A stretch of DNA of 64,000 nucleotides from Methyloversatilis discipulorum (GTDB lineage: Bacteria > Pseudomonadota > Gammaproteobacteria > Burkholderiales > Rhodocyclaceae): the NCBI RefSeq assembly GCF_000385375.1, contig NZ_ARVV01000001.1:496001-560000 (forward strand), read 5' to 3'. Shown here one piece after another: positions 1 to 64,000 of this stretch (position 1 is its first letter; each line of letters starts with the position of its first letter). A model generated the notes under the pieces. It was not told the origin of the DNA, searched no databases, and saw only the letters and a list, made by a program, of their open reading frames with translations. A program made the position numbers and the translations under genes.

Positions 1-1486
1 TGCCGAGCAGCGTGGTCGGCGGGCCGTCGAAAATGTTCATGCCGAGGAAGCCCGTGACGATGGTGCCGACCAGACCGAAGATGGTCACTACGGTCAGGCG
101 GAGCAGCGTTTCGTTCTGGCGACGGCTGTCGTCCGCCTCCAGGTAGTTGTCCATGTCGAGTATTTCGGCGCGCAGCTCGTCGTACAGCGCGTCGTTGCCG
201 AGGTTGCGCGTCCACATGTCGAACAGGTCCTTGGCCATCGATTGCTTAGACACCTCGCCGAACCAGTAGCGGTGGCTGAAGCGCAGAAAGATTTCCATGG
301 TCTGGCGGATGCTGCGCTTGAAGCGGCGGCGTGAATCCGCCTCGTCGGCGTCGAGCAGGCTCACCGCTACGACCAGCCGATCCATCAGCATCAGCAGCGA
401 CGCACGGTGGAAGTGGGCGATCAGTCCGATCAGGAAGTACTGGTGGCGGAATTCGGCCAGCAGGCCGTTCTGCGGATCGGAATAGCCGCTCAGGCCGTGC
501 ATGCCCACCATCACCATCGACGGTCCGGTACAGATGACGCGCGTGCTCGCGTTTTCGCTGCGCCGCCCGGGCACCCAGAAGCGGTCGTAGCAGGACGTGC
601 GTTCGAACTCCGACATCACCTCTTCCGAATAGGGCAGCGGCCGGCCGTCGTCCGGCTGCGTCGCCTGACCCAGCCGGACGAAGTCCTCGCGCGTCAGCGC
701 GAACGGGTCGTCGAAGGACAGGAAAGTCATCTTCGGCTGGCGGTGATATTCGAGCTGGCGATAGCGGATGTCGCCGTCGGCTTCCGAGTGGTGCAGCACC
801 ATCGGGCTGAGCAGGTACTCCCAGTGCTTGCCGATGGCCGACGCGCGGTGTTCCCACACGTGGCGCAGATAGCGTTCGCGGTCGCCGTAGTCCGACTCGG
901 CCAGCACCTCGCCGTCGCGCCCCAGCCACTGCACGCTGCGCATGCACTGCGCGGCGCGGCTGTCGTTGCTGTCGCCATTGGTCCACTTTGCCGGGAAGGC
1001 GCGGCCGAAACGGAACAGCAGTTCCTGCACGCGCGGCAGCGGCAGGTCGTCGGCATACACCTCCAGCACCAGCAGCACCACATCGACGTCATAGAAGAAG
1101 TAGAGGTCGATGTGCTGCACCGTCAGGTCCAGCGTGCTGCCGTCCTCGCAACCGAGGCGGACGGCGGCGATGTCATGTCTTCGGAATACGCGGATCGGCG
1201 ATTCGCCATAGCCGCGCAGGGTCGCGCTGGAGCGCCCCTGGCCGTAGAGGAAGCGCTGCACATGCGGCAGGAAGGTGACGAATTCGCGGTAGTGGCGTTC
1301 GTGGAAGTCGGTCGGCGCGCCGGTGAATTCGTCGCGCTGTTCGCGCCAGGGGTTGTTCTCGGTGATCGCTGCCAGCGCTTCGGAATGCCGCTGCACCTGG
1401 TCGCCGGCGCGCATCGGCATCAGCCGCAGCGGCCACATCAGGATCTGGCGGAAATGACGGGCAACGGGTGGGGTGGATGCACTCAT
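1..1486 (-). CDS. CorA-like membrane protein, C-terminus cut by window edge
   Basis: The frame opens at the ATG at 1486 and stays open to base 1, so about 495 N-terminal codons are present and the stop lies outside the window. The protein begins MSASTPPVARHFRQILMWPL. It has a long soluble region and ends in a hydrophobic helix followed by FLGMNIF. A GMN tripeptide after a membrane helix is the hallmark of the CorA/2-TM-GxN divalent cation transporters. The long N-terminal part does not look like classical CorA, so cation transport is inference from the tail only. It lies divergent to nothing and is followed upstream by a glycosyltransferase gene on the same strand (43 bp gap). Confidence 0.75.
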   Translation of the reverse strand, partial: MSASTPPVARHFRQILMWPLRLMPMRAGDQVQRHSEALAAITENNPWREQRDEFTGAPTDFHERHYREFVTFLPHVQRFLYGQGRSSATLRGYGESPIRVFRRHDIAAVRLGCEDGSTLDLTVQHIDLYFFYDVDVVLLVLEVYADDLPLPRVQELLFRFGRAFPAKWTNGDSNDSRAAQCMRSVQWLGRDGEVLAESDYGDRERYLRHVWEHRASAIGKHWEYLLSPMVLHHSEADGDIRYRQLEYHRQPKMTFLSFDDPFALTREDFVRLGQATQPDDGRPLPYSEEVMSEFERTSCYDRFWVPGRRSENASTRVICTGPSMVMVGMHGLSGYSDPQNGLLAEFRHQYFLIGLIAHFHRASLLMLMDRLVVAVSLLDADEADSRRRFKRSIRQTMEIFLRFSHRYWFGEVSKQSMAKDLFDMWTRNLGNDALYDELRAEILDMDNYLEADDSRRQNETLLRLTVVTIFGLVGTIVTGFLGMNIFDGPPTTLLG

Positions 1487-1528
1487 GACGATCGCGCCGG
1501 TTGCGGGTGGCCGAGTGTAGCGCCCCGC

Positions 1529-3106
1529 TCAGCGCAACGGGCGGCGCAGTTCGGGCGGCAGCGCGCGGCGGTCCTTCACCACGGTCAGCGTCAGTTCGGC
1601 GCGCTCGACGCGCGCGATCTCGTCGCCGCGCAGCACTTCGTTGCAGCGCATGTGCGTGGTCGAAATGAAGAAGTCGGCCCGCACCCAGTCGCGGGTGACG
1701 ATGTAGCGCTCGGCCGGCAGCCAGGCCTGTGCCTGCAGCGATTCGGCGCACACCGCTACCTGCCACGGTTCGGCCGGCGCCGGTTCGGCGTCGATGCGCG
1801 TGCGCAGCAGCGCCGCCGCCTCGCGCACGCCGTCCGACCAGTAATCGGTTTCCCAGCGGTCCGGTGCGCCGGCGAAGCCGCCGGCCAGCCGGTTGTAGTT
1901 CACGTAGTGATAGGGGGCGAGCCGCACCATGTCGTACAGCGGCACGGCGACGCCGGCCGCGCACAGCAGCGCGAAGGCGGCGGTCGTGGCCGGCCGCGCA
2001 CGCGCACGGCGCCCGGCGGCGCACAGCCCGGCGGCTGCGATCACCGCCAGCGGCGGCAGCAGGAAGGTGAAGTGGCGGATGCCGTTGTACAGCGTCGGCC
2101 GGGTGGCCAGTGCGAGCGTCAGCGGCAGCAGCGCGGCGAGCAGCACCGGCAGCCAGCGCAGCCAGTCGATGCGTCGCCCCGCCGTCAGCGCGCCGGCGGC
2201 GGCGAGCAGCAGCCCGGCCAGCGCCAGTTCGGGCAGGCGGGCGGCGAGGTAGAGCGTCAGGTAGTGACGCGGCACCTCGCCTATCTTCATGACATCGCCG
2301 TCGAGCACCGTGTACAGGTCGAAAGTGAAGTGCGAGAAGGTGGTGAGTGCCTTGAACAGATTGCCGGGCGCCTGCACCGACCATGGCCAGAACAGCGCCA
2401 TCAGCGCCAGCGCGACCGGCACGGCTGGCAGCAGGCTGGCGATCGAGCGCAGCAGGTGAATCGCGCGCGTGCGCAGACTGCCTGCCGACAGCGCGCTGAC
2501 CGCGATCACGGTCAGCCCCAGCGCCATCACCGCGAACACCGCGCCGACGCGCAGTCCGAACGCACAGCCGATAGCCGCGCCCAATTGCAGCACGAGCGCC
2601 AGCGGCGGGCGCGGCATCAACGGAACAAGCCGCACGGTGCACAGCGTCGCCCACGCCATGCAGGCGGCGAAGGGGATGTCCTTGGTGTGCGTGAACAGTG
2701 CGCCGCTCCAGGCGCCGGTCAGCATCAGCAGCCCGACCGCGCTCAGCGCCGCCGCCTCACCGGTCAGCAGGCGCGCCGTGCGATACACGGCGAACAGGCC
2801 GCCGACGCCAAACAGCGCGGTCAGCAGATGCCGCAGATCCCACACATTCATCGCCGGCAGCAGCCGTTCGGCCGACGCGGCAAGCAGGTCGAACAGGCCG
2901 CCGTAGAGGTAGAGGTTCTTGTACTGGAAGGCCGCGAGCTCGATCAGACCGGAGCGGTAGTAATCGAGCAGCAGCCGGCCATAGACGTGCTGTACCTCCT
3001 CGTCATTGCTCAGACCGTGCTGGTCGAAGCACAGCAGGACGTAGACGGCGACCAGGGCGAACAGCAGGAGGGCAGGGGCGTTGCGGCGGAGGGCGGCTGA
3101 GGTCAC
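1529..3106 (-). CDS. Membrane glycosyltransferase, GT39/ArnT-like
   Basis: A 525-residue polytopic membrane protein with about ten hydrophobic segments. After the first segment comes a short periplasmic stretch DQHGLSNDEEV. Paired acidic residues in that position are typical of the GT-C fold (ArnT, PMT and oligosaccharyl transferase families), which use lipid-linked sugar donors at the periplasmic face. The C-terminal 120 residues are soluble. Such enzymes glycosylate lipids, proteins or exported polymers, and the substrate cannot be read from the sequence. The GT2-GtrA-YdjC operon about 2 kb away also handles lipid-linked sugars, but the PEP-CTERM gene and a repeat array lie between them. 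Confidence 0.7.
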   Translation of the reverse strand: MTSAALRRNAPALLLFALVAVYVLLCFDQHGLSNDEEVQHVYGRLLLDYYRSGLIELAAFQYKNLYLYGGLFDLLAASAERLLPAMNVWDLRHLLTALFGVGGLFAVYRTARLLTGEAAALSAVGLLMLTGAWSGALFTHTKDIPFAACMAWATLCTVRLVPLMPRPPLALVLQLGAAIGCAFGLRVGAVFAVMALGLTVIAVSALSAGSLRTRAIHLLRSIASLLPAVPVALALMALFWPWSVQAPGNLFKALTTFSHFTFDLYTVLDGDVMKIGEVPRHYLTLYLAARLPELALAGLLLAAAGALTAGRRIDWLRWLPVLLAALLPLTLALATRPTLYNGIRHFTFLLPPLAVIAAAGLCAAGRRARARPATTAAFALLCAAGVAVPLYDMVRLAPYHYVNYNRLAGGFAGAPDRWETDYWSDGVREAAALLRTRIDAEPAPAEPWQVAVCAESLQAQAWLPAERYIVTRDWVRADFFISTTHMRCNEVLRGDEIARVERAELTLTVVKDRRALPPELRRPLR

Positions 3107-3171
3107 GACAAGTGCGGGCTGTGGACGGCCGCCGGATAACGCGCGACCGCCTGCCGCGCTGACAGCGGACG

Positions 3172-3202
3172 CAAAAAGAAAACGCCCCGCGTTTGCGGGG
3201 CG
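3172..3202 (-). terminator. Intrinsic terminator of PEP-CTERM gene
   Basis: Hairpin CGCCCCGC/GCGGGGCG with a 4-base loop at 3183-3202, followed on the minus strand by a T-rich tract (plus strand AAAAAGAAAA, 3173-3182). It sits just after the stop of the gene at 3226-3771. Confidence 0.85.
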
Positions 3203-3225
3203 TCGGTTCGACCCGAGGACTGCGC

Positions 3226-3771
3226 TCAGACGCGGCGACGGGCGATCGCGCCGATCACGCCCAGACCGGCGGCCAGCAGCGCCCAGCTCGCCGGCTCGGG
3301 CACCGGCAGCGGGCTGCCTGCGTACAGGATGGCGTGCGACAGGTTCTGCGCGTTGCCGCGGACGTTGGTTGCGATGCCGGCGGTGGTGTCGAAGCTCAGC
3401 GAGGTGACCGGGGCGGTCAGATCGAAGTAGTAGAAGCTGTGCTGATTGGCCGCCTTCAGGCCGATCACGATGCGGCCACTGACCGCGCTGTCGAAGTTCA
3501 GCGTGCCCGAGGTGGCGCCGCTCGGGTTGGACGAGAAAGGACCGAAACCCGTGCTGTCGGTCGAGCCGACGAAGGTCCAGCTGCCGCCGAAGGTGGTCGC
3601 GAGGAAGTCAGTTTCGGCCGTGGCGCCGTTGATGTTGTTTGGCCGCGCACCGACGCATGCGCTGGCGGCGACGCCGGAGAAACTGGTGTCGGCGCAGTCT
3701 TCGGCGCGGGCGCCGTTCATGGCCAGCAGCGCCAGCAGAGGCAGGGAGAATCGGGCGAGGGACTTCAGCAT
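3226..3771 (-). CDS. PEP-CTERM sorting domain protein
   Basis: A 181-residue exported protein. It has an N-terminal signal peptide (hydrophobic stretch cut near NGARA), a beta-rich body of unknown function, and a classical C-terminal PEP-CTERM tail: VPEPASW, a hydrophobic helix, then the basic end ARRRV. In known systems the exosortase EpsH/XrtA recognises this tail during biofilm or exopolysaccharide secretion. No exosortase is in the window. No clear sigma-54 promoter was found upstream, unlike the two other PEP-CTERM genes here. A strong terminator follows the gene. Confidence 0.88.
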   Translation of the reverse strand: MLKSLARFSLPLLALLAMNGARAEDCADTSFSGVAASACVGARPNNINGATAETDFLATTFGGSWTFVGSTDSTGFGPFSSNPSGATSGTLNFDSAVSGRIVIGLKAANQHSFYYFDLTAPVTSLSFDTTAGIATNVRGNAQNLSHAILYAGSPLPVPEPASWALLAAGLGVIGAIARRRV

Positions 3772-3925
3772 TTCATGGCTCCAGATCGCCGCGCAGCGAC
3801 TGCCGCGCGATGGATTTGATGCTACGCAACATGGCTGCGGGCGGCCGGAAATAAGTCATGCAGGAAGTGACCGAAAGGTTACGTTTTGCATCGCACCATA
3901 CGGAAGGGCGGTCAGGGAATGCTCA

Positions 3926-4526
3926 CTGTGGGAGCGGCCTTGCCCGTGAAAGGGCAGTCGCAGTCTGCAGGCTTCGATACAGGCCGCCGTCGGGGTCAAG
4001 ACCCCTCCCACACAACCCCGGCCCGGGCTCAGGCCGTGGATCGGGCGCTCATCCTGTAGGCGCGGCCTTGGCCGCGACGCGGCCGTCGTAGTCCGCCGGC
4101 TTCGATCGAGGCTGCCGTCGGGGTCAGAAGACCCCTCCCACAGAATCCGGGCTCCGGCCGTGGATCGGGCGGTCACCCTGTAGGAGCGGCCTTGGCCGCG
4201 ACGCGGCTGTCGCGGTCCGTCGGCTTCGATACAGGTGGCTGTCGGGGTCAAAAGACCCCTCCCACACAACCCCGGCCCGGGCTCAGGCCGTGGATCGGGC
4301 GCTCATCCTGTAGGAGCGGCCTTGGCCGCGACGCGGCCGTCGTAGTCCGCCGGCTTCGATACAGGTGGCTGTCGGGGTCAGAAGACCCCTCCCACAGAAT
4401 CCGGGCTCCGGCCGTGGATCGGGCGCTCACCCTGTAGGAGCGGCCTTGGCCGCGACGCGGCCGTCGCGGTCCGTCGGCTTCGATACAGGTGGCTGTCGGG
4501 GTCAGAAGACCCCTCCCACAAATTCC
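3926..4526. repeat. Five-unit REP/BIME tandem array with alternating unit lengths
   Basis: Noncoding DNA between two genes. The unit starts CTGTAGGAGCGGCCTTGGCC and ends GGGTCAGAAGACCCCTCCCA followed by a spacer. Unit starts at 4054, 4178, 4308 and 4432 give alternating periods of 124, 130 and 124 bp. The difference is two spacer versions (AATCCGGGCTCCGG and ACCCCGGCCCGGGCTCAGG), so the 254-bp pair is itself repeated. An older first unit begins near 3926. Each unit has palindromic ends (GGCCTTGGCC and GGGTCTTCTGACCCC types) like REP/BIME elements. Confidence 0.9.
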
Positions 4527-4561
4527 TCGCTCCGACCACGCGTCAGGCGCCGTCCCGGGTT

Positions 4562-5332
4562 TCAGCCGCCCAGCGCGCCCAGCTCCACGGCATTGGCGGC
4601 GAGCAGAGCCGGCAGCGTGTCGGATGCCAGCACGCTGTACTCGCGCACCCGCGCGGCGCCGATCGGGTCGCCCGGCAGTGCCTGCGTCGCCGGGTGCACC
4701 ATCACCGCGTCGCCGTCGGCGGCGTTGCCGAGCCAGCCCGAAAGGCGCTGACGGTAGCCGGTGGCGTCGCCGTCGAAGCCATAGGCGCCGAGCAGTCGCG
4801 GCATCGCGCGGATGTGGGCGGCGAAGGCCAGGCGCTCCAGCGCGGCAGCGCCGAGTGCGGCGATGAACAGCGGCTTGGCGCCGTCGCCGATGCGCGCGCC
4901 GCTGATGCGCAGCCTGGGCAGGCGGCCGGCGTAGCGCGCGACCAGCACCTCGACCAGCGCTTCGCGGATCTGCGGCAGCTGGTGCACGTGCTGGTGGCCA
5001 TCCACATAGTCCGGCGCACGGCCAGTCGCGTCCTCGAAAAGTGCGCACTGGGTGGCGATTTCGTCGCGCAGTGCGCTCGCATCGAGGCGGTGCGCGAGGC
5101 TGGCGCCGATCAGCGGCCACAGGCCGCGGCGCAGCGGGCTGAATTCGGTGAAGTCGAGGTGCAGGCCAAAGCTGCCCGCGGTACCGATGCGCGACGCCGC
5201 TGCCGGCCAGCCCGGTGCGCGCGTCATGCAGCCGGCACCGGACAGCCGGCCGTCCGCCATCAGCGCGAGGATGGCGTCGTCGACTGCGGCGTTGTAGCCG
5301 TAGTCGTCGGCGGTGAGATACACCGTCTTCAC
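4562..5332 (-). CDS. YdjC/ChbG-HpnK family polysaccharide deacetylase
   Basis: A 256-residue cytoplasmic carbohydrate deacetylase of the YdjC (ChbG/HpnK) family, which removes N- or O-acetyl groups from small sugars or sugar-lipids. Metal-binding signatures are visible: ADDYGYN near the N-terminus, the histidine of GLHLDF, and DGHQHVHQLP in the middle. The start is GTG at 5332, overlapping the GtrA stop in a GTGA arrangement, so the two are translationally coupled. It is the third gene of an operon with a GT2 transferase and a GtrA protein, which suggests it modifies a lipid-linked sugar. A longer frame open upstream overlaps gtrA and is not needed. Confidence 0.85.
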   Translation of the reverse strand: MKTVYLTADDYGYNAAVDDAILALMADGRLSGAGCMTRAPGWPAAASRIGTAGSFGLHLDFTEFSPLRRGLWPLIGASLAHRLDASALRDEIATQCALFEDATGRAPDYVDGHQHVHQLPQIREALVEVLVARYAGRLPRLRISGARIGDGAKPLFIAALGAAALERLAFAAHIRAMPRLLGAYGFDGDATGYRQRLSGWLGNAADGDAVMVHPATQALPGDPIGAARVREYSVLASDTLPALLAANAVELGALGG

Positions 5333-5712
5333 GCTGGCGAGTGCGCGAACGCCCAGTAGCGGCCGAGCAGCCAGGTGCTCAGCGCGACGAACACCAGCAC
5401 GATGGCCAGCGCGACCCACAGCGGCAGCGGTGTGAAGCGCAGCAGCGCGGCGAGCATCAGCTGGTTGCCGACGAAGGCGGTACAGGACACCGCGAGCAGC
5501 CGCGGCAGCGCCTGCCGGTGCGGCGCCTGAGTGCCGGCGAAGGACAGGTTGCGGTGGCCGAGGTAGCTCACCGGGAAGGCGCACACGAAGCCGACCAGAT
5601 TGGACCACGCAGGGGCGATGCCGGTTGCCCAGTCCACGCCCAGCGTGACCAGATAGTGCGTCGCCGCTGCGCAGCCGCCGACGATCAGGAACAGCAGTAC
5701 CGAGGCGCGCAT
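5329..5712 (-). CDS. GtrA-family membrane protein
   Basis: A 127-residue protein with four hydrophobic segments matching the GtrA family. These small membrane proteins are thought to help translocate polyprenyl-phosphate-linked sugars across the inner membrane. Seen: an N-terminal helix MRASVLLFLIVGG, the conserved FPVSYLGHRNLSF segment, and a C-terminal helix pair. The start ATG at 5712 overlaps the stop of the upstream GT2 gene (TGATG), and its own stop overlaps the YdjC start. The gene order GtrB-like transferase then GtrA-like protein is standard. Confidence 0.9.
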   Translation of the reverse strand: MRASVLLFLIVGGCAAATHYLVTLGVDWATGIAPAWSNLVGFVCAFPVSYLGHRNLSFAGTQAPHRQALPRLLAVSCTAFVGNQLMLAALLRFTPLPLWVALAIVLVFVALSTWLLGRYWAFAHSPA

Positions 5713-6695
5713 CAGTCCTGCTGCCCGCTGCCGCGCACCACTTCGGCGACGATGTAGGGCGGGCGGCCCTTCACTTCGTCGTACACCCGCGCCAGGTATT
5801 CGCCAAGGATGCCGATGAACAGCAGCTGCACACCGGAGAAGAACATGATGCTGACCACCACGGTGGGCCAGCCGGGCACGTCGACGCCGAACAGCAGCTT
5901 TTCGATCACCTCGTACAGGCCGTAGGCGAAGGCCACCGTCGACAGCAGCAGGCCGATCAGGCTGGCCATGCGCAGCGGCAGCACCGAGAAACTGGTGAGG
6001 CCGGTCCACGCCAGGCGCATCAGGTTGAGCCGGTTGAAGGTGGTCATGCCGGCGGTGCGCGGCAGCGGCGTGTAGGGGATGCCGATCGAGCGGAAGCCGA
6101 CCCAGGCGTACATGCCCTTCATGAAGCGCTGGCGCTCGGGCAGCGCGAGCAGGGCGTCGACGACACGCCGGTCCATCAGCCGGAAATCGCCGGCGTTCGG
6201 CGGAATGTCCAGCCGGCCGCTCGCATTCATCATGCGGTAGAACAGTTTCGAGCCGAGGCGGTTGAACAGGCCCTGCTCGGCGCGGTCGGCGCGCACCGCA
6301 TAGACCATGTCCCAGCCTTCGCGCCAGTACGCAAGCATGGTTCCAAGCAGGTCGGCCGAGTGCTGGCCGTCGGCGTCCATGCACACCACGACGTCGCCGC
6401 GCGCGTGCTGCAGGCCGGCCGAGATCGCCGCCTCCTTGCCGAAATTGCGCGAGAAGCGCACCAGCGTGACCGGCAGACGCTCAGCGCTGTCGGCGGCGAT
6501 CTGCGCGGTGGCGTCGCGGCTGCCGTCGTCGACGACGACGATTTCATAGTGCGGCACCAGCGCGGCCAGATGGCGCGCAATCATGTCCAGCGTGCTGGCG
6601 AGCGCACCGGCCTCGTTGTAAGCCGGCACCACGACGCTGAGTACGGGCGCGGTGGTGCGCGCGGAAGAGTGCGGCGGTGGGGTGGTCTGGTTCAT
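5712..6695 (-). CDS. Family 2 glycosyltransferase, GtrB/DPM-like
   Basis: A 327-residue GT2 enzyme. An N-terminal GT-A domain (SVVVPAYNEAGAL near residue 20, VVVDDGSRDAT, then the DXD-type CMDADGQH near 110) is followed by two C-terminal membrane helices (about 230-300). This is the architecture of polyprenyl-phosphate sugar synthases, which charge undecaprenyl phosphate with a hexose from a nucleotide sugar. It leads an operon with GtrA and a YdjC deacetylase. The sugar cannot be told from sequence. Confidence 0.9.
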   Translation of the reverse strand: MNQTTPPPHSSARTTAPVLSVVVPAYNEAGALASTLDMIARHLAALVPHYEIVVVDDGSRDATAQIAADSAERLPVTLVRFSRNFGKEAAISAGLQHARGDVVVCMDADGQHSADLLGTMLAYWREGWDMVYAVRADRAEQGLFNRLGSKLFYRMMNASGRLDIPPNAGDFRLMDRRVVDALLALPERQRFMKGMYAWVGFRSIGIPYTPLPRTAGMTTFNRLNLMRLAWTGLTSFSVLPLRMASLIGLLLSTVAFAYGLYEVIEKLLFGVDVPGWPTVVVSIMFFSGVQLLFIGILGEYLARVYDEVKGRPPYIVAEVVRGSGQQD

Positions 6696-6875
6696 CGTGT
6701 TGTGGGCGCTCCGGCAGTCGCCGACTGCCGGTGTGCAGAGCGGCGCGGCGCCGGCAACGGCGTGCAGTGTATCGGTTGAAGTATCTGTCGGTGCGCTTTA
6801 CAGCATGGGTACGAATCGTTCGCGCACACATTGTGACAATCACAAGACATTGACGCGAAAGCGTTTCCGGGTTTC

Positions 6876-6891
6876 TGGCACAGCGGTTGCT
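6876..6891 (+). promoter_or_regulatory. Sigma-54 promoter of PEP-CTERM gene
   Basis: TGGCAC-N5-TTGCT: the -24 GG and -12 GC are separated by exactly 10 bases, an almost perfect RpoN promoter. It lies 95 bp before the PEP-CTERM start at 6986. PEP-CTERM genes in betaproteobacteria are reported to depend on RpoN and the PrsK/PrsR system. Confidence 0.8.
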
Positions 6892-6985
6892 GAAAGCGCC
6901 GTCACGCGCCGAACGGCGCCCATGCAGGCCGGAAACGCCCGAGCACATCCGCCTGCCGACACGACAACACTAAACGAGACAAGCG

Positions 6986-7825
6986 ATGACCTTCCCGACT
7001 CATTTCCTGAATCTGATTGCACGCTCCGCCGCGGCTCTGTCACTGGCGTTTGTTGCGTCGCATGCCGGCGCAGCCGTGATTGCGCAGGATGGCTTCCAGT
7101 CCTACTCGACCGGCGCGCTGAACGGCGCCAACGGCGGCTCTGGCTGGGGTGGCGCGTGGAGCGCGACCGGCAACGCCAACGTCGTCGATCCGGCCGCCAA
7201 CCTGTCCGGCAATCGTGCGCTGGCCCTGACCGGCAACGCAAGCAACGCCGCCGTGCGCACGCTGGCTTCGTCCTTCAGCGGCGACAGCCTGTTCGTGAGT
7301 TTCCTGATCCAGGCCGACCGCGGCAGCTCGATCGACCGCAACGACTTCATGGGCCTGTGGCTGGATCTGGGCACCAACAACGGCGGCGCCAATCGCCCGA
7401 ACATCGGCGTCAAGGGCAACCAGGACAGCACCAGCGCCACCAACGACATCTTCGCCCGCACCACGGGCACCAATGGCAGCTATGCACCGGACAGCAATCT
7501 CGACGTGCTCGACACCTATCTCGTGGTCGGCCACCTGTACCGCAATGCAGCTGGCAACTACACGAACTTCGACCTGTGGCTGAACCCGACCGTCGACGAC
7601 TTCCTGTCGCCGGACGCGAGCTTCACCGGTAACGCCGGCATTTCGGCGATCGATCGCGTGGGCATCCGCCTCGCCAACCTGGACAGCGGCGACCGCATCC
7701 TGATCGACAACCTGCGGCTGTCGACCACCTTCCAAGAGGCGACGGCCATCCCGGAGCCGGGCGTGCTTGGCCTGCTGGGTCTTGGCCTGGCCGGTCTGGC
7801 GTTCGCGCGCCGTCGCAACACCTGA
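6986..7825 (+). CDS. PEP-CTERM sorting domain protein
   Basis: A 279-residue secreted protein. The signal peptide runs to about residue 30 (AFVASHAGA). The body is beta-rich, Gly/Asn-rich and of unknown function. The tail IPEPGVLGLLGLGLAG followed by ARRRNT is a PEP-CTERM exosortase signal. The gene stands alone between a sigma-54 promoter and a strong intrinsic terminator. It is unrelated in the body to the other PEP-CTERM proteins of this window, as is usual for the family. Confidence 0.9.
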   Translation: MTFPTHFLNLIARSAAALSLAFVASHAGAAVIAQDGFQSYSTGALNGANGGSGWGGAWSATGNANVVDPAANLSGNRALALTGNASNAAVRTLASSFSGDSLFVSFLIQADRGSSIDRNDFMGLWLDLGTNNGGANRPNIGVKGNQDSTSATNDIFARTTGTNGSYAPDSNLDVLDTYLVVGHLYRNAAGNYTNFDLWLNPTVDDFLSPDASFTGNAGISAIDRVGIRLANLDSGDRILIDNLRLSTTFQEATAIPEPGVLGLLGLGLAGLAFARRRNT

Positions 7826-7846
7826 GCGCTCCGGCGCTCGCTTCAG

Positions 7847-7871
7847 GGGGCTGCCGCGGCAGCCCCTTTTT
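7847..7871 (+). terminator. Intrinsic terminator of PEP-CTERM gene
   Basis: Self-complementary GGGGCTGCCGCGGCAGCCCC followed by five T residues, 22 bp after the stop of the gene ending at 7825. Confidence 0.9.
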
Positions 7872-8018
7872 CGTTCACGCACGGGCCGAGGCGCAGCGAG
7901 GGCGGTGTCCTGATTCCGGCTTTGGCGGGCGATTCGAGGCGGCGCGATCTCGGCGCTGGTGTCGCTCTCGCAGGGAGACGGGCGCCAGATCTCCGCCGGC
8001 GGGGCCGGAACGCGGGGT

Positions 8019-8240
8019 CTGTGGGAGGGGGCCTCTGTCCCCGACCGCGGCCTTGTATCGAAGCCAGCGATCTGCAGCGGCCGTGTCGCGGCCAAGGCCG
8101 CTCCCACAGAGGTTGCGTCTGACCCGCGGCCCGAGCTAGAGCCGGAGCTTTGTGGGAGGGGTCTTCTGACCCCGACAGCGGCTTGTATCGGAGCCGGCGG
8201 ACTGCGCCGGCCGTGTCGCGGTCGGAAGACCGCGCCTACA
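8019..8240. repeat. Two REP/BIME units
   Basis: Two copies, about 8019-8109 and 8150-8240, of the same palindromic element as the 3.9-4.5 kb array, in opposite orientation. Each starts TGTGGGAGGGG and ends with CGTGTCGCGGCCAAGGCCGC or a diverged form. The stretch 7872-8278 between the terminator and the haemoglobin gene holds nothing else I recognise. Confidence 0.8.
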
Positions 8241-8278
8241 GCGGGCTTCCGGCCCGCGGCGCAGGGTCCGCTGCGCGG

Positions 8279-8683
8279 TCAGTCGCGGTTCTTCAGCGCC
8301 TCGGCGGCGCGGGTGAAGTGCTGCATCAGCCGCACACCGACGTCGGTCGGGATGCCCGTCGCCTCGATCGCATGCACCATGCAGCGCAGCCAGGACACGA
8401 CTTCCGCCTGGCCGATGGCGACGTGCGCATGCATCTGCCGCAGATTCGAGTGGCCCATGCGTTCGGCGTAGTAGCGCGGGCCGCCGAGGAAGCCGCACAG
8501 GAACTCGAACTGCGCCTCGCGCAGATGGGCGACGCCGAAACCTTCCTGGTGCAGCTTGTGTACCGGCTCACCGTCCGGGTGGGTTTCGACGATGTCGTAG
8601 AAGGCATTGACCAGCCGGCGCAGCGGCTCTTCGCCGCCGATCTGCTGGAACATGCTCGGCGGCTTCATCGACGGGGCGTTCAT
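8279..8683 (-). CDS. Group II truncated haemoglobin
   Basis: A 134-residue haem protein of the 2-on-2 globin family (trHbO/YjbI type), which binds oxygen or handles NO and peroxide in the cytoplasm. Seen: MFQQIGGEEPLRRLVNAFYD at the N-terminus, the phenylalanine/tyrosine-rich FLCGFLGGPRYYAERMGH, the proximal-histidine region QMHAHVAIG, and the group II tryptophan in VVSWLRCM. The start ATG at 8683 is preceded by a GAAGA purine stretch. A longer frame reaching 8839 is open but lacks family similarity. It is a single gene flanked by repeats. Confidence 0.88.
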   Translation of the reverse strand: MNAPSMKPPSMFQQIGGEEPLRRLVNAFYDIVETHPDGEPVHKLHQEGFGVAHLREAQFEFLCGFLGGPRYYAERMGHSNLRQMHAHVAIGQAEVVSWLRCMVHAIEATGIPTDVGVRLMQHFTRAAEALKNRD

Positions 8684-8875
8684 CTTCTTCCCATGTACGG
8701 ATGTCGTTGCGGGTCGTGGGCGCAGCGTCGCGAAGCACCGCGTTGCCGCATGGAGGTCAGTGCAGTTTTCCCTCTGACGGCACAGTCGGAACACCGCGCC
8801 CACGGACCGAAGGATTGCGCCGCGGCGGTGCCGGCGCAATACCGCATAGGAGGTAGTCGGCGCTGTCCACAGGAA

Positions 8876-10585
8876 CTATGCCGGCGCCGGAGCATGCGCA
8901 TGGAATGCGCCGTCACCGGTCAGGCGGCCGGCGTCCATCGTGAGCACGCGCCCCATGCGCTCGAAGGCGCGCGGGCGGTGCGCGATCAGGATGACGGTGC
9001 GGCCGGGCGCGTGCTCGCTCATCAGCGCGTCGATCACGCGCGCCTCGGTGTCGGCGTCGAGTGCCGACGTCGCCTCGTCCAGCAGCAGCACCGGTGCGTC
9101 GCGCAGCACCGCGCGCGCGATGCCGACGCGCTGTCGCTGGCCGCCGGACAGGCTGTGCCCCTTCTCGCCGACCGGGCTGTCCAGGCCCTCGGGCAGCAGC
9201 GCGATCACGTCGTCGAGCTGGGCGATGCGGCAGGCGCGCAGCACGTCCACCATGCTCACCTCGCGGCCCAGCGTCAGGTTCTCCAGCAAGGACAGGCTGA
9301 ACAGCTCTGTTTCCTGCGGCACTACCGCGATCTGGTGCAGCAGCGCCTCGTGCCGGATGTCGGCCAGCGGCACGCCATCGACGGTGAGCCGGCCCGATTC
9401 CGGCGGGTAGAGCGCCAGCAGCAGCTTCACCAGCGTGCTCTTGCCCGAACCCGAGCGCCCGGCGATGCCGACGTGCTCGCCGCGCGCGATGCGGAAGTCC
9501 AGTGGCCCGAGCACGCGCCGGCCGTCGTGCGCGAAAGTGAGCGCTTCGGCCTGCAGCGCGCGCCAGTCGGCCGGCCAGTCCTGCGTGCCGTGCTGGCTGG
9601 GCTGCGGCGCGAACAGCGGCATCATGCGGCCGAGGTTGGAAGTGCGTTCGATCATCGTCTGCACGCGGTCGGTCATGTCCATCGACGCTTCGCGCAGCGT
9701 GTTGAAGTAGGCGCTGTAGGTGAGCACCAGGCCAACCGACAATCCTCCTTCCATCACGCCCCAGGCCACGCCGAAGATGTAGATCGCCCAGGCCAGCGCG
9801 GTGTGTAGCTGGAACAGCATCCACTTCGTATTGGTGAGGCGCAGCCGGCGGTAGGCGAAGTCGCGCGCCGCGCGTTCGCGGTCGGCCACGCGGGCCGTCA
9901 TGTCGGCGCCTGCGTTCATCGCCTTTACGGACAGGATGTTGGCCGCGCTCTCAACGAAGCTGCCGCTGGCGTTCTCCATCGACGCGTTGATCTGGTCAGA
10001 CAGCCGCGCGATGCGGCGGTAGAAATACCACTCGATGAAGCCGAGCACGCCGCAGTAGTAGAGGAAGAAGAACACCGTCGCCGGATGCAGCAGCATGCAG
10101 GCGATCAGCGCGCCGAAGAAGGCGCCGCTGGCGGTGAGCAGCGCATTGACCAGTTCGCTGGTCCAGTCGCGCACCGCGTCCGCCCCGGTGATCACCCGCT
10201 GCGCCTTGTTGCCGGTGCTTTCCTTCTGGTGCCAGGCCAGCGAGAAATCGAGCAGCCGCTCGAAGCCCCACACCTTGGCGCGCATGCGCGCATCGATGGC
10301 CATGCGCCCGATTACCCGCTTGGTCGACAGCCGCACCAGCGCCACGCAGGCATGCGCCACGCCCAGCGTGGCCACCAGCGTGTACAGCGGCGCCAGACTG
10401 TCACCGCGCTGCCAGCCGAGCAGGAAATCCGCCACCCGCCCAATCAGGTAGGGCGGCAGCATCGGGTAGAACTGCACCACGCCCAGCACGCAGATGAAGA
10501 ACAGGTAGCGGCGGCGGTCGGCTTCAAGAAAGAAGGCGATCGCGCGCGGGACGTCGGTCAGACGGAAGGCGGGTGGGGCGGACAT
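8876..10585 (-). CDS. ABC transporter half-molecule (TMD-NBD fusion)
   Basis: A 569-residue exporter half-transporter. Residues 1-330 form the six-helix transmembrane domain. The ATPase domain follows, with Walker A GRSGSGKST (about 375-383), signature LSGGQRQR (about 478-485) and Walker B VLLLDEATSALD (about 499-510). It should work as a homodimer in the inner membrane, moving lipids, peptides or drugs outward. The substrate is unknown and no partner gene is adjacent. It is the last recognisable chromosomal gene before the cassette array. Confidence 0.9.
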   Translation of the reverse strand: MSAPPAFRLTDVPRAIAFFLEADRRRYLFFICVLGVVQFYPMLPPYLIGRVADFLLGWQRGDSLAPLYTLVATLGVAHACVALVRLSTKRVIGRMAIDARMRAKVWGFERLLDFSLAWHQKESTGNKAQRVITGADAVRDWTSELVNALLTASGAFFGALIACMLLHPATVFFFLYYCGVLGFIEWYFYRRIARLSDQINASMENASGSFVESAANILSVKAMNAGADMTARVADRERAARDFAYRRLRLTNTKWMLFQLHTALAWAIYIFGVAWGVMEGGLSVGLVLTYSAYFNTLREASMDMTDRVQTMIERTSNLGRMMPLFAPQPSQHGTQDWPADWRALQAEALTFAHDGRRVLGPLDFRIARGEHVGIAGRSGSGKSTLVKLLLALYPPESGRLTVDGVPLADIRHEALLHQIAVVPQETELFSLSLLENLTLGREVSMVDVLRACRIAQLDDVIALLPEGLDSPVGEKGHSLSGGQRQRVGIARAVLRDAPVLLLDEATSALDADTEARVIDALMSEHAPGRTVILIAHRPRAFERMGRVLTMDAGRLTGDGAFHAHAPAPA

Positions 10586-10829
10586 GGCGGGGCGGCGAGG
10601 GTGAGCCGCACATTATCGCGGGTCGCTGGGGCGATGGCGTACAGCGATCTGCGTCGGTCGAAAGGTCGATTGCCGTGTAACACCGCAGATGAGAGGCTCC
10701 GATAAACGGACTGCGGCAGTAACGCGATGAAAACAGTAAGGAATCAGCTGCGTTGTCCGCTGGAATATCACGCAGGCTTCTGGAATATCCATCAATTTTA
10801 ATGTCTACATCACGTTCGGCGTCATTGGC

Positions 10830-11264
10830 ATGAACTCAGATCAGAGATTCCGCGATCTCACCGATGAGGATCGCAAGTGGTTATCCGATCAACGCTCAAG
10901 AGTTGAACAACTACTTGACGGTAACCCCGATGCGCAGCGCAAATATCAAACATCGGCAGGAAAGCTCGGCACCATTCGTGCCGTCCTTGAGGGTGGAATC
11001 TTCCGAGCCGACCAGACGTTTGAACTGCAGGGCCTCGGCATCATCCTCGGAGACGCTATCTCGGCTGAGATGGGCGTAGATTGGAAGATGGTCGAAGATC
11101 AGTACGGAACAAGTCCATGTTTGGCCCTGAAAGGCACCTCGGTTGTCCTGTACCCGCAGACCATGATCTCAAAACGTGTGGAGCGTGGCGAAACAGTCGA
11201 CGTCTTCAATCTCTTCAACTGGCTTTGTAGCCAGATAGATGAACTGAAAGCCAAAGAGTGCTGA
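10830..11264 (+). CDS. Cassette protein, DUF3806-like
   Basis: A 144-residue soluble protein, first in the cassette array and followed 6 bp later by an attC site. The central part (LQGLGIILGDAISAEMG, then VEDQYGTSPCLALKGTSV) resembles DUF3806 proteins, a family of unknown function common in mobile cassettes. No signal peptide. Its base composition is visibly less GC-rich than the flanking chromosomal genes, which fits a captured gene. Family assignment is from memory and tentative. Confidence 0.75.
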   Translation: MNSDQRFRDLTDEDRKWLSDQRSRVEQLLDGNPDAQRKYQTSAGKLGTIRAVLEGGIFRADQTFELQGLGIILGDAISAEMGVDWKMVEDQYGTSPCLALKGTSVVLYPQTMISKRVERGETVDVFNLFNWLCSQIDELKAKEC

Positions 11265-11270
11265 AGTGAC

Positions 11271-11337
11271 GCTGAACCCATCATTCCACCGGACCTGCGC
11301 AAGAAGCCGCGCAGTCCGGTGAATTCAAACGTTAGGC
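11271..11337 (+). repeat. attC site 1
   Basis: Left core GCTGAAC at 11271-11277 and right core GTTAGGC at 11331-11337. Between them is an imperfect palindrome (CACCGGACCTGCGC with GCGCAGTCCGGTG). Confidence 0.85.
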
Positions 11338-11340
11338 GCC

Positions 11341-11805
11341 ATGGCAGAGCGCATCCATACCTACTTCTCTTATGACGGAGAGACCGATCTGCCCAAAGAG
11401 GGGATCGCCGATTTCCAAGGTAAGCCACACTACTTTTGGCTTAGTCAATGCTCTTCAGAGCCGCGTGCCGGCCTCTATGAGTTGGCGCCTATCGATGCGG
11501 AACTACTCGCGTTGGCACGCGAGAGAGAATCGATCTGGCATGAATGGGATCTCGCGTACCACGCGGGGAAAGTAGGACTGGCAACACACCCGATCCAGCC
11601 AGGCAACAGTCCTAGGTATGTCGAGCTAACGGCACAAATTGCTCAGCGCGCTGAAGTTATTCGTGCCACCACCCGCACTGCTATTGGTACTGTCAGCACA
11701 TCGGCTGATTACCTCGACCGCATGCGACCGTTCGTTGGACAGAAATGGCCAGTTCCGGGCACCTACTCGCCTGAACTGGAGGTCGAGTGGCGCCACACAC
11801 CGTGA
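11341..11805 (+). CDS. Cassette protein of unknown function
   Basis: A 154-residue soluble protein whose ATG lies 4 bp after attC 1. It is followed by attC 2 two bases after the stop. It starts MAERIHTYFSYDGETDLPKE. The middle is helical and charged, the end has tryptophans (VGQKWPVPG, VEWRHTP). No signal peptide, no membrane segment, no motif I recognise. Being tightly framed by attC sites, it is a genuine cassette gene. Confidence 0.75.
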   Translation: MAERIHTYFSYDGETDLPKEGIADFQGKPHYFWLSQCSSEPRAGLYELAPIDAELLALARERESIWHEWDLAYHAGKVGLATHPIQPGNSPRYVELTAQIAQRAEVIRATTRTAIGTVSTSADYLDRMRPFVGQKWPVPGTYSPELEVEWRHTP

Positions 11806-11806
11806 C

Positions 11807-11878
11807 GCCTAACCCTTCCATCGAGAGGACGTCACAAGGGCTGCGCCCTTGCGCCGCCTCTCATGTCAAACGTTAGGC
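11807..11878 (+). repeat. attC site 2
   Basis: Left core GCCTAAC (11807-11813), right core GTTAGGC (11872-11878), with central complementary arms AAGGGCTGCGCCCTT. Confidence 0.9.
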
Positions 11879-11883
11879 CTCAC

Positions 11884-12330
11884 GTGAACCAGCCATCGCC
11901 ACCACCCGAGCGACAAATCCTTGCTCTTCTCACTGGAAGAGCGTTTCAGTTGGCGTGCGAGTGGTCCGGAAAGACAACACTGGACGGCAGTGAGTACGCA
12001 AGCGTCTTCACGGTCGAACCTGAAGCCGTCCATGACTACGTTCTTCGCAACGGTATTCCTCGCGGCGCGTGGAGCGATCGACCAGGATCTCACGACGGTC
12101 TCTACATGGTTGAAGACCACGGGAAGTACACCGTGTACTACCAAGAACGCGGGATCACGTTCGATGAGTCATCCTTCAGTTCCAGGCGAGAGGCCGAGGT
12201 TGCATTGGTCAATCAACTGCTCGCTCACTCTGGCGCCGGCCTCTACGTCGCCCGCGGGAGGAGCAAGAATGCCGCCGCGAGACTGAAGCTCTCGGTGTCT
12301 CGGCTGTTGGGCCGCGGCACCGCGCAGTGA
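11884..12330 (+). CDS. Cassette protein of unknown function
   Basis: A 148-residue soluble protein read from GTG at 11884. The frame also has an ATG at 11863, but that lies inside attC 2, so a start after the recombination point is more likely. Features: LLTGRAFQLACEWSG near the N-terminus and GKYTVYYQERGITFDE in the middle. The latter resembles small immunity or DUF-type proteins but is not diagnostic. The C-terminus is basic (ARLKLSVSRLLGRG). attC 3 begins one base after the stop. Confidence 0.7.
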   Translation: MNQPSPPPERQILALLTGRAFQLACEWSGKTTLDGSEYASVFTVEPEAVHDYVLRNGIPRGAWSDRPGSHDGLYMVEDHGKYTVYYQERGITFDESSFSSRREAEVALVNQLLAHSGAGLYVARGRSKNAAARLKLSVSRLLGRGTAQ

Positions 12331-12331
12331 G

Positions 12332-12457
12332 GCCTAACCCTTCGCTCGAGTGGACGCGCTCCGGCATGGCACTTGGCCCGCGAGGCGCTGTGGTACATGT
12401 TGCGCCTCGCGGGCCAAGCGCCATGCCTGCGCGCGCCCCTCAGCTCAAACGTTAGGC
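12332..12457 (+). repeat. attC site 3 (long)
   Basis: GCCTAAC at 12332-12338 and GTTAGGC at 12451-12457, 126 bp overall. The interior is a long imperfect palindrome (CATGGCACTTGGCCCGCGAGG with its complement ending GCCATG), giving a large hairpin when single stranded. Confidence 0.88.
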
Positions 12458-12472
12458 CCAGCTAGAGACTAC

Positions 12473-12938
12473 ATGAACGCATTGACAGTCTTCCTCGCGG
12501 CGGCCGCCAGCCTAGGCCTGCCATCGCTCCTACAGACATCTACGCTCTTGGCCAGACTCTCTCGCGCAGCCTTTGCGCGACTGACGAAACAAAAAAATGG
12601 TGCAGTCGTTCCGGCCGTCGCCATACGATCCGGAAACGACGGAGCGGATAGAGACAGTCTCATGCAGCGCGGGCGAGTCCCAGATCTTGATCTCTCCGCT
12701 CGCTCGAGATTCGGATGGAATCGTCCTCTACGTATATGTGCATGGCACAACAGCAGACATCCCCAGCTTTCTTTAGGTCGGTGCTTCGCTAGGATCCGCG
12801 GTTTATGAGCTGGGCGATCCGTCTCACAAGCAGCCCGGCAGCATTGTCTTTCTCCTTGGAGAGAGTGAGTCAACGTTTGAGATACAGCACGAGAGCGGAA
12901 AGATTGTGTCCTTGGCTTGGTCGTTCTACAGCGGCTAG
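12473..12938 (+). pseudogene. Broken cassette gene (frameshift plus internal stop)
   Basis: The ATG at 12473 opens a frame beginning MNALTVFLAAAASLGL, a probable membrane or signal segment. The original frame probably continued into the one read from 12597 (MVQSFRPSPYDPETTER), so a frameshift is likely at the run of seven A residues at 12591-12597. The second frame is then cut by TAG at 12774-12776, and after it runs on as VGASLGSAVYELGDPSHK to a stop at 12936-12938, directly before attC 4. The perfect fit of the last stop to attC 4 shows which frame was real. The function is unknown. Sequencing error at the homopolymer is possible, but the TAG would remain. Confidence 0.7.
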
Positions 12939-12998
12939 GCCTAACAATTCATTCAAGCCGACGCCGCTTCGCGGCGCGGCTTAATTCAGGTGTTAGGC
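12939..12998 (+). repeat. attC site 4, aadA-like 60-bp element
   Basis: GCCTAACAATTCATTCAAGC at the left, central palindrome GCCGCTTCGCGGC, right core GTTAGGC at 12992-12998. The length of 60 bp and the sequence closely resemble the attC of aadA resistance cassettes, as I recall it. Confidence 0.9.
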
Positions 12999-13007
12999 CT
13001 CCACGAC

Positions 13008-13427
13008 ATGATTGCAATCGGAGCCGATTACGGTGGGCCAGAACTAAAAGACACTCTTCTTTGTCGAGCCATACAGAGAGTATCTGTCACGATTAAAGGC
13101 CTGCGCGAACCTTCGGCAACAATTCTCCTGAACCCCATATTTTGTGTTCCCGGTTCTGTTTCAGGTGACCTCCCGTTCGAGGGCATTCAGTATGGAAAAT
13201 TTGATAAGAAAAAACCGTGCCTAGCAACCTTGGTTGCGGTTCCGGCGAAGAGAATCAACGAACGAGAATTGGTGCCATATTTGCTTAATGAATTGCATGG
13301 TTGCAATGCTATGGTCTTTGAGTTTTATCGCCAGAAAGGACTGGTCTTTCCTCTTCGAGATGCAGAGTCGCTACTTGCTATGGTTGCGGAATCACTAGAG
13401 GGTCGAAGCAATGAGCCAACGGCCTAA
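13008..13427 (+). CDS. Cassette protein of unknown function
   Basis: A 139-residue soluble protein read from the ATG at 13008, nine bases after attC 4. An in-frame GTG at 12990 lies inside the attC and is unlikely to be used. It starts MIAIGADYGGPELKDTLL. It ends in a region with LVPYLLNELHGCNAMVFEFY. No signal peptide and no motif that I can name. The stop codon TAA is itself part of the GCCTAAC core of attC 5, as often seen in cassettes. Confidence 0.75.
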   Translation: MIAIGADYGGPELKDTLLCRAIQRVSVTIKGLREPSATILLNPIFCVPGSVSGDLPFEGIQYGKFDKKKPCLATLVAVPAKRINERELVPYLLNELHGCNAMVFEFYRQKGLVFPLRDAESLLAMVAESLEGRSNEPTA

Positions 13428-13511
13428 CATGGCAGTCGAGCAGGACAGCCAAAAGCTGCGCTTTTGGTTCCCTACGCTTCGCTCCGGCTGCCTCTCACTT
13501 CTACGTTAGGC
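13422..13511 (+). repeat. attC site 5
   Basis: GCCTAAC at 13422-13428 and GTTAGGC at 13505-13511, 90 bp. The inner arms AGCCAAAAGCTGCGCTTTTGG form a palindrome. Confidence 0.88.
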
Positions 13512-13533
13512 TGCACGAAATCGCTCAGAACCC

Positions 13534-13968
13534 TTGGTATGGAGCACCTTTGTGGATCAGGTTCACGAGAACGCAGCACAAGCAGTTAAGCAATTGGGAG
13601 CGCGCGTACAGGGTAGGCTCGACTACTCAGTTGCAAGTCTTCAAGCAGTCGAAGAACTCCTCAACGACGTAGCCAACAAGAAGGCCAGCATTAAGCCCGA
13701 GGCCGTTGAAGCCATCATCGAGTTGGTAGGTTGCTACATCCTCGAAGTTGGATATCGAGAGCACGGCGGCAAGTTCGCTTGGTATGAGAAAGGGCAACAG
13801 CCGGTTCTCATTGTTGGCGAGCCAACGTTTCACGTGGCCATGATGTCCTTTGACAAGGTTCGCGGTCGCGTTAATGGTGACCGCGCAGACAACATTCCGT
13901 TCTTCTATGAGGGGTTCACCGAGCGTGCGAAAGCTGCGGTTCCGGGCACAAGGGCCGTCTATGTGTAG
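13534..13968 (+). CDS. Cassette protein of unknown function
   Basis: A 144-residue soluble protein, read from TTG at 13534 (a GTG at 13552 is an in-frame alternative). The N-terminal half is helical (VHENAAQAVKQLGARV, then SLQAVEELLNDVANKK). The second half has a beta-rich patch (GGKFAWYEKGQQPVLIVG) and ends FYEGFTERAKAAVPG. This pattern recalls immunity or DUF-type cassette proteins, but I do not recognise the family. It sits between attC 5 and the attC interrupted by the insertion sequence. Confidence 0.68.
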   Translation: MVWSTFVDQVHENAAQAVKQLGARVQGRLDYSVASLQAVEELLNDVANKKASIKPEAVEAIIELVGCYILEVGYREHGGKFAWYEKGQQPVLIVGEPTFHVAMMSFDKVRGRVNGDRADNIPFFYEGFTERAKAAVPGTRAVYV

Positions 13969-13986
13969 CGAGTTGAAGCGCATGCA

Positions 13987-14052
13987 GCCTAACCCCTCCG
14001 TCAAGGGGACCGCTTGCGCTTACGCGCAACCGGCCCCTTACGTCGAACGTTG
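13987..14052 (+). repeat. attC site 6, interrupted by the insertion sequence
   Basis: Left core GCCTAAC at 13987-13993 and palindrome arms AAGGGGACC/GGCCCCTT are present. The right core stops after CGTT (14048-14051). The missing part, CGTTAGACC, reappears at 15848-15856 on the other side of the insertion sequence. Confidence 0.75.
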
Positions 14053-14054
14053 AG

Positions 14055-15845
14055 GCTGTAGAAAAACCCCTCCCCACCGTCACCCGTTCACATGCCGTTG
14101 TTATGATTCCGCATCGCCTCTACGGAGCCCCGCGATGCCGCGATTCAAGACACCCGACTACGGCCTGAAGTTGATCCCGGTCGATTTCGCGCAGCAGGTG
14201 CTGCCCGGCACCTTCGAGTTCGCACTCTGCCACCTGGTCGACAACGAACTCGATCTGTCTGCCCTGCGCGAGCGTTACACCAACGACGCAGGCGGCGCTC
14301 CGGCCTTCGATCCGGCCGTGCTGCTCAAGATCGTGCTGCTTGGTTACTCGCGCGGGCTGATCAGCTCCCGATCCATCGCCACTGCCTGCCGCACCAACGT
14401 GCTGTTCATGGCCGTCTCCGGCGATAGCGCGCCGCACTTCACAACCGTCGCGCACTTCGTCAGCAGTCTCGGCAATGAGGCCCAAGCGCTCTTCACCGAG
14501 GTGCTGCTGGTGTGCGACCGCGAAGGGCTGATCGGGCGCGAGCTCTTCGCCATCGACGGTGTGAAGCTGCCGTCGAACGCATCCAAGGCGAAGAGCGGCA
14601 CCCGTGCCGATTTCGAGCGCGAGGCGGCGAAGATGGAAGCGGCCGTGCAGCGCATGATCTGTGAGCAGAAGGCGCGCGATGCCGCCGGCTGCGACGACGA
14701 GGCAGCCCGTGCGCAGCGCACCCGCGAAAGACTTTCAAGCGAAGCGGCAAAGATCCGAGACTGGCTTGCGCGCCACCCGGACGACCGACGCGGCGCCAAG
14801 GGCGCGGTTCGCCTCTCGAATCGTACCGACAACGAATCGGCCAAGATGGCCACCGCCAAGGGCGTGCTCCAGGGCTATACCGGCGTGGCCGCCGTCGATG
14901 CCGCCCACCAGATCGTGGTCAATGCGCAGGCGCACGGCACCGGATCGGAACAGGAACTGCTGCTGCCGGTGATCGACGCCTCTTCCGCTCAGCGCAGCCA
15001 GGACACCGCGATCTGCGCCGACGCGGGCTATCACTCCGAGAAGAACCTCGCCGAACTGGATAAGCGCGGCATTCCCGCGTGGGTGTGCGACAACGGCTAC
15101 AGGCAGCGTGACCCCAGATACGCCGATCAGGCCAAGCACAAAGCGAAACCCGACACGCTGTGGGACAAGAGCGAGAAGGCGAAGGCAGCGCGCACCGCCG
15201 GCAAGAACAAGCCCTACGCCAACACCGACTTCACCGAAGCCGAGGACCGCAGCCACTGCCTGTGCCCAGCGGGCAAGCGCCTCTATCGCAACGGCGGTGA
15301 ATGCACGATCAACGGCTACGCCGCCACCAAATACACCGGCGCCGCGCGCGACTGCGTGCCGTGCGAGCAGCGCAGCCGCTGCCTGCGCACGCCGGGCACA
15401 ACGAAAGTGCGACAGGTCGCCTTCTTCCGCGGCAAGCGAGGCCCCACCGAATCACACACCGAGCGGATGAAGCGGCGCATCGATTCCACGGACGGCAAAC
15501 GGATGATCGCTGCGCGGTTTGCCACCGTCGAGCCCGTGTTCGGCAACCTGCGGCACAACAAACGGCTCAGTCGCTTCACGCTGCGCGGGCGGGAGAAGGT
15601 GGATGGGCAGTGGAAGCTGTACTGCCTGGTGCACAACATCGAAAAGCTCGGGCACCATGGATACGCGAATTAGGTAAGCTGGCGGCAGAGACCGACGCCA
15701 TTTCGAGCGCGTCGGGCAGCGGCCGGCGCTGACGTCAGGGGACGACGATGAAGCGAAGATCGAGAGACTGAAACGATGATGAACGACTTTGAGCCGGCGT
15801 GCGCCGGTCACAACCGCTTGCCCCGGAATGGGGTATTTCTACAGC
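14055..15845 (+). mobile_element. IS1182-family insertion sequence
   Basis: The element carries one transposase gene and near-perfect terminal inverted repeats: GCTGTAGAAAAACCCC at 14055-14070 and GCTGTAGAAATACCCC on the other strand at 15830-15845. Flanking CGTT (14048-14051 and 15848-15851) looks like a short target duplication, so the true ends may lie 2-3 bp further out. It landed in the right core of an attC site. Confidence 0.85.
14135..15673 (+). CDS. IS1182-family transposase
   Basis: A 512-residue DDE transposase. The N-terminal domain (MPRFKTPDYG, then FDPAVLLKIVLLGYSRG) is the helix-rich DUF772-type region. The catalytic acidic residues fit FAIDGVKLPSNASK (about 143-156), DAGYHSEKNL (about 300) and the glutamate in VEPVFGNLRHNK near 470. 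A cysteine-rich patch (CLCPAGKRLY, then CVPCEQRSRCLR) is typical of the family. Length and motifs are intact, so the element may be active. Codon use is chromosome-like and GC-rich, unlike the surrounding cassettes, which suggests a recent source in a similar genome. Confidence 0.92.
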   Translation: MPRFKTPDYGLKLIPVDFAQQVLPGTFEFALCHLVDNELDLSALRERYTNDAGGAPAFDPAVLLKIVLLGYSRGLISSRSIATACRTNVLFMAVSGDSAPHFTTVAHFVSSLGNEAQALFTEVLLVCDREGLIGRELFAIDGVKLPSNASKAKSGTRADFEREAAKMEAAVQRMICEQKARDAAGCDDEAARAQRTRERLSSEAAKIRDWLARHPDDRRGAKGAVRLSNRTDNESAKMATAKGVLQGYTGVAAVDAAHQIVVNAQAHGTGSEQELLLPVIDASSAQRSQDTAICADAGYHSEKNLAELDKRGIPAWVCDNGYRQRDPRYADQAKHKAKPDTLWDKSEKAKAARTAGKNKPYANTDFTEAEDRSHCLCPAGKRLYRNGGECTINGYAATKYTGAARDCVPCEQRSRCLRTPGTTKVRQVAFFRGKRGPTESHTERMKRRIDSTDGKRMIAARFATVEPVFGNLRHNKRLSRFTLRGREKVDGQWKLYCLVHNIEKLGHHGYAN

Positions 15846-15869
15846 GTCGTTAGACCGCAAGTGTCACTC

Positions 15870-16208
15870 ATGACTCCACTACGAAAGAAGCGGCTTCTCT
15901 CCTTGTTCAAGCGCAAGCGGGTTCAGCCGTGCGTATGCGTGCGCGAGAGTGAGCCGCCATCCTCACGCTACGCCATCCGCGAGATCACCTTGACGGAGGA
16001 CGGTGTCATCGTCGCCATCTCGCCGAATGCACTTTCTCCTAAAGCCAGTTCCTCTGCGGAACTGCGAGAGAAGCTCCTCCAGTTGCTTGCCGAGAATGGC
16101 GTTGAACATTTTCACTGCGGGGAAGCCGGCCGCCCGTTCACCAGGCCTGACATTGAGGCTTGGCTACGTGTCATCGGACAACCGGTGTTAAAGGTGCTCG
16201 AAAGATGA
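15870..16208 (+). CDS. Cassette protein of unknown function
   Basis: A 112-residue basic then acidic soluble protein read from the ATG at 15870 (GTG at 15861 is possible). It starts MTPLRKKRLLSLFKRKRVQP. The second half reads IREITLTEDGVIVAISPNAL and LLQLLAENGVEHFHCGEAGRPF. No signal peptide. I do not recognise the family. It is the cassette whose upstream attC was split by the insertion sequence, and its own promoter may have been changed by that insertion. Confidence 0.68.
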   Translation: MTPLRKKRLLSLFKRKRVQPCVCVRESEPPSSRYAIREITLTEDGVIVAISPNALSPKASSSAELREKLLQLLAENGVEHFHCGEAGRPFTRPDIEAWLRVIGQPVLKVLER

Positions 16209-16239
16209 ACGTCGCCCTGTGTCGCTACGCGAACGAGTG

Positions 16240-16270
16240 GCCTAACGTGCCTGTCACCTTTACGTTAGAG
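16240..16270 (+). repeat. attC site 7, internally deleted
   Basis: GCCTAAC at 16240-16246 and GTTAGAG at 16264-16270 lie only 31 bp apart. The right half (GCCTGTCACCTTTACGTTAG) matches the right half of attC 5, but the central palindrome is missing. Confidence 0.6.
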
Positions 16271-16279
16271 CGCAACCCA

Positions 16280-16552
16280 ATGACGTCTCAGCTCTACCAG
16301 AAGGTCGTTGCACTTGAGTTACTTCTCAGGCAGCACGAAGAAAGCAACCGGATTCGAGGGGTCACCGCTACTCGCGAGGCGCTAGATCAAGGTGACCTTG
16401 AAGGAGCCAAGACTACCTATCGGGCCATGCTTGGTGGCGCTGGTAGTTTTGCCGACCTGAACTTCTGGCACGACGACTTCGAGACACGCCGAAAGCTGAA
16501 CGAGCCGCTAGATAGTCTTCGGGATGGAATATGGGACGCCTTCGGTCTATGA
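16280..16552 (+). CDS. Cassette protein of unknown function, small helical
   Basis: A 90-residue soluble protein from the ATG at 16280. It starts MTSQLYQKVVALELLLRQHE and is mostly helical and charged (ATREALDQGDLEGAKTTYRAM). It ends LRDGIWDAFGL. Similar small helical proteins are common in integron cassettes, and no function is known to me. The upstream attC is the shortened one. attC 8 begins 10 bp after the stop. Confidence 0.68.
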   Translation: MTSQLYQKVVALELLLRQHEESNRIRGVTATREALDQGDLEGAKTTYRAMLGGAGSFADLNFWHDDFETRRKLNEPLDSLRDGIWDAFGL

Positions 16553-16562
16553 GCGGGTTTCG

Positions 16563-16621
16563 CTTTAACCTTTCATTGCAGCGGGCCTACGCCAGCTTCG
16601 CTGACTGGACCGCTGTTAGGC
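16563..16621 (+). repeat. attC site 8
   Basis: Left core is the degenerate CTTTAAC (16563-16569), right core GTTAGGC (16615-16621), 59 bp. The arms GCAGCGG and CCGCTG pair. This resembles the TTTCATTGCAGC-type attC of other cassettes. Confidence 0.75.
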
Positions 16622-16653
16622 CTCACAGTCTTCCCCCACGCATTCCATCGCCT

Positions 16654-17145
16654 ATGAAGATCACCTCCGGACTCTTGCTTTCTGCATGCCTCATGTCATC
16701 AGCGTGCACGACAATGAACTACGCCACTTCGACAACACCTGCGTCGGTACAGGAAGAGTGGATACGGGAAGGCGTAACGATCTGGGGCGGTACTCGAATT
16801 TATTCAATTGGAAATCTCGAGTTTGGCCTCATGGCACGAGAGAACGACATGACATTTAAGGTTGACCCGGGTTCCACGTCAGTGAAGGTGTTCTACTATG
16901 CAAATCGCGGTAATGCCAATAGCCTTTTCTGGCAAACCGATCCGGTTTCACTTGATGTTTTGCTCAAGCCAAACGGGAGATATCAAGTCCAAGGTGTCTA
17001 TGGCGAAACAACCGTTCGCTTCAAGATCGTTGATCTAGAGTCGAAGGTGGTTCTTGTTGAATCATCGGAAACGCAGGTTGTGCGGCGCCCGAACCCATTC
17101 ATGCCAGGGCCATGGATCGTTCCTGTATTCGTTCCAGTCAAGTGA
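16654..17145 (+). CDS. Cassette-borne lipoprotein of unknown function
   Basis: A 163-residue predicted lipoprotein. The start MKITSGLLLSACLMSSACTT has a lipobox (SSAC), so the mature protein begins at the cysteine and should be anchored to the outer membrane. The mature part is beta-rich (YSIGNLEFGLMARENDMTF, VKVFYYANRG) and ends in a hydrophobic VPVFVPVK. No family recognised. Exported cassette proteins are frequent in chromosomal integrons. attC 9 starts 21 bp after the stop. Confidence 0.75.
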   Translation: MKITSGLLLSACLMSSACTTMNYATSTTPASVQEEWIREGVTIWGGTRIYSIGNLEFGLMARENDMTFKVDPGSTSVKVFYYANRGNANSLFWQTDPVSLDVLLKPNGRYQVQGVYGETTVRFKIVDLESKVVLVESSETQVVRRPNPFMPGPWIVPVFVPVK

Positions 17146-17166
17146 AGTCGCGAGTACCAGGGTGAG

Positions 17167-17235
17167 GCCTAACCCTTCGCTCGAGCCGACTCGCGTCGGC
17201 AAGCCGCCGCTCGCGGCTCAGCTTCAACGTCAGGC
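17167..17235 (+). repeat. attC site 9, degenerate right core
   Basis: GCCTAAC at 17167-17173. The arms CGAGCCGACTCGCGTCGGC and GCCGCCGCTCGCGGCTC can fold. The right core reads GTCAGGC (17229-17235), one base off the consensus, so recombination here may be weak. Confidence 0.7.
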
Positions 17236-17245
17236 GTTTCAAGCC

Positions 17246-17353
17246 ATGCCCGAAGACTTCAAGCGTGCAAGGAACCTGAAACAGACAACCAAGCTTGCCC
17301 GATCAAAGCAACTTGGGATCGACTCCCCGCGGGTCATCGAGGTTCAGCTTTGA
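17246..17353 (+). CDS. Small 35-residue basic protein coupled to phosphatase gene
   Basis: A 35-residue frame from the ATG at 17246 starts MPEDFKRARNLKQTTKLARS and ends RVIEVQL. Its stop overlaps the TTG start of the phosphatase gene (TTGA, 17350-17353), so it may act as a translated leader or as a small partner protein. It is rich in lysine and arginine and has no membrane segment. No family recognised. It lies directly after attC 9, so it could also be the remnant of a cassette gene. Confidence 0.45.
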   Translation: MPEDFKRARNLKQTTKLARSKQLGIDSPRVIEVQL

Positions 17354-17718
17354 AACAAGCGCATGAAGCAAGCGTGAAAGCTTCGGTCCGAACAAATGTC
17401 CTGTTTGTTTGCAGCCGAAACCAGTGGCGAAGTCCGACGGCGGAGCAGGTGTGGCGTAAGCATCCATCGCTCTCGGTCAGGTCTGGAGGAACAAGCCCGA
17501 ATGCGAGGCACCCCGTCACCGCTGCCGACCTTTCATGGGCTCATGTGGTCTTCGTCATGGAAGAGAAGCACAAGTCCCGGCTAATGACTGAGTGCGGGCG
17601 AGTTCTCGAAAACAAGCCGATTCACGTCCTAGATATTCCGGACGAGTACCGGTACATGGATGCCGAGTTGGTCGAGCTGATTGAAAAGTCGGTGGGGGCG
17701 ATTCTTGGACTCGAATAG
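17350..17718 (+). CDS. Low-molecular-weight protein tyrosine phosphatase-like protein
   Basis: A 122-residue protein (TTG at 17350, with GTG at 17374 an alternative giving about 114 residues). The P-loop C-X5-R is clear in VLFVCSRNQWRSPTAEQ. Further on come SVRSGGTSPNARHPV, a DLSWAHVVFVMEEKHK segment and IPDEYRYMDAELVELIEKS. This is the short phosphatase-like family found across proteobacteria and in cassettes. It should hydrolyse aryl or protein phosphotyrosine in the cytoplasm, but its substrate is unknown. No attC follows, so it is either the last cassette or the first flanking chromosomal gene. The stretch 17719-18024 after it holds nothing I recognise. Confidence 0.8.
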   Translation: MKQAHEASVKASVRTNVLFVCSRNQWRSPTAEQVWRKHPSLSVRSGGTSPNARHPVTAADLSWAHVVFVMEEKHKSRLMTECGRVLENKPIHVLDIPDEYRYMDAELVELIEKSVGAILGLE

Positions 17719-18024
17719 CGGATGCTCTGTCCCGGTGTGCCCGCAAACGCCTTTGGGCGGCGGAGTTCAGCAGGCCGCGCCCGAGGCAGCGAGTGCGACG
17801 GTCAGCGAGATTGAAGTTGACTGCACTCCGCGCTTGCGTGGCGTCGGGACATCCTCCGAATCAGTAAAAAAGAGGGGGCCGGACAGAGCCCATGCAGTCG
17901 ATGGGGACCGAACACGGATTGAACGAGGAAGCATGAAAGCGTGACCACCAGGTCGCTCCTGTTGCGCCTGACCGTCGCGCGATGAGGCAGCACGGTTTCC
18001 GCCCGTCCCACGTTGAGATCATTC

Positions 18025-18342
18025 ATGTCTGCGCGCTGCCCACACTGCAATGCACGACTGTCCTGGCTGAGCCTGAAGCGCGCTTTCCGTTGCCCCTCGT
18101 GTGGCTCCGATCTCGCCGCAAGGACGTTCTGGCCCTGGCTTGCGACCATTGGGCTCTGGTCGCTCGCGGATATCCCGCTCCGGATGGCGATGCCGGTGGC
18201 CGAGGGCGCTGCGGCGTTTCTCGGCGTTGCCGTGAGGGCGAGTGCGAGCCTCGGCATCGGCTATGCCATCGCTTGTGTTGTCGTGGGCACTTTCAGCACC
18301 GTTTCGATGGCGAACACGGCATATGAGCGCACCGAGTCCTGA
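18025..18342 (+). CDS. Zinc-ribbon membrane protein
   Basis: A 105-residue protein from the ATG at 18025. The N-terminus has a four-cysteine zinc ribbon (CPHCNARL, then CPSCGSDL). Two to three hydrophobic segments follow (FWPWLATIGLWSL, AAAFLGVAV, IAYAIACVVVG-like). Family unknown. The next gene overlaps it by 20 bp, so the two form an operon. Confidence 0.7.
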   Translation: MSARCPHCNARLSWLSLKRAFRCPSCGSDLAARTFWPWLATIGLWSLADIPLRMAMPVAEGAAAFLGVAVRASASLGIGYAIACVVVGTFSTVSMANTAYERTES

Positions 18343-18739
18343 GCACGGTGCAGACCGTTCGATCGTGTCTGCAATGGGCGTGATGCTCGGCATTGCGCGG
18401 TGCGCAGCGCTGCTTGGCCTCGGTGTGGTTGGCCTGCTGTATCTGAACGACGCCTTCGTCAGCGCCTGGGTCGCAGGCGGACCGCCGGGGCCTCACAAGC
18501 TGGGCTGGGAGCGACGTTCCCTCGCTTCGTTCCTCTGGTCGCTCGCCGCCTTTGTGGCGGCGGTCGGCCTGTTTCGGGCGCTGGGTCGCCTTCCGCGCAT
18601 CGGCACGCTGGCCTGGCTTCTGCTCGCGGTGGCGGCCGTTCTGGCGCTTGCCCCCTTCGTCGCACGCGAAATCCTGATCGATGCCTGTGTCGACAGGGGT
18701 GGCCGCTGGGTGCATGCGGCGCTCGAGTGTGAGCACTGA
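18323..18739 (+). CDS. Small integral membrane protein
   Basis: A 138-residue protein starting at the ATG at 18323 inside the previous gene. It has three hydrophobic segments (about residues 20-42, 65-85 and 95-115) and a short C-terminal tail with cysteines (DACVDRGGRWVHAALECEH). Function unknown. The C-terminal Cys-Asp pattern is periplasmic if the N-terminus is inside. Confidence 0.68.
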   Translation: MSAPSPEHGADRSIVSAMGVMLGIARCAALLGLGVVGLLYLNDAFVSAWVAGGPPGPHKLGWERRSLASFLWSLAAFVAAVGLFRALGRLPRIGTLAWLLLAVAAVLALAPFVAREILIDACVDRGGRWVHAALECEH

Positions 18740-18802
18740 GCCTGGCGTATGCTTGACCGGCCACGCTGCGGGTACGCAGCAGCCGTTTGAGAGGAGCATT
18801 CC

Positions 18803-19000
18803 ATGGGATTTCCTGGCATGAATCACGGGCTGTTCTTCCTGCCCTTTCTGGTGATCTTCGTCATTCCGGCCTGGCGCATCGTCAGCAAGGCCGGGTACAA
18901 CGGCGCGTTCTCACTGCTGCTGCTCGTCCCCTTCGTCAACGTGATCGCGTTGTGGGTGTTCGCCTTTGCGGAGTGGCCGGCGCAGGGGCGCCGCGAATAG
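18803..19000 (+). CDS. Small membrane protein, 65 residues
   Basis: The ATG at 18803 follows a good ribosome site (GAGAGGAGCATTCC). The protein has two hydrophobic segments (LFFLPFLVIFVIPAWRIV, then FSLLLLVPFVNVIALWVFAFAEW) separated by SKAGYNGA. This two-helix pattern with WRIVSKAGYNG matches many small uncharacterised proteins in proteobacteria. No function is known to me. Confidence 0.72.
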   Translation: MGFPGMNHGLFFLPFLVIFVIPAWRIVSKAGYNGAFSLLLLVPFVNVIALWVFAFAEWPAQGRRE

Positions 19001-19103
19001 TCTGCGATGCTGTGCGGGTCGCCTGCGCACCGCCGTTTCGTGAAGGGGGCTGTCATGCACGATCCGCCCGACCGCGCGGTCGAACCGAGTCGATCTATTT
19101 GAA

Positions 19104-19592
19104 ATGCGGATACGTGAAGCGCTTGAATCCGACCTCGATGCGCTGATGGCGGTGTTTGCCGCGGCGGTTCACGATCTTGCGGGCCGTGCCTATACCCGCG
19201 AACAGTGTCGCGCCTGGGCACCGCTGCCGCCGGATCCGGATGCCTGGCGCGCCCGCCTGTCGCGTCTGCATGCCCGGCTCGCGTGCGACGGTGATGAGGT
19301 GGCCGGTTTCATCGGCTACACGCATCAGGGTCACGTCGATCTGCTGTTCACGGCGCCGCAGCATGCGCGCCGGGGTGTGGCGTCCGCACTCTTCCGCGCG
19401 GCGTGCGCGGACCTCCGCCGCGCTGGCGCCGAGCGCGTCTTTGCCGAGGCCAGTCTGGCGGCGCGCCCATTCTTCGAGCGCCAGGGGCTGGCGGTCGTTG
19501 CCGAGGAGGTCGTGCTGCGCCAGGGCGAGGCATTGCGCCGCTTCCGCATGGAGGGCGCACTGCCATCTCCGCATGTTCCGACGGCGCCTTGA
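19104..19592 (+). CDS. GNAT-family N-acetyltransferase
   Basis: A 162-residue acetyltransferase that would transfer acetyl from acetyl-CoA to an amine. Seen: the N-terminal IREALESDLDALMAVFAAAV, the acetyl-CoA binding loop QHARRGVASALFRAA (Q/R-x-x-G-x-G/A type), and FFERQGLAVVAEE near the C-terminus. It resembles the YafP-type subgroup. The substrate is not predictable. It lies 147 bp upstream of msrB on the same strand. Confidence 0.85.
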   Translation: MRIREALESDLDALMAVFAAAVHDLAGRAYTREQCRAWAPLPPDPDAWRARLSRLHARLACDGDEVAGFIGYTHQGHVDLLFTAPQHARRGVASALFRAACADLRRAGAERVFAEASLAARPFFERQGLAVVAEEVVLRQGEALRRFRMEGALPSPHVPTAP

Positions 19593-19738
19593 AGCGGTCT
19601 GAACCGGGCGCGGCAGAGCGGCGTCGGACCCTGAATGCCGGCGCACGATGAGCGGAGCCGTTCGCGCTATCCTCGGCGATGACAAGAAACGCAGAACGCG
19701 CCCGCGGGGGCGCGGTCTACGACGCCACAGGAGGACGC

Positions 19739-20188
19739 ATGAAGACCTATCGCAAATCACCCGAGGTGATCGCCCGCCTCACGCCTGAGCAGTACCGGGT
19801 TACGCAGCAGAACGGCACCGAATACCCAGGCACCGGCGAATATCTGCACAACCACGAACCGGGCATCTACGTCGACATCGTGTCCGGCGAGCCGCTGTTC
19901 GCGTCGAGCGACAAGTTCGAGTCCGGCTGCGGCTGGCCGAGCTTCACCAAGCCGATCGAGCCGGCGCACGTGACCGAGCTGCGCGATGCTTCGCTCGGCA
20001 TGATCCGTACCGAAGTGCGCTCGGCGCACGGCGACAGCCATCTCGGCCACGTCTTCCCGGACGGCCCGCGCGACCGCGGCGGGCTGCGCTACTGCATCAA
20101 TTCGGCGTCGCTGCGCTTCGTGCATCGCGACAACATGGTGGCCGAAGGTTATGGCGACTATCTGGATCAGGTGGAGGACGTGCGATGA
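19739..20188 (+). CDS. msrB: Peptide methionine-R-sulfoxide reductase MsrB
   Basis: A 149-residue enzyme that reduces the R epimer of methionine sulfoxide. The start at 19739 follows AGGAGG at the ideal distance. The catalytic cysteine lies in [11 protein letters not shown] and the partner motif SGCGWPSF is present, as is [10 protein letters not shown]. The two CxxC zinc pairs of the E. coli enzyme are absent ([10 protein letters not shown] and VRSAHGDSH occupy those places), so this is a zinc-free form. Its stop overlaps the start of msrA (ATGA), giving a coupled repair pair. Confidence 0.95.
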
Positions 20189-20694
20189 GCACCGAACGCG
20201 CAGTGCTTGCCGGCGGCTGTTTCTGGGGCATGCAGCAGCTGATCCGCCGCATCCCTGGCGTGGTCTCGACGCGCGTCGGTTACAGCGGCGGCGACGTGCC
20301 GAACGCGACCTACCGCAATCACGGCACGCACGCCGAGGCGATCGAGATCCTGTTCGATCCGGCGCAGCTGAGCTATCGCCGGCTGCTGGAATTCTTCTTC
20401 CAGATCCACGACCCGAGCACGCCGAATCGCCAGGGCAACGACCGCGGGCCTTCCTACCGATCGGCGATCTACTGGACCAGCGAAGCGCAGCGCGACGAGG
20501 CGCTGCGCACCATCGCCGACGTCGATGCGTCGGGCATCTGGCCGGGCAAGGTGGTGACCGAGGTCGAGCCGGTCGGTGATTTCTGGGAGGCCGAACCGGA
20601 ACACCAGGACTACCTGGAGCATTTCCCGAACGGCTACACCTGCCACTTCCCGCGACCGAACTGGGTGCTGCCGAAGCGGGACGCCGCCGCCTGA
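20185..20694 (+). CDS. msrA: Peptide methionine-S-sulfoxide reductase MsrA
   Basis: A 169-residue enzyme reducing the S epimer of methionine sulfoxide. The catalytic GGCFWGMQQ is near the N-terminus. [19 protein letters not shown] and the C-terminal [21 protein letters not shown] are family hallmarks. No signal peptide, so it acts in the cytoplasm. It is translationally coupled to msrB. Together the two cover both sulfoxide epimers. Confidence 0.96.
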
Positions 20695-20715
20695 GCGGCG
20701 GCGCCGCGCGGCGTC

Positions 20716-21669
20716 TTACGCGTTCGTTCGGCGGCGCGCGATCGCGCCGAGCACTGCCAGACCGGCGGCCATCAGGCCCCAGGTTGCGGGTTCGGGCACA
20801 GGCGGTGCGACGGCGGCAGTCAGCAGGCCGGTATTGCCTTCGAGCGTGTAGCCCTGCGGTAGCAGGATGCTCAGCCGGCCGGTGTTGAAACCGTCCACCG
20901 CGCCCCAGGACTGGCTGTAGTCGAAGGGGCCGGCGCTGGGCAGTATGGGTTCGGGCGTGACCTGGGTGCTGAGGTTGTTCACCAGCACGAAGTTCTGGCC
21001 CGGGGTCATCGTGACGGTGAGCCGGATTTCGCCGATCAGGTCGTTCATGTCGTCGCTGATGACGGTGCTGGTGGCGCCGGCGTAGGGCTCATCGACGTAG
21101 ACGAAACCCGGTTCGAAATAGGTGACGTTGCCCTTGCTTTCCGTGCGCACGGCGGTGTCGTCCAGCAGATCGGTGCGGAACACCAGTTGCGACTGGTAGT
21201 TCACATTGGTGAAGGCGACCGTGCTCGACGGTATGCCCAGTGTCAGTGTGCCGACAAGCTGGTGGAACACGTTGCCGCTGTAGGTGTGGAAGCTGCCGTC
21301 GAAGGTGAATACGAAGGTGACGTCCACCGGGCCGCTGCCCGGCGTGCCGACCAGCACGCCGCTGCTCGTGTTCTGGGCGAAGGCGGAGCCGATCAGCAGG
21401 TCGGGTACGCCGCCGACGCCGCGGCTGTCGATTTCGCTGAACACGCGCACCGTGCCGGTCGCGTCGTCGCCCTGCGCCTTGCCGACGAAGGTGACGCCAC
21501 CCGCCGACACGTAAGGCGTTTCATCGAGGTTCACCGACTGCAGACCGCCACCGCTGACGATCTGGCTTTCCGATGGCGTCACCCATTGCACCTGGGTCAG
21601 TGCGTGGGCCTGGAACGACAGCGCGGCGAACACGGTGAGCACGGGAAGACGGGCAAGAGCGCGCGGCAT
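20716..21669 (-). CDS. PEP-CTERM sorting domain protein
   Basis: A 317-residue exported protein. The signal peptide ends near SFQAHA. A long beta-rich body of unknown function follows. The tail VPEPATWGLMAAGLAVLG followed by ARRRTNA is a PEP-CTERM signal. It is convergent with msrA and read from a sigma-54 promoter at 21711-21726. The tail is very like that of the PEP-CTERM protein at 3226-3771, although the bodies differ. Confidence 0.9.
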   Translation of the reverse strand: MPRALARLPVLTVFAALSFQAHALTQVQWVTPSESQIVSGGGLQSVNLDETPYVSAGGVTFVGKAQGDDATGTVRVFSEIDSRGVGGVPDLLIGSAFAQNTSSGVLVGTPGSGPVDVTFVFTFDGSFHTYSGNVFHQLVGTLTLGIPSSTVAFTNVNYQSQLVFRTDLLDDTAVRTESKGNVTYFEPGFVYVDEPYAGATSTVISDDMNDLIGEIRLTVTMTPGQNFVLVNNLSTQVTPEPILPSAGPFDYSQSWGAVDGFNTGRLSILLPQGYTLEGNTGLLTAAVAPPVPEPATWGLMAAGLAVLGAIARRRTNA

Positions 21670-21710
21670 GGTGACCTCCTGGGGCGGTTGAAGGATGAGT
21701 CCCGCCCCGC

Positions 21711-21726
21711 AGCAAGATGCGCACCA
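21711..21726 (-). promoter_or_regulatory. Sigma-54 promoter of PEP-CTERM gene
   Basis: On the minus strand TGGTGC-N5-TTGCT, with -24 GG and -12 GC exactly 10 bases apart, about 42 bp upstream of the ATG at 21669. This is the second PEP-CTERM gene in the window with an RpoN-type promoter. Confidence 0.72.
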
Positions 21727-21839
21727 GCCGAGAACTGTTCACATTCAAATCAATCATTTGCGTGCGAACGGAAGTGTACGGCCGGAGTACTGTATGGCGT
21801 GTCGACACCCTCAAATAGGGGGCGCGGCGCACGATGACA

Positions 21840-21972
21840 GTGTGGGAGCGGTCTTCTGACCGCGACGGGGCCGCAGATCAACTGCTGTCGTCAATCTTCG
21901 AGGCGCGATGTCTGCTTGAAATCGGAGCCTGCGGCTTGCTGACGCCGCGTCGCGGCCAAGGCCGCTCCCACC
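21840..21972. repeat. REP/BIME pair
   Basis: Opens TGTGGGAGCGGTCTTCTGAC and closes CGCGGCCAAGGCCGCTCCCA, the same outer arms as the repeats at 3.9-4.5 and 8.0-8.2 kb, here around a diverged centre. The remaining intergenic DNA 21727-22005 shows nothing else. Confidence 0.8.
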
Positions 21973-22005
21973 AAAGCAAGCCCGATTCGCTGCCGCCCGT
22001 CAACG

Positions 22006-22039
22006 AAAACGGCGGACACGGGCACCCCCCATGTCCGCC
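22006..22039 (-). terminator. Intrinsic terminator of dimethylamine operon
   Basis: Hairpin GGCGGACA/TGTCCGCC (22011-22018 and 22032-22039), followed on the minus strand by TTTT. It lies 22 bp beyond the stop of the last gene of the operon. Confidence 0.75.
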
Positions 22040-22060
22040 GCGAGCGCGTTGTGGCGCTGC

Positions 22061-23104
22061 TTACTCGGGTTGCGTGCCGGCAGGCAGCACTTCGCCGTCG
22101 TCGAACTTCGACAGCCATTCCAGCGTGGTCGGCTTGTAGCGCACCAGACCCTTGTACTCGGCCAGCTCGTTCGGCAGCGTGCTCAGTACGCGGTGCAGAC
22201 GCTTGGCCCAGCGCGGGTAGGTGGCCAGTTCGTTCATGCTGGCCAGATAGCCGCGGATCGAGAACAGCATGCCGTTGCTGCGCGGCAGGCGGAACAGGGC
22301 CTGCAGTTCGACGCGCAGGTGCACCTTGTCGCCGACGTTGTCCGGCGTGACGCTGGCGCGGTCCGGGCCCCATTCCGGGTAGGTTTCCGGCGAGGTGTCG
22401 AGACGCGGGTTGATGGTCATGGTCCAGTTCAGGCGGCGCACCGGTCGGCCCTGCTGCAGCATCAGCAGGTACTTCAGCGCGCGCTCGAACACGCCCAGCT
22501 CATGCGCCAGCGGCACCGGACCGTGCCATTCCATGAAGCTCATGCCGGCGTCGAACATCAGCGACCAGTCGGCCTGCGAGGTGATCATGCCAGCGTCGGC
22601 GAACAGGTCGTTGTCGCGCTGGTCCATGATGACGAAGTCACCCTGGGTCTGCCGCGTGATGTACTCGAAGGGCGGGCAGGGCAGCGTGGCGGCGTCGCCG
22701 AAGGTGAAGGTCTGCTCGATGCCCAGCGGCTTGTTGATCCAGCTCCAGCGCGCGCCGTCCTTGGCCAGCGTGAACATGTCCGGATAGTCGCGCGACAGCG
22801 ATTCCATGATCAGTTCCAGCGTGTCCCACTCGGCGTCCATCATGTGCGGCAGCGACACGCAGCGGCCCGGGTCGCGCTCCAGCGTGATGGCGCGGTCGCG
22901 CATTTCGGCGATGTAGTGCTCGTCGATGTCGAAGGCGTTCTCGAACACCGAACCTGCAGGCCCCTTGGTGTGCGGCTCCATGTTGACCGAGTACATGTAC
23001 TGGTCCTGATGGAAGGGGAAGGGGAAGCGGCGGATGGCCGCCGGCGAGTTGCGGTAGGTGTAGTCGCCGCGGAAGGTTTCGTCCGGCTTGAATGCGATGC
23101 TCAT
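22061..23104 (-). CDS. Dimethylamine monooxygenase haem subunit (DUF3445, oxidative N-demethylase)
   Basis: A 347-residue protein of the DUF3445 family, known as haem-dependent oxidative N-demethylase with a PAS-like fold. In methylotrophs it is the oxygen-activating subunit that converts dimethylamine to methylamine and formaldehyde. Seen: FPFPFHQDQYMYSVNMEP at the N-terminus, RLNWTMTINPRLDTSPETYP in the middle and RVELQALFRLPRSNGMLFSI in the C-terminal half. Last gene of the four-gene operon, 10 bp after the reductase. The exact dmm letter is used differently in different papers, so no symbol is given. Confidence 0.85.
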   Translation of the reverse strand: MSIAFKPDETFRGDYTYRNSPAAIRRFPFPFHQDQYMYSVNMEPHTKGPAGSVFENAFDIDEHYIAEMRDRAITLERDPGRCVSLPHMMDAEWDTLELIMESLSRDYPDMFTLAKDGARWSWINKPLGIEQTFTFGDAATLPCPPFEYITRQTQGDFVIMDQRDNDLFADAGMITSQADWSLMFDAGMSFMEWHGPVPLAHELGVFERALKYLLMLQQGRPVRRLNWTMTINPRLDTSPETYPEWGPDRASVTPDNVGDKVHLRVELQALFRLPRSNGMLFSIRGYLASMNELATYPRWAKRLHRVLSTLPNELAEYKGLVRYKPTTLEWLSKFDDGEVLPAGTQPE

Positions 23105-23114
23105 GTCGTCTTCC

Positions 23115-24074
23115 TCACAGGTTCAGGGTCAGGCAACCGCCCTTCAGGCGCGACACGCAGGGCATGATCTTCTTGCCCGACGCGCGCTCGTCGGCGCTCA
23201 GATACAGGTCGTGATGGATCAGCTCGCCTTCGGCGCCGAGCACTTCCAGTTCGCACTGGCCGCAGGCGCCGCCGCGACAGAGGTAGGGCGCGTCGACGCC
23301 CTGCTGCTCGATCGCTTCCAGCAGCGACAGGTCGCTCGGCACGGTGAAGGCCTTGCCGCTCAGTGCCAGCTTTACGTCGAACGGCTCACCGCCGGTCGGC
23401 GCGAGGAACTGTTCGCTGTGCAGATGGCTTTCCGGCCAGCCCAGCGACTTGCCGGCGTTCATGCTGGCGGCCACCATGCCGGCCGGACCGCAGATGTAGA
23501 AGTGGGTGCCCAGCGGACGGCCGGCCAGCAGCGAGCCGAATTCGATCTGTTCGCGGCGCGACTGCACGTAGTGATGCACGCGCCCCGGAGCAAGCGCCTC
23601 CAGCTCGTCGGAGAACACGCCGTATTCGGGGCCGCGGTAGGCGTAATGCACTTCGAAGTCGGCACCGAGGCGGGCCAGTTCGCGCGCCTGCGACAGGATG
23701 GGCGTGATGCCGATGCCGCCGGCGACCAGGATGTGGCGGCGGCCGGTGCGGATCAGCGGGAACAGGTTCACCGGCGCCGAAATGTCGATGCGCATGCCTT
23801 CGCGCGCCTGCTCGTGCAGCCAGCGCGAACCGCCGCGCGACTCTTCCTGCTTGCGCACCGCCACGCGCCAGGTGTCGCGCACGGTCGGGTCGCCCAGCAG
23901 CGAGTACGGATTGCGGTGCGGACGCTCACCAAGCGGCAGCGACAGCACGATGTGGCTGCCGCCGGAATAGACCGGAAAATCTTCGCCGTCGGTGCGCGAC
24001 AGGCTGAACTCGCGGATGCCCGGCGCCAGTTCGCGGATGCGGCGGATCTCTACGTTGAGGGATGCACTGCTCAT
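23115..24074 (-). CDS. dmmB: Dimethylamine monooxygenase reductase subunit (PDR/VanB type)
   Basis: A 319-residue electron-transfer protein from the ATG at 24074. The N-terminal FMN domain (IREFSLSRTDGEDFPVY, NPYSLLG) and the NAD(P)H domain (GRRHILVAGGIGITPILS, then YICGPAGMV) precede a C-terminal plant-type 2Fe-2S ferredoxin domain with CRGGACGQC and a fourth cysteine in MPCVSR. This is the order in phthalate dioxygenase reductase. It should pass electrons from NAD(P)H to the haem subunit. It overlaps the previous gene by 4 bp (ATGA). The letter dmmB follows common use and is moderately certain. Confidence 0.9.
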   Translation of the reverse strand: MSSASLNVEIRRIRELAPGIREFSLSRTDGEDFPVYSGGSHIVLSLPLGERPHRNPYSLLGDPTVRDTWRVAVRKQEESRGGSRWLHEQAREGMRIDISAPVNLFPLIRTGRRHILVAGGIGITPILSQARELARLGADFEVHYAYRGPEYGVFSDELEALAPGRVHHYVQSRREQIEFGSLLAGRPLGTHFYICGPAGMVAASMNAGKSLGWPESHLHSEQFLAPTGGEPFDVKLALSGKAFTVPSDLSLLEAIEQQGVDAPYLCRGGACGQCELEVLGAEGELIHHDLYLSADERASGKKIMPCVSRLKGGCLTLNL

Positions 24075-24664
24075 GGGTAGACCACCTCCGCAGCGGGGAC
24101 CTCGCCCGGCACTTCGGCGTCGATCTGGAAGCCCATGTAGGCACCCAGCCGGCGCGAGAAGTGGTCGCGCACGAACAGCGATCGTCCGCAGCCGCTGCAT
24201 GAAACGATGTTGGTGTGCACGCCGCGCGTGATGGTGCGGCAATGCACGCAGAACACCGGGCGTGCCTTGCTGCCCAGTTGTGCGTAGCGAACTTCGTCGC
24301 GTCCGACGCCGAAGCCGTCGGCCACGCGCGACGCCTGCCACACCGCGTCTTCCGGGCCGGCGAGATAGATGCGCGTGCCCATCTGCGCGACGTAGAGCGC
24401 GTCGCGCAGCACTTCCAGCGCCTCCGCCAGCGAGTGCGTCTCGAGGTAGAGCGCACTGTCGGGCAGGCCCTGCGACCAGCAGCTGCGCGCCTCGGCGGAC
24501 GTGCTGCCCAGGTGGATCAGCGTGATGGTGCCGGCGGGCGGGTTGGAGAGCAGGCGCTGCGCCAGAGCGGCGTCCTCGGCGGCAACGAACAGGATGTGAT
24601 GCGTACCGGCGCGATCCCATTCGAGCTCTGCGTAAACCGGCTGGCTTTTGATGGCTGGGGTGCT
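24071..24664 (-). CDS. dmmA: Dimethylamine monooxygenase subunit DmmA family
   Basis: A 197-residue protein from the ATG at 24664. The N-terminal two thirds (HHILFVAAEDAALAQRLL, TITLIHLGSTSAEA) look like a flavodoxin-reductase-type Rossmann fold. The C-terminus holds a four-cysteine/histidine metal site (FCVHCRTITRG, then CSGCGRSLFVRDHFSRR) and ends GAYMGFQ. This C-terminal CGR-LFVRDHFSRRLGAYMG signature is that of the DmmA family. It overlaps dmmB by 4 bp. A role in assembling or feeding the haem subunit is likely but not shown by sequence. Confidence 0.82.
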   Translation of the reverse strand, partial: STPAIKSQPVYAELEWDRAGTHHILFVAAEDAALAQRLLSNPPAGTITLIHLGSTSAEARSCWSQGLPDSALYLETHSLAEALEVLRDALYVAQMGTRIYLAGPEDAVWQASRVADGFGVGRDEVRYAQLGSKARPVFCVHCRTITRGVHTNIVSCSGCGRSLFVRDHFSRRLGAYMGFQIDAEVPGEVPAAEVVYP

Positions 24665-24695
24665 CATGCGGCGTCTCGATGCGAGTTGCAGACAT

Positions 24696-24717
24696 GCCGC
24701 GCGCCGGAGCGCGCGGC
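24696..24717 (-). promoter_or_regulatory. Intercistronic hairpin between gcvT-like gene and dmmA
   Basis: Perfect 9-bp stem GCCGCGCGC/GCGCGCGGC with a four-base loop, in the 73-bp gap between the first and second genes of the operon. There is no T tract, so it more likely affects mRNA stability or translation than termination. Confidence 0.6.
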
Positions 24718-24737
24718 GGGTCGGATTCGATGCGCGA

Positions 24738-25856
24738 TCAGCGCTTCTTGTCCGGATGGGTACGCTGGCGCAGCGGGTCGTAGAACGGCGTCGGCACCAC
24801 CAGCGCGGCGAGCTTGCCGGCCTTGCTGGCAATGGTCAGGCGGGTGCCGATGTTCGAATGCGACGGCTTCAGGTGCACCATGGCCAGCGACTGCATCAGC
24901 AGGCGGCTGTACGAGGCCGAGGTGACCACGCCGACTTCCTTCTCGCCGTCATAGACCTTGGCGCCGGCTTCGACCGCTTCGTGGTGCAGCACGGTCATGC
25001 CGGCCTGCTTGGCACGTTCGCGGCCCTTCAGTGCGAGCACGGCAGCCTTGCCGATGTAGTCGCCCTTCTTGTCGAGGTCGACCGCCCAGTCCATGTTCAC
25101 TTCCCACGGCGTGGTGTCGCCTTCCGGCATTTCGAACGGGAAGAACAGCAGCGCGCCTTCGACGCGGGTCAGGTCGAGCGCGGTCCACGAGCAGGGGATG
25201 ACGCCCTTCGGCTTGCCGGCTTCGAGGATGGTGTCCCACAGGAACACGGCGTCGGCCGCGCTGCAGTACACCTCGTAGCCGCGCTCGCCGGAGTAGCCGC
25301 CACGGCCCAGCGTCACCTTCTTGCCGAACAGCGTGGTTTCGACGTGGTTGAAGTAGGGCAGCGCAGCCAGATCGGCCGGCGTGTGCGGGGCCAGCACGTC
25401 GAGCGAAACCGGGCCCTGCAGCGACAGGATGTGCACGTCGAGGTCGGCTTCGACCTTCACGTTCTTGCCGGCAGCCAGTGCAGCCAGCGTCTTCGGCGTG
25501 GCGCCGCTGCCGTGCGAAATGCGGAATTTGTCGGCCGAGTCACGGATGATCATGATGTCGTCGACCAGCGCACCGGCTTCGTTCACTTCGCCGCCGAGGC
25601 GGGCGGTGCCCGGCTTCAGCTTGGTGATGTCGATGGTGACCAGGCGGTCGATCACGGCTTCGGCGTCCGGGCCGGTCACGTTGACGATGTTCAGCGCCGA
25701 CACGTCGTACAGGCCGGCGCGGGTGCGCGTGGCGACGACTTCGTCGTGCGGGCAGCTGTTGTAGCTCCACGGGATCGGCATGTTGTTCCACGTATCGCCG
25801 TCGAGCTTAGAACCGAGCTGGCGGTGCCGCTCGTTCAGTACCGAATTCCTCTGCAT
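24738..25856 (-). CDS. GcvT-like folate-dependent aminomethyltransferase
   Basis: A 372-residue GcvT-family protein from the ATG at 25856, preceded by an AAGGAG ribosome site. It has the tetrahydrofolate-binding fold: RAGLYDVSALNIVNVTGPDAE near 65-90, GGYSGERGYEVYC near 200, and the C-terminal barrel with VGVVTSASYSRLL. In methylated-amine clusters it probably binds tetrahydrofolate and captures the formaldehyde released by demethylation as methylene-THF. It leads the operon that continues with the three dimethylamine monooxygenase subunits. Confidence 0.86.
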   Translation of the reverse strand: MQRNSVLNERHRQLGSKLDGDTWNNMPIPWSYNSCPHDEVVATRTRAGLYDVSALNIVNVTGPDAEAVIDRLVTIDITKLKPGTARLGGEVNEAGALVDDIMIIRDSADKFRISHGSGATPKTLAALAAGKNVKVEADLDVHILSLQGPVSLDVLAPHTPADLAALPYFNHVETTLFGKKVTLGRGGYSGERGYEVYCSAADAVFLWDTILEAGKPKGVIPCSWTALDLTRVEGALLFFPFEMPEGDTTPWEVNMDWAVDLDKKGDYIGKAAVLALKGRERAKQAGMTVLHHEAVEAGAKVYDGEKEVGVVTSASYSRLLMQSLAMVHLKPSHSNIGTRLTIASKAGKLAALVVPTPFYDPLRQRTHPDKKR

Positions 25857-25910
25857 TCCCGGATCTCCTTGTCGTGGGCGTCGCCGCGCTGCGCGGTCGA
25901 TCTGGGACTG

Positions 25911-25939
25911 ATTCTGTTGTCCGGGGGAGGTCGGGACAA
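25911..25939 (-). promoter_or_regulatory. Promoter A of the dimethylamine operon
   Basis: On the minus strand: -35 TTGTCC (25934-25939), 17-bp spacer, -10 CAGAAT (25911-25916). Upstream is the shared 7-2-7 box (25954-25969). Predicted start about 25904, leaving a leader of about 48 nt. Confidence 0.7.
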
Positions 25940-25953
25940 TTCTCAAGAGGGGT

Positions 25954-25969
25954 TACCCCCTAGGTGGTA
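25954..25969 (-). promoter_or_regulatory. 7-2-7 activator box, promoter A
   Basis: TACCACC-TA-GGGGGTA on the minus strand: two inverted heptamers of TACCNCY type separated by 2 bp, as recognised by NarL/LuxR-type response regulators. Its edge is exactly 14 bp from the -35. The same spacing recurs at three other promoters in this island. Confidence 0.72.
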
Positions 25970-26027
25970 TGTGCGCGCGAGCGCCTGCTGCGTACGCTGC
26001 GCGCATCACGAACAGGGGAGGCGGGCG

Positions 26028-26426
26028 ATGGCGAAGGCGGGTGGAGGTGAAGGTGCGTGTCTGTGCGGTGCCGTGCGCTACCGTGTGCGGGGGGCGCTGA
26101 GCGCGCCGGTGGCGTGCCATTGCAGCCAGTGCGCCCGCACCAGCGGCCATCATGCCGTGATGGCGAGCTGCGCCGACGCCGACCTCGAAATCATGGCTGG
26201 CGACCCGCTGCGCTGGTACGCCTCGTCGCTCAGCGTGAAACGCGGCTTCTGCGCACAGTGCGGCGGCAATCTGTTCTGGAAGGACGCCGGATCCGACGTC
26301 ACCTATGTGACTGCCGGCACGCTGGACCGCCCGACCGGCCTGAAGCTGTCGGCCCACATCTTCGCCGGCTCGCGCGCCGACTACTACGACATCGACGACG
26401 ACCTGCCGCGCAGCGACGCCTGGTAG
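26028..26426 (+). CDS. GFA (CENP-V-like) zinc protein
   Basis: A 132-residue protein from the ATG at 26028 (ribosome site AGGGGAGG). It has the GFA family cysteine pattern: CLCGAVRY, then CHCSQCARTSG and CAQCGGNLFW. Family members bind zinc, and the founding member was described as glutathione-dependent formaldehyde-activating enzyme, though the chemistry is disputed. Its position between two formaldehyde-producing pathways on the opposite strand is suggestive. It has its own divergent start next to promoter A. Confidence 0.88.
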   Translation: MAKAGGGEGACLCGAVRYRVRGALSAPVACHCSQCARTSGHHAVMASCADADLEIMAGDPLRWYASSLSVKRGFCAQCGGNLFWKDAGSDVTYVTAGTLDRPTGLKLSAHIFAGSRADYYDIDDDLPRSDAW

Positions 26427-26480
26427 GCGCGACCGGTCACCGCGCCTGCGGCGGCGGCGCGGATCTACATGCCGGGAATG

Positions 26481-26515
26481 AAAAAGGCGCGGAACGGCTT
26501 TCGCCGCTCCGCGCC
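26481..26515 (-). terminator. Intrinsic terminator of tmm-tdm operon
   Basis: Long stem GGCGCGGAACGGC/GCCGCTCCGCGCC (26486-26515) followed on the minus strand by TTTTT. It lies 21 bp past the tdm stop, and the GFA gene converges on it from the other side. Confidence 0.85.
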
Positions 26516-26535
26516 CTGCTGCCTGCGTACCGCGA

Positions 26536-28818
26536 TCAGGCGCGCACGCGGGCCTTGGTCGGGTCGTAGTGCGAGGTTTTCACCTGGGTGGCCTTGATGC
26601 GCTTCTGGTGGCCGTCCAGCTTGCCGATCTCCACCGTGGCACCCAGCTCGACCGCCGACACGTCCAGCCGTGCCAGCGCGATGGTTTTGCCGAGGATGGG
26701 CGAACGGGTGGTGCTGGTGATCTGGCCGATCTGCGCGCGACCGTTGAAGATCGGGTCGCCGTGCGCCACCAGTTCGGTGCCTTCGATGTCCAGGCCGACC
26801 ATGACGCGCGCCGGGTGGGCCTTGCGCCGCTCCAGCGCGGCCTTGCCGACGTAGTCATCCTCCTTGTCGGCCGCCACCGCGAAACCGATGCCTGCCTCGA
26901 ACGGATCGGTCTGATCGCAGAAGTCGTACTCGGCGAAGATGAGCGCCGCTTCGATGCGCAGCATGTCGAGCGCGGCCAGGCCCATCGGCGCGATGCCGTG
27001 CGGCTCGCCGGCCTTCGCGATGGCGTCCCACACCTGCACTGCGTGCTTCGGGTGGCACCAGACTTCGTAGCCCAGTTCGCCGGTGTAACCCGTGCGCGAC
27101 ACGACGACCGGCAGGCCGTCGATCTTGCCCACGGTCAGGCGGAACCACTTCAGTTCGTCCATCGACGCATTGCCCGGCGGCGTGACGACGATTTCGCGCA
27201 GGATGTCGCGCGACTTCGGGCCCTGCACCGACAGGTTGTGCAGCTGGTCGGTGGAGGACTTCACCCACACGCGCAGGTTGTGCTTGGCCGCCAGTTCGCG
27301 CAGCCACACGCCGCAGTAGTCATCGCCGCACACCAGGCGGAAGTTGTTCTGGCACAGGCGGAACACCGTGCCGTCGTCGATCATGCCGCCGTGCTCGTAG
27401 CAGAGCGCGGTGTAGACGATCTGGCCGACCGCCAGCTTGCGGATGTTGCGCGTGGTGGCCAGCTGCAGCAGCTGTTCGGCGTCGGGGCCGGTGATTTCGA
27501 ACTTGCGCAGTGCGGACAGATCGATCATCACCGCGCGTTCGCGGCAGGCCCAGTATTCGTCGATCGGGCCGTTGGACGAGAACGAGTCCTGCAGCCAGAA
27601 GCCGCGGTACTCGACCATGCGGCGGGTGAGCGCGGAGGTGCGGGCGTGGAAGCCGGTTTCGCGCGTGAGCTTGGGGGCGGCGTCGGGCGTCATGCGGTGT
27701 GCGATCCCTTTGGAGAAGTTGTTCGAGGCGTCATAGACCCGCACGTGGATATCCGTCGGGTTCCAGCCGTTGGCCGGGTCGATGTCGTCGGTGCAGGACG
27801 AGGAGGCGCAGACCAGGTCGGTCATCGCGCGCAGCAGCACGTAGTCGCCGGCGCGCGACCACGGTTCGTCCAGGCTGATGCTGTCGTCGTGATTGACGAT
27901 GGTGTTGTAGAAGAAGTTGATCGCCGGCCAACCAGCGCGGCGGGCCACGCCGTGCGGTTCGAGCGCGTTGTTGAAGTTGTCGCTGCAGTTGGCGTGACCG
28001 GGGTAACCCATGTCGTCGTAGTACTTCGCGCTGCACGCCAGCATGAAGGTGTCGTGGCGGCCGACCGTGTCGCGGATCACCTCGACCAGCGGCACCTGGC
28101 GCTCGTCGTAGTACTTGTTCAGCAGGCCGGGGCCGGGGCTGGCCGAACCCATCAGCGTGCGCGTGGTGGTCGGGTCGAGGTCGTATTCCTGGCCCTGCGC
28201 GAGTGCTGCGGCGTCGAAGGCGAGGAAGTCGGAGCACTGGCGGCCGTCGACGTCGATCACCTGTATGTAGTCGCCGGCCTTCACGCGGTAGGCCTGTGCC
28301 GTGCCGGCGGCGATGCGCAGGTCGAGTACCGGCGGGGCCAGCGGCGGCGGCGCGATGCCGGCCACCGGTTCGGCGCACTCGATGTCGGCGATCAGTTCGG
28401 TCGGCGCGTTCTGCGCGTCCGGCTGCATGTCATCGCCCGGCGCGTGCAGTGCGCAGCGCACTGCGCCGGGTGCGGTGACGACGCGCTGGCTGCCCGGCAG
28501 CCCGTCGCTGCCGAACACTTCGGCACAGACCAGGCCCCAGCCGGCCGGTGCACCGCTGAGCAGCGCGCGGGCGAAGCCGGGCACATCGGCCGGGGTGGTG
28601 ACGGGCAGGCCGGGCAGCATGGCCGCGGCGATGCCGTTCGGGCCGGCGACATAGAGCAGCCCCGGCTGCAGGCCTTCGGGGTCGGTCAGCGTGAGGCGGT
28701 CGCCGGCGGCGAGGTCGAAGGACACCGCTGCGCCGCCGAGGGCGACGTGACGGACGTGGCGTGCACGCGTTCGCGCGGCAGTCGCCGGATTCAGCGAAGG
28801 TTCGACGATCGTGTTCAT
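26536..28818 (-). CDS. tdm: Trimethylamine N-oxide demethylase Tdm
   Basis: A 760-residue two-part enzyme converting TMAO to dimethylamine and formaldehyde. The N-terminal half is a DUF1989-like metal-binding domain (DGRQCSDFLAFD, GYPGHANCSDNFN). The C-terminal half is a GcvT-type tetrahydrofolate-binding domain (LQDSFSSNGPIDEYWACRER, then TGYTGELGYEVWCHP near 550). This fusion and length are characteristic of Tdm, which frees formaldehyde and can channel it to folate. It follows tmm by 105 bp in an operon, and the gap holds two strong hairpins. Confidence 0.94.
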   Translation of the reverse strand: MNTIVEPSLNPATAARTRARHVRHVALGGAAVSFDLAAGDRLTLTDPEGLQPGLLYVAGPNGIAAAMLPGLPVTTPADVPGFARALLSGAPAGWGLVCAEVFGSDGLPGSQRVVTAPGAVRCALHAPGDDMQPDAQNAPTELIADIECAEPVAGIAPPPLAPPVLDLRIAAGTAQAYRVKAGDYIQVIDVDGRQCSDFLAFDAAALAQGQEYDLDPTTTRTLMGSASPGPGLLNKYYDERQVPLVEVIRDTVGRHDTFMLACSAKYYDDMGYPGHANCSDNFNNALEPHGVARRAGWPAINFFYNTIVNHDDSISLDEPWSRAGDYVLLRAMTDLVCASSSCTDDIDPANGWNPTDIHVRVYDASNNFSKGIAHRMTPDAAPKLTRETGFHARTSALTRRMVEYRGFWLQDSFSSNGPIDEYWACRERAVMIDLSALRKFEITGPDAEQLLQLATTRNIRKLAVGQIVYTALCYEHGGMIDDGTVFRLCQNNFRLVCGDDYCGVWLRELAAKHNLRVWVKSSTDQLHNLSVQGPKSRDILREIVVTPPGNASMDELKWFRLTVGKIDGLPVVVSRTGYTGELGYEVWCHPKHAVQVWDAIAKAGEPHGIAPMGLAALDMLRIEAALIFAEYDFCDQTDPFEAGIGFAVAADKEDDYVGKAALERRKAHPARVMVGLDIEGTELVAHGDPIFNGRAQIGQITSTTRSPILGKTIALARLDVSAVELGATVEIGKLDGHQKRIKATQVKTSHYDPTKARVRA

Positions 28819-28833
28819 GTCATGGAAGCACCC

Positions 28834-28910
28834 GCGACCCGACGTGCCCGGTGGTGGCCGGGCAGGTCGGGTCGCATCAGGGTTGGTCGGTCACGGGTGT
28901 GTCACCCGTG
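28834..28910 (-). promoter_or_regulatory. Two tandem hairpins between tmm and tdm
   Basis: 28834-28875 forms an 18-bp stem with one mismatch and a six-base loop (GCGACCCGAC arm with GTCGGGTCGC). 28892-28910 forms CACGGGTG/CACCCGTG with a three-base loop. Neither has a T tract. They occupy most of the 105-bp gap and may protect the upstream mRNA or set the tmm to tdm expression ratio. Confidence 0.75.
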
Positions 28911-28923
28911 GGCCCCGGGGCCG

Positions 28924-30285
28924 TCAGGCCTGCTCGGTCGAGGCCGGCTCGTTCAGGTAGGCCTCGAGCGAGTCGTCCAGCGCCTCCAGCCACGAGGTGT
29001 GGTGCGGCGTGGCCATGGTGCCGGTCATCAGCGAGCGGTAGCACTTGTTGCGGTAGCCCATGATGTCCTCGTACTTGTCCTTCTTCCATTCGAGGAAGGT
29101 CTGGTTGACCTCGGGAATCGGGAAGCTCGGGTAGTCGGTGGCGTCGATCAGGTGCTGGATGTACTTGCCCTGGAATTCGAACATCTGCTGGGCGTCTTCC
29201 AGCGTCAGTTCCTCTTCGCGCCACTTCATGTCTTCGGCGTGCATCTCTTCGTACGACGGCACCGGCAGGCGGCCGAGGATGACGTCGCGCGCGTACCAGG
29301 CCTGGGCGTCGAACATGTTGAAGCTGTACCACTGGTCCTGCATGCCGAGGTACATCAGCTGCGGGTTGTCCTCCCACATGATGCCCTTGTACAGATTGAG
29401 CGGCCACAGGCGGTTGTCGGTCTTCAGGCGCAGTTCTTCCGACAGGAAGGGGAAGTGGTGCTTGTAGCCGGTGCACAGGATGACGGCGTCGATGTGCTTG
29501 CTGGTGCCGTCGGCGAAGTGGGCGGTCTTGCCCTCGACGCGCAGCAGCTGCGGCTTCTCTTCCCAGTTGTCGGGCCATTTGTAGCCCATCGGGTTGGTGC
29601 GGTAGCAGCTGGTGATCGAACGGGCGCCGTACTTGTAGCACTGCGAGCCGATGTCTTCCGCCGAGTAGCTGGCGCCGACGATGAGCACGTCCTTGCCCTT
29701 GAATTCGAGCGCGTCACGGAAGTCGTGCGCGTGCAGCACGCGGCCGCCAAAGGTTTCGAAGCCCGGGAAGTAGGGCACGTTCGGGGTCGAGAAGTGGCCG
29801 CTGGCGACGATGACGTAGTCGAACTCTTCCGAGTAGGTCACGTCCTGGTCGTAGTTGTGCACGGTGACCGTGAACTTCTTGGTCTTGTCGTCGAAGGTGA
29901 CGTTGCGGGCGGCGGTGTTGAAGCGGATGTACTTGCGCACACCGGCCTTCTCGACACGGCCCTTGATGTAGTCCCACAGCACTTCACGCGGGGGGTAGGA
30001 ACCCATCGGGCGACCGAAGTGTTCGTCGAAGGTGTAGTCGGCGAATTCCAGACATTCCTTCGGACCGTTGGACCAGAGGTAGCGGTACATGCTGCCGTGC
30101 ACCGGCTCGCCGTGCTCGTCCAGGCCGGTGCGCCAGGTGTAGTTCCACATGCCACCCCAGTCCGACTGCTTCTCGTAGCACACGATCTCCGGAATGTCGG
30201 CGCCCTTGGCCTGGGCGGACTGGAAGGCCCGGAGCTGGGCCAGGCCGCTGGGGCCGGCGCCGATGATGGCAACGCGCTTCTTCAT
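28924..30285 (-). CDS. tmm: Trimethylamine monooxygenase Tmm
   Basis: A 453-residue flavin monooxygenase oxidising trimethylamine to TMAO with NADPH and oxygen. Seen: FAD motif GAGPSG (residues 9-14), the FMO fingerprint [11 protein letters not shown] near 180, NADPH motif GASYSAED near 205 and [10 protein letters not shown] near 290. The stretch [20 protein letters not shown] and the following [15 protein letters not shown] match bacterial Tmm very closely. First gene of the operon with tdm, read from promoter B after a leader of about 100 nt. An open frame on the opposite strand is a high-GC artefact. Confidence 0.96.
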
Positions 30286-30393
30286 GATCTGTATCCCTCT
30301 TGTGTGGTCCGTTCTGGATACGACCGCGGCATGCTCTCGGCCGCCCGGTCGGTCGCTGGACGTCGTGCATTCGCCGCGTCTCAGGTGCGGCGA

Positions 30394-30422
30394 ATGATGC
30401 GAAGGCGGATCAATGCCCACAA
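30394..30422 (-). promoter_or_regulatory. Promoter B of the tmm-tdm operon
   Basis: On the minus strand -35 TTGTGG (30417-30422), 17-bp spacer, -10 CATCAT (30394-30399). The segment TCCCTCTTGAGAATTGT before and over the -35 is shared with promoters A and D. The weak -10 suggests need for an activator. Confidence 0.66.
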
Positions 30423-30436
30423 TTCTCAAGAGGGAT

Positions 30437-30452
30437 TACCTCTTTGGGGGTA
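30437..30452 (-). promoter_or_regulatory. 7-2-7 activator box, promoter B
   Basis: TACCCCC-AA-AGAGGTA on the minus strand, an inverted heptamer pair with 2-bp spacer, 14 bp upstream of the -35 of promoter B. Confidence 0.75.
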
Positions 30453-30469
30453 AGGGCGGGTGAGTCGAG

Positions 30470-30573
30470 GGACTAGGGGCTAGGGATCAGGGACCAGGGA
30501 ACAGGTGTGGCTGCGCCACACGAGGTCAGGGCGCGGCCCCTCTAGCCCCCAGCCCCTGACCCCTGGTCCCTGC
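30470..30573. repeat. GGGACCAGGG-type inverted repeats between promoters B and C
   Basis: Left arm 30470-30505 is a run of GGGAYYAGGG-like units. The right arm 30536-30573 is its complement, the best match being CAGGGACCAGGG with CCCTGGTCCCTG. Inside is a perfect hairpin GTGTGGC-TGC-GCCACAC (30505-30521). The whole can form a cruciform between the two divergent boxes and could insulate them. Confidence 0.7.
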
Positions 30574-30574
30574 T

Positions 30575-30590
30575 TACCCCTTAAGAGGTA
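30575..30590 (+). promoter_or_regulatory. 7-2-7 activator box, promoter C
   Basis: TACCCCT-TA-AGAGGTA, the most regular of the four inverted heptamer pairs, 14 bp upstream of a -35 TTGTTC. Confidence 0.76.
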
Positions 30591-30604
30591 ATCCCTTGTG
30601 AGAA

Positions 30605-30633
30605 TTGTTCCGACGGCGGCCCGCTTCCAATAA
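30605..30633 (+). promoter_or_regulatory. Promoter C of the porin-permease operon
   Basis: -35 TTGTTC (30605-30610), 17-bp spacer, -10 CAATAA (30628-30633). Predicted start near 30641. The first gene starts at 30953, so the leader is about 310 nt, unusually long, and holds no recognised element. Confidence 0.66.
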
Positions 30634-30952
30634 TCGGACTCACATCGAGACGACCGCGCAACGTCAGCCGGTCGCGAAGTGCGGGGAGATCAGGGTGACG
30701 CAGTGCAGCTGCCGTTTTGACGCCGATCACGGACACGCCTCTCCGGACCCCTTCCGCACTTCTTCCTTCAGCACTCCCGCCAGTCGCAACGCTGCGACCG
30801 GTGCAGATTCTTCGCCACACCCGTTTCCGAGTATCAGGGTCGCATCCGGCAACGACGCCAGGTCGCGCGCCGACTCACAACCGGACAGCTATGGGCAGGC
30901 CGTCCGCTTTTTCAGATCGCCCGAAACCGTGGATCAACAGAGGGAGAACACC

Positions 30953-31747
30953 GTGCTTAACCACCGACGTCACCGCAACACCCTGAGCGCCGTATTGCTG
31001 GGTCTGCTCGCCGTACCGTTCTGTGCCCAGGCAGAAGAAGCCGCCGCACCGGCCTACACGATCAGCGCCAACGTTGGCCTGTTCTCGCAGTACATCTTCC
31101 GCGGCATCAGCTATACGCAGGAGAATCCGGCGGTGCAGGGCGGTTTCGACCTCGCGCACTCGAGCGGCGCCTACCTGGGCATCTGGGGTACCAATGTGAG
31201 CGATCTGGCGCTGTCGAACGCGACCGGCGAGATCGACGTGTACGGTGGCTTCGCCAAGACCATCGATGACTGGACCTTCGACGTCGGCTTCCTGCAGTTC
31301 ATTTTCCCGGGCGGCAAGTACGATCCGTCGGGCGAGAGCCTGAACACGCTGGAACTGAACGCGGCGGTGACGTGGAAGTTCATCCAGCTGAAGTACTCGT
31401 ACGCGGTGACCGATTACTTCGGCTTCAGCAAGAAGGCCTTCGGCGCGGATTCGGACGGTTCGGACTACATCGAGCTGAACGCGAACTACGAGTTCATGCC
31501 GTCGTGGATCGCCAACGTTCACGTCGGTCACCAGAAGGTGAAGAACTACGACGATTACGACTTCACGGACTGGAAAGTGGGCGTGACGAAGAACTTCGAG
31601 GGCGGCTGGCAGGCGGCGGTGGCGTATGTCGACACCAATGCCGACAAGAACTTCTACACGATCTGCGATACGGCCGGCGGGGTGTCCACGCGCTGCAAGG
31701 ACACCGGCGACAGCAAGTGGCTGATCTACGTGAAGCGCACGTTCTGA
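30953..31747 (+). CDS. TorF-family putative porin (Gcw_chp)
   Basis: A 264-residue outer-membrane protein from GTG at 30953 (ribosome site AGGGAGA). The signal peptide ends near PFCAQA. The mature part has the family start YTISANVGLFSQYIFRGISY, then alternating beta strands, and ends WLIYVKRTF with a terminal phenylalanine typical of outer-membrane barrels. The family (TIGR02001) is a common putative porin. Its promoter carries the same box as the trimethylamine genes, so it probably admits methylated amines or related compounds. Confidence 0.88.
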   Translation: MLNHRRHRNTLSAVLLGLLAVPFCAQAEEAAAPAYTISANVGLFSQYIFRGISYTQENPAVQGGFDLAHSSGAYLGIWGTNVSDLALSNATGEIDVYGGFAKTIDDWTFDVGFLQFIFPGGKYDPSGESLNTLELNAAVTWKFIQLKYSYAVTDYFGFSKKAFGADSDGSDYIELNANYEFMPSWIANVHVGHQKVKNYDDYDFTDWKVGVTKNFEGGWQAAVAYVDTNADKNFYTICDTAGGVSTRCKDTGDSKWLIYVKRTF

Positions 31748-31754
31748 TGACCAG

Positions 31755-31776
31755 GGGGCCGCAGCGATGCGGCCCC
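31755..31776 (+). promoter_or_regulatory. Intercistronic hairpin between porin and permease
   Basis: Perfect 9-bp stem GGGGCCGCA/TGCGGCCCC with a 4-base loop, 8 bp after the porin stop and 22 bp before the permease. There is no proper T tract. It probably stabilises the porin message or causes partial termination. Confidence 0.65.
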
Positions 31777-31798
31777 TTGCGCACAAGGGGGATATGAC

Positions 31799-33499
31799 AT
31801 GAGCAGCAATGCGGATGTGATCGGAGCGGCGCCGGTACGGTCGGCCAGCCGCGCCGAAAGTGCTTCACTGCACCGGAAGATCGACTGGACCGGTGCGTTC
31901 TGGGTGGCCAGCGGCGTGCCGGCGCTGGTGCTGTTTTCCATCGGCGCCATCGCCGCCACCGTCGGCAAGCCGTCGTGGATGGTGTGGGCGCTGTCGATCG
32001 GCTTCGGCTTCATACAGGCCTTCACCTATGCCGAAATCGCCGGCCTGTTCCCGCACAAGTCGGGTGGCGCTTCGGTGTATGGCGCGGTCGCCTGGGTGCG
32101 TTACAGCAAGATCATCGCGCCGGTGTCGGTGTGGTGTAACTGGTTCGCCTGGTCGCCGGTGCTCGCCATCGGTTCCGGTCTGGCGGCCGGCTACATCCTC
32201 GGTGCGCTGTTCCCGGCCGATGCGGCGATCAACACCTGGCAGCTGACGCTGGTCGACCTGAGCTTCATCAAGTCCGGGCTCGAACTGCGCATCAACGCGA
32301 CCTTCCTGGTCGGTGTCGTGCTGCTGCTGGCGGTGTTCGGCATCCAGCACGGCGGCATCCTGCGTTCGGCGCGCACGACCATGGTGCTCGGCGTCACCGC
32401 ACTGATTCCGCTGATGCTGATCGCGCTGGTGCCGCTGCTGTCCGGCGACATGCCGTCGACCCACTTCTCGCCGATGGTGCCCATCGCCTACGAGAACGGG
32501 CTGGTGGTGGACGGTGCCTGGAACATGGCCGGCGTCACGCTGATGGCAGGCGGCCTGTTCATCGCCGCGTGGTCGACCTACGGCTTCGAGACCGCTGTCT
32601 GCTACACCCGCGAGTTCAAGGATCCGAAGAAGGACACCTTCAAGGCCATCTTCTACTCGGGTCTGCTGTGCATCGTGGTGTTCACGCTGGTGCCGCTCGC
32701 CTTCCAGGGCCATCTCGGCCTGGGTGAGGTGGTGACGCCGCCGGTGGTCGAGGCGGACGGCACGGTGAGCACGCCGGCGGTCTACAGCGGCATGCTGGCG
32801 CCGGAGGTCTACAGCGGCATGGGCGTGGCCAACGTGATGTCGCACATGGTCGGCGGCGGCGAAGTGGTGGCCAATGTTCTGGTGGTCATGCTGGTGCTGG
32901 CGGTGCTGCTGTCCATCATGACTTCGATGGCCGGTTCGTCGCGCACGCTGTACCAGGCTTCGGTTGATGGCTGGCTGCCGCGCTACCTGTCGCACGTCAA
33001 TGAACACGGCGCACCGACGCGCGCGATGTGGACGGATCTGGGCTTCAACCTGATCCTGCTGCTGATGTCGGACTACGTGTTCGTGCTGGCCTGCTCCAAC
33101 GTCGGCTACATCATGTTCAACTTCCTGAACCTGAACTCCGGCTGGATCCACCGCATCGATCGTCCGGACTGGGAGCGTCCGTTCAAGGCGCCGAAGATCA
33201 TCCTCGGCATCGGTGTCGTGCTGGGCTTCGTCAATCTCGCGCTGATGGGCCTCGGCGCAGACATCTACGGCGCCGGTACGCTGACCGCCGGTCTGGTGTT
33301 CGCGTCCCTGATCATCCCGGTCTTCCTGTACCGCCACTACGTGCAGGACAAGGGCAAGTTCCCTGATGCGATGCTGGAGGACATGCACCTGAACGACCAG
33401 CTGGCGGAAGGCGGCAAGCGTGCCGGCATCCTGCCCTACGTCACGCTGGCCGCTGGCGTCGCGGTGGTGATCATCGCGCACAACATGGCCGTGTATTGA
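31799..33499 (+). CDS. APC-family permease, probable methylated-amine or amino acid transporter
   Basis: A 566-residue inner-membrane permease with about twelve to thirteen helices. The N-terminal helix region DWTGAFWVASGVPALVLFSIG and the IQAFTYAEIAGLFPHKSGGA segment after it are typical of amino acid-polyamine-organocation transporters. The C-terminal tail is soluble and charged before a last helix. Its operon with a porin under a trimethylamine-type promoter suggests uptake of an amine or amino acid product (for example gamma-glutamylmethylamide or methylamine), which is inference. A perfect terminator follows. Confidence 0.85.
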   Translation: MSSNADVIGAAPVRSASRAESASLHRKIDWTGAFWVASGVPALVLFSIGAIAATVGKPSWMVWALSIGFGFIQAFTYAEIAGLFPHKSGGASVYGAVAWVRYSKIIAPVSVWCNWFAWSPVLAIGSGLAAGYILGALFPADAAINTWQLTLVDLSFIKSGLELRINATFLVGVVLLLAVFGIQHGGILRSARTTMVLGVTALIPLMLIALVPLLSGDMPSTHFSPMVPIAYENGLVVDGAWNMAGVTLMAGGLFIAAWSTYGFETAVCYTREFKDPKKDTFKAIFYSGLLCIVVFTLVPLAFQGHLGLGEVVTPPVVEADGTVSTPAVYSGMLAPEVYSGMGVANVMSHMVGGGEVVANVLVVMLVLAVLLSIMTSMAGSSRTLYQASVDGWLPRYLSHVNEHGAPTRAMWTDLGFNLILLLMSDYVFVLACSNVGYIMFNFLNLNSGWIHRIDRPDWERPFKAPKIILGIGVVLGFVNLALMGLGADIYGAGTLTAGLVFASLIIPVFLYRHYVQDKGKFPDAMLEDMHLNDQLAEGGKRAGILPYVTLAAGVAVVIIAHNMAVY

Positions 33500-33554
33500 T
33501 GCAGCTGGGCCGTCGCGCGCTCGCGTGACGGCCGCGGAACGATGTCCGCACTTG

Positions 33555-33601
33555 CCGGCATCGGCCACTCCTGCGGGGGTTGTCGATGCCGGTTTTCTTT
33601 T
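33555..33601 (+). terminator. Intrinsic terminator of porin-permease operon
   Basis: CCGGCATCG (33555-33563) pairs with CGATGCCGG (33584-33592), followed by TTTTCTTTT. It closes the operon and separates it from promoter D. Confidence 0.88.
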
Positions 33602-33633
33602 GGCGTCGCGGTCCCCGGCTGTCCGCGCACGCC

Positions 33634-33649
33634 TACCCAGAATGGCTTA
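33634..33649 (+). promoter_or_regulatory. 7-2-7-like box, promoter D (left half intact)
   Basis: TACCCAG-AA-TGGCTTA: the left heptamer is good, the right is weak. The following 14-bp link and the CTCCCTCTTGAGAATTGTCC element are conserved with the other three promoters. Confidence 0.6.
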
Positions 33650-33663
33650 CTCCCTCTTGAGAA

Positions 33664-33692
33664 TTGTCCGGCCGATGGCGCTTGCTGATAAT
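33664..33692 (+). promoter_or_regulatory. Promoter D (no protein gene downstream)
   Basis: -35 TTGTCC (33664-33669), 17-bp spacer, -10 GATAAT (33687-33692), the best -10 of the four. Predicted start near 33699. No credible coding frame follows on this strand. A strong terminator lies at 33818-33869. Confidence 0.72.
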
Positions 33693-33698
33693 CGTATT

Positions 33699-33869
33699 GC
33701 CCTGCCTGAATCGGCGAATGACGTACTCAGGCGGAGCAAGCGGGAATGCGGGGTGCATTCCCGCCGGATGCGCAAGTCGCGGTGCGAGCGCCGCGACAAC
33801 CAACTCTCCTCACCTTCACCGGCACGTGCAGCCAGCTCCTCCTGGCGAGCACCTGCCGGTTTCTTTTTT
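33699..33869 (+). ncRNA. Candidate small RNA co-regulated with methylamine genes
   Basis: A predicted transcript of about 170 nt from promoter D to an intrinsic terminator. It can fold into a series of hairpins: GCCTGA/TCAGGC (33704-33732), a perfect 10-bp stem GCGGGAATGC/GCATTCCCGC (33740-33764), GTCGCGG/CCGCGAC (33776-33797), and the terminator stem. Between the third hairpin and the terminator lies unpaired CUCUCCUCACCUUC, and the terminator loop holds CUCCUCCU. Both resemble anti-Shine-Dalgarno sequences used by small RNAs to block ribosome sites. No open frame inside looks coding. It was not seen experimentally, so this is inference from promoter, structure and terminator. Confidence 0.6.
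33818..33869 (+). terminator. Terminator of the candidate small RNA
   Basis: ACCGGCACGTGC (33818-33829) pairs with GCACCTGCCGGT (33849-33860) with one mismatch, then TTTCTTTTTT. The loop contains a smaller GCCAG/CTGGC stem with UCCUCC exposed. It converges with the end of the gene at 33893. Confidence 0.85.
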
Positions 33870-33892
33870 CAGGTCTGCGTTAAGGGCTGCGC

Positions 33893-36007
33893 TCAGGTCT
33901 GCGGTGCGGCCGGGCTGAAACAGCTCAGGCGCAGCAGCTCTTCGGGCCGCACCGGTCGGCTGAACAGATAGCCCTGCAGGCGGTGGCAGCCGAGTTCGGT
34001 CAGCTGCGCCAGCTGCCCCGGCGTTTCCACGCCCTCGGCGACGACTTCCAGCCCCATGCTGTCGGCCAGCGAGGTGATGGCACGCACGATGGTGACGGCG
34101 TCGGAACTGCTGCGCAGCTGGCTCACGAAGCTGCGATCGATCTTCAGCGTGCGCACCGCAAAGCGCATCAGATAGGCGAGCGACGAGTAGCCGGTGCCGA
34201 AATCGTCGATGGCGAGGCTGATGCCCATGGTGTCGAGCGCGCCGAGAATGTCGGTGGTGCGCGGGATGTCCTCCATCAGCGTGCTTTCGGTGATTTCCAG
34301 TTCCAGCATGCGCGGATCGACACCGGCTTCCTGCAGCGCGCTGGTGATGTCGCTCACCAGGTCGTCGTCGCGCAGCTGCCGGCCCGACAGGTTGAAGGCG
34401 AGGTGCAGCTGCGGCTGTGTCGCCTGCAGCATGCGCAGGTCGCGCAGCGCTTCGCGCAGCGACCAGCGGCTGACCGGCACGATGAGTCCGGTCTCCTCCA
34501 GCAGCGGAATGAAGCGGTCGGGCGGCACTACGCCTTCGGTCGGGCTGTTCCAGCGCAGCAGCGCCTCGACCGTCGCCACGCGGCCGGTGCGGGTGTCGAT
34601 GATGGGCTGATAGACGAGGAAGAACTCGCGCCGTTCGAGCGCGCCGTGCAGCGCGATCTCCGCCGACAGCTCGGTGTGCGCGTGCGCATCCATGCTCTGG
34701 TCGTAGAAGCGCACCGTGTTGCGGCCCGCCGCTTTGGCGCGGTACATCGACAGGTCGGCACGGCTGAGCAGTTCGTCGACCGAGTGTCCGTTCTCCGGAA
34801 ACAGCGCGACGCCGACGCTGGCGCTGACGAAGAACTCGCGCCCCTGCACGCGCACGCCTTCGGCAAGCGCCGCCAGTATCTTTTCCGCGATCTCGGTGAC
34901 TGCGGCGCGGTCACCGGTCTCTTCCAGCAGCACGGTGAACTCGTCGCCACCCAGTCGTGCCACCGTGTCGGAGGCGCGCACGCAGCCGCGCAATCGTGCC
35001 GCCACTTCGGTCAGCAGTGCGTCGCCGACGCTGTGACCCAAGGTGTCGTTGATCACCTTGAAGCGGTCGAGGTCGATGAACAGCACGGCCAGCGGGCACT
35101 CGGTGCGCATGGCGCGGCGCATGGCCTGGCGCAGCCGGTCGGTGAACAGCCGGCGGTTGGGCAGATCGGTCAGCGCGTCCATGCCAGCCAGATACTCCAG
35201 CTGGTCCTGCGCGCGGATGCGTTCGCTGACGTCGCGCGAGGTGGCAACGTAGTGACTGATCCGTTGCTGCGCGTCGCGGATCGGGCTGATCGTCTTCTCT
35301 TCGTGATAGAGCTCGCCGTTCTTGCGCCGGTTGGTGAACACCATGCGGAACACCTCGCCGCTGCGCAGTGCACGCCACAGCCGGGCATAGACGTCGGGGC
35401 CATGCAGGCCCGATTTCAGCAGGCCGGGCGAGCGCCCCAGCACTTCTTCGGCGGAGTAGCCGGTACTGCGCTCGAAAGCTGGATTCACGTACTCGATCAG
35501 GCCGCCGGCACAGGTGATCAGCACCGCATCGCCGGCCTGGTGCGCCGCGCGCGCCAGCAGGCGAAGCTCGCGCTGCGCGGCGTCCTCAGGCGTGCCGTGG
35601 CTCACGCGCAGCAGCCAGTCGCCGGCCGCGTCGCCGGGCAGGCGGGCGCACTCGACACAGACGGCTTGTCCGTTGTCGCACAGATGCCAGACGTGGCGGC
35701 TCACGTCGCCGCCGCTGTCCGCGCAGAAAGATGGCCAGTGCGAGCAACCGTCGTCGTCGAGTTCGCGGAACAGGGTGTGTACCGCCCGGCCCTGGACAGG
35801 GGGCAGTGTGTCGGGCCAGCCGATCTGGTGCAGGACGCGGCCGTCACCGGCAAGCCGCAGCAGTGCGACCGGCGCCGATTGCGGCGCGTCGCCGACCGCC
35901 GCGGCGAAGGCGTCCGGGAAGGAAACGTGCTGCGTGCATGGCATATCCATGGCGCTGCAGCTGAACAGTGCGGAAACGACGGCCATCGTGCATCCCCCGG
36001 TCTTCAT
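33893..36007 (-). CDS. PAS-GGDEF-EAL cyclic-di-GMP protein
   Basis: A 704-residue signalling protein. Order: an N-terminal sensor region without clear signal peptide (1-145), a PAS domain (about 150-265), a diguanylate cyclase domain with GGDEF intact (353-357) and an I-site RASD five residues before it, then an EAL phosphodiesterase domain (EAL at 481-483, with NLSGRQL, EITES, DDFGTGYSSL, KIDRSF and VAEGVE all present). Both catalytic sets look intact, so the balance of synthesis and breakdown is unknown. The start could also be the ATG 21 bp downstream. No partner gene. Confidence 0.93.
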   Translation of the reverse strand: MKTGGCTMAVVSALFSCSAMDMPCTQHVSFPDAFAAAVGDAPQSAPVALLRLAGDGRVLHQIGWPDTLPPVQGRAVHTLFRELDDDGCSHWPSFCADSGGDVSRHVWHLCDNGQAVCVECARLPGDAAGDWLLRVSHGTPEDAAQRELRLLARAAHQAGDAVLITCAGGLIEYVNPAFERSTGYSAEEVLGRSPGLLKSGLHGPDVYARLWRALRSGEVFRMVFTNRRKNGELYHEEKTISPIRDAQQRISHYVATSRDVSERIRAQDQLEYLAGMDALTDLPNRRLFTDRLRQAMRRAMRTECPLAVLFIDLDRFKVINDTLGHSVGDALLTEVAARLRGCVRASDTVARLGGDEFTVLLEETGDRAAVTEIAEKILAALAEGVRVQGREFFVSASVGVALFPENGHSVDELLSRADLSMYRAKAAGRNTVRFYDQSMDAHAHTELSAEIALHGALERREFFLVYQPIIDTRTGRVATVEALLRWNSPTEGVVPPDRFIPLLEETGLIVPVSRWSLREALRDLRMLQATQPQLHLAFNLSGRQLRDDDLVSDITSALQEAGVDPRMLELEITESTLMEDIPRTTDILGALDTMGISLAIDDFGTGYSSLAYLMRFAVRTLKIDRSFVSQLRSSSDAVTIVRAITSLADSMGLEVVAEGVETPGQLAQLTELGCHRLQGYLFSRPVRPEELLRLSCFSPAAPQT

Positions 36008-36169
36008 GGCAGCGTCCTGTAGCCGGATGTCCGGATCAGGCTGCGTTGAGTGTCGGGCGGGGTTCGGGCCCTCGTGCGCGCTCTGCGGCGCGCCTTCTTC
36101 TGCAGCTTACGGTTCGCGCAGGTGCGGTCTTGAGGGCGCCTGTCACGCCGGCGCCCTCGGGACTGGATG

Positions 36170-36802
36170 CTACTGGCCGGCGCCGGCCCTCGGCGTGCCG
36201 CCGCCGAGCGGCTGCATCATGTCCTTGGCGACGTCCTCGATGCGCCGGCGCTGAGCGCGGGCGGTCTTGCGCAGCATTTCGAAGGCGGGCTGGCGATCGA
36301 TGCGCAGGCGCTCCATCAGGATGCCGACGGCGATGCTGATTTCGCGACGCTCGTCGAGGGCGCGCTGCAGGTGCTGCCCGGTACTGCGCAGCTGGCGCAG
36401 CTCTTCCGAGCGCGCCAGTGCGGTGCGCAGCGTGGGCAGCAGCTGTTCGACGTCGAGCGGCTTGACCAGATAGGCCAGCGCACCGCGCTCGATGGCGCTG
36501 CGCACCCGACCCGGGTCGCCAAAGGCGGTCAGGAAGATCAGCGGCAGGCTGTGGTGCTCGCGCAGCACCGCCGCGAACTCGAGCCCGGTCATGCCCGGCA
36601 GCTTCTCGTCGAGGATGACCAGATCGATGCGCGTCGTCCCGAGCAGCGCCAGCGCCTCTTCGGCCGAGCGCGCGACATGGACGCCGTAGCCGTGAGCGCG
36701 CAGCCCGTCGCCCAGCGTGGCTGCGTTCAGCCGGTCGTCCTCAACCAGCAGCAGTTGCGGGCTGGTGTCGTCGTATGTGTGCATGGTCGCGGGTCTCGTC
36801 AA
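36170..36802 (-). CDS. ANTAR-domain response regulator
   Basis: A 210-residue protein with an N-terminal receiver domain (LLLVEDDRLN, phospho-acceptor aspartate in VILDEKLPGM near 65, lysine in YLVKPLD) and a C-terminal ANTAR domain (about 140-190: REISIAVGILMERLRIDRQP and the following RKTAR). ANTAR domains bind paired RNA hairpins and prevent transcription termination, as in AmiR, NasR and EutV. It overlaps the kinase gene upstream by 44-62 bp, so the start is at 36802 or 36784. Its RNA targets are unknown here. Confidence 0.93.
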   Translation of the reverse strand: MTRPATMHTYDDTSPQLLLVEDDRLNAATLGDGLRAHGYGVHVARSAEEALALLGTTRIDLVILDEKLPGMTGLEFAAVLREHHSLPLIFLTAFGDPGRVRSAIERGALAYLVKPLDVEQLLPTLRTALARSEELRQLRSTGQHLQRALDERREISIAVGILMERLRIDRQPAFEMLRKTARAQRRRIEDVAKDMMQPLGGGTPRAGAGQ

Positions 36803-38276
36803 ACGTAATGATGGGCGGCCGCAGCGCGAGGCGCGTCAATACGCGTCCCGGCTGCTGGCGAAAATCCAGTGTGGCGTGCTCGGTCGGCAGCAGTGCGGCC
36901 AGCAGTTCGAGGCCCTGGCCGAGGCCGCGGCGTGCGGCGAAATCGAAGCCGGGCGGCAGCTCGCCACCGTTGCCGATGACGATGAGTGCGCCGTCGTCGT
37001 CCGTCGACAGTTCGACGTCCACGCCGGCGTCGCGGTCGACCTGCCGGTGCTTGACCGCATTCATCAGCAGTTCGTTGAGCACGATGGCCAGCGGCACCGC
37101 TTCGCTGTCGGCCAGACGCAGTTCGAAGGCGCTGAGGTCGTGCACGTCGAGCTTCACCCGGGCGTCGAACAGGCCTTCGATGCTGCCGGCAATCATGCGC
37201 AGGAATTCGCCGAGCTGGACCGGGGCGCCGGCCTGACTGCCCTGCAGCTCGTGGATGACGGCGATCGATCGAACTTGGCTGATGGCGCCGGTCAGCGCGT
37301 GGGCGAGCGCCGGGTGTTGTCCGGCGCAGCGACGCAGCAGTCCGACCACGCCCTGCAGGCTGTTCTTGATGCGGTGGTGCGCCTCACGCACCAGCGTTTC
37401 GCGCTGCCGCTCGGCCTGCGCCAGCCGGTGAGCCTCGGCTTCCTTGCGCGCCGTGATGTCCTCGGCGACACCGGCCACGCGTGCATGGCCGTCCTGCGCC
37501 TGCCACGGAAAGGCGCGGCAGTGCAGCCAGCGCAGGCCGCCATTGCGGTCGGCGACGCGTACCTCGACTTGCGCTACCTCGCCCTGCGCCTGAGCGGCGA
37601 GAAAGGCTTCGAAACGCGATCGGTCGGGTGGTGCCACCGCTTGTGCCCAGCCGTTCAGATCGCCCGGGTGCTCGCCGTTCGGCAGTGCGCTGATGTCCGA
37701 AAAGGCCGGGCTGGCGTAGTACAGCGCACGCGTGTGCGGATCGCTGACCCAGAAGATTTCGCGGATGTGTTCGGCCAGCAGATAGAAGCGCTCCTGCGCT
37801 GCACGCAGTGCGGCCTCGGCCTGCTTGCGTTCGCGGATGTCGCGCACGACCGCGATGACCGCGGGCCCGCCGGCGAACTCGATGCGCGAGCCGACGACTT
37901 CGACCGCGACCGTTTCACCGTCACGGGTGAGCGCCACGCCATCGAGGTAACGCGTGCTGCGCTTGATCGCCAGCTCGTCGAAACAGGCCTGGACGCGCGT
38001 CTCCTCGGACGGCGGGTAGAGCATGGATACGTGCTTGCCGGCGACTTCGGCGGGGCGGTAGCCCAGCAGTTCGCTTGCCGCGCCGTTCATGTGCATGATC
38101 ACGCCGCGCGGCGTCATCAGAAGCAGCGCGTCGGCGATGCCCTCGAACAGCTCCGGGAAGGCGGGGATGCCTATGGCATCAGCGTCGCGCTCACTCTTCC
38201 CCGGTCGCGTGCCCGCGACCTCGCCGCCCGGAAGGCCCGGTGCGGGTGCTGCTGGGAATGCAAATTCGCGAACCAT
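36741..38276 (-). CDS. PAS-PAS HisKA_2 sensor histidine kinase
   Basis: A 511-residue cytoplasmic kinase. Two PAS domains (about 40-155 and 165-290), then the HisKA_2 phospho-acceptor motif REAHHRIKNSLQGVVGLLRR near 305, then an HATPase domain with VLNELLMNAVKH and a late GLGQGLELL. No membrane segments, so it senses an internal signal, perhaps redox, gas or a small ligand bound by a PAS domain. It precedes and overlaps the ANTAR regulator, which is the likely partner. HisKA_2 kinases often pair with ANTAR regulators. The stretch 38277-38631 upstream has no recognised element. Confidence 0.9.
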   Translation of the reverse strand: MVREFAFPAAPAPGLPGGEVAGTRPGKSERDADAIGIPAFPELFEGIADALLLMTPRGVIMHMNGAASELLGYRPAEVAGKHVSMLYPPSEETRVQACFDELAIKRSTRYLDGVALTRDGETVAVEVVGSRIEFAGGPAVIAVVRDIRERKQAEAALRAAQERFYLLAEHIREIFWVSDPHTRALYYASPAFSDISALPNGEHPGDLNGWAQAVAPPDRSRFEAFLAAQAQGEVAQVEVRVADRNGGLRWLHCRAFPWQAQDGHARVAGVAEDITARKEAEAHRLAQAERQRETLVREAHHRIKNSLQGVVGLLRRCAGQHPALAHALTGAISQVRSIAVIHELQGSQAGAPVQLGEFLRMIAGSIEGLFDARVKLDVHDLSAFELRLADSEAVPLAIVLNELLMNAVKHRQVDRDAGVDVELSTDDDGALIVIGNGGELPPGFDFAARRGLGQGLELLAALLPTEHATLDFRQQPGRVLTRLALRPPIITFDETRDHAHIRRHQPATAAG

Positions 38277-38631
38277 CGTGGTGCGCCCCCCTGGCTGCGC
38301 CTGTGTTGCCGTACTCGAAAGCTTCGCGCTGGGGCCGGGCGCTGGGCGTACGCAAATCCGTTGCCACCAGATGCGTGGCTGTTCTCAATTCAAGTTTAGC
38401 GCAAGCACGGCGGCGGATTCGGGCCACGAAATGCTTTGCTGCGGCCATTTGTAACGATCGGGTTCCGGAGCGGATGGGAAAACGATACGCGCGCCTGCTG
38501 GCGAGGGCGGCGACCGCGAAGGGAGGCGATCACGCGTCGGCGCCGAAGGCGGTGTGCATGCCCAGAGGGGGCGGAAAACAGCGTGGCGGCGGCCGGGGTT
38601 GCCCCGCGCGAAATGCCGGAGCAACGCCGGG

Positions 38632-39018
38632 TCAGCCGCTCCAGAATCGAGCGCTCAGCACCAGCGCCCACACCAGGAGCAGGTTGAGCAGCGAAACCAT
38701 GACGGCGGCCGAGCCGATGTCCTTGGCGCGCTTGGCCAGCGCATGGTTCTCCAGCGAAATGCGGTCGACGGTGGCTTCGACCGCGGAATTGAGCAGTTCG
38801 ACGATCAGCACCAGCAGCACCGAGAACACCATCAGCGCGCGTTCGACGCCGCTGTTGCCGAGCCACAGCGCCAGCGGCAGCAGCAGCACGGCGGCGATCA
38901 CCTCCTGGCGGAAGGCGTCTTCGTGACGGAAGGCAGCACCCAGACCTTCGGCCGAGTAGCGGGTGGCATTGAGCAGGCGGCGCAGGCCGGTCTTGCCCTT
39001 GAACGGACTTTCTTGCAT
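38632..39018 (-). CDS. dgkA: Diacylglycerol kinase DgkA
   Basis: A 128-residue membrane enzyme phosphorylating diacylglycerol to phosphatidic acid, recycling the product of membrane-derived oligosaccharide and LPS modification. Three helices are visible. The family signature ELLNSAVEATVDRI is intact, with the substrate-site glutamate, followed by HALAKRAKDIGSAAV. It follows tpx; a GCAGGGCGCC inverted repeat (39044-39066) lies between. Confidence 0.96.
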   Translation of the reverse strand: MQESPFKGKTGLRRLLNATRYSAEGLGAAFRHEDAFRQEVIAAVLLLPLALWLGNSGVERALMVFSVLLVLIVELLNSAVEATVDRISLENHALAKRAKDIGSAAVMVSLLNLLLVWALVLSARFWSG

Positions 39019-39075
39019 CGGCTCAGCGTAGTGCGGGAATGTTGCAGGGCGCCGACCGGCGCCCTGCGGAGGTAC

Positions 39076-39579
39076 TTACTTCAGCGCGGCCAGTGCGGCG
39101 GCGTAGTCGGGTTCCTGCTTGATCTCCGGCACCAGTTCGGCGTGCAGCACGGTGTCGTCGGCGTCGAGCACCAGTACCGCGCGCGCGGTCAGGCCGGCCA
39201 GCGGGCCGTCGATGATCTCGACGCCGTAATTGGCCATGAACTCGCGGCCGCGCAGCGTGGACAGCGATTGCACGTTCTGCAGGCCTTCCGTTTCGCAGAA
39301 GCGCTTCATCGCGAACGGCAGGTCGGCGGAAATGACCAGCACGACGGTGTTGGCGATGTTGCCGGCCTGTTCGTTGAACTTGCGGGTCGAGGTCTGGCAC
39401 ACCGGGGTGTCCAGGCTGGGCACGATGTTGAGCACCTTGCGCTTGCCGGCGAGGCCGGCAAGCGACACGTCGGCCAGGTCGGTGCCGACCAGCGTGAAAG
39501 CTGGCGCCTTGGTGCCCTTGGCCGGGAAGTGACCGGCGAGGTGGATGGGGTTGCCGGCGAGCGTGACGGTCTGGGTCAT
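39076..39579 (-). CDS. tpx: Thiol peroxidase Tpx
   Basis: A 167-residue atypical 2-Cys peroxiredoxin, reducing peroxides with thioredoxin. The peroxidatic cysteine is in [15 protein letters not shown] and the resolving cysteine in [10 protein letters not shown]. The family start [18 protein letters not shown] is present. Cytoplasmic, as no signal peptide is seen. It lies between dgkA and the DUF3426 gene, all on the minus strand. Confidence 0.96.
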
Positions 39580-39625
39580 GGGTATTCCTCCTTGTGCGGG
39601 GCGCTGCGGGGACCCGATCGGTCGA

Positions 39626-40837
39626 TCAGGGATAGAAGACGTAGAGGCGGTAGCCGCCGGCGTTGGTGTCGGTCGGGTCGACCAGCACGCTGACCGCCTG
39701 TTCCGATGCGGCAGCGAATTCGCTGCCCTGACGGTCGGCCGGCAGGTAGTCGGCAGGTGCGAGCACGCGGCGCACGATGGGCCGGTCGCTGGTGTCGGTC
39801 AGGCTCAGTTCGAGGTGCGGCCAGTCCTGCGCGTGCGTGGCGCCGTTGCGCAGCAGCGCGTTCAGACGCAGCAGCGGCGCCCGTTCGCTGTCCGGATTCA
39901 GTTCCGACGACTCGATGCTGATCAGGTCTGCACGACGCGGCGCAGGCAGCGTGCAGCCGAGGCGGGCGCAGACCTGTTCGAACAGCGGCTTCAGTGCCGG
40001 TTGCGCGATCACCAGTTCGGTGCGGAACAGATAGGCAAGCTGGGCGGCGGCCAGCAGCAAGAGCAGCAGGATGCCTGCGCTCCACAGCGTCGTCTTCAGC
40101 GCGCCGCGGCGAGGCGCCTGGTCTTCGCCATACAGTTCGCGGCGGATGCGCTGTACCGCCGGGTCGCGCACCGGTTCGAGCGCCGGCGGCGGGTCGAGCA
40201 GGGGATCGCGCGCGGACGTCGCGGGCGCGGCGACGATGTCGTCGTCGGGTGCCGGCGCGGCTTCGAGTTCGACGATGTCCAGCGGCTGCGTGACGTCCGG
40301 ATCGGGCTCGGGCGCCGCCTCGCCTGCAGCGGTCGCGCCGGGATGGTCGTCGACGGGGGCTTCGTTTTCGGTGGTGGCCTCGGCGGCTTCTGCCGGCGCC
40401 ATGTCATCGGCGCGCGTCTGCCAGTAGTCGGTGGTGCGCTCGACCAGCGCTTCCATGCTGTCGCCGGGCTGCGGCGAGGGCGGCGCGTCGGCGCTGCCGA
40501 CGTCGAGGTCCAGCCGTTCGGTGGTGACGGCGGCCGGGTCGTCCGCCAGCAGTTCGATGTCCGGCTCTGCCGCGAAGGTCAGCGTGGCATGGCTGTGTTC
40601 GGGTTCGTCCGCGACCGGCGCTGCGTTCTCGATGTCGGTGGCGGCGGACGGCGGTGCGAGGTCTGCGGCGGCGGGTGCCGGAGTGTCACCGCTTTTCGGG
40701 AGCGGCACGTCCACCATTGCGTCGACAGCGTCGAACACCGTGTGGCAGCGGCCGCAGCGCACGCGGCCTTCGCGTGCCCGGAGCTGCACCGTGTCGACGC
40801 GGAAGACGGTGGCGCAGGCCGGGCAGCGGGACAGCAT
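39626..40837 (-). CDS. Zinc-ribbon DUF3426 membrane protein
   Basis: A 403-residue protein with an N-terminal MJ0042-type zinc finger (CPACATVF, then CGRCHTVFD), a long acidic and alanine-rich low-complexity linker, one membrane helix near 265-290 ([20 protein letters not shown]), and a C-terminal DUF3426 domain that is likely periplasmic. Function unknown, but it is conserved behind prmA in betaproteobacteria. Its ATG overlaps the prmA stop (TGATG), so it is coupled to accB-accC-prmA. Confidence 0.85.
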
Positions 40838-41784
40838 CAGACGCGCGTCCCGGTCAGCAGCACCCAGCCTTCCCGCTCGCCGGCAACCTCCAGTTCGAAG
40901 GCCGGGCGGTAGGCGGCGCGCACCATGTCGGTCTGCGCGGCGAGGATGCCGGACAGCGCGATGCGTCCGCCGCTGCGCGTGAGACCGCACAGCAGCGGCG
41001 CCAGCACGGTGAGCGGGTTGGCCAGGATGTTGGCCACCACGACGTCGGCCGTGTGGTCGATGTTTTCGCGCGAATGCAGCAGTTCCAGCGTGGCGCCGTT
41101 GCGCTCGGCGTTGTAGCGGGCGGCGTCCATCGCGTGCGGGTCGATGTCGGTGCCGGTCACGCGCGCGGCACCGAGCTTGGCGGCGGCGAGCGCGAGGATG
41201 CCGGAGCCGCAGCCGTAGTCGATCACCGTTTCGCCGCCGCGGATGACTGAATCCAGCCATTCGAGGCAGAGCCGGGTGGTCGGGTGCGAGCCGGTGCCGA
41301 AGGCCATGCCCGGGTCGAGCGTGATGTTGATCGCCGCAGGATCGGGCTGGTCATGCCAGGACGGCACGATCCACAGACGCTTCGATACCGGGATGGGCTC
41401 GAACTGGGCCTGCGTGATGCGCACCCAGTTCTGCTCGTCCAGCGGCGAGGTCGTGTAAGGGGGCGGTGCTGTCAGGCCGGCCTGTTCGGCCGCTTCCGCC
41501 ATCGCGGTCGCGTAGTCGGCGTCGCGGTCGAACAGCGCGTGGATGCGCGAATGCGGCCACAGCTCGACGGCGACCGGCATGCCGGGTTCGCCGAACTGCG
41601 GCTTTTCGTCCGGCGTGCCGGCGTCGGCGTCCTCGATGTCGACCGACAATGCGCCCGCTTCGAGCAGCGCGTCCGACAGTGCCTCGGCGTTGGCCGAGTC
41701 GGCCAGCAGCGTGACGGTGATCCAGCCGCCCGCCTGCTGCTCGCCCGCCTGCTGCTCGCCCGGCTGTTCGCGCGATTCGCTCAT
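40837..41784 (-). CDS. prmA: Ribosomal protein L11 methyltransferase PrmA
   Basis: A 315-residue SAM-dependent enzyme that trimethylates L11. The SAM site is [20 protein letters not shown], followed by [17 protein letters not shown]. The catalytic-region motif [11 protein letters not shown] is present. The N-terminus starts [20 protein letters not shown], where a 15-bp tandem duplication (around 41729-41758) lengthens the tail. The start overlaps the accC stop (ATGA). Confidence 0.95.
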
Positions 41785-43142
41785 TTGACCTTGGCCGCTT
41801 CCTGCGCCGCGAGCTTCTGCTCGAGGTAGTGGATGCTGGTGCCGCCATCCATGAAGCGGGTGTCGTGCATCAGTTCCTGGTGCAGCGGGATATTGGTCTT
41901 GATGCCGCTGACAATCATTTCCGACAGCGCGATGCGCATGCGGCGGATCGCCTGGTCGCGCGTGTCGCCGTAGGTGATCACCTTGCCTATCATCGAGTCG
42001 TAGTGCGGCGGCACGGTGTAGCCCTGATACACGTGCGAATCGACGCGCACGCCGGGGCCACCCGGCGGGTGATAGCCGGTGATCTTGCCCGGGCTGGGCG
42101 TGAACTTGTACGGGTCTTCGGCGTTGATGCGGCATTCCAGCGCGTGGCCGGTCAGCTTGATGTCGCGCTGCTTGAAGCGCAGCTTTTCGCCGGCGGCGAC
42201 GCGGATCTGCTCCTGCACCAGGTCGATGCCGGTGATCAGTTCGGTCACCGGGTGCTCGACCTGGATGCGGGTGTTCATTTCGATGAAATAGAACTCGCCG
42301 TTCTCATAAAGGAACTCGAAGGTGCCGGCGCCGCGGTAGTTGATGCGGCGGCAGGCCTCGGCACAGCGCTCGCCGACGCGGGCGATCAGCCGTGCCGGAA
42401 CACCCGGTGCCGGTGCTTCCTCGATGATCTTCTGATGGCGGCGCTGCATGGAGCAGTCGCGTTCGCCCAGATAGACGGCGTTGCCGTGTGCGTCGGCCAG
42501 CACCTGGATTTCGATATGGCGCGGGTTCTCGAGGAACTTCTCCATGTACACGGCGGGGTTGTTGAATGCCGCGCCGGCTTCTGCACGGGTCATCTGCACC
42601 GCGTTGATCAGCGCCGCCTCGGTGTGCACGGTACGCATGCCGCGTCCGCCGCCGCCGCCGGCCGCCTTGATGATGACCGGGTAGCCTATGCCACGCGCGA
42701 TGCGGACGATTTCCTTCGGGTCGTCGCCGAGCGCGCCTTCGGAGCCGGGTACGCAGGGTACGCCGGCCGCCTTCATCGCGTCCTTGGCCGACACCTTGTC
42801 ACCCATCAGCGTGATGGTTTCGGGGCGCGGACCGATGAACACGAAGCCGCTGCGCTCGACGCGTTCGGCGAAATCCGCGTTCTCGGACAGGAAGCCGTAA
42901 CCGGGGTGGATGGCTTCGGCATCGGTCACTTCGGCGGCCGAAATGATGGCGGGGATATTCAGGTAGGACTGGCCGGACGGCGCCGGGCCGATACAGACCG
43001 ACTCGTCGGCCAGTCTGACGTACTTCGCCTCGGTGTCGGCTTCGGAGTGCACCGCCACGGTGCGGATGCCCAGCTCGCGGCAGGCGCGCAGGATGCGCAG
43101 CGCAATCTCGCCACGGTTCGCGATCAGAATTTTTCCGAACAT
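41781..43142 (-). CDS. accC: Acetyl-CoA carboxylase biotin carboxylase AccC
   Basis: A 453-residue enzyme that carboxylates the biotin of AccB with ATP and bicarbonate, the first step of fatty acid synthesis. The N-terminal [17 protein letters not shown], the ATP-grasp glycine-rich loop [11 protein letters not shown] and the catalytic [16 protein letters not shown] are intact. The start at 43142 lies 11 bp after the accB stop. Operon accB-accC-prmA-DUF3426. Confidence 0.98.
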
Positions 43143-43153
43143 GGGGTGGTCGC

Positions 43154-43606
<453 letters not shown>

Positions 43607-43650
43607 GGTGTATCCCCGCGTAAGCCGGCCTTCGTTGTGCCGGCGAGTGT

Positions 43651-44169
43651 TTATTTTCTGGTGTCGAGCCGCCGCAGCGCGAATTCGAGCGCGGCTTCGT
43701 AACCGTAGGCGCCCAGACCGCACACCACGCCAACCGCGATATCCGACAGATAGGAGTGATGCCGGAATGCTTCGCGTGCATGCACGTTGGACAGGTGCAC
43801 CTCGACGAACGGAATGGCGACCGCAGCCAGCGCGTCACGTATGGCCACACTGGTGTGCGTGTAGGCGGCCGGGTTGATCAGGATGAAATCGACGCTCTCG
43901 CTCCGGGCAGCCTGGATGCGGCCGACCAGATCGCCTTCGTGATTGCTCTGGAAACATTCGAGCGATACGCCGGCAGCAAGCGCATTCACCTTCAGCTTCG
44001 CGTCGATGTCGGCGAGCGTCAGGTGACCGTAGATTTCGGGTTCCCGCGTGCCCAGAAGATTCAGATTGGGCCCGTGCAGCACGAGGATGCGACGGGTGTT
44101 GGGGGTCGCATCCTGCGCCGCCGGCTGCGTGGCAGGTTTGGTCGCCTTGCGGCGCGTTGTTGGCTGCAT
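43651..44169 (-). CDS. aroQ: Type II 3-dehydroquinate dehydratase AroQ
   Basis: A 172-residue shikimate-pathway enzyme converting 3-dehydroquinate to 3-dehydroshikimate. The motif [20 protein letters not shown] carries the catalytic tyrosine and arginine. [16 protein letters not shown] and [14 protein letters not shown] are also present. It has an N-terminal extension of about 25 residues rich in threonine and basic residues; an ATG closer to the core is not in frame, so the extension may be real. The gene lies 45 bp before accB. Confidence 0.93.
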
Positions 44170-44226
44170 GGCGGCAAGTTTGCCGGAATTCGCGTCAGAT
44201 TGTCCAGCCGCGCCGGGTCCGGGCGC

Positions 44227-44763
44227 TCAGCGCAAGCGGGCAAGCAGGATGGCCTCCAGCTCCTCTTCCTTGTAGGTGCCCAGCTTGCGTTCGACGATCT
44301 TTCCGTCTGGCGAGAAGATGACGGTAAAGGGCATGGCCTGCGCCGCATTGCCGAGATCGGCCGACAGCTGGATGGCGTCCGAGCCGCCGATCAGCAACGG
44401 ATAGGCAATGTTCTCTTCCTGCAGGTAACGGCGCACGTTGTCGGCGTTATCGATGCTGATGCCGACAAACTGCACGCCGCGATCGCGGTACTTCTCGGCC
44501 AGGCGGGAAAAGGCCGGCATCTCTTCGCGACAGGGCGGGCACCAGGTGGCCCAGAAATTCACCACCTGCAGTTTTCCACGCCAGGCGGAGAAAGGCATCG
44601 GCTGCCCGTTCGCGTCGGCCAGATTGAGCGCTTCGAGGCGCGCCGCATCGGTCATCGCGGTTTCGGTCAGCTGCGGTTGCCGGCTCTGGCCGAACCACAC
44701 CCCGGCTACGCCGGCCGTGGCGACCACCGCGGCGATCAGGCCGCGGCGCATCCAAGCATTCAT
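44227..44763 (-). CDS. TlpA/ResA-like membrane thioredoxin
   Basis: A 178-residue thiol-disulfide protein with an N-terminal membrane anchor (MNAWMRRGLIAAVVATAG) and a periplasmic thioredoxin fold. The active site is NFWATWCPPCREEMP, followed by VQFVGISIDNADNVRRYL. It could serve cytochrome c maturation or oxidase copper loading. The start overlaps the upstream gene by 4 bp (ATGA). Confidence 0.9.
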   Translation of the reverse strand: MNAWMRRGLIAAVVATAGVAGVWFGQSRQPQLTETAMTDAARLEALNLADANGQPMPFSAWRGKLQVVNFWATWCPPCREEMPAFSRLAEKYRDRGVQFVGISIDNADNVRRYLQEENIAYPLLIGGSDAIQLSADLGNAAQAMPFTVIFSPDGKIVERKLGTYKEEELEAILLARLR

Positions 44764-45332
44764 TCCGTTTCCTCTTCCTTGTCCAGCAATGCGCGCAGCG
44801 ATTCGGCGCGCAGGCGTTCGCGTCCGCGAGAGCGTTCGAGACCGGCCGGATAGACCGCGAGTTCAACCGGCAGGTCGTCCCAGTCGAACAGCAGCGTGGT
44901 TTCCGGGCTGTTGCGGTCCGGGCGGCGTGGGTCGCGCGAGTCGAAATCGACGCCGTTGTTGAGCAGGAAGAGCTCGACTTCCTTGGCACTGTCGGCGAAC
45001 ACCTGCAGCTCGATCGCGGTGAAGCGCCCGGCAGTGCCGTCGACCACGCCGCCGGTCGCGTACGGCTTGAAGCGGTCCAGTTCGACCATCAGCTCCAGCG
45101 TGGCGTTACGCAGCGTGCGCAGCTGTTCGGGCTGCTCGTCGGCGAAATAGATGGCCTGGTAGTCGCGCACCGCCTCCTCGATCTCGGCATTGGTGGGCAA
45201 TTCCTCGTTCGGACCGACGCCGAGCTGGCGGGCGGCTTTGCGTTTGGCCAGGCCGTAGTCGCGGATGCCTTCTTCCGCGATCAGTCGCGCCGCGGCACTG
45301 GCGATCTGGCGTCTGATGTTGCTGGGGCGCAT
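44760..45332 (-). CDS. Conserved hypothetical protein, possibly nucleotidyltransferase-related
   Basis: A 190-residue soluble protein of unknown function. It starts MRPSNIRRQIASAAARLIAE, with charged helices in the middle (NAEIEEAVRDYQAIYFAD) and an alternating strand region (AIELQVFADSAKEVELFLL). It is commonly found next to mpl in betaproteobacteria, divergently here (69 bp). No catalytic motif is certain. Confidence 0.75.
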   Translation of the reverse strand: MRPSNIRRQIASAAARLIAEEGIRDYGLAKRKAARQLGVGPNEELPTNAEIEEAVRDYQAIYFADEQPEQLRTLRNATLELMVELDRFKPYATGGVVDGTAGRFTAIELQVFADSAKEVELFLLNNGVDFDSRDPRRPDRNSPETTLLFDWDDLPVELAVYPAGLERSRGRERLRAESLRALLDKEEETE

Positions 45333-45401
45333 GTCGGGTGCTGCAGGGAAAGGAGGGGCGGGTTGATAGAATCCGCGACCATTCTGTCACATCGACCCAC
45401 C

Positions 45402-46751
45402 ATGCACATTCACATCCTCGGCATCTGCGGCACCTTCATGGGCGGCATCGCCGCGCTGGCGCGCGAAGCGGGTCACCGTGTCACCGGCTGCGACGCGAAC
45501 GTCTATCCGCCGATGAGCACGCAGCTCGAACAGCTCGGCATCGAGTTGATCGAGGGCTACGATCCTGCTCAGACAGCGCTGGCGCCCGATGTGTTCGTGG
45601 TGGGCAACGCGGTGTCGCGCGGCAACCCGCTGCTCGAGGAAATCCTCGATCGCGGTCTGCCGTATGTGTCCGGTCCGCAATGGCTGGCGGAGAACGTGCT
45701 GGCCGGCCGCTGGGTGCTGGCGGTGGCCGGTACGCACGGCAAGACGACCACCACCTCGATGCTGGCCTGGATGCTGGAGGCGGCGGGCCTGAAACCCGGC
45801 TTCCTGATCGGCGGCGTGCCGCAGAACTTCGGCGTGTCGGCACGCCTCGGTGACGCGCCCTTCTTTGTCATCGAAGCCGATGAATACGACACCGCCTTCT
45901 GCGACAAGCGCTCGAAGTTCGTGCACTACCGCCCGCGGACCGCGATCCTGAACAACCTCGAGTTCGATCATGCCGACATCTTCCCGGATCTGGCGGCGAT
46001 CGAGACGCAGTTCCATCATCTTGTGCGCACCATGCCGCGTCTTGGCCGCATCGTGGCCAGCGGCGGCGAGGCATCGCTGAAACGCGTGCTGGCGCGCGGC
46101 GCATGGAGCGAGGTCGAGTGGTTCAACGACGCAGCCGGCTGGCGCGTCGAGTCGACCGGCGAGGCGCTGGCGGTGGTCGGGCCGGCGGGCGAGCGCGCGA
46201 CCGGGCGTCTTGCGATGCCCGGCATGCACAACGCGAACAACGCACTGGCCGCCATGCTGGCAGCGCGGCACGCCGGTGTGCGGCCGGAGCAGGCGCTGGC
46301 GTCGCTCGGTGAATTCGTCGGCATCCGGCGCCGGCTCGAACGCGTCGGCGAGGCCTGTGGCGTCACCGTCTACGACGACTTTGCCCATCATCCGACGGCC
46401 ATCGACGAAACGATACGCGCGCTGCGTTCGGTGGTGGGTGGGGCGCGCATCGTTGCGGTGATCGAGCCGCGCTCCAACACGATGAAGCTCGGCGTCATGA
46501 AGGCACGCCTGCCCGATGCGCTCGCAGAGGCGGACGTGTGCTACTGCCTCGGCGGCCCCGCCCTGGGCTGGGATGCGGCCGAGGCGCTGGCACCGCTGGG
46601 TGAACGGGTCAATGTCGCGTCGTCGGTGGAGGAGCTGCTCGATGCGCTCGCCGGCGGCGTGAAAGCAGGCGACCACGTGCTGGTGATGAGCAACGGCGGC
46701 TTTGGCGGCGTGCATCGCCGCCTGCTTGATCGCCTCGCCAGCAGGGTCTGA
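45402..46751 (+). CDS. mpl: UDP-N-acetylmuramate:tripeptide ligase Mpl
   Basis: A 449-residue Mur-ligase family enzyme that reattaches recycled L-Ala-D-Glu-meso-DAP tripeptide to UDP-MurNAc. The start MHIHILGICGTFMGG at 45402 is the family start; an in-frame ATG at 45363 precedes it but adds no conserved sequence. The ATP loop GTHGKTTTTSML and the conserved ILNNLEFDHADIF and DDFAHHPTAI are seen. Single gene, divergent from the preceding one. Confidence 0.96.
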   Translation: MHIHILGICGTFMGGIAALAREAGHRVTGCDANVYPPMSTQLEQLGIELIEGYDPAQTALAPDVFVVGNAVSRGNPLLEEILDRGLPYVSGPQWLAENVLAGRWVLAVAGTHGKTTTTSMLAWMLEAAGLKPGFLIGGVPQNFGVSARLGDAPFFVIEADEYDTAFCDKRSKFVHYRPRTAILNNLEFDHADIFPDLAAIETQFHHLVRTMPRLGRIVASGGEASLKRVLARGAWSEVEWFNDAAGWRVESTGEALAVVGPAGERATGRLAMPGMHNANNALAAMLAARHAGVRPEQALASLGEFVGIRRRLERVGEACGVTVYDDFAHHPTAIDETIRALRSVVGGARIVAVIEPRSNTMKLGVMKARLPDALAEADVCYCLGGPALGWDAAEALAPLGERVNVASSVEELLDALAGGVKAGDHVLVMSNGGFGGVHRRLLDRLASRV

Positions 46752-46777
46752 GGGCACCCGCTTGGTGCGGGGCAATA

Positions 46778-46791
46778 TTGATAAGGATCAA
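46778..46791 (+). promoter_or_regulatory. FNR/ANR-type box before the oxidase cluster
   Basis: TTGAT-AAGG-ATCAA, a perfect FNR-family palindrome. A TGTTAA -10 candidate at 46812-46817 places the box near -41, the class II position. The first gene starts at 46869. Confidence 0.75.
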
Positions 46792-46868
46792 TACCCGTGC
46801 TAGCTTATGCCTGTTAAGCGGCCTGCAGAAGCCGTGTCAGGGGGAGATAACACTTCCGGGGCAGTTCA

Positions 46869-47339
46869 GTGTCCGCAGTGCTCAGCCAATCCAACGAGTT
46901 CAGCATCGTTGCGCGCCGCAACTGTTCGATGTCGCCGCGTGCACTTCTGGCCTTCTTCCTGGTCACGGCTGTGTTGTCCCTACTGATCGCGATGGCTTGG
47001 GCCATGGCTGGTGTCTGGTGGGTACTCCCGTTCGCGGGCGTCGAAATCGGGGCGTTGGGCATTGCCTTCATCGCTTTCGGCAGACGCGTCGGTGATTTCG
47101 AACGCATCCACCTCGACGACAGCCGGTTGGTTGTCGAGGTCTGTGAACGGGATCGTGTCTGCAGACATGAGTTTGTGCCCGCATGGGCAAAGGTCGAAAC
47201 GCGCAGGGTCGGCCTGGGTTCCGAAGTAGTCGTGCGGTGCCGCGACCAGCAGGTCGTGGTGGGGCGGTATCTGGACGAGGGCGGCCGCGAGTTGCTGGTG
47301 CGGGAGCTGTCGGCTAGATTGCGGGAAAGACGGTTTTAA
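46869..47339 (+). CDS. DUF2244 integral membrane protein
   Basis: A 156-residue protein from GTG at 46869. Two hydrophobic helices (ALLAFFLVTAVLSLLIAMAW and the following WWVLPFAGVEIGALGIAF) are followed by a soluble C-terminal domain (VVVRCRDQQVVVGRYLDEGG). DUF2244 proteins are regularly found before coxB, where they may help oxidase assembly. It lies 46 bp before coxB on the same strand. Confidence 0.85.
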   Translation: MSAVLSQSNEFSIVARRNCSMSPRALLAFFLVTAVLSLLIAMAWAMAGVWWVLPFAGVEIGALGIAFIAFGRRVGDFERIHLDDSRLVVEVCERDRVCRHEFVPAWAKVETRRVGLGSEVVVRCRDQQVVVGRYLDEGGRELLVRELSARLRERRF

Positions 47340-47385
47340 GACCGCGGTTTCAGAATCAATCACAACATATATCTGGGGTTGCAAT

Positions 47386-48531
47386 ATGGCGCTAACAAGA
47401 GGTGGCTCGTCCATCGCCCGCAGGGCGTGGGCCGGGATGGGGTTGTTTCTGCTTGCTGGGCTCGCCCAGGCGGAAATGAAGCTCAATCTGCAGGAGCCGA
47501 TCACCGAACTGGGTCAGAAGGTGTATGACCTCCACCTGCTGATGACCATTGTCTGTGGCGTCATTTTCGTGGCCGTCTTCGGCGTGATGTTCTGGTCGGT
47601 GTTCGTGCACCGCAAGTCCGCCGGCCACAAGGCCGCAACCTTCCACGAAAGCACCACGGTAGAAATCCTCTGGACCATCGTTCCGGTCTTCATCCTGCTC
47701 GGCATGGCCTGGCCGGCGACCAAGACCATCCTGGCGATGCGCGATACCAGCAACCCCGACATCACGATCAAGGCCACCGGCTATCAGTGGAAGTGGGGCT
47801 ATGACTACCTGAAGGGCGCCGGCGAAGGCATCAGCTTCACCAGCAACCTGTCGACGCCGCAGCCGCAGATCCGCAACGAGGCGGCCAAGGGCACCGATTA
47901 CCTGCTCGAAGTCGACAACGAGCTGGTCGTGCCGGTCGGCAAGAAGGTGCGCATCCTGACGACGGCGAACGACGTCATCCACGCATGGTGGGTGCCGGCG
48001 CTGGCGGTCAAGCAGGACGCGATTCCCGGCTTCATCCGTGATACCTGGTTCCGTGCCGAGAAGACCGGTACGTTCCGCGGTCAGTGTGCCGAACTGTGCG
48101 GCAAGGACCACGGCTACATGCCCATCGTCGTCAAGGTGGTGACCGAAGACGAATACACGGCATGGGTCGACAAGAAGAAGGCCGAGCTCGCCGCTGCGGC
48201 CGACGATCCGAACAAGATGTACACCGTCGAGGAACTGAGCCCGCGTGGTGCCAAGGTGTTCGCCGCCAACTGCGCCGCCTGTCACCAGGCCAACGGCCAG
48301 GGCCTGCCGCCGGCCTTCCCCGCGCTCGACGGCTCGAAGGTGGTGCTTGGCTCGCAGGATGCGCAGATCAATCTCGTGATGAACGGCAAGTCGGGTACTG
48401 CGATGGCCGCGTTCAAGCACCTGAGCGATACCGATCTGGCTGCAGTGCTGACCTACACGCGCAACAGCTGGAGCAATGCGACGGGCGAGGTCATCCAACC
48501 GTCGGACATCAAGATGGCCCGCGAAGAGTAA
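47386..48531 (+). CDS. coxB: Cytochrome c oxidase subunit II, cytochrome c-fused
   Basis: A 381-residue subunit of aa3-type oxidase. Signal peptide to about 29, two helices (50-75 and 90-110), then the CuA domain with QCAELCGKDHGYM (cysteines about 234 and 238). The C-terminus carries an extra class I cytochrome c domain with CAACH (296-300), a fusion typical of caa3-like oxidases. It accepts electrons from cytochrome c and passes them to subunit I. Heads the structural gene order coxB-ctaD. Confidence 0.97.
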   Translation: MALTRGGSSIARRAWAGMGLFLLAGLAQAEMKLNLQEPITELGQKVYDLHLLMTIVCGVIFVAVFGVMFWSVFVHRKSAGHKAATFHESTTVEILWTIVPVFILLGMAWPATKTILAMRDTSNPDITIKATGYQWKWGYDYLKGAGEGISFTSNLSTPQPQIRNEAAKGTDYLLEVDNELVVPVGKKVRILTTANDVIHAWWVPALAVKQDAIPGFIRDTWFRAEKTGTFRGQCAELCGKDHGYMPIVVKVVTEDEYTAWVDKKKAELAAAADDPNKMYTVEELSPRGAKVFAANCAACHQANGQGLPPAFPALDGSKVVLGSQDAQINLVMNGKSGTAMAAFKHLSDTDLAAVLTYTRNSWSNATGEVIQPSDIKMAREE

Positions 48532-48579
48532 GCGGCTCTCTGAACGTTCAGTCACTTTCTAGATTTCCAGGAGATACAC

Positions 48580-50169
48580 ATGGCTGCGATTCCGGGCGGT
48601 GCCGACCACTCGCACGATCATTCGCATGATCACCACCCCAGCGGACTGATGCGCTGGGTGACCACCACCAATCACAAGGACATCGGCTCGATGTACCTGT
48701 GGTTCTCGTTCGCAATGTTCATCGTCGGCGGCATCATGGCGCTGGTGATCCGCGCCGAGCTGTTCCAGCCGGGCCTGCAGGTGGTCGATCCCGACCGCTT
48801 CAACCAGATGACGACGCTTCACGGTCTCATCATGGTGTTCGGCGCCATCATGCCGGCCTTCGTCGGCTTCGCGAACTGGATGATCCCGCTGATGATCGGC
48901 GCATCCGACATGGCGTTTGCGCGCATGAACAACTGGTCGTTCTGGCTGCTGCCGCCGGCCGCCATCCTGCTGACGACCTCGCTGCTGGTTCCGGGCGGTG
49001 CCGCCGCATCGGGCTGGACGCTGTATCCGCCGCTGACCATTCAGATGGGCATCGGCATGGACATGGCGATCTTCGCGGTCCACATCCTCGGCATTTCGTC
49101 GATCATGGGTTCGATCAACATCGTCACCACGATCCTGAACATGCGCGCGCCGGGCATGACGCTGATGAAGATGCCGCTGTTCTGCTGGACCTGGCTGATC
49201 ACCGCCTATCTGGTCATCGCCGTGATGCCGGTTCTGGCCGGTGCGGTCACGATGATCCTGACCGACCGTCACTTCGGCACCAGCTTCTTCAACGCTGCCG
49301 GTGGTGGTGACCCGGTGCTGTACCAGCACATCTTCTGGTTCTTCGGTCACCCCGAGGTGTACATCATCGCGATCCCGGCCTTCGGCGTCGTGTCGCAGGT
49401 GATTCCGGCCTTCTCGCGCAAGCCGCTGTTCGGCTACGCGTCGATGGTGTACGCGACCTCGTCGATCGCCATCCTGTCCTTCATCGTGTGGGCGCACCAT
49501 ATGTATACGGTGGGCATGCCGGTGGCCGGCCAGCTGTACTTCATGTTCGCCACCATGCTGATCGCGATCCCGACCGGCGTGAAGGTGTTCAACTGGGTGG
49601 CCACGATGTGGCGCGGCTCGCTGACTTTCGAAACCCCGATGCTGTTCTCGATCGGCTTCCTCTTCCTCTTCACGCTGGGCGGTTTCTCCGGCCTGGTGCT
49701 GTCGATGACCGCGGTGGACGTGCAGCTGCACGACAGCTACTACGTCGTCGCCCACTTCCACTACGTGATGGTGGCGGGTGCGCTGTTCTCGGCCTACGCC
49801 GGCGCCTACTACTGGCTGCCGAAGTGGACCGGTCACATGTACGACGAAAAGCTCGGCAAGCTGCACTTCTGGCTGTCGCTGATCTTCTTCAACATGACCT
49901 TCTTCGTGCAGCACTTCCTGGGTCTGGCCGGCATGCCGCGCCGTATTCCGGACTACTCGCTGCAGTTCGCCGAGTTCAACATGATCTCGTCGATCGGTGC
50001 CTTCGGTTTCGGCCTGTCGCAGCTGGTGTTCCTGGTTGTCGTGCTGAAGTGCATGAAGGGTGGCGAGAAGGCTTCGGCCAAGCCCTGGGACGGTGCTGAA
50101 GGCCTCGAATGGACGGTGCCGTCGCCGGCGCCGCACCACACCTTCGAAACCCCGCCGGTCTTCAAGTGA
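48580..50169 (+). CDS. ctaD: Cytochrome c oxidase subunit I
   Basis: A 529-residue twelve-helix subunit holding haem a and the haem a3-CuB centre that reduces oxygen. HDHSHDHH at the N-terminus is unusual and histidine-rich. The K- and D-channel family motifs are seen, for example HHMYTVGMPVAGQLYF and the FWFFGHPEVYIIAIPAFG CuB region. It follows coxB by 48 bp. Confidence 0.98.
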   Translation: MAAIPGGADHSHDHSHDHHPSGLMRWVTTTNHKDIGSMYLWFSFAMFIVGGIMALVIRAELFQPGLQVVDPDRFNQMTTLHGLIMVFGAIMPAFVGFANWMIPLMIGASDMAFARMNNWSFWLLPPAAILLTTSLLVPGGAAASGWTLYPPLTIQMGIGMDMAIFAVHILGISSIMGSINIVTTILNMRAPGMTLMKMPLFCWTWLITAYLVIAVMPVLAGAVTMILTDRHFGTSFFNAAGGGDPVLYQHIFWFFGHPEVYIIAIPAFGVVSQVIPAFSRKPLFGYASMVYATSSIAILSFIVWAHHMYTVGMPVAGQLYFMFATMLIAIPTGVKVFNWVATMWRGSLTFETPMLFSIGFLFLFTLGGFSGLVLSMTAVDVQLHDSYYVVAHFHYVMVAGALFSAYAGAYYWLPKWTGHMYDEKLGKLHFWLSLIFFNMTFFVQHFLGLAGMPRRIPDYSLQFAEFNMISSIGAFGFGLSQLVFLVVVLKCMKGGEKASAKPWDGAEGLEWTVPSPAPHHTFETPPVFK

Positions 50170-50177
50170 GTACTGGC

Positions 50178-50297
50178 GTGACCGAGATGGATGAAACACT
50201 CCGCCGCCGCAACGTCCGTACGGCGTTGTGGCTGGCGGCCACCGCGGTGGCGGTGTTCGTGCTGTTTGTCGTGCGTTACGGGATGTCGGGTCAATGA
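50178..50297 (+). CDS. Cytochrome oxidase small assembly protein
   Basis: A 39-residue single-helix protein (GTG at 50178; the ATG at 50187 gives 36 residues). It reads RRRNVRTALWLAATAVAVFV then a short basic end. It sits between ctaD and ctaG and overlaps ctaG by 4 bp (ATGA), which matches the small oxidase assembly proteins of betaproteobacteria. Too short for most gene finders. Confidence 0.78.
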   Translation: MTEMDETLRRRNVRTALWLAATAVAVFVLFVVRYGMSGQ

Positions 50298-50878
50298 CCG
50301 AGCAAGCCCGGGTTGCGGCCGGTTCCGAGCGCCGCAACCGTTCGACGCTGATACGCCTGGTGGTGTCGGCTTTCCTGATGTTCGGCTTCGGCTACGCGCT
50401 GGTGCCGTTCTACGAAAAGCTGTGCCAGGTGCTCGACGTCAACAACCTGAACAAGCAGGACAACACGCTGCCGCTGAATACCCAGGTCGATCGTTCGCGG
50501 AACGTGACGGTCGAGTTCGATGCGAACCTGCACAAGCTGCCGTGGAATTTCAAACCGGTGACCGGCTCACTCGTGGTTCATCCGGGCGAGGTGGTCACCG
50601 TGGAGTACGAAGTCTCGAACACGCGCGAGAACGCGGTGACGGGACAGGCGATTCCGAGTTACACGCCGTCGGCGGCGATGCAGTACTTCCAGAAGCTCGA
50701 CTGTTTCTGTTTCAAGCAGCAGACGCTGGCAGCCGGGGAAACGCGACGCATGCCGATCGCCTTCCTCGTATCGCCGGATCTGCCTAAGGACATCAACACG
50801 ATCACCCTCTCCTACACCTTCTTCGAGGTGCCGGGGGCGACTGCAGCGACGACGCAGGACGGTCGCACAGGAGGCTGA
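50294..50878 (+). CDS. ctaG: Cytochrome c oxidase assembly protein CtaG (Cox11)
   Basis: A 194-residue copper chaperone that inserts CuB into subunit I. It has one N-terminal helix and a periplasmic Ig-like domain ending with the copper motif FQKLDCFCFKQQ and then YTFFEV. The start ATG at 50294 overlaps the small gene before it. Confidence 0.95.
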   Translation: MTEQARVAAGSERRNRSTLIRLVVSAFLMFGFGYALVPFYEKLCQVLDVNNLNKQDNTLPLNTQVDRSRNVTVEFDANLHKLPWNFKPVTGSLVVHPGEVVTVEYEVSNTRENAVTGQAIPSYTPSAAMQYFQKLDCFCFKQQTLAAGETRRMPIAFLVSPDLPKDINTITLSYTFFEVPGATAATTQDGRTGG

Positions 50879-50879
50879 A

Positions 50880-51068
50880 ATGGCCGGGTTCGTGAAGGGT
50901 GTGGTGACAGTGCTTTCGGCCTTCGTCGGCATACGCCGCAAGGGCGATCACGACGCAGCGGTGTCATCGCTGACGCCGTTGCAAGTTATCATCACGGGCG
51001 TTGTGGCTGCAGCGCTGTTCGTGATTGCAGTGATCTTGGGTGTAAGAATTCTGATAAGCATCGCTTGA
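50880..51068 (+). CDS. DUF2970 small membrane protein
   Basis: A 62-residue protein starting one base after the ctaG stop. It has the DUF2970 start AGFVKGVVTVLSAFVGIRRK and one long C-terminal helix (VIITGVVAAALFVIAVILGV). DUF2970 proteins occur in this exact position in many betaproteobacterial oxidase clusters. Function unknown. Confidence 0.85.
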   Translation: MAGFVKGVVTVLSAFVGIRRKGDHDAAVSSLTPLQVIITGVVAAALFVIAVILGVRILISIA

Positions 51069-51093
51069 GAGAAACCGGGAAGGAAAAACATAA

Positions 51094-51960
51094 ATGAGCT
51101 CGCATACGCCACAACAGGCCCCCTACTACTACGTACCTGCGCCATCGACTTACCCGATCACGGGTTCGATCGCGCTGTTCCTGTTTGCACTGGGTTCGGT
51201 GCTGACGATGAACAAGATCACCGGCGGCGGCTTCGTGCTGGGCGCGGGCGTGCTGGTCCTGTTCTACATGATGTATTCCTGGTTCGGCAAAGTTGCGCAC
51301 GAATCCGAAGGCGGCCTGTACAGCAAGCGCGTGGGTGTTTCCTTCCGCTGGGCGATGGGCTGGTTCATCTTCTCTGAAGTGATGTTCTTCGCCGCCTTCT
51401 TCGGCGCGCTGTTCTACGCTCGCGTGCTCGCCGTGCCGGATCTGGCCAGCCTCGAACATCAGGCGCTGCTGTGGCCGGATGCCACCGCAATGTGGCCGAA
51501 CGCGGGTCCGGGCTACGACGGCGGTCCGTTCACGCCGATGGGCGCCTGGGGCATCCCGGCGATCAACACGCTGCTGCTGCTGACCTCGGGCGTCACGCTG
51601 ACCTGGGCGCACCACGGCCTGCTGCACAACAACCGCGGCCAGCTCAAGCTGGGCCTGTTCCTGACCATCGCGCTCGGCGTCGTGTTCCTCGGCTTCCAGG
51701 CCTACGAATACATGCACGCCTACTCGGACCTGAACGTCAAGATGACCACCGGCGTGTTCGGTTCGGTGTTCTACATGCTGACCGGCTTCCACGGCTTCCA
51801 CGTGACGGTTGGTGCAACGATGCTTATCGTGATACTGTGCCGCGTCTTCGCCGGGCATTTCAGCCCGGAAAACCACTTCGGCTTCGAAGCGGTCGCGTGG
51901 TACTGGCACTTTGTCGACGTCGTCTGGCTGCTGCTGTTCGTCGTCGTGTACTGGATTTGA
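51094..51960 (+). CDS. ctaE: Cytochrome c oxidase subunit III
   Basis: A 288-residue seven-helix subunit of the aa3 oxidase, needed for its stability and proton uptake. Seen: MGWFIFSEVMFFAAFFGALF, the HFSPENHFGFEAVAWYWHFV end and VDVVWLLLFVVVYW. A strong terminator follows. Confidence 0.97.
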   Translation: MSSHTPQQAPYYYVPAPSTYPITGSIALFLFALGSVLTMNKITGGGFVLGAGVLVLFYMMYSWFGKVAHESEGGLYSKRVGVSFRWAMGWFIFSEVMFFAAFFGALFYARVLAVPDLASLEHQALLWPDATAMWPNAGPGYDGGPFTPMGAWGIPAINTLLLLTSGVTLTWAHHGLLHNNRGQLKLGLFLTIALGVVFLGFQAYEYMHAYSDLNVKMTTGVFGSVFYMLTGFHGFHVTVGATMLIVILCRVFAGHFSPENHFGFEAVAWYWHFVDVVWLLLFVVVYWI

Positions 51961-52031
51961 TGTAAAGACGGGATCTGCGAGGAGGAGAGTGGGCCGGTAA
52001 GCAAAAAGAGCCCTTATAAAATAAACGCTCG

Positions 52032-52059
52032 GCGCCGCACATCGTGCGGCGCTTTTTTT
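52032..52059 (+). terminator. Intrinsic terminator of the oxidase structural operon
   Basis: GCGCCGCAC-ATC-GTGCGGCGC followed by seven T residues, 72 bp after the ctaE stop. Confidence 0.92.
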
Positions 52060-52114
52060 CGTGGGTAGGGAGCGTTGGGGCGGGTGTTTCCCGTCGGCGG
52101 GGCGCCGCCGGCGG

Positions 52115-52309
52115 TCAGAGCTTGCCGGTGATGAATCCGAAGCGGTAGCCGAGCATCAGGAAGATGAACAGCGCCATCGACAGACCGACGCGGATGGCCA
52201 GCGAGCGCAGCATGCGGCTCGAGTTGCCGCTGTCGCGAAACAGGAAGAACAGCGCTGAACCGAGGCTGGCGATCACGGTCAGCAGCATGAATATCACGAG
52301 ATAACGCAT
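52115..52309 (-). CDS. Twin transmembrane protein (DUF2909)
   Basis: A 64-residue protein with two helices (LVIFMLLTVIASLGSALFFL, then SMALFIFLMLGYRFG) on the opposite strand to the oxidase genes. Small DUF2909 proteins sit beside SURF1 in betaproteobacteria. Function unknown. Confidence 0.82.
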   Translation of the reverse strand: MRYLVIFMLLTVIASLGSALFFLFRDSGNSSRMLRSLAIRVGLSMALFIFLMLGYRFGFITGKL

Positions 52310-52363
52310 CAGGAAGAATCCTTAGTCCGGGTGGTCAGTGTACCTGCCGGGCGTCCGACAGCA

Positions 52364-53086
52364 ATGTTCCAGTTCCATTTCGCCCGCCGTCGTTTTCGCA
52401 TCCGTCTGTGGCCTGCGCTGGCCTGCCTGCTGGTGATCGGCGTCACGCTGTCGGCGGCACGCTGGCAGACCGCCCGCGCGCATTACAAGCAGTCGCTGGC
52501 AGACGCTTACGCGACGCAGCAGCGGCAGCCGGCGCTGGGCCTGGACCAGTGGAGTGACGCGGCGCCGCCCGAGTTCGCGCGGGCAACAGTGTCCGGTACG
52601 TGGCGCAGCGAAGTGCTGATCTACGCCGACAATCAGGTCCGCGACGGACAGGCCGGTTTCCTGGTGCACATGCCGCTGTGTCAGACCGAAGAGCGGTGCG
52701 TGCTGGTTGCGCGCGGTTGGGTCCGGCACGGCGGGCGTCGAGACGTGTTGCCGCCGGTTGCATCGCCGGCCGGGCCGCAGCGCATAGAGGGTGTCGTTAC
52801 GCGCGCCCAGCCGCGCTTCGTCGAACTGTCGGGCGATGCGGTACAGGGGGCGGTCTGGCAGAACGTCACGGTCGACCGCGTGGCAAAGACCACCGGTCTG
52901 CAGCTCGCGCCTTTCATTCTCGTGCAGACCGGTGACGCCGCGGACGGCTTGAGGCGTGACGACGTGAAGCCGGAGTTCGGCGTCGAGAAACACTGGATGT
53001 ATGCCGCGCAGTGGTACGCGTTTGCGCTGGTCACGCTGGTATTCGGGCTCTATGCAGCCATGCAGAAAGAGGGAGAGAAGTCTTGA
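52364..53086 (+). CDS. SURF1 family oxidase assembly protein
   Basis: A 240-residue protein with an N-terminal helix (RLWPALACLLVIGVTLSAAR) and a C-terminal helix (WYAFALVTLVFGLYAAM) around a periplasmic domain. RWQTARAHYKQ and the VLVARGWVRH segment are SURF1 hallmarks. It helps place haem a in subunit I. The ATG at 52364 is taken as start; an in-frame GTG at 52331 adds 11 residues. Confidence 0.88.
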   Translation: MFQFHFARRRFRIRLWPALACLLVIGVTLSAARWQTARAHYKQSLADAYATQQRQPALGLDQWSDAAPPEFARATVSGTWRSEVLIYADNQVRDGQAGFLVHMPLCQTEERCVLVARGWVRHGGRRDVLPPVASPAGPQRIEGVVTRAQPRFVELSGDAVQGAVWQNVTVDRVAKTTGLQLAPFILVQTGDAADGLRRDDVKPEFGVEKHWMYAAQWYAFALVTLVFGLYAAMQKEGEKS

Positions 53087-53640
53087 AAGGCAAGAAGGTC
53101 CTGATCGTGCTCGCGGCGATATGCGTGTTGCCGCTGCTCGCGTCCTACGCGATGTATTTCCTGTGGCGCCCCGACAGCACGGTGAACTACGGTCAGCTGC
53201 TGTCGCCGCGTGCCTTGCCGGCCGAGGCGCTGACCACGGTCGATGGCAAGCCTTTTGACTTTGCTTCCATCAAGGGCCGCTGGACGCTGGTGCTGGCCGA
53301 CGGCGGCGCCTGCGACGCGAAGTGCGAGGAACTGCTCTATTACATCCGCCAGGTGCGCAAGGCGCAGGGCGAGCACCAGGAACGCATCGAGCGCGTGTGG
53401 CTGGTGACCGACGGTACGCAGCCCAAGGCGGAACTGCTGACCGCGATCGAAGGTATGCACGTGATCAGGGCGGCCGGCAGCGCGACCCTGGGCGCGTTCG
53501 CCGGCGATGCGACGCATCCGCGCGCCATTCATCTGGTCGACCCGCTCGGTCAGGTGATGATGCGTTATCCGGATGAGCCGGATCCGAAGAAGATGATCAA
53601 GGATTTCCAACGTTTGATGAAGTACTCGAGGCTGGGCTGA
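53083..53640 (+). CDS. SCO-like membrane thioredoxin-fold protein
   Basis: A 185-residue protein from TTG at 53083, overlapping the SURF1 stop (TTGA) with a GGGAGAGAAG ribosome site. One N-terminal helix (VLIVLAAICVLPLLASYAMY) and a thioredoxin-fold domain with CDAKC in the place of the copper-binding CxxxC of SCO proteins. It probably helps deliver copper. It is distinct from the SCO protein at 55533. Confidence 0.82.
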   Translation: MKGKKVLIVLAAICVLPLLASYAMYFLWRPDSTVNYGQLLSPRALPAEALTTVDGKPFDFASIKGRWTLVLADGGACDAKCEELLYYIRQVRKAQGEHQERIERVWLVTDGTQPKAELLTAIEGMHVIRAAGSATLGAFAGDATHPRAIHLVDPLGQVMMRYPDEPDPKKMIKDFQRLMKYSRLG

Positions 53641-54656
53641 TGAAAACCTACCGCACGCTGTTGCTTGCCACGATTGCAATGACTTTCGCGCTGATCGTCC
53701 TCGGCGCCTACGTACGACTGTCCGACGCCGGTCTCGGCTGTCCGGACTGGCCGGGCTGTTACGGCCACGTCACGGTGATTCATGCGTCCGAGCACATCAC
53801 CGCAGCGCAGGAAGCGAACCCCGAGGGCCCGGTCACCTTCGCCAAGGCGTGGAAGGAAATGATCCACCGCTACTTCGCCGGCATCGTCGGCCTGTTCATC
53901 CTGGCGATCGCTGCGCTTGCCTGGCGTCACCGGCGTGAAGCCGGCGCCTCGCCGGTGCTGGCAACGGTGCTGGTCGGCGTGCTGTTCCTGCAGGCGATGT
54001 TCGGCAAGTGGACAGTAACCATGCTGCTCAAGCCGGCCATCGTGACTGGTCACCTGATCGGCGGGCTGACCGTGCTCACGCTGCTGGTGTGGCTGTATGC
54101 CCGCACGCGTGGGCCGGCGATGCCGACCGTGTCGCCGGCGACGCGCGCGCTGGCGGTCGTCGCCTTCGTCGTGCTGGCGATGCAGATATCGCTGGGCGGC
54201 TGGGTCAGCACCAATTACGCGGCGCTCGCCTGTACCGACCTGCCGACCTGCCACGGCGAATGGGTGCCGCAGATGGATATCCGCAACGGTTTCCACATCG
54301 TGCGCGAGCTGGGGCAGAGCGCCGATGGCGAAACGCTGACGATGGATGCGCTGACCGCCATTCACTGGATGCATCGTGTCGGTGCCATCGTTGCCGCACT
54401 GGTGATCGGTGCGCTGGGCTTCGCGCTGCGCGCTGCCGGCCATCGTCCGCTCGGCACGGCGCTGCTGGGTGTGCTTGCGCTGCAGATCATGCTGGGCCTC
54501 GCCAACGTGTGGTTCAGCCTGCCGCTGCCGCTGGCCGCTGCGCACAACGGTGGCGCTGCAGCATTGGTGATCCTCATGGTGCTGATAAACTACCGCGTCC
54601 GCGCCACGGCGCAGCAACGCGTTTCCGGAGTCCTAAATGAAAGCCCTGCGGCTTGA
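53640..54656 (+). CDS. ctaA: Haem A synthase CtaA
   Basis: A 338-residue eight-helix enzyme that oxidises the C8 methyl of haem O to give haem A. It has the paired cysteines in [15 protein letters not shown], the histidines in [10 protein letters not shown] and VTGHLIGG, and a second half that repeats the first ([21 protein letters not shown]). The start ATG at 53640 overlaps the previous stop by one base. Confidence 0.95.
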
Positions 54657-55536
54657 TATCCAGCCCTTCTCGCTGAGGCTCGCGAATTACCTGCAGCTGA
54701 CCAAGCCGCGCGTCGTGTCGCTGATCGTGTTCTGTGCGGTCATCGGCATGTTCCTGGCGGTGCCGGTCGGTCTGCCGGATTTCGGCATCGTTGCGGCCGC
54801 GACCGTCGGTATCGCCCTGGTCGCCGGTGCGGCGGCAGCGGTGAACTGTCTGGTCGAGCAGAAGATCGACGCGGTGATGGCGCGTACCCGCGCCCGCCCG
54901 CTGCCGCGCGGCGAGGTGAATTCGCTGGAAACGCTGGCTTTCTCCGGCGTGGTCGGCGGTGCCGGTCTGTCCATGCTGTACCACTGGGTGAATCCGCTCA
55001 CCATGTGGCTGACGCTCGGCACCTTCATCGGCTACGCCATCATCTACACCGTGTTCCTGAAGCCGGCCACGCCGCAGAACATCGTGATCGGCGGCGCCTC
55101 CGGCGCGATGCCGCCGGTGCTGGGCTGGGCCGCGGTGACCGGCGAGGTGTCGGCCGACGCACTGCTGCTGTTCCTGATCATCTTCGCCTGGACGCCGCCG
55201 CATTTCTGGGCGCTGGCGCTGTATCGCACGCAGGAGTACGCCAAGGCCGGCCTGCCGATGCTGCCGGTGACGCACGGTGCCGAATACACGCGGCTGCAGG
55301 TCTTCCTGTACACGCTCATCCTGTTCGCGGTAACCATGCTGCCTTTCGCCTCGCGCATGAGCGGCTGGATCTACCTCGTGTCGGCGGTGGTGCTGTCCGG
55401 CATGTTCATCGTCTATGCCTGGCGTCTGATGCGCAACTACTCTGACGAACTGGCGAAGAAGACCTTCCGCTTCTCGCTGTGGCACCTGTCGCTGCTGTTC
55501 GCGGCCCTGCTGGTCGACCACTACATTCCGCTATGA
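54637..55536 (+). CDS. ctaB: Protohaem IX farnesyltransferase CtaB (CyoE)
   Basis: A 299-residue UbiA-family prenyltransferase adding a farnesyl group to haem b to make haem O, the substrate of CtaA. The aspartate-rich motif [20 protein letters not shown] and the second motif [12 protein letters not shown] are intact. It overlaps the end of ctaA by 20 bp. Confidence 0.96.
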
Positions 55537-56117
55537 AGCGCCGTCTTTTCGTTGCCGCCCTGCTGTCGGCAGGGCTGGCGGGCTGCGCGCCGTCCGGGCC
55601 GACCTTCCACAGCGTGGATATCACCGGCGCCGACTACGGCAAGGGCTTTGCGCTGACCGACCACACCGGCGCGGCGCGCACGCTGGCCGACTACAAGGGC
55701 AAGGCGGTCACGCTGTTCTTCGGCTTCACGCACTGCCCTGACGTCTGCCCGACCAGTCTGGCGACGATGAAGCAGGCACTGGCGCTGCTCGGGCCGGACG
55801 CCGCCAGGGTGCAGGTGCTGTTCGTCACGCTGGACCCGGAGCGCGATTCGACCGAACTGCTGGCCGCCTACGTACCGAAGTTCGATGCGTCCTTCGTCGG
55901 CCTGCGCGGCGACACGGCGGCCACCGCTGCGGTCGCGAAGGAATACAAGATCTTCTACCAGAAGGTGCCGGGCAGCACGCCGGACAGCTATACGCTGGAT
56001 CACTCGGCGGGCACCTATGTGCATGACACTCAAGGGCGTCTGCGACTGTTCATCCGTCACGGCGAAACGCCGCAGAAGATCGCCGACGACCTGAAGGCAC
56101 TGCTGGCCCAGGGTTGA
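55533..56117 (+). CDS. SCO1/SenC copper chaperone lipoprotein
   Basis: A 194-residue lipoprotein (lipobox AGLAGC at the N-terminus) with a thioredoxin-fold domain. The copper site is [13 protein letters not shown] with a later histidine in LDHSAGTYV. It loads the CuA site of subunit II. It overlaps ctaB by 4 bp and ends the assembly operon. Confidence 0.95.
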
Positions 56118-56132
56118 TCTCAGCTGCTGCGG

Positions 56133-56170
56133 CCAACAAAAAAGCGACCCGCGGGTCGCTTTTTTGTTGG
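56133..56170. terminator. Bidirectional terminator between SCO and rpoH
   Basis: A perfect palindrome with GCGACCC/GGGTCGC core and flanking AAAAAA and TTTTTT, serving both the SCO gene (plus) and rpoH (minus). Confidence 0.92.
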
Positions 56171-56182
56171 GACAAACGACGG

Positions 56183-57070
<888 letters not shown>

Positions 57071-57097
57071 GATTCATTCCTCCCTTGGGAAGCAAGA

Positions 57098-57124
57098 TTA
57101 GCACTCCCTGCGTTTGAGTGCTAA
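57098..57124 (-). promoter_or_regulatory. CIRCE operator (HrcA site) upstream of rpoH
   Basis: TTAGCACTC-N9-GAGTGCTAA, a perfect match to the CIRCE consensus, centred 41 bp upstream of the rpoH start. It ties rpoH to HrcA repression, as reported for other betaproteobacteria. Confidence 0.95.
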
Positions 57125-57263
57125 CAACTGCGACCGTTCATTGCGTTGCAACATGTAAGCCGAGCGGAGCGCCTCTCCCGCACTGCGTTCGCGCTGGTTT
57201 GGGTTCGCCGGGAGCGCACGCTACAATCCGTGAATTCCCGACCGTTTCCTCGCCCCGGCTCCG

Positions 57264-57578
57264 ATGCGCCTGCCCTCCGCCCTGTGTGCCGTCCTGCTCT
57301 GCCTGCCGCTGCTCGCTGCGGCGCAGCTGCGCGCGATCCCGCCGGATGCGATCAAGGCGAAGATGAAGCCGCCGGTCGATGGCATGGTCGAAGTCGGCAA
57401 GTACACCTTCAGGCTGGCGCCCGGCGCCCAGATCCGTTCGACCGACAACCGCATCCTGCTGCCGGTGATGATAGGCAGCGAGCAGGTGGTCCGTTACAAG
57501 CTGGACAACAACGGCGATTTGTATCGCGTCTGGGTGTTGTCGCCCGAAGAGATCGACCTGCCGGCACCCAAACAGTAA
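57264..57578 (+). CDS. Small exported protein of unknown function
   Basis: A 104-residue protein with a signal peptide ([15 protein letters not shown]). The mature part is beta-rich ([47 protein letters not shown]). Similar periplasmic proteins of about 100 residues occur in betaproteobacteria before miaB. No function known to me. It ends 17 bp before miaB. Confidence 0.75.
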
Positions 57579-57595
57579 TTTCCCCGTCCCCTTCG

Positions 57596-58945
57596 ATGAC
57601 CCGCAAGATTTACATCAAGACCTTCGGCTGCCAGATGAACGAGTACGACTCGGACAAGATGGCCGACGTGCTCGGCGACGCCGAAGGTCTGGAAAAGACC
57701 GACCGCCCGGAAGACGCCGACGTGATCCTGTTCAACACCTGCTCGGTGCGCGAGAAGGCGCAGGAGAAGGTGTTCCATGACCTCGGCCGGGTGAAGCACC
57801 TGAAGCGCGACAACCCCAACCTGATCATCGGCGTCGGCGGTTGCGTCGCCAGCCAGGAGGGCGCGGCCATCGTCGAGCGCGCGCCCTACGTCGATCTGGT
57901 GTTCGGCCCGCAGACGCTGCACCGCCTGCCCGACCTCATTTCGAAGCGCCGCGCCAGCGGCCGGCCGCAGGTCGACATCAGCTTCCCGGAGATCGAGAAG
58001 TTCGACCACATGCCACCGGCCCGGGTCGAGGGCGCGACTGCTTTCGTGTCCATCATGGAAGGCTGTTCCAAGTACTGCACCTTCTGCGTCGTGCCCTATA
58101 CGCGTGGCGAGGAAGTGTCGCGGCCGCTGGACGACATCCTGACCGAGATCGCCACGCTGGTCGGCCAGGGCGTGAAGGAAGTGACGCTGCTCGGCCAGAA
58201 CGTCAATGCCTGGCGTGCGCCGATCAGCCGCGGCTCGGACGACATCGGCGATTTCGCCTTCCTGCTCGAATGCGTGCATGAAGTGCCGGGCATCGAGCGC
58301 ATCCGCTACACCACGTCACACCCGCGCGAAATGACGCAGCGCCTGTTCGACGCCTACGCGAAACTGCCCAAGCTGGTGTCGCAGCTGCACCTGCCGGTGC
58401 AGTCGGGTTCCGACCGCGTGCTGGCGGCGATGAAGCGCGGCTACACCGCGCTCGAATACAAGGCGGTGGTGCGCAAGCTGCGCGCGGCGCGGCCCGACCT
58501 GTCGCTGACCTCGGATTTCATCGTCGGCTTCCCTGGCGAGACCGAGGAGGATTTCGAAAAGACGATGAAGCTGATCGACGACGTCGGCTTCGACGGCAGC
58601 TTCAGCTTCGTCTATAGCGCCCGCCCGGGCACACCGGCGGCCGATCTGGCCGACGACACGCCGCAGGACGTCAAGCTGGCACGGCTGGCGCGGCTGCAGA
58701 AGCGCATCGATGAGCAGGCGCAGGCGGTCAGTCAGAGCATGGTCGGCAGCGTGCAGCGCATCCTGGTCGAAGGCCACGCGCGCAAGGACGCCGCCGAGCT
58801 GGCCGGACGCACCGACAACAACCGCGTCGTCAATTTCCCCGGCCCGGCGCGGCTGATCAACCAGTTCATCGACGTGCGCATCACCAGCGCGCTGCCGCAC
58901 AGCCTGCGCGGCGAAGTGGTCATCCGCGAGGCGGTCAGCGCTTGA
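57596..58945 (+). CDS. miaB: tRNA methylthiotransferase MiaB
   Basis: A 449-residue radical-SAM enzyme adding the methylthio group to i6A37 of tRNA. The N-terminal cluster cysteines are in [15 protein letters not shown] and GGCVAS; the radical SAM CxxxCxxC is [12 protein letters not shown] near 155. A C-terminal TRAM domain is present ([14 protein letters not shown] region). The start at 57596 is chosen for the family start [20 protein letters not shown]. Confidence 0.98.
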
Positions 58946-59925
58946 AGCCGCGGCCGCTCGAACTGGTGCTGGAGCCGCTCGACAACGCGCGGCTCGCCAA
59001 CCTGTGCGGTGTACTCGACGAAAACCTGCGCCAGCTCGAAACGGCTTACGACGTCGAGATCGCCCGCCGCGGCGAGCGCTTCCGGGTCAGCGGAGAGCCG
59101 GGCCAGTCGCAGCGGGCTGCCTCGGCGCTGCGCCATTTTTATGCAGCGGCTACAGAGCACCTGAGCATAGACGCGATACAGCTTGGCCTGATCGAGCTGT
59201 CGAACCGCATCGCCGCCGAACCTGCGGCGCCGGTGCTGATGACGCGCAAGAGCAATCTGCACGGCCGCACGCCGCGCCAGACTCAGTATCTGCGGCAGAT
59301 CCAGGAACACGACATCACCTTCGGCATCGGCCCGGCCGGCACCGGCAAGACCTATCTGGCGGTGGCCAGCGCCGTCGACGCGCTGGAGCGCGAGACGGTA
59401 GCGCGCATCGTGCTGACCCGACCGGCGGTCGAAGCTGGCGAGCGGCTCGGCTTCCTGCCGGGCGACCTGGCGCAGAAAGTCGATCCTTACCTGCGGCCGC
59501 TGTACGACGCGCTGTACGACCTGATGGGTTTCGAGCGCGTCGCCCGCGCCTTCGAGCGGCAGGTGATCGAGATCGCGCCGCTCGCCTACATGCGCGGACG
59601 CACGCTGAACAACGCCTTCATCATCCTCGACGAGGCGCAGAACACGACGCCGGAACAGATGAAGATGTTCCTGACCCGCATGGGCATAGGCTCGAAGGCC
59701 GTCATCACCGGCGACCTGACCCAGGTCGATCTGCCGCGCGGTCACAAGAGCGGTCTGGCCGAGGCGCGGAAGATACTTGCCGACGTGCGCGGCATCGCGA
59801 TGACCGATTTCCTCGCCGAAGACGTGGTGCGCCACCCGCTGGTGGCGCGCATCGTGTCGGCCTACGAACGTTTCGAGGCGCAGCGCGAAGCCGAGGACGC
59901 GATGCGCAAGGGACCGCGCGGCTGA
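58942..59925 (+). CDS. ybeZ: PhoH-like ATPase YbeZ
   Basis: A 327-residue ATPase from TTG at 58942, overlapping the miaB stop (TTGA). It has an N-terminal KH-like domain, Walker A GPAGTGKT (130-137) and Walker [10 protein letters not shown] near 225. YbeZ works with the endoribonuclease YbeY in rRNA maturation and quality control, and ybeY follows directly. Confidence 0.95.
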
Positions 59926-60398
59926 TGCGGCTCAATCTGTCGGTGCAGTACGCGTGCGCGCGCGATGCGTGCCCGCCGCGTGACGACGTGAAGCGCTGGG
60001 TGCGCGCTGCGCTCGACCCGGACGTGGTCGTGCGCGCAGACATCACGGTCCGCTTTGTCGACGCGGAAGAAGGGCGGGCGCTAAATCTCGAATACCGTGG
60101 CCGCGACTATGCGACCAATGTGCTGTCGTTTCCGTACGAACAGGGTACGCAGCTCGCGGGCGACCTGGTGGTGTGCCAGCCGGTGCTGGCGCGCGAGGCG
60201 GGGGAGCAGGGCAAGGCCTTTGCCGACCACGCCGCCCACCTGATCGTGCACGGCACGCTGCATCTTCAGGGCTGGGACCACGAAACGTCGGACGACGATG
60301 CCGACGCGATGGAGGCGGAGGAGCGCGTCATCCTGCAAGGACTGGGCGTGGCCGATCCGTATTCGGACGAATACTCGATTCAATCAACGGAGGTCTGA
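59925..60398 (+). CDS. ybeY: Endoribonuclease YbeY
   Basis: A 157-residue metallo-endoribonuclease in 16S rRNA 3' processing. The zinc motif [16 protein letters not shown] is intact, preceded by [11 protein letters not shown]. The start overlaps the ybeZ stop (TGATG). A long unrelated frame over the same DNA is a high-GC shadow. Confidence 0.96.
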
Positions 60399-60399
60399 A

Positions 60400-60891
60400 A
60401 TGTCGGATCAGGACGACGACAGTAATGTCGGTTTGCGGGTGGTGGCCATCATCGTGATCGCGGTCGTCGCGGCGGTGGTGGGGTTCGCGGTATCGCTGGC
60501 CGGCAAGCCGGGTACGGATGCTGCAGTGGTCGAGGTGGTGGAAGTGGTGGAGGTGATCGAGGCACCCGAGCCCGTGGGCGAGGCGCTGGCGCTCATCTAT
60601 TTCGCTGTCGGCAGCGCCGAACCCGGTGCAGATCTGGCCGATGCCGTGGCGCGTGCGCAGGCTGCGCTGAGCGCGACGCCGGGCGCCATCGTGCTGCTGT
60701 CCGGCTTCCACGACCCGTCGGGTGATGCCGCGCAGAACGCCGAACTGGCCAAGGCGCGGGCGCTCGCGGTGCGCGACGCGCTGGTCGCGGCGGGCGTCTC
60801 CGAAGCCGGCATCAAGCTGCGCAAGCCGGAAATCACCGCTGCCGATGGTCCGCCGGAAGAGGCGCGACGGGTCGAGCTGCGCGTCCAGTAA
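60400..60891 (+). CDS. OmpA-like C-terminal domain membrane protein
   Basis: A 163-residue protein from the ATG at 60400 (ribosome site GGAGG). One N-terminal helix (VVAIIVIAVVAAVVGFAVSL), a short valine-glutamate linker and a C-terminal OmpA-type domain (ALIYFAVGSAEPGA, VLLSGFHDPSGDAAQNAELA, RVELRV). Probably binds peptidoglycan from the inner membrane. It sits between ybeY and ybeX, which is not the standard order, so it is probably an insertion in the operon. Confidence 0.8.
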   Translation: MSDQDDDSNVGLRVVAIIVIAVVAAVVGFAVSLAGKPGTDAAVVEVVEVVEVIEAPEPVGEALALIYFAVGSAEPGADLADAVARAQAALSATPGAIVLLSGFHDPSGDAAQNAELAKARALAVRDALVAAGVSEAGIKLRKPEITAADGPPEEARRVELRVQ

Positions 60892-60983
60892 GGCCGTGAC
60901 ATCCGGGACATTCCAGATGCCTGACTCGAAACCGACACGCTGGCCGGGTTACACTGCCGGCGTGTTCGTTTCCCGCGTCCCGC

Positions 60984-61841
60984 ATGGACAGTAGTTCCTC
61001 ACCTTCGCAGCGCCCCGGTTTTCTCGAGCGGCTGTCGCATCTGCTGATGCGCGAGCCGGAAGACAGAGAACAACTGCTGGTGCTGCTGCACTCCGCCTTC
61101 GAACGCAATCTGCTGGACGCCGACGCCCTCTCCATCATCGAGGGTGCGCTCCAGGTGTCGGACATGCCGGTGCGCGAAGTGATGATTCCGCGCGCACAGA
61201 TGGACGTGATCGACATCGACGATCCGCTCGACAAGATCGTGCAGACCGCGCTGCGCACCGCGCACTCGCGTTTCCCGGTGATCGGCGAGAACCGCGACGA
61301 CGTGATCGGCATCCTGCTCGCCAAGGATCTGCTGCGCCTCATGTCGGGCGACGACGACAGCCTGCGCGACATGCTGCGGCCAGCGGTATTCATTCCCGAA
61401 TCGAAGCGTCTGAACGTGCTGCTGCGCGAATTCCGCGCCAGCCGCAACCACATGGCCATCGTGGTCGACGAATACGGCGGCGTCGCCGGCCTCGTCACCA
61501 TCGAGGACGTGCTGGAGCAGATCGTCGGCGACATCGAGGACGAGTACGACTTCGACGAGTCGGCCGACAACATCCGGGTCGACCAGACCGGTCGTTACCG
61601 GGTCAAGGCCGGCACCGAAATCGAGGACTTCAACGAGGTGTTCGGCACCACCTTCGACGATGACGCCTACGACACCGTGGGCGGGCTGGTCATCCATCAG
61701 ATCGGTCGTCTGCCCAAGCGCGGCGAGGTGGTGCAGATCGACACGCTGCGCTTCACCGTGCTGCGCGCCGACAGTCGTCGCGTGCACACGCTGATGGTCG
61801 ATCGCATCGCGCCTCCGGCCGCACCGTCCGCCGTCGAATGA
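60984..61841 (+). CDS. ybeX: CBS-domain protein YbeX/CorC
   Basis: A 285-residue cytosolic protein with two CBS domains (about 65-190: REVMIPRAQMDVID, and VDEYGGVAGLVTIEDVLE) and a C-terminal CorC/HlyC transporter-associated domain (YRVKAGTEIEDFNEVFG). It is linked to magnesium and cobalt handling and to ribosome metabolism beside ybeY and ybeZ. It overlaps lnt by 4 bp. Confidence 0.93.
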   Translation: MDSSSSPSQRPGFLERLSHLLMREPEDREQLLVLLHSAFERNLLDADALSIIEGALQVSDMPVREVMIPRAQMDVIDIDDPLDKIVQTALRTAHSRFPVIGENRDDVIGILLAKDLLRLMSGDDDSLRDMLRPAVFIPESKRLNVLLREFRASRNHMAIVVDEYGGVAGLVTIEDVLEQIVGDIEDEYDFDESADNIRVDQTGRYRVKAGTEIEDFNEVFGTTFDDDAYDTVGGLVIHQIGRLPKRGEVVQIDTLRFTVLRADSRRVHTLMVDRIAPPAAPSAVE

Positions 61842-63298
61842 GGCCGGCCGTCCGACTGGCCGCTGCTGCTGCGGCCGGTGCGCTGGCGGTTGGCGGCTTC
61901 GCGCCCTTCGGCGTGTTCGCGCTGCCGGTCGTCGCGCTGGCTACGCTGCTGTGGCTGGTCGATACGCTTTCTGTCCGCGCTGCCGCGCTGACCGGCTTTG
62001 CCTTCGGCATGGGCTGGTTCCTCGCCGGCGTGTCCTGGGTCAACGTCAGCCTGAGCCAGTTCGGCGGCATGCCCTTGCCGCTGTCGCTGCTGGCCACCGT
62101 GCTGTTCTGCGCCTATCTTTCGCTGTTCCCCGCTGCCGTATGTGCCCTCATGCGCGCGCTGCGTCCGTCGGTGGCGCTGACGCCCTGGCTGTTCGCCGCG
62201 CTGTGGGTGTCGTCGGAGTGGCTGCGCGGCACGCTGTTCACCGGCTTCCCCTGGCTGGCCAGCGGCTATGCGCACGCGACGCCGAGCCCGCTCGCCGGCT
62301 ACGTGCCGCTGTTCGGCGTGCACGGCGCCGGCTTCGTTGCCGCGCTGATGTCCGGCCTGCTCGCGCTTTTCGTGCTGCGCCGCATCGCGCTGCGCCCGGT
62401 GCTGCTGTCGCTGGCAGCGCTGCTGGTGGTCGGCGGCCTGCTCGGCAGCGTGCGCTGGACCGAAGCGACCGGCCGCGCGCTCACGGTGAGCCTGCTGCAG
62501 GGGAATATCGAACAGAGCATGAAGTGGGTGCCCGAGCGGCTGCCCGATTCGATGCAGACCTATCTCGACCTCGCGCGCGCCTGGCCGGCCGATCTGGTGG
62601 TTCTGCCGGAGACGGCCATCCCCTTGCCCTACGCCGAGATCGATCCGGCCTGGCTGGCCGCCGTGCGCGCTACCGGGCGCGATGTGCTGATGGGTGCGGT
62701 CACGCTGGGCGAGGTCGATGGGCGCGCGCGCTATTTCAACAGCGCGGTGGCGCTCGGCCATGACGATGCGCGTTACAGCAAGTCGCACCTGGTGCCCTTC
62801 GGCGAGTTCACGCCACCGCTGTTCGCGTGGACGCTGCAGCTGCTGTCCATTCCGATGTCCGACTTCGGTCGCGGCGCGAAGGTGCAGCCGCCGCTGGCGC
62901 TGGCCGGCGAGAAGGTGGCGGTGAACATCTGCTATGAGGACGTGTTCGGCGAGGAGCTGATCGATGCCGCGCGCGACGCCACGCTGCTGGTCAATGTGTC
63001 GAACACCGCCTGGTTCGGGGATTCGTGGGCGCAGCCGCAGCACCTGCAGATTGCGCAGATCCGCGCGCTCGAACTCGGTCGGCCGATGCTGCGCGCGACC
63101 AACACCGGCATGACCGCGGCCATACAGCCGGACGGCCGCGTCGTCGCGGCGCTGCCGCCTTTCACTCGCGCGGCCCTGCGCGTCGAGCTGCAGGGCTACC
63201 AGGGCCTCACCCCTTTCATGCGCTGGGGCAATGTGCCGGTGCTGCTGCTGGCGCTTGCCGTCATCATCGTTGCCGCGGTGCAGCGCAAAAGAGGCTGA
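61838..63298 (+). CDS. lnt: Apolipoprotein N-acyltransferase Lnt
   Basis: A 486-residue inner-membrane enzyme adding the third acyl chain to lipoproteins. Six N-terminal helices, then the nitrilase-type catalytic domain with the glutamate in VVLPETAIPLP, lysine in YSKSHLVPFGEF and cysteine in NICYEDVFG. All three catalytic residues are present. Operon position after ybeX is standard. Confidence 0.96.
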   Translation: MRPAVRLAAAAAAGALAVGGFAPFGVFALPVVALATLLWLVDTLSVRAAALTGFAFGMGWFLAGVSWVNVSLSQFGGMPLPLSLLATVLFCAYLSLFPAAVCALMRALRPSVALTPWLFAALWVSSEWLRGTLFTGFPWLASGYAHATPSPLAGYVPLFGVHGAGFVAALMSGLLALFVLRRIALRPVLLSLAALLVVGGLLGSVRWTEATGRALTVSLLQGNIEQSMKWVPERLPDSMQTYLDLARAWPADLVVLPETAIPLPYAEIDPAWLAAVRATGRDVLMGAVTLGEVDGRARYFNSAVALGHDDARYSKSHLVPFGEFTPPLFAWTLQLLSIPMSDFGRGAKVQPPLALAGEKVAVNICYEDVFGEELIDAARDATLLVNVSNTAWFGDSWAQPQHLQIAQIRALELGRPMLRATNTGMTAAIQPDGRVVAALPPFTRAALRVELQGYQGLTPFMRWGNVPVLLLALAVIIVAAVQRKRG

Positions 63299-63336
63299 GC
63301 CGGTAAAATCCCGCCTTTCCCTCACGGTCTGGCTCC

Positions 63337-64000
<664 letters not shown>

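Follow-up and report, generated by a model that had tools for sequence, protein, structure and literature searches.

The window that we analysed is a stretch of 64,000 nucleotides from the genome of Methyloversatilis discipulorum (G000:C1:496001-560000; the source genome is 4.25 Mb in a single contig). It holds curated-model matches for trimethylamine monooxygenase (tmm), TMAO demethylase (tdm) and a TMAO permease, the last preceded by a TorF-type porin gene, together with a dimethylamine-type gene and a two-gene regulatory pair (Table 1). Behind the permease, at 33634-33869, there is very probably a gene for a small RNA. The permease gene carries a terminator of its own, a 9-bp hairpin followed by a T-tract at 33555-33602, as the original prediction had claimed for the upstream operon; we recognised it by direct reading, and it is absent from the list of a simple terminator scan. 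The prediction was also right that no protein gene follows the RNA's promoter: the next gene, of c-di-GMP phosphodiesterase type (33893-36007), is convergent to the RNA gene, and the open reading frames and gene models of the window include no plus-strand gene behind the unit.

Table 1. Features of the RNA gene and its surroundings, in window coordinates
Feature	Position	Strand	Basis or remark
HODM-type N-demethylase subunit (dimethylamine-type gene)	22061-23104	minus	model match
TMAO demethylase (tdm)	26536-28818	minus	curated model
Trimethylamine monooxygenase (tmm)	28924-30345	minus	curated model
TMAO permease, upstream of the RNA	31799-33499	plus	NF053774, 863.6 bits, cut-off 690
Terminator region of TMAO permease	33537-33605	plus	weak R2 match, 24.6 bits
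Heptamer-type inverted-repeat box, TACCCAG-AA-TGGCTTA	33634-33649	plus	second half off-pattern
CTTGAGAATTGT element	33656-33667	plus	common to tmm and tdm/dmm promoters
-35 TTGTCC, 17-nt spacer, -10 GATAAT	33664-33692	plus	
Small RNA gene, predicted transcript of ~170 nt	33698-33869	plus	fold, kept base pairs
Hairpin 1	33698-33738	plus	weak inner part holds the one broken pair
Hairpin 2	33740-33764	plus	perfect 10-bp stem
Hairpin 3	33776-33797	plus	G-C to C-G exchange in G001 at 33779:33794
Conserved 3' module	33799-33872	plus	matched by R1 and R2
Unpaired CU-rich motif CUCUCCUCACCUUC	33804-33817	plus	anti-Shine-Dalgarno motif 1
Terminator hairpin, hexaloop CUCCUC (33836-33841) closed by CAG/CUG	33818-33860	plus	anti-Shine-Dalgarno motif 2
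T-tract of intrinsic terminator	33860-33869	plus	
ANTAR-type response regulator	36170-36802		ANTAR domain confirmed
PAS/HisKA_2 kinase	36741-38276		HisKA_2 domain confirmed

The promoter of the RNA gene shares much of its build with the amine promoters around it. At the tmm, tdm/dmm and porin-permease promoters, an inverted repeat TACC...GGTA is followed by YCCYNNTGAGAATTGT and then by a -10 box, and the heptamer-type repeat is well formed at all three; the sRNA promoter retains the second part and the -10 box, and its right repeat half reads TGGCTTA. The original prediction had given it the same arrangement as the amine promoters, and this stood for the shared element and for TTGTCC-N17-GATAAT but not for the second half of the heptamer box. 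The CTTGAGAATTGT element occurs without mismatch at 33656-33667 on the plus strand and at 25936-25947 and 30419-30430 on the minus strand, and with two mismatches at 30597 (plus strand) in the porin promoter; at up to two mismatches there are five matches against 1.63 expected, a number reached in 3 of 100 shuffles. TTGTCC-N16..18-GATAAT occurs a single time in the 64 kb (expected 0.00), and the same site is the sole sigma-70-like one within 33400-34000, from which transcription would start near 33698. Because of its TGGCTTA half, the sRNA promoter is missing from the matches in this genome to a pattern built from the good boxes (up to two mismatches), which comprise the other three amine promoters and a universal-stress-protein gene. 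This half recurs in the sRNA promoters of three relatives (G001, G004 and G005), which makes it look like a kept feature rather than decay. The universal-stress-protein-like gene, named by eye, has an amine-type box and a TGAGAATTG promoter (G000:C1:4025844-4025894; L002, and L041 near 9860-9920) that are present in G001 and G004 too. A LuxR/NarL-type regulator, also recognised by eye, lies behind the TMAO permease in G003, G007, G009, G011 and G012 (L221-L225) and is a candidate reader of the heptamer boxes.

Between 33698 and 33872 the RNA is predicted to fold at -84 kcal/mol (z -4.18; as low in 0 of 200 shuffles) into three hairpins followed by a CU-rich stretch left unpaired and by a terminator hairpin whose loop is CUCCUC, and the terminator scan lists the terminator at its end, with 0.5 expected by chance. 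The perfect 10-bp hairpin and its companions, the exposed CU-rich motif and loop, and the closing U-tract that had first drawn attention to the region are all present. Among 61 genomes searched at the DNA level, G004 (97%) and G001 (91%) have the whole region, G006 has the 3' module in three places, and G005 has the promoter part followed by the module, the 5' part of the RNA being different there. Identity to G001 is 92.0% over the RNA, 78.6% over the spacer before the promoter, 62.5% over the segment after the RNA (33861-33892), and 90.8% and 81.5% at third codon positions of the flanking genes; the motif 1 stretch (33801-33817) is 100% identical in both G001 and G004. Hairpin 3 with its flank is 80.0% identical in G001 with all pairs kept. 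Eight pairs vary among G000, G004 and G001, and seven of them still pair, including the exchange of G-C for C-G at 33779:33794, while the broken one lies inside hairpin 1. Conservation of the hairpins outside the strain had been set as a check on the original prediction, which passes it because the RNA is kept in relatives with compensating changes. By sequence, the unit has the promoter, the intrinsic terminator, the conserved structure and the lack of a coding frame that mark a stand-alone sRNA gene.

The last 74 nt of the RNA form a module, consisting of single-stranded CUCUCCUCACCUU and then the terminator hairpin with its loop CAG[CUCCUC]CUG, for which we built covariance models from seven (R1) and ten (R2) sequences. 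Ten strong copies (E 2.4e-19 to 4.1e-14; next match 0.0119) are found in 5 of 13 genomes of the genus: two each in G000, G001 and G005, one in G004 and three in G006, the second copy of G000 being in the methylamine locus at G000:C1:408662-408736 (L036:8663-8737). The other eight genomes have no strong copy, and seven to eight of the genus's species manage without one. Seven weaker matches came up in the same search (E 0.0119 to 0.92), and none of the four inspected is module-like. Every one of the ten copies retains the loop CUCCUC and its closing CAG/CUG (CGG/CUG in two), the CAG/CUG always paired among the aligned ones. In the alignment of nine distinct copies 92.5% of 107 cells are paired, versus 23-41% with slid partners, and 0 of 500 shuffles reach the module's percentage paired, its cells with double changes or its covariation score. 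The number of pairs with double changes is reached by 129 of 500 shuffles and is thus not above them, further pair types are reached by all 500, and pair 30:59 is unpaired in five sequences; judged from the alignment, structural support for the module is real but modest. The methylamine-locus copies have a shorter motif 1 (GUCCUCACCUU), which is predicted to be partly paired in G000 and G001 at least.

Beyond the genus the module thins out quickly in searches whose strict filters lose weak matches. R1 at E <=0.1 matched 13 of 121 relatives, namely the five with the ten strong copies and eight with weak matches only (one in the genus, seven elsewhere); none of these eight was convincing when read by eye, except possibly G063 (E 0.002). 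R2 at E <=0.01 matched 4 of 399 genomes of the order, one of them the window's own and the other three not convincing on inspection. G063, from another genus of the same family, has a weak module-like terminator with CUCUUCUU and a ACCUCCUC loop (L022 1501-1563; L034 43-105); the two matches are probably one place, because they and their flanks are identical and lie at contig ends.

All ten strong copies adjoin methylated-amine genes. Stand-alone copies with their own promoter lie behind the TMAO permease gene in G000, G001, G004 and G005. G006 carries two TMAO-permease-like genes in tandem (92.6% and 79.5% identity to the window permease; G006:C16, L037 12576-16487), each followed directly by a module copy that forms the 3' end of the permease mRNA; the second gene also has a palindromic box and a promoter-like sequence to itself. 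The remaining four strong copies are in the methylamine cluster, immediately ahead of a TorF-type porin gene. By gene models, this cluster in G000 comprises a type III glutamine synthetase, glutamate-synthase-like subunits, the porin and a quinohemoprotein amine dehydrogenase; its genes were recognised by eye in G005 and G006, and in G001 the adjacent porin start alone was read. Six of the eight module-less genomes of the genus (G002, G003, G007, G009, G011 and G012) have a permease 92-95% identical that ends in a plain terminator. Permease terminators score weakly with the module model in G000 (24.6 bits; window 33537-33605), G004 (27.0 bits; L227 5181-5249) and G007 (17.6 bits; L222 6414-6486), suggesting a permease 3' end as the ancestor of the stand-alone gene; going by its sequence, the window's permease terminator is possibly a degenerate relative of the module. 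Plain terminator, 3'UTR module, stand-alone gene and second-locus sibling all occur within the genus, a natural series for tracing how a substrate-linked sRNA arises.

These placements bear on what the module does. It could be a strong intrinsic terminator and nothing more, serving to end transcripts and shield their 3' ends, with no function in trans for its CU-rich parts; the window copy would then sit behind a promoter that is weak or orphan. The two G006 copies behind permease genes, the methylamine-locus copies between operon and porin gene, and the weak scores of plain permease terminators would all suit such a role. However, a terminator needs neither a conserved loop nor an unpaired 5' motif, yet CUCCUC and its closing pairs are kept in 10 of 10 copies; the same permease ends in a plain terminator in six species; and in the window the permease already has a terminator while the RNA unit has a promoter. 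We consider this explanation unlikely. A role in cis is less probable still: the methylamine-locus module would be a partial terminator that meters the permease-operon transcript into the porin gene, and the window copy would be a relic or free leader. The position of four copies just before a porin start invites this idea, but no gene lies behind the window copy, which is well conserved, and no same-strand gene was seen right behind the stand-alone copy of G005.

ANTAR decoy sRNAs occur in other bacteria, and the ANTAR and HisKA_2 domains confirmed next door raise the thought that the RNA is a protein-binding decoy for that regulator, or for another RNA-binding protein. The known hairpin signature of ANTAR targets is a six-base loop whose first base is A and whose fourth is G; compared by eye, the CUCCUC hexaloop does not fit it, and a similar regulator reading frame, again recognised by eye, stands behind the permease in G002, which lacks the module. 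We regard a decoy as very unlikely. A short mRNA encoding a small protein is scarcely credible, since the long open frame across this stretch (33525-33971, GTG start) starts upstream of the promoter and continues through the terminator, the changes in G001 mostly keep base pairs and the 5' part is different in G005.

Our preferred reading is a small RNA that acts on ribosome-binding sites, and both unpaired stretches, motif 1 and the loop, are complementary to Shine-Dalgarno sequences. Runs of at least 7 nt matching motif 1 occur in 18 of 302 ribosome-site windows versus 4 upstream and 3 coding windows (302 each), and runs of at least 7 nt matching the loop in 9 of 302 versus 0 upstream and 1 coding, for gene starts taken non-randomly from the window, L036, L041 and 20 other stretches, several of them picked to include pattern matches. 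One sampled stretch, L279, was chosen for eutR and also holds eutB and fliN. Shuffled versions of motif 1 reach a mean of -6.71 kcal/mol (30 shuffles, sd 0.60, lowest -7.80) versus -7.73 for the real motif, so that CU-rich composition explains much of the preference for ribosome sites.

The longest matches to motif 1, of 9 nt each, are at fliN (named by eye) and eutB (PF06751). An EutR-like regulator, whose best model is EutR at 184 bits, below the cut-off of 319, matches motif 1 over 8 nt and the loop over 8; so does a 117-aa gene without NCBIfam family before the methylamine-locus permease, and a dehydrogenase of the PQQ methanol/ethanol family matches over 7 and 8 nt, respectively. Within the trimethylamine locus, matches are 4 nt at tmm, tdm and the permease, 6 nt at 24738-25946 and 7 nt at 22061-23104. 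The site of the 117-aa gene is identical in G005 and again 8 plus 8 in G006, and G001 has a matching site at the corresponding place, assigned by position. Across the five carriers, the sites measure 8-9 nt at eutB, 7-8 plus 8 to the loop at eutR and 8-9 at fliN. In G002, which is without the module, they measure 7, 7 plus 8 to the loop, and 8; given these near-equal sites, we claim no target. The gene eutB is found in 5 of 5 carriers versus 1 of 8 non-carriers, a difference that shared ancestry could explain. At fliN (L279 near 4535-4560; orthologues L292-L296), an unusual GGUGAGG ribosome site complementary to the sRNA is present in six of six species, G002 included. As hypotheses, the most plausible targets by sequence would be mRNAs of competing amine or carbon use, namely those of eutB, the EutR-like regulator, the 117-aa gene and the PQQ alcohol dehydrogenase, although that the ethanolamine genes are among the RNA's targets is something we rather doubt.

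Taken together, promoter elements, structure, terminator, conservation of both motifs and location among amine genes, as established by sequence and comparison, identify an sRNA gene that is uncatalogued, its mechanistic kind already known but its genetic setting new. We favour the interpretation, with some reserve, that this is a gene of the methylated-amine regulon for a small regulatory RNA, which represses mRNAs through their ribosome sites. A promoter like those of tmm, tdm and the porin-permease operon would make a transcript of ~170 nt during growth on amines. Three hairpins would form its 5' part, and its last 70 nt would expose two CU-rich stretches, the unpaired CUCUCCUCACCUU and the CUCCUC of the terminator loop. 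The RNA would probably be cleaved down to the 3' module, and the two stretches would pair with the purine-rich Shine-Dalgarno sequences of other mRNAs and block their translation; such anti-Shine-Dalgarno pairing in trans seems to us somewhat the likelier mode of action. If the RNA works as proposed, methylotrophs would control their use of trimethylamine and methylamine at the post-transcriptional level as well. In a more speculative scenario, which we hold to be improbable as a whole, this anti-Shine-Dalgarno family would have begun as 3' ends of amine-permease mRNAs, gained an amine-regulated promoter and a sibling in the methylamine locus, and together its members would impose a hierarchy of amine use, switching off the use of ethanolamine (eutB, eutR) and the oxidation of other carbon during demethylation of methylated amines.

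Public RNA-seq exists for a Methyloversatilis strain, M. universalis FAM5, grown on methanol or on methylamine (GSE63822, as cited in PMC5023235). In M. universalis FAM5 on methylamine, N-methylglutamate genes were up 6.6- to 12.8-fold and the listed qhp genes ~10-fold, with q-values that were high for all but one (PMC5023235). That study is silent on the amine RNA because annotated frames were counted (PMC5023235).

The RNA is undescribed, as originally proposed, in that Rfam contains nothing relevant at its position at gathering or permissive thresholds; in searches of open-licence paper listings, neither this RNA family nor any sRNA tied to methylated-amine oxidation turned up. CcsR-type sRNAs of Rhodobacter have CU-rich loops. 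By their description they are also alike in being UTR-derived, with a 3'UTR origin like that of the G006 copies, but they belong to the Alphaproteobacteria and to a stress context, and the likeness implies no relation. Closer in kind are NmsRA and NmsRB of Neisseria meningitidis, which repress through both of their anti-Shine-Dalgarno regions (PMC5362039). Compared by layout alone, these RNAs, from another betaproteobacterium, likewise have two UC-rich anti-Shine-Dalgarno stretches, of which the first is unpaired between stem-loops and the other lies in a loop, and more than one copy per genome. In its predicted fold the window copy has the same two unpaired UC-rich stretches complementary to Shine-Dalgarno sequences. 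Unlike the NmsRs, whose reported targets are TCA-cycle mRNAs (PMC5362039), the amine RNA has its copies in two separate amine loci and its second motif in the terminator hairpin.

The double-hairpin RNAs of Burkholderia, ncS03/05/27/62 (RF02278), are similar in having CU-rich unpaired stretches complementary to ribosome sites, a terminator hairpin and several copies per genome (PMC5688073). A true RF02278 member is present in 13 of 13 genomes of the genus (66.7-68.6 bits, gathering score 50), and the module shares the word CUCCUCCU with it. RF02278 RNAs have two hairpins after motif 1, as the genus copy folds, whereas the amine module has one. Up to E 10 the RF02278 model matches nothing in 33500-33900, nor any of the other nine copies of the module, and among the 11 listed of this genome's 12 matches in a whole-genome search (E up to ~8) none falls at either copy. 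In local alignment to this genome's RF02278 copy, 640 of 2000 shuffles do as well as the window copy and 123 of 2000 as well as the methylamine-locus copy, so neither aligns better than shuffles. For these reasons, we judge from sequence and analogy that the amine RNA works like the RF02278 and NmsR RNAs and is not a member of RF02278. A second RF02278-like RNA, with a CU-rich 5' end and two hairpins, occurs at G000:C1:843810-843874 (L316) and in most genomes of the genus at 34-38 bits, below the gathering score.

S17 of Bordetella offers a further parallel. S17L and S17S of Bordetella pertussis repress transporters and regulators through ribosome sites, and S17S is cut by RNase E and described as closely similar to the double-hairpin RNAs (PMC11722255, a preprint). 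Like the predicted amine RNA, S17 is a promoter-driven RNA, of ~190 nt, whose 3' 70 nt have a C/U-rich 5' end and a terminator. S17 adjoins coq7 in Bordetella, and the RF02278 copy of G000 at G000:C1:3961974-3962038 (L301) lies ~0.8 kb from coq7 with one gene between; this separate copy is evidently the S17 orthologue, which sets the amine RNA apart. The idea that the amine RNA blocks ribosome sites therefore fits betaproteobacterial RNAs that have been studied, the NmsR, double-hairpin and S17 RNAs, and the kind of RNA is a known one.
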